This document shows, piece after piece, positions 1 to 6,735 of a stretch of 6,735 nucleotides of DNA. Location of the stretch: the NCBI GenBank assembly GCA_003233475.1, contig QILU01000052.1:1-6735 (forward strand), given 5' to 3'. How positions within the stretch are numbered: the stretch's first letter is position 1; every line of letters begins with the position of its first letter. The position numbers and the translations under genes were made by a program. The stretch comes from Ahrensia sp. (GTDB lineage: Bacteria > Pseudomonadota > Alphaproteobacteria > Rhizobiales > Rhizobiaceae). The notes beneath the pieces are model-generated. The model did no database searches. It saw nothing but the letters and a program-made list of their open reading frames with translations, and was not told the origin of the DNA.

Positions 1-412
1 TTTTCACGCGAGGGTTGGGAATATTGAAATGCGTGGCAACCGTTTCGCGGTAGCTTTCGGACAAGGTGTTGTCCGCCAAAATAGCAGTTTCAATAAATAG
101 ACGGGGACTAGGAATCCCGCCATCAAAGCTAAGCGCATTGATCTTGGCGGTTACAATGGCCGCGTCTTCCGGTGTGGTGGCAAGATTTTGGATTTGAATG
201 AAGGCTTGTAGCTTCACCAAATGCTCCGGTGGAACGTCCGCCGCGTAATTCTGTGTTAGCTCCCGGCATAGTGTCAGATTATCAACTGGTTTGGGACTGT
301 ATTTTTCGCGTATTGCGCGTTCGGCTTTTTCGTATCGATTATCTTCCGTTTCATCACTATCCGTCGCGCTGAACATATTTGCGATTGAAAAATTTGAGTG
401 TTTTGGCTTCAT
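1..412 (-). CDS. Hypothetical protein, partial (3' end beyond window)
   Basis: An open minus-strand frame runs off the left edge, giving about 137 residues with no stop. The start used is the ATG at 412-410 (MKPKHSNFS...). A second ATG at 376-374 (MFSATDSDET...) is equally possible, since neither has a good Shine-Dalgarno sequence. The protein is soluble-looking and charged at its N-terminus, with no signal peptide or membrane segment, and I do not recognise a family. It overlaps the upstream frame, which stops at 357, by 56 nt from the first start or 20 nt from the second. The overlap fits either translational coupling in an operon or one ancestral gene split by a frameshift near the A- and T-runs around 385-405. 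That the frame is coding is fairly likely from its length and composition; function is unknown. Confidence 0.5.
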   Translation of the reverse strand, partial: MKPKHSNFSIANMFSATDSDETEDNRYEKAERAIREKYSPKPVDNLTLCRELTQNYAADVPPEHLVKLQAFIQIQNLATTPEDAAIVTAKINALSFDGGIPSPRLFIETAILADNTLSESYRETVATHFNIPNPRVK

Positions 413-641
413 CCCAGTCAGAAGTAATATCGAAATCTGGTTTTGATTTTCGCCGTCTGGTCTCCATATCCACGAGCAACGTAGAAAGCTGGTTCAAAAC
501 TTCGGGGTCGTAGGGATCAAAGTCACCAGTAGGTTTGAAACCAAAAAAATCATTATCAATCAAATGTTGGTCGATCCGTTCTTTCCGGTCGGATTCTTTG
601 TCTAGACTCTCGGCCTTTTTGATCTGGTCGCGTTGCACCAA
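357..641 (-). CDS. Small hypothetical protein, possibly 5'-truncated
   Basis: This 94-residue minus-strand frame is highly charged (KESDRKERIDQ near the N-terminus, an acidic DFDPYDPE stretch in the middle, ETRRRKSK later), with no signal peptide or membrane segment. I recognise no family. The listed start is a TTG at 641-639. The frame stays open and protein-like upstream for about 25 codons, to a TGA at 716-714, but offers no ATG, GTG or TTG there. An AGGAGGT motif at 670-664 lies inside that extension and is too far from the TTG to serve it; it sits 14 nt from an out-of-frame ATG at 649-647. The gene may therefore have lost its real 5' end at a junction near 700. It lies head to head with the DUF3800 gene and overlaps the next minus-strand gene, with which it may once have formed one reading frame. 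Confidence 0.45.
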   Translation of the reverse strand: MVQRDQIKKAESLDKESDRKERIDQHLIDNDFFGFKPTGDFDPYDPEVLNQLSTLLVDMETRRRKSKPDFDITSDWDEAKTLKFFNRKYVQRDG

Positions 642-746
642 AGAAGCATCTGCTTTCGCCTCTACCTCCTCAATAGATCGCGGCGACTGTACCCTAGATG
701 TTGCTAAGGGTTTTCACCCATCCCTTACATTTATTGGAACTTAGAT

Positions 747-1898
747 TTGTACGCCTACGTTGATGAAACCGGAAACACGGGCGCGAGGCTGTTAGATGAT
801 GAGCAACCTCTGTTTGTTACCGCTGCTTTGATGACCCGATCCGATTTTGATAGCCGATTTGCTGATGATATACGGAAAATTGCAAACTCGCTTGATGCTG
901 AAGAAATCCATGCAAATAAGTTAGGCATTGGTCGGTTAGAACCAATCGCATTAGATATTCTCAGGACCGTCAGAAAGTCCGACCCAAGCTTCTTCCTCGC
1001 GCGCGTTGAAAAGCGATATGTAATAGCATCGAAAGTCTTTGATACCATCTTTGACTCTTATGAGAACAAGGCTGTTCCGTGGCATGTGTTTAACGTGCGT
1101 CCGCTGCGACTGATTATGGTTTTCAAGATTGCATCTCTATTGGATGATGGAATCGCTAATCAGTTTTGGGAAGCGTTGATGGAAGCTAATAGCGAACGCG
1201 CCCGAGAAAAAATGGCTGAATTTTGTCGAACTTTGGCCCATCGAGTTTCTCTTGTTCCAGATGAACGTTCGCGCGAAATAATTAGCCAATCTCTTGATTG
1301 GGCAGCCCAAAACCCTGAATCTTTAGATTTCGTCCATCAAACAAAGGCTGGACGTAAAAGCCATCTTCCCAATATGGTTGGCTTTGGAAACCTTCTGTCG
1401 GGAATTGAGCGACAGTCAAATGTATGGGGCTTCCCGGTCGAAGTGATAAGACATGATAGACAGCAAGAATTCGCTCAAAGTATCGAATTTTGGCACAAAA
1501 TGTACTCAAATGCGCTACCAGATGTTGTTGAACTTCCTTTAGGAGAGAAGGTGGTGCTGCAAAAGGTTTTTGGAAGCAAACTAGAGATAGTTTCAGCAAA
1601 GGATAGCGCTGGAATACAAATAATTGATGTCATCCTATGGCTTTTTGGCAGATCATTAAGAGGAGACAATCTCCCAAAAAATTGTCAGGCTTTGATGGAT
1701 TATGTCTTTAGTAGAGCATATCAAGACGACTTTTCATTCTCGGGCGTTGGCGCGGCGGCAGGGGAATTGATCGAAGATATCGAAAACGTGGAGCTTCCTG
1801 CGGAGGCTTTTGAGAAGGCCAAGGCACTCCAAGATGAACTGGAACAAAAGCGTCAAGATGGAATGTCAGCTTATGCTAAGTCGAAACGAGGCGAGTGA
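747..1898 (+). CDS. DUF3800 domain-containing protein
   Basis: The 383-residue protein opens with YVDETGNTG (residues 4-12), the hallmark N-terminal motif of the DUF3800 family with an Asp-Glu pair at 6-7. Further family-like points are EIHANKL at 53-59, RHDRQQEF at 235-242, and a C-terminal segment KDSAGIQIIDVILW at 285-298 whose Asp294 matches the family's usual late acidic position. The Asp/Glu pattern resembles RNase H-like nucleases, but activity here is inferred only. The C-terminus (about 350-383) is charged and probably helical. DUF3800 genes are common on mobile elements and near defence genes. The start is TTG at 747, chosen because it puts the YVDE motif in its usual place; the frame is open back to a TAA at 705-707 with no ATG. 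A weak GGAA at 736-739 could be the ribosome site. Full length and uninterrupted. Confidence 0.85.
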   Translation: MYAYVDETGNTGARLLDDEQPLFVTAALMTRSDFDSRFADDIRKIANSLDAEEIHANKLGIGRLEPIALDILRTVRKSDPSFFLARVEKRYVIASKVFDTIFDSYENKAVPWHVFNVRPLRLIMVFKIASLLDDGIANQFWEALMEANSERAREKMAEFCRTLAHRVSLVPDERSREIISQSLDWAAQNPESLDFVHQTKAGRKSHLPNMVGFGNLLSGIERQSNVWGFPVEVIRHDRQQEFAQSIEFWHKMYSNALPDVVELPLGEKVVLQKVFGSKLEIVSAKDSAGIQIIDVILWLFGRSLRGDNLPKNCQALMDYVFSRAYQDDFSFSGVGAAAGELIEDIENVELPAEAFEKAKALQDELEQKRQDGMSAYAKSKRGE

Positions 1899-1942
1899 TT
1901 TGATGTAAGATAGGTTTGCAGCTGTAGCTCTCTGACTCAATA

Positions 1943-2027
1943 TTTACACATTTTGTTACACATATTAAAATTATTAGATTTTTTATCATTATCTATCAAT
2001 GATATAATAAAGAGATCAATCGCCTCT
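1943..2027 (+). repeat. 85-bp att-like direct repeat, copy 1
   Basis: Copy 1 of a repeat whose partner is at 6175-6259 (75/85 identical, no gaps; the first 21 nt match perfectly and the last 44 nt differ at two positions). In order it holds two TTACACA heptamers 12 nt apart (1944-1950, 1956-1962), an AT-rich spacer where most differences fall, the hairpin TATCATT/AATGATA (1984-1990, 1998-2004, 7-nt loop), and the end GATCAATCGCCTCT. In copy 2 the terminal CTCT continues into a tRNA-Lys anticodon loop; here it continues as GCCTCGC, not tRNA. The layout (tandem arm-like sites, dyad, short core) resembles the end of an element moved by a tyrosine recombinase. That role is inferred. Confidence 0.75.
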
Positions 2028-2103
2028 GCCTCGCTATATTTAAATCTCAATCGCAGAATTTTCTTAAGAACAACCTACTTCCAAATTTTACTGGCACTTC
2101 ATT

Positions 2104-2127
2104 TTTCCAATTGAACAATATTGGAAA
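2104..2127 (-). terminator. Possible hairpin terminator of the secreted-protein operon
   Basis: TTTCCAAT (2104-2111) and ATTGGAAA (2120-2127) form an 8-bp stem with an 8-nt loop, about 19 nt beyond the stop of the last operon gene on the minus strand. The stem is AT-rich and no T-tract follows on either strand, so intrinsic termination would be weak. It may instead protect the mRNA end. Confidence 0.3.
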
Positions 2128-2145
2128 CGGATCAATTTTCAGCAA

Positions 2146-2805
2146 TTAATCCCCTTCATGCATTTCAATCCAGGTTTCTTCAGCAAATTTGCCGACGACA
2201 TAACTGACAAGATCTGAGTCATCGCATCCGCGAGAATTGTGTCCCTCATCATAATATTTATAGTACCAGCTTTTGCCCGACGGCGTCTCTTTGTCGTAGG
2301 GAACAAGATGGGTAGTTTCGTGAATCAGTGTATTTATCATGGCCGCTTTTTTTTGATGGCTGACATACCAATTGTCGAAACGATTTGGATCAATTTTCAT
2401 GGTTCTTTTTATAATATTGGTAGTCGCATTTGCATTTCGGGAATATTTCTTTTTTAGCGCGACTGAAACTGTATTTTTCTTGAGGTCAGAAATAATAGTG
2501 TTGCCCGAAACTCGGATATTACTAAAGCATCCAGCGCGCCATGTTTTAGAGTTTAACCTACTCTGGAACTTAGTATTGTTAATGACTTTCATCATCCCGT
2601 CATACGCTTTTTCGAGAACTATCCGGTCAGATTCCTTAAGGGCTTTTGTATAGTAGATCGGCCCCGGGAATTGTCCGACTTGGTTTTTTTGCAAATCTGA
2701 AGATGGTTGAATCTTAACCTCATTTGATAAGCCTACACATCCGCCGAGAAGAAGGGTTGTCGAGCAAGATGCACAAGACAAGATTATTCTTGTTAAACTT
2801 CGCAT
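2146..2805 (-). CDS. Putative zinc metalloprotease lipoprotein (HExxH)
   Basis: The 219-residue protein starts at ATG 2805-2803 with a good GAGG ribosome site 8 nt upstream. Its N-terminus is a lipoprotein signal: a basic start, a hydrophobic run and a lipobox LGGC with the acylated Cys at 23. The predicted mature protein would be membrane-anchored in the periplasm or outer membrane. Residues 160-167 contain HETTH (162-166), a zincin zinc-binding motif, preceded by a helix-like AAMINTL. A later acidic cluster, CDDSDLVSYV (194-203), could supply the third zinc ligand as in aspzincin (M35-like) peptidases, but that family assignment is tentative. Two further Cys (93, 194) may form a disulfide. 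It lies 47 nt downstream of the GH114 gene on the same strand and is probably the last gene of the operon. Export and the zincin motif are solid; substrate is unknown. Confidence 0.75.
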   Translation of the reverse strand: MRSLTRIILSCASCSTTLLLGGCVGLSNEVKIQPSSDLQKNQVGQFPGPIYYTKALKESDRIVLEKAYDGMMKVINNTKFQSRLNSKTWRAGCFSNIRVSGNTIISDLKKNTVSVALKKKYSRNANATTNIIKRTMKIDPNRFDNWYVSHQKKAAMINTLIHETTHLVPYDKETPSGKSWYYKYYDEGHNSRGCDDSDLVSYVVGKFAEETWIEMHEGD

Positions 2806-2852
2806 CTGTGTTTCCTCTATTAAGTCGCATTTACCATATACATATTCCCAAT

Positions 2853-3689
2853 TCAGAGAGGAGCATTAGGATTGCTCGCCTCACATTGCTGATAGATATG
2901 ATCAGCATGGCCTTTTGGTTTTAAATTGACATCTCGGTGTATAACCAAGGCTTTGTTCCCAAAATCTCGGCAGGCTTCCTCGAACCGCCGTTTTTCATAT
3001 TCAACAATGAATGTTCGACCGGGGAAGCGGTTTATATAATCATCGCAAATGTCATATTTACTGCATCGTTCCGCGATTACAAAATCTGCTTCGAGACTGT
3101 TAGCGATATCCAATGCGTTCTTTTGCGCCACATCTAACCCCATACCCTTTGCAATTTTGATGATGTCACGCATCACTGCAATGTTGTGTTCTGGCTGGAT
3201 AAGGTCGGTCCTTAGATAGGTGTCCATATTGTCGATTTCGACAGCATCAAAACCATTTTGGGCACATTTAGCAATCCATCGCGCAATGATCTCTACTAAT
3301 CGCTTCCGTTTAGGTTGAGTGCGAATATCCAACACAAATTCTTTCCACCTATCGTCTTCAACATCGTTTCCATCTGCGTCTTTTAATTTAAGTTCAAATT
3401 CATCATTCCAATGTGGATCATTTCCTTCATTGGGCTGTGTCTGAAATCCGTTGATGTAACACACATTGTAAAGCCCAATGGCCGGTAGCTCCGATTTATC
3501 TCTAACGACGACTGCAACATTTTGTTGCGGTGGATAGGCTTTATCCAGTTGATAGTCGAAATGCCCTATTTTTGTACCGAAGGAGGATAAAGCCTGAATA
3601 GGCTGACCATTATCGGCTTCGTGTAAAGTGCAGGAAGTAATTAACAACAAAGCTATCAAAAGCCTTTGAACAGAAGAAAAAGGACTCAT
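2853..3689 (-). CDS. GH114-type glycoside hydrolase lipoprotein (putative endo-alpha-1,4-polygalactosaminidase)
   Basis: The 278-residue protein begins with a lipoprotein signal (ALLLITSC, acylated Cys at 20). The rest matches the GH114 TIM-barrel family: FDYQLD at 45-50 near the start, the strand-like VAVVVRD (58-64), YNVCYINGFQT (74-84), LDIRTQ (120-125), GFDAVEIDNMDTY (146-158) with acidic residues E151, D153 and D156 at the probable active site, VAQKNALD (187-194), DFVIAERCSKYDIC (202-215) with E207, and GRTFIVEYEK (224-233). GH114 enzymes cleave alpha-1,4-linked galactosamine polymers; substrate here is inferred from the family. The start at ATG 3689-3687 is preferred over a TTG at 3698 because it overlaps the upstream stop as ATGA, a sign of translational coupling. 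Length is normal for the family. A membrane-tethered enzyme acting on extracellular polysaccharide is the likely role. Confidence 0.85.
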   Translation of the reverse strand: MSPFSSVQRLLIALLLITSCTLHEADNGQPIQALSSFGTKIGHFDYQLDKAYPPQQNVAVVVRDKSELPAIGLYNVCYINGFQTQPNEGNDPHWNDEFELKLKDADGNDVEDDRWKEFVLDIRTQPKRKRLVEIIARWIAKCAQNGFDAVEIDNMDTYLRTDLIQPEHNIAVMRDIIKIAKGMGLDVAQKNALDIANSLEADFVIAERCSKYDICDDYINRFPGRTFIVEYEKRRFEEACRDFGNKALVIHRDVNLKPKGHADHIYQQCEASNPNAPL

Positions 3690-5443
3690 TGACCGCAAAC
3701 TAGTTTAGGTTTCCAAGGTCTGTTCCGTTCCAAGCAACGCCGAACAAATTTGTCGCGGAAGATAACCAATTGCGATTCAGAGGGGTTAGAGATCAATTGT
3801 ATCTCTGCAATTTTTGGTCTTTCATTCTCATTTCTTATCGGACCAAAGTTCAATATCACAACGGCCTCAACCTCCGAAGCAACCAATTTTCTTTGCAGGT
3901 CTTCACCAACATATGTATGCACCATAAAGTTTCCAAGTGCATACGTCTGGCCGTTTTTAACATTGACATTGTCTTGAGGGAAAACATACCAACCAATATT
4001 TGTAGCCAAATTTCCATCTTTCTGAGTAAAGTTTCTCCAACTATCAACGCTCGGCATAATCTGATCTGAAAGGATCTCGGCTGGGTCGATGCTCATATCT
4101 ACAAAAAGTGGAATTCCATCGGAATTAACGTACCGGTGATTAGCCGCAAACAGTTGTTGCCCGATCCTACCTCGTGCTCTAGCATCTTCTAACTCAAAAA
4201 TTTTGGCGAAAACACCCCGATTTCTCGTTATTGCCGCACCCATTTGCGCGCTTGATGGAAGAAACGAAAACTTTTTGTCGGCCCAGCCTAAATGTTTTTC
4301 GATGAGAGGGATTTCATCTTTGCTGAAACAGACATCGAACCGTGGGATACTGTCTTCTACGGCGTCAGTTACTCGCTTCAAAACTGTGGCTCGAAGCATA
4401 AGACTATCGAAAGTTGAGAGAGCATATTGGTTGGTTGTAGCAGACGAGATAGCACGGCAAAATTTGCCGATGCCATCTTCGTTAGGAACCTCGCTAAAAG
4501 GTATTGCTCCTAACGCTGTAATCGGGATGATTGTGCTGACTGCAGGGTCGTTGGAAGCATCCTCGGCTGATATTGCTTTGGCAAGTTTGTCGACATCATC
4601 GCTGGCAAGCAGGCCTGTGGGTAGTGTTTTGCTTATCTCGTTGTAGGTGGCGGTGTTTGAAAAATAACTTCTTCGGCCCTCGAGCGTAACTTCTATCTCT
4701 GCGAAAACTGATGCCGAGTCTTTTGGATCTGATATTTCATATACGGCACTGTATCTCTTTTTGGTATTATTCCCCAATTCGTTCTGATATACGCTTAAGG
4801 AGCGTTGATTATTCTGACTTATTATCGCATTGCTGACATTGTTAGCTAGATCAAAAAATTTCTTTGTAGATTTAGATGCAATTTCAACACCGGATTTACC
4901 AATTATATCCGGTATTGAATTCAGATCCACCGACCTTTCATTACTAAAAAAGTATCTTGGCCTGAAGAAAATGGAATCCCCATCTGAAAGGTAAAAATAC
5001 TTTGTTTTTACGGTACCACCGACAAAAGAGGTCCAACTCTTATCTTTTCTCAAAAAAGTCATTAGAGGAATGTTTTCTTGCGCGAACTGGTCTCTTCCTT
5101 GCGACTCCACTGATACCGTAAAAGACAATGTCTTTCGGTCTTTTTGTCCGGTTATCGTCTGCAAAAAACTCTTGAAAAAATCTTTGTGTTTGAAGTTTGC
5201 AGCATTCTCAAAACCGGGTTTTGGCCGAACTTCAAACACTAACCTATAGTAGGCGTCCGAACTACCTTCAGGATAATCGGGTGCAAAACATTCTTTAGAC
5301 AATTTGAACCCTGAGCCAATCCCTAAGTCTTGCCCGCTATCGGGCTTTTTACAATGACTTTCGTCTACTTCGGCAAAAGCAGCATTAGCCGAAATCAAGA
5401 AAATTAAAGAAAAAGTGCCGGCAATGGTTCGCCAAATATACAT
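3686..5443 (-). CDS. Sec-exported 585-aa protein of unknown family
   Basis: The protein has a clear type I signal peptide: basic start, hydrophobic core TFSLIFLI, and an AFA cleavage site after residue 24, so it should be periplasmic or secreted. I recognise no domain in the mature part. It is polar, with many beta-prone stretches in the first 280 residues (LVFEVRPKP, LSFTVSVES, KYFYLSDGDS, FAEIEVTLEG) and a more helical middle; six cysteines are spread through it, including a pair near the C-terminus (RRCLERN...LVCGQ). There is no second membrane segment or surface-anchor motif. The start is ATG 5443-5441 with GGGGG at 5453-5449 as ribosome site. It is the first gene of a three-gene minus-strand operon and overlaps the GH114 gene by 4 nt (ATGA), so the two are probably made together. 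A carbohydrate-binding or partner role is possible but not shown. Confidence 0.8.
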   Translation of the reverse strand: MYIWRTIAGTFSLIFLISANAAFAEVDESHCKKPDSGQDLGIGSGFKLSKECFAPDYPEGSSDAYYRLVFEVRPKPGFENAANFKHKDFFKSFLQTITGQKDRKTLSFTVSVESQGRDQFAQENIPLMTFLRKDKSWTSFVGGTVKTKYFYLSDGDSIFFRPRYFFSNERSVDLNSIPDIIGKSGVEIASKSTKKFFDLANNVSNAIISQNNQRSLSVYQNELGNNTKKRYSAVYEISDPKDSASVFAEIEVTLEGRRSYFSNTATYNEISKTLPTGLLASDDVDKLAKAISAEDASNDPAVSTIIPITALGAIPFSEVPNEDGIGKFCRAISSATTNQYALSTFDSLMLRATVLKRVTDAVEDSIPRFDVCFSKDEIPLIEKHLGWADKKFSFLPSSAQMGAAITRNRGVFAKIFELEDARARGRIGQQLFAANHRYVNSDGIPLFVDMSIDPAEILSDQIMPSVDSWRNFTQKDGNLATNIGWYVFPQDNVNVKNGQTYALGNFMVHTYVGEDLQRKLVASEVEAVVILNFGPIRNENERPKIAEIQLISNPSESQLVIFRDKFVRRCLERNRPWKPKLVCGQ

Positions 5444-5499
5444 AGTCGCCCCCGAAAGAAATTGATGCCAATTGTATTTGCGACTCGCCTTTTCTTTTG

Positions 5500-5527
5500 A
5501 ACATAGGGCAATTACGATACTTTACAA
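5500..5527 (-). promoter_or_regulatory. Candidate promoter for the three-gene operon
   Basis: Read on the minus strand, TTGTAA (5527-5522) and TATGTT (5505-5500) are separated by 16 nt, a sigma-70-like arrangement about 57 nt upstream of the first operon ATG. The match is partial and AT-rich DNA gives such pairs often, so this is only a candidate. No operator-like dyad is visible beside it. Confidence 0.3.
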
Positions 5528-5638
5528 ATTCAAATGTTGCGATGGTACCTTCCTCGCTTGAACCATGGAGCACATGCCCAATCATATATTCAGGTCGATC
5601 GAATGGAGCGCGTGACAACGATCACAGTTAAGCGAGAT

Positions 5639-6107
5639 CTAGGACGTGTTGACAAAGAGGGCTTCGCGCCAAGGTCTTGGCCGCTCAAAAGGCGGTTTCA
5701 CGACCAAGGTCCATCTCCGCATCAACGCAATGGGCTTGCCCATAGCGTTCGCCATTACTGGCGGCGAAGTCTCCGATTACAAAGGCTATCTGCCGATCAT
5801 GAATGCCGATGGGCCAGTACCCAAAGTGCTGCTCGCTGACAAAGGCTATGACGCTGACTTCATCCGCGAAGACATGGAAAAGCGCGGCGGCATGGCGATG
5901 ATCCCAACCAAACGGAACCGCAAAATACAGATACCCGTCGATCCCGCCATCTATGCCCTACGCAACATGGTCGAACGCTGCTTTAACAAGCTCAAAAATG
6001 CTCGGAGATTAGCAACCCGATACGATAAAACTGCTGATAGTTACCTCGGCTTCGTCCACATCATATCCATCCGATTATGGATGCGCCAATTTGTTAACAC
6101 CTCCTAG
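5639..6107 (+). mobile_element. Internally deleted IS5-family (IS427-like) insertion sequence
   Basis: The unit is bounded by inverted repeats: CTAGGACGTGTTGACAAA at 5639-5656 and, on the opposite strand, CTAGGAGGTGTTAACAAA at 6107-6090, matching at 16 of 18 positions. The outermost CTAG on each side may be the target duplication (IS5-family members often duplicate a short TA-centred site), leaving a 461-bp element with 14-bp ends. That is roughly half the length of a complete IS of this group. The left terminal repeat joins almost directly to the middle of the transposase gene, so the N-terminal half is gone while both ends are kept. Such a derivative could be moved only by a transposase supplied elsewhere. 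Its base composition is more GC-rich than the operon beside it. Confidence 0.75.
5646..6107 (+). pseudogene. IS5-family transposase, C-terminal half only
   Basis: The remaining frame (153 residues from a GTG inside the left terminal repeat) carries GRSKGGFTTKVHL (12-24), PIAFAITGGEVSD (32-44), LLADKGYDADFIRE (62-75) and NMVERCFNKLKNARRLATRYDK (107-128), the second Asp and the final Glu regions (D65 or D69; E110) of the IS5/IS427 DDE transposases. The first catalytic Asp region and the whole N-terminal DNA-binding part are missing, and a TAG lies just upstream at 5640-5642, so the product cannot be an active transposase. The stop TAG at 6105-6107 falls at the right end of the element. A longer plus-strand frame overlapping at 5534-5839 is only its shadow. 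Confidence 0.85.
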
Positions 6108-6174
6108 TTTATCCCAACTGTCCTGAAATTTGTGGCCGAAGGGCGTGAGTAAAGCCATCAAGAACACAGCAAAA

Positions 6175-6259
6175 TTTACACATTTTGTTACACATTTAGA
6201 CAATATATGATTTATTATCATTATTTATCAATGATATAATAAAGGGATCAATCGCCTCT
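6175..6259 (+). repeat. 85-bp att-like direct repeat, copy 2 (tRNA-proximal)
   Basis: This is the partner of 1943-2027, same strand, exactly 4,232 bp away. TTACACA occurs at 6176-6182 and 6188-6194; TATCATT and AATGATA form the dyad at 6216-6222 and 6230-6236; the end GATCAATCGCCTCT runs without a break into the tRNA fragment, the last CTCT being shared with the tRNA anticodon loop. It looks like the recombined right end of an integrated element. Two differences fall in the last 44 nt and eight in the AT-rich spacer, so the copies are related ends and not a fresh duplication. Confidence 0.75.
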
Positions 6260-6300
6260 TAATCAGTAGGTCGCTGGTTCGAACCCAGCAGGGCTCACCA
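6256..6300 (+). tRNA. tRNA-Lys(CTT) 3' fragment
   Basis: The sequence fits a tRNA from the anticodon loop onward: loop CTCTTAA (6256-6262, anticodon CTT at 6258-6260), TCAGT 3' side of the anticodon stem, variable loop AGGTC, T stem GCTGG/CCAGC closing TTCGAAC, acceptor strand AGGGCTC, discriminator A and encoded CCA at 6298-6300. The bases to the left do not pair with the anticodon or D stems and belong to the 85-bp repeat, so the 5' half is absent. This is what an integration event leaves at the distal side of a tRNA target. It is not a functional gene. Confidence 0.85.
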
Positions 6301-6301
6301 T

Positions 6302-6318
6302 TATAACAATGGGTTATA
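6302..6318 (+). repeat. Small inverted repeat just after the tRNA CCA
   Basis: TATAAC (6302-6307) and GTTATA (6313-6318) form a 6-bp stem with a 5-nt loop directly behind the tRNA fragment, followed at 6320-6329 by the perfect palindrome CGGTATACCG. These may be a relic of the tRNA 3' flank or recombinase core-type sites; the sequence does not decide. Confidence 0.3.
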
Positions 6319-6325
6319 GCGGTAT

Positions 6326-6365
6326 ACCGTTCTAATTTCATTTTTAGAACGGTGTTTAGAACGGT
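6326..6365 (+). repeat. TTTAGAACGGT arm-like repeat cluster
   Basis: TTTAGAACGGT occurs twice in direct orientation, 12 nt apart (6343-6353 and 6355-6365). An inverted copy, ACCGTTCTAA at 6326-6335, pairs perfectly over 10 bp with 6344-6353 across an 8-nt loop (TTTCATTT). No T-tract follows, so a terminator is unlikely. The 12-nt period equals that of the TTACACA pair on the other side of the tRNA, and such tandem short sites next to a tRNA 3' end are typical of integrase arm sites. This suggests that a second, different element borders the tRNA on the right. Confidence 0.5.
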
Positions 6366-6380
6366 AAGTCTCATCCAACC

Positions 6381-6593
6381 TTATCGTTTATAACCGAGTT
6401 CTACTTTGTCCAGTCCCTCTTCAACCAGCTTGAACAATATTTCAGGATTGTCGGCATAGCCCTCCCCTTCATCGGCGAACAGATCAGCGGTGATTGTGCC
6501 GCCAGCCTGTTTATATTCGTCCACCGATATGAAGGTGAACAGCTTGCTGCGCATATCAACCTTCTCATCGGTGAGGATGGAACGGCGGCTTGA
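6381..6593 (-). pseudogene. ParB-like partition protein, internal fragment
   Basis: The minus-strand frame reads SSRRSILTDEKVDMRSKLF, then FISVDEYKQAGGTITADLF, ADEGEGYADNPEILFKLVEE and GLDKVELGYKR before TAA. The pattern of an EYxxAGGTIT-DLF motif, an acidic stretch with a D/NPEIL, then LVEE resembles the middle of the long ParB/RepB/Spo0J-type proteins found on plasmids and integrated elements of alphaproteobacteria. The ParB nuclease-like N-terminal domain, the helix-turn-helix and the C-terminus are all absent. The only ATG, at 6554-6552, gives 57 residues. The upstream junction lies near 6595. This is a relic of a plasmid or conjugative element; the family call rests on motif memory, without alignment. 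Confidence 0.5.
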
Positions 6594-6699
6594 TGTGGTT
6601 GAATTTGTTAACTGGCTGGAGGCACTAGGTGAAAGCGAACAAGCTGCCGTTATTTGCTGGCAGATACTGACTCATGACAAAAGTGATAAGGTTGCATGA
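6577..6699 (+). pseudogene. C-terminal coding fragment of unknown gene
   Basis: From about 6590 the plus strand turns protein-like: LDVVEFVNWLEALG then ESEQAAVICWQILTHDKSDK and a VA end, followed by TGA inside the right 18-bp inverted repeat. The ATG at 6577 gives 40 residues, but its first few codons lie in the antisense of the ParB remnant, so the real 5' part is missing. A transposase C-terminus belonging to the 335-bp unit would fit, because transposase genes often stop within the terminal repeat, but I do not recognise the family. Confidence 0.3.
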
Positions 6700-6735
6700 G
6701 ACCCAATTCAACAACGCAATCCAAACTTTGTCCAA

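Follow-up and report, generated by a model that had tools for sequence, protein, structure and literature searches.

The 6,735-nucleotide stretch of DNA analyzed here (the window) reads best as a piece of a tandem array of islands in which positions 2028 to 6259 (unit E) would be a CIME-like cargo remnant whose left end was lost or recombined, an interpretation that we consider reasonably probable. The array would occupy a tRNA-Lys(UUU) gene in a member of the Sphingomonadales, with two direct repeats, copy 1 and copy 2, as the right ends of two islands of the same family. Tandem islands at tRNA genes are one route for the spread of cargo that lacks its own recombinase.

The repeats (copy 1, 1938 to 2027; copy 2, 6170 to 6259; both on the plus strand) are ungapped, are offset by 4,232 bp, and share 88% identity over 90 nt. 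A sliding 90-nt comparison of the two copies gave 79/90 matches against a maximum of 49/90 in 20 dinucleotide shuffles; the direct repeats recorded at 85 bp in a preliminary description of this DNA are thus real and extend to 90 nt. Both have GATCAATCGCCTCT at the 3' end, the common terminal sequence already reported there, and each contains two TTACACA motifs with 12-bp spacing, at 1944 and 1956 in copy 1 and at 6176 and 6188 in copy 2. TTACACA occurs four times in the whole window (0.58 expected), always inside the repeats. Copy 1, with its two-motif arm and its core GATCAATCGCCTCT, would be the right end of a left-hand element, D; copy 2 has the same arm and core fused to a tRNA-Lys 3' half and would be the right end of unit E. 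Identity between the copies runs exactly to tRNA position T35. After the CTCT shared with copy 2, copy 1 is joined at 2027/2028 to non-tRNA sequence, and to its right we found no tRNA half, no arm sites and no integrase; the earlier observation that this flank does not restore the tRNA 3' half therefore holds, and only copy 2 enters a tRNA half. Exact patterns built from the repeats had zero matches in genome_contigs and viral_contigs.

The tRNA-Lys 3' half fused to copy 2 (6256 to 6300, plus strand) spans position 32 to CCA, and its first four bases (6256 to 6259) overlap the core. It is thus a displaced tRNA 3' fragment at one end of the unit, at a junction that recurs in two relatives. ARAGORN called no tRNA gene in the window, and no 5' half precedes 6256 to 6300. 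When position 34 was left free and at most 2 mismatches were allowed, the half matched a tRNA-Lys(TTT)-type sequence in 30/32 congener genomes; a first tRNA-Lys pattern, which contained CTC, had given zero matches in 8 genomes. Position 34 was T in all 45 congener matches but is C in the window, which argues that C34 came with the element and that the crossover lay 3' of it. Most likely, C34 was brought in by the element or is a change inherited within it, and sequence alone suffices to place the crossover within about two bases. In G328, G353 and G554, the 3' halves of the tRNA-Lys(CTT)-like matches are different. The earlier description of copy 2 as merging into tRNA-Lys was therefore right about the tRNA, but the anticodon it gave, CTT, was not that of the gene type from which the half comes, UUU. 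We counted 17 half copies of the tRNA-Lys(UUU) gene in 15 of the 32 congener genomes (among printed matches, by a simple 5'-half test; one further half in G328 was seen separately), so this gene is a common target, or hotspot, in the genus. We dismissed the idea that a group I intron splits the window's tRNA, as there is no tRNA 5' half and no intron match, and weak matches in the window to VR-RNA and to KwaB were taken as chance.

A search for the repeat in 396 genomes of the order matched 15 at E values up to 0.01. Two of these matches extend to the tRNA half (G353, locus L031, and G328, locus L032), where arm, core and tRNA-Lys 3' half are fused as in copy 2, with 82 to 83% identity to the window over 130 to 132 nt; the others are short. 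In G328, G353 and G554, a 376-aa tyrosine integrase is encoded immediately behind an intact tRNA-Lys (anticodon TTT in G328 and G353, CTT in G554), with one or two TTACACA motifs between the tRNA and the integrase gene. The G353 and G554 integrases are 91% and 78% identical to the G328 copy, and a search with that copy (E up to 1e-60) gave 28 rows in 25 of 397 family genomes, 3 of them at 78% identity or above. Because the relatives have the same arm, core and tRNA-Lys half, together with an integrase behind the intact tRNA, the repeats are right-end attachment sites, used by a family of tyrosine integrases that target tRNA-Lys in Sphingomonadales. Both relatives with the full repeat uphold the proposed tie between the repeats and tRNA-Lys; one of the shorter matches (L038) has a similar motif pair ahead of a different tRNA half.

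The relatives also bear out the earlier suggestion that related islands are stacked at this site. The array in G328 runs from an intact tRNA-Lys(TTT) through TTACACA motifs, the 376-aa integrase and about 25 kb to a right end with a tRNA half, and continues with a second element that has a different integrase and is ended by a further tRNA half, so that one intact tRNA-Lys and two further halves stand in a single array. In G353, the two element ends are on separate contigs. The best parallel to unit E is a 3.7-kb unit in G554, which is flanked by two right ends (86% identity over 127 nt) and has no Pfam family in its two scanned ORFs. That unit retains a tRNA half after its first right end, whereas unit E does not.

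Unit E consists of three minus-strand genes in the same direction plus an IS remnant. The cargo genes encode a 219-aa protein (2146 to 2805) in which an HExxH motif and, at the start, a lipobox-like LLGGC are seen by eye; a GH114 protein of the endo-alpha-1,4-polygalactosaminidase family (2853 to 3698) with a lipoprotein-like start, also by eye; and a 585-aa, secreted-looking orphan (3686 to 5443) whose start resembles a signal peptide by eye. Protein database searches found three relatives of the 219-aa protein besides itself and returned the 585-aa protein alone. The remnant (5646 to 6107, plus strand) is a 5'-truncated IS5-family transposase covering positions 112 to 258 of a 258-position model. 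The operon DNA of unit E was not found in 397 family genomes (a search run without a positive control). A plasmid DNA search matched 42 records, and among the matches listed (20), all were to the IS remnant; the three records matched in a phage DNA search matched at the tRNA half. A Pfam scan of 8 of the 30 listed window ORFs, all five larger ones among them, recognized neither an integrase nor any other integration or transfer gene, in agreement with the earlier account of an integrase-less unit. The same account had taken 2028 to 6259 as a discrete element, a view that its left edge (2028 to 2145) does not bear out: this stretch has no TTACACA and no tRNA half, and its likeness to 24 other left-end stretches was never above that of shuffles. 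A right-end attachment site is present on unit E (copy 2), but attL and attR are not both retained.

The sequences on either side also appear to belong to other elements. A DUF3800 protein (747 to 1898, plus strand), whose closest named relatives are in Sphingomonadales, is encoded by the last gene of element D ahead of copy 1. Directly after the tRNA half, three AGAACGGT motifs (6326 to 6365) probably serve a third element, unrelated to the others, as the arm sites of its left end; a similar motif layout follows a tRNA-Lys half in G636 (L136). The fragment of a ParB-like protein encoded next (6381 to 6554, minus strand) has its best plasmid match in Sphingobium ParB, at 62.5%.

Since copy 1 has no tRNA half, arm sites or integrase on its right, unit E is best read as a CIME-like remnant. 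Its right end would be intact and fused to the displaced tRNA 3' half, whereas its left end, comprising a tRNA half, a left arm and any integrase, would have been lost or replaced. The family integrase would be encoded farther left, immediately after an intact tRNA-Lys, and unit E would move, if at all, together with its neighbors when the outer ends recombine. The preliminary description had placed the recombinase elsewhere; in three relatives it does sit beside the intact tRNA at the far end, so the window's own is expected to the left of position 1, where it stands as a prediction. Several observations count against the remnant model. Only by coincidence would a random deletion stop 1 to 2 bases or less from the crossover, the G554 analogue keeps its first tRNA half, the operon DNA was not found in the 397 family genomes, and the exact patterns of the repeats matched nothing in either contig collection. 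Moreover, the left part of the array, with the predicted integrase and intact tRNA, lies off the contig.

We rank decay of the left end first and a short-core junction second. In the latter case, which we regard as unlikely, unit E joined the right end of element D through a recombinase acting at anticodon positions 34 to 36, the right side of whose attP was unlike the tRNA; copy 1 would then be a true element-element junction and unit E a real small element served by a recombinase in trans. Such an origin would account for the identity between the copies stopping exactly at T35, where C34 against the host T34 sets the crossover: the product of a recombinase would stop there by rule, that of a random deletion only by chance. 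Short-core integration at tRNA-Lys-TTT is, moreover, proven in mycobacteriophages (PMC10865867, in the accessible part of that article). However, the three nearest integrases sit behind an intact tRNA-Lys, unit E has no left TTACACA site, and the window contains no tRNA gene. In a tree of 24 of the 28 integrase rows (L077, L078, L079 and L082 omitted; the tool issued a long-branch warning), the four rows whose target tRNA is intact (three Lys and one Met) grouped apart from the other 20, where the target of L070 is labeled by default and the tRNA-Met element was judged without its right end. A tRNA-Lys broken after position 35 was found in no element among 397 genomes: an exact pattern, which requires a next base other than T and so would miss a break followed by T, had two matches, neither of them an element: each is a tRNA-Lys gene interrupted by a group I intron-like insert that scored below the Rfam gathering score.

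A further argument for a short-core junction comes from a sister integrase group whose target is tRNA-Leu: its elements interrupt the anticodon loop at a short core and do not restore the gene. A tRNA-Leu 5' half precedes the integrase, with no T-arm after it, at 19 of the 24 loci read, including L060, whose half takes in part of the variable arm. An intact tRNA-Leu occupies this place at L077 and L082, and the remaining three loci, L070, L078 and L079, have no tRNA-Leu half there. The target is CAA at 13 of the 19 loci and TAA at 6. At every CAA locus (13/13), the integrase is followed by a complete, carried tRNA-Leu(CAA) whose position 32 differs from that of the broken gene, with T against C in 12 and the reverse in L066. 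At five of the six TAA loci, ARAGORN called a carried tRNA-Leu(TAA) with an anticodon-loop intron of 216 to 240 nt; at the sixth, L060, it called a tRNA-Phe with an intron. Two of seven intron-candidate loci (L058 and L065) have a group I intron above the Rfam gathering score. Complete elements in G418 (~26 kb) and G450 (~27 kb) have cores of 9 and 10 bp by eye, and the four other element regions that we fetched showed no half of the broken tRNA gene.

The carried genes appear to stand in for the broken ones. We ran a pattern for intact, intronless tRNA-Leu(CAA/TAA) on 22 genomes, some of which may be incomplete. The carried CAA copy was the only match in 11 of 13 affected genomes (G442 and G293 have a second copy), and the CAA gene was found in 3/3 comparison genomes (G328, G554 and G558) and in four of five genomes with a TAA element only (all but G410). 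An intact intronless TAA gene was found in none of the six affected genomes, a result of little weight, since the TAA pattern was also empty in 7 of the 12 CAA-affected genomes in which no TAA element is known. A replacement gene with either the position-32 change or the loop intron would no longer offer the element's own integrase its proper target and may in this way be protected. Disrupted tRNA genes as a guard against integration were proposed by Randau and Soll (PMC4390854, in the part available), and among titles and abstract openings in open-licence PMC we found no report of group I introns together with such tRNA-replacing elements.

Because the sister clade breaks tRNA-Leu at a short core, a short-core junction at copy 1 is possible, and the earlier proposal of a CTCT-only core survives to that extent; it is not the norm, since the whole tRNA 3' half survives in the three nearest relatives. 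That the recombinase of the tRNA-Lys family needs a match only up to the anticodon, and in this way stacks integrase-less cargo onto the tRNA fragment of an earlier island, seems to us quite unlikely. If true, D and E would be the tRNA-Lys counterpart of the tRNA-replacing elements of the sister clade, with nothing to restore at a tRNA fragment.

A further alternative, decidedly improbable in our view, has no 4.2-kb unit at all: 2028 to 6259 would belong to a larger tRNA-Lys island, forming its right-hand portion, and D would have inserted into that island at a secondary site. Identity that ends precisely at the crossover would also suit integration into a non-tRNA site, position 2028 cuts no listed gene of the operon, and in one relative, L070, the left core is preceded by sequence unlike a tRNA 5' half. 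On the other hand, both right ends come from one family, the genus often has tRNA-Lys halves and arrays, and the tRNA agrees with only 5 of the 14 bases that follow the core (by eye). An assembly chimera at 2027/2028 is highly improbable: the contig is of a metagenome type, the 585-aa, DUF3800 and 219-aa proteins are each found on one contig of 6,735 bp and no second contig supports the joint, but the repeat has no relation to the sequence joined at 2028 and so would not by itself have led to a false join.

We return to the favored reading, unit E as a remnant in a tandem array, to compare it with known systems, as these are described in the accessible parts of the articles cited. Integrase-less ssrA islands are known (PMC3146451). 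Like CIMEs and the products of tandem accretion (PMC5704250, PMC3146451), unit E is integrase-less, lies beside related islands at one tRNA-type target and keeps its right site; unlike in these, its left site is unrecognizable, with no tRNA fragment and no arm sites. The displaced tRNA 3' fragment at the right end is shared with Islander-type islands (PMC4383910), and those in G328, G353 and G554 are of this kind, whereas copy 1 has no tRNA fragment and no integrase was recognized in the window. What sets the copy 1 junction apart is that it lacks the tRNA part kept by the nearest relatives and that its crossover can be located to about two bases. Short-core integration with a replacement tRNA constitutes tRNA-dependent lysogeny (PMC10865867), of which a Sinorhizobium prophage with tRNA-Leu(UAG) is an alphaproteobacterial case (PMC11476347); other prophages do without it (PMC12429752). 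The window resembles this system in that the crossover falls at the tRNA-Lys anticodon, and copy 1 would make sense with a very short core, but it differs in showing no replacement tRNA on this contig, which does not reach the rest of element D, and the nearest integrases keep a long core. Within the wider integrase family, some members keep the target tRNA and others destroy and replace it, so that the relation between the two modes, called unclear in the available part of PMC10865867, becomes testable within one family.

Many elements encoding relatives of the 376-aa tyrosine integrase break a tRNA-Leu gene and carry a replacement copy of it. At 13 integrase loci (L062, L063, L066, L068, L069, L071 to L076, L080, and L081), tRNA-Leu(CAA) is broken at the anticodon loop and is not restored; a complete tRNA-Leu(CAA), altered at position 32 in every case, is carried behind the integrase. 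This carried gene is the only intact copy found in 11 of the 13 affected genomes. A whole element of this kind was delimited in genome G418 (L152 to L154).

A second set of relatives breaks tRNA-Leu(TAA) (integrase loci L058, L059, L064, L065, and L067 and probably also L060), and a whole element was found in genome G450 (L158 to L160). On five of six such elements, the replacement tRNA-Leu(TAA) was predicted by ARAGORN to contain an intron in the anticodon loop, which Rfam assigned to group I in L058 and L065. The intron may shield the replacement gene from the element's own integrase. At another integrase locus (L070, genome G417), other DNA interrupts the anticodon loop of the very tRNA-Leu(CAA) that is carried behind the integrase, and the sequence before the left core does not resemble a tRNA 5′ half; together, these observations raise the possibility that elements target one another's replacement tRNAs.

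Two tRNA-Lys(UUU)-type genes are interrupted after position 35, the same spot as the crossover inferred for the window, each by an insert resembling a group I intron, with an Rfam E value of about 1e-6, below the gathering threshold (L161:1493-1788 in G128 and L162:1493-1788 in G476). A tRNA-Lys 3′ half also lies near the interrupted gene of L161, on the opposite strand. By eye, a pair of arm motifs similar to that of the window's repeats (TTACACATTTTCTTACACAT) precedes the 3′ half of a different tRNA, with an apparent TCA anticodon, in L038 (G035).

Downstream of the tRNA-Lys half, window positions 6301 to 6735 contain three AGAACGGT motifs and a ParB-like fragment, which suggests that a third element, belonging to a different integrase family, has its left end here. 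In genome G636, motifs are arranged in a similar way after a tRNA-Lys half (L136:380-701).

Within the window's own integrase-less unit, an IS5-family transposase lacking its first ~110 residues (5646 to 6107) lies between the minus-strand operon and copy 2 of the attachment repeat. A protein database search with the 585-aa protein (3686 to 5443) returned only the protein itself. The unit between copy 1 and copy 2 has a close parallel in genome G554, where two right ends at tRNA-Lys(CTT) enclose a 3.7-kb unit (L101:7426-11279) in which no integrase was recognized in the two ORFs scanned and which encodes a 570-aa protein without a Pfam match.
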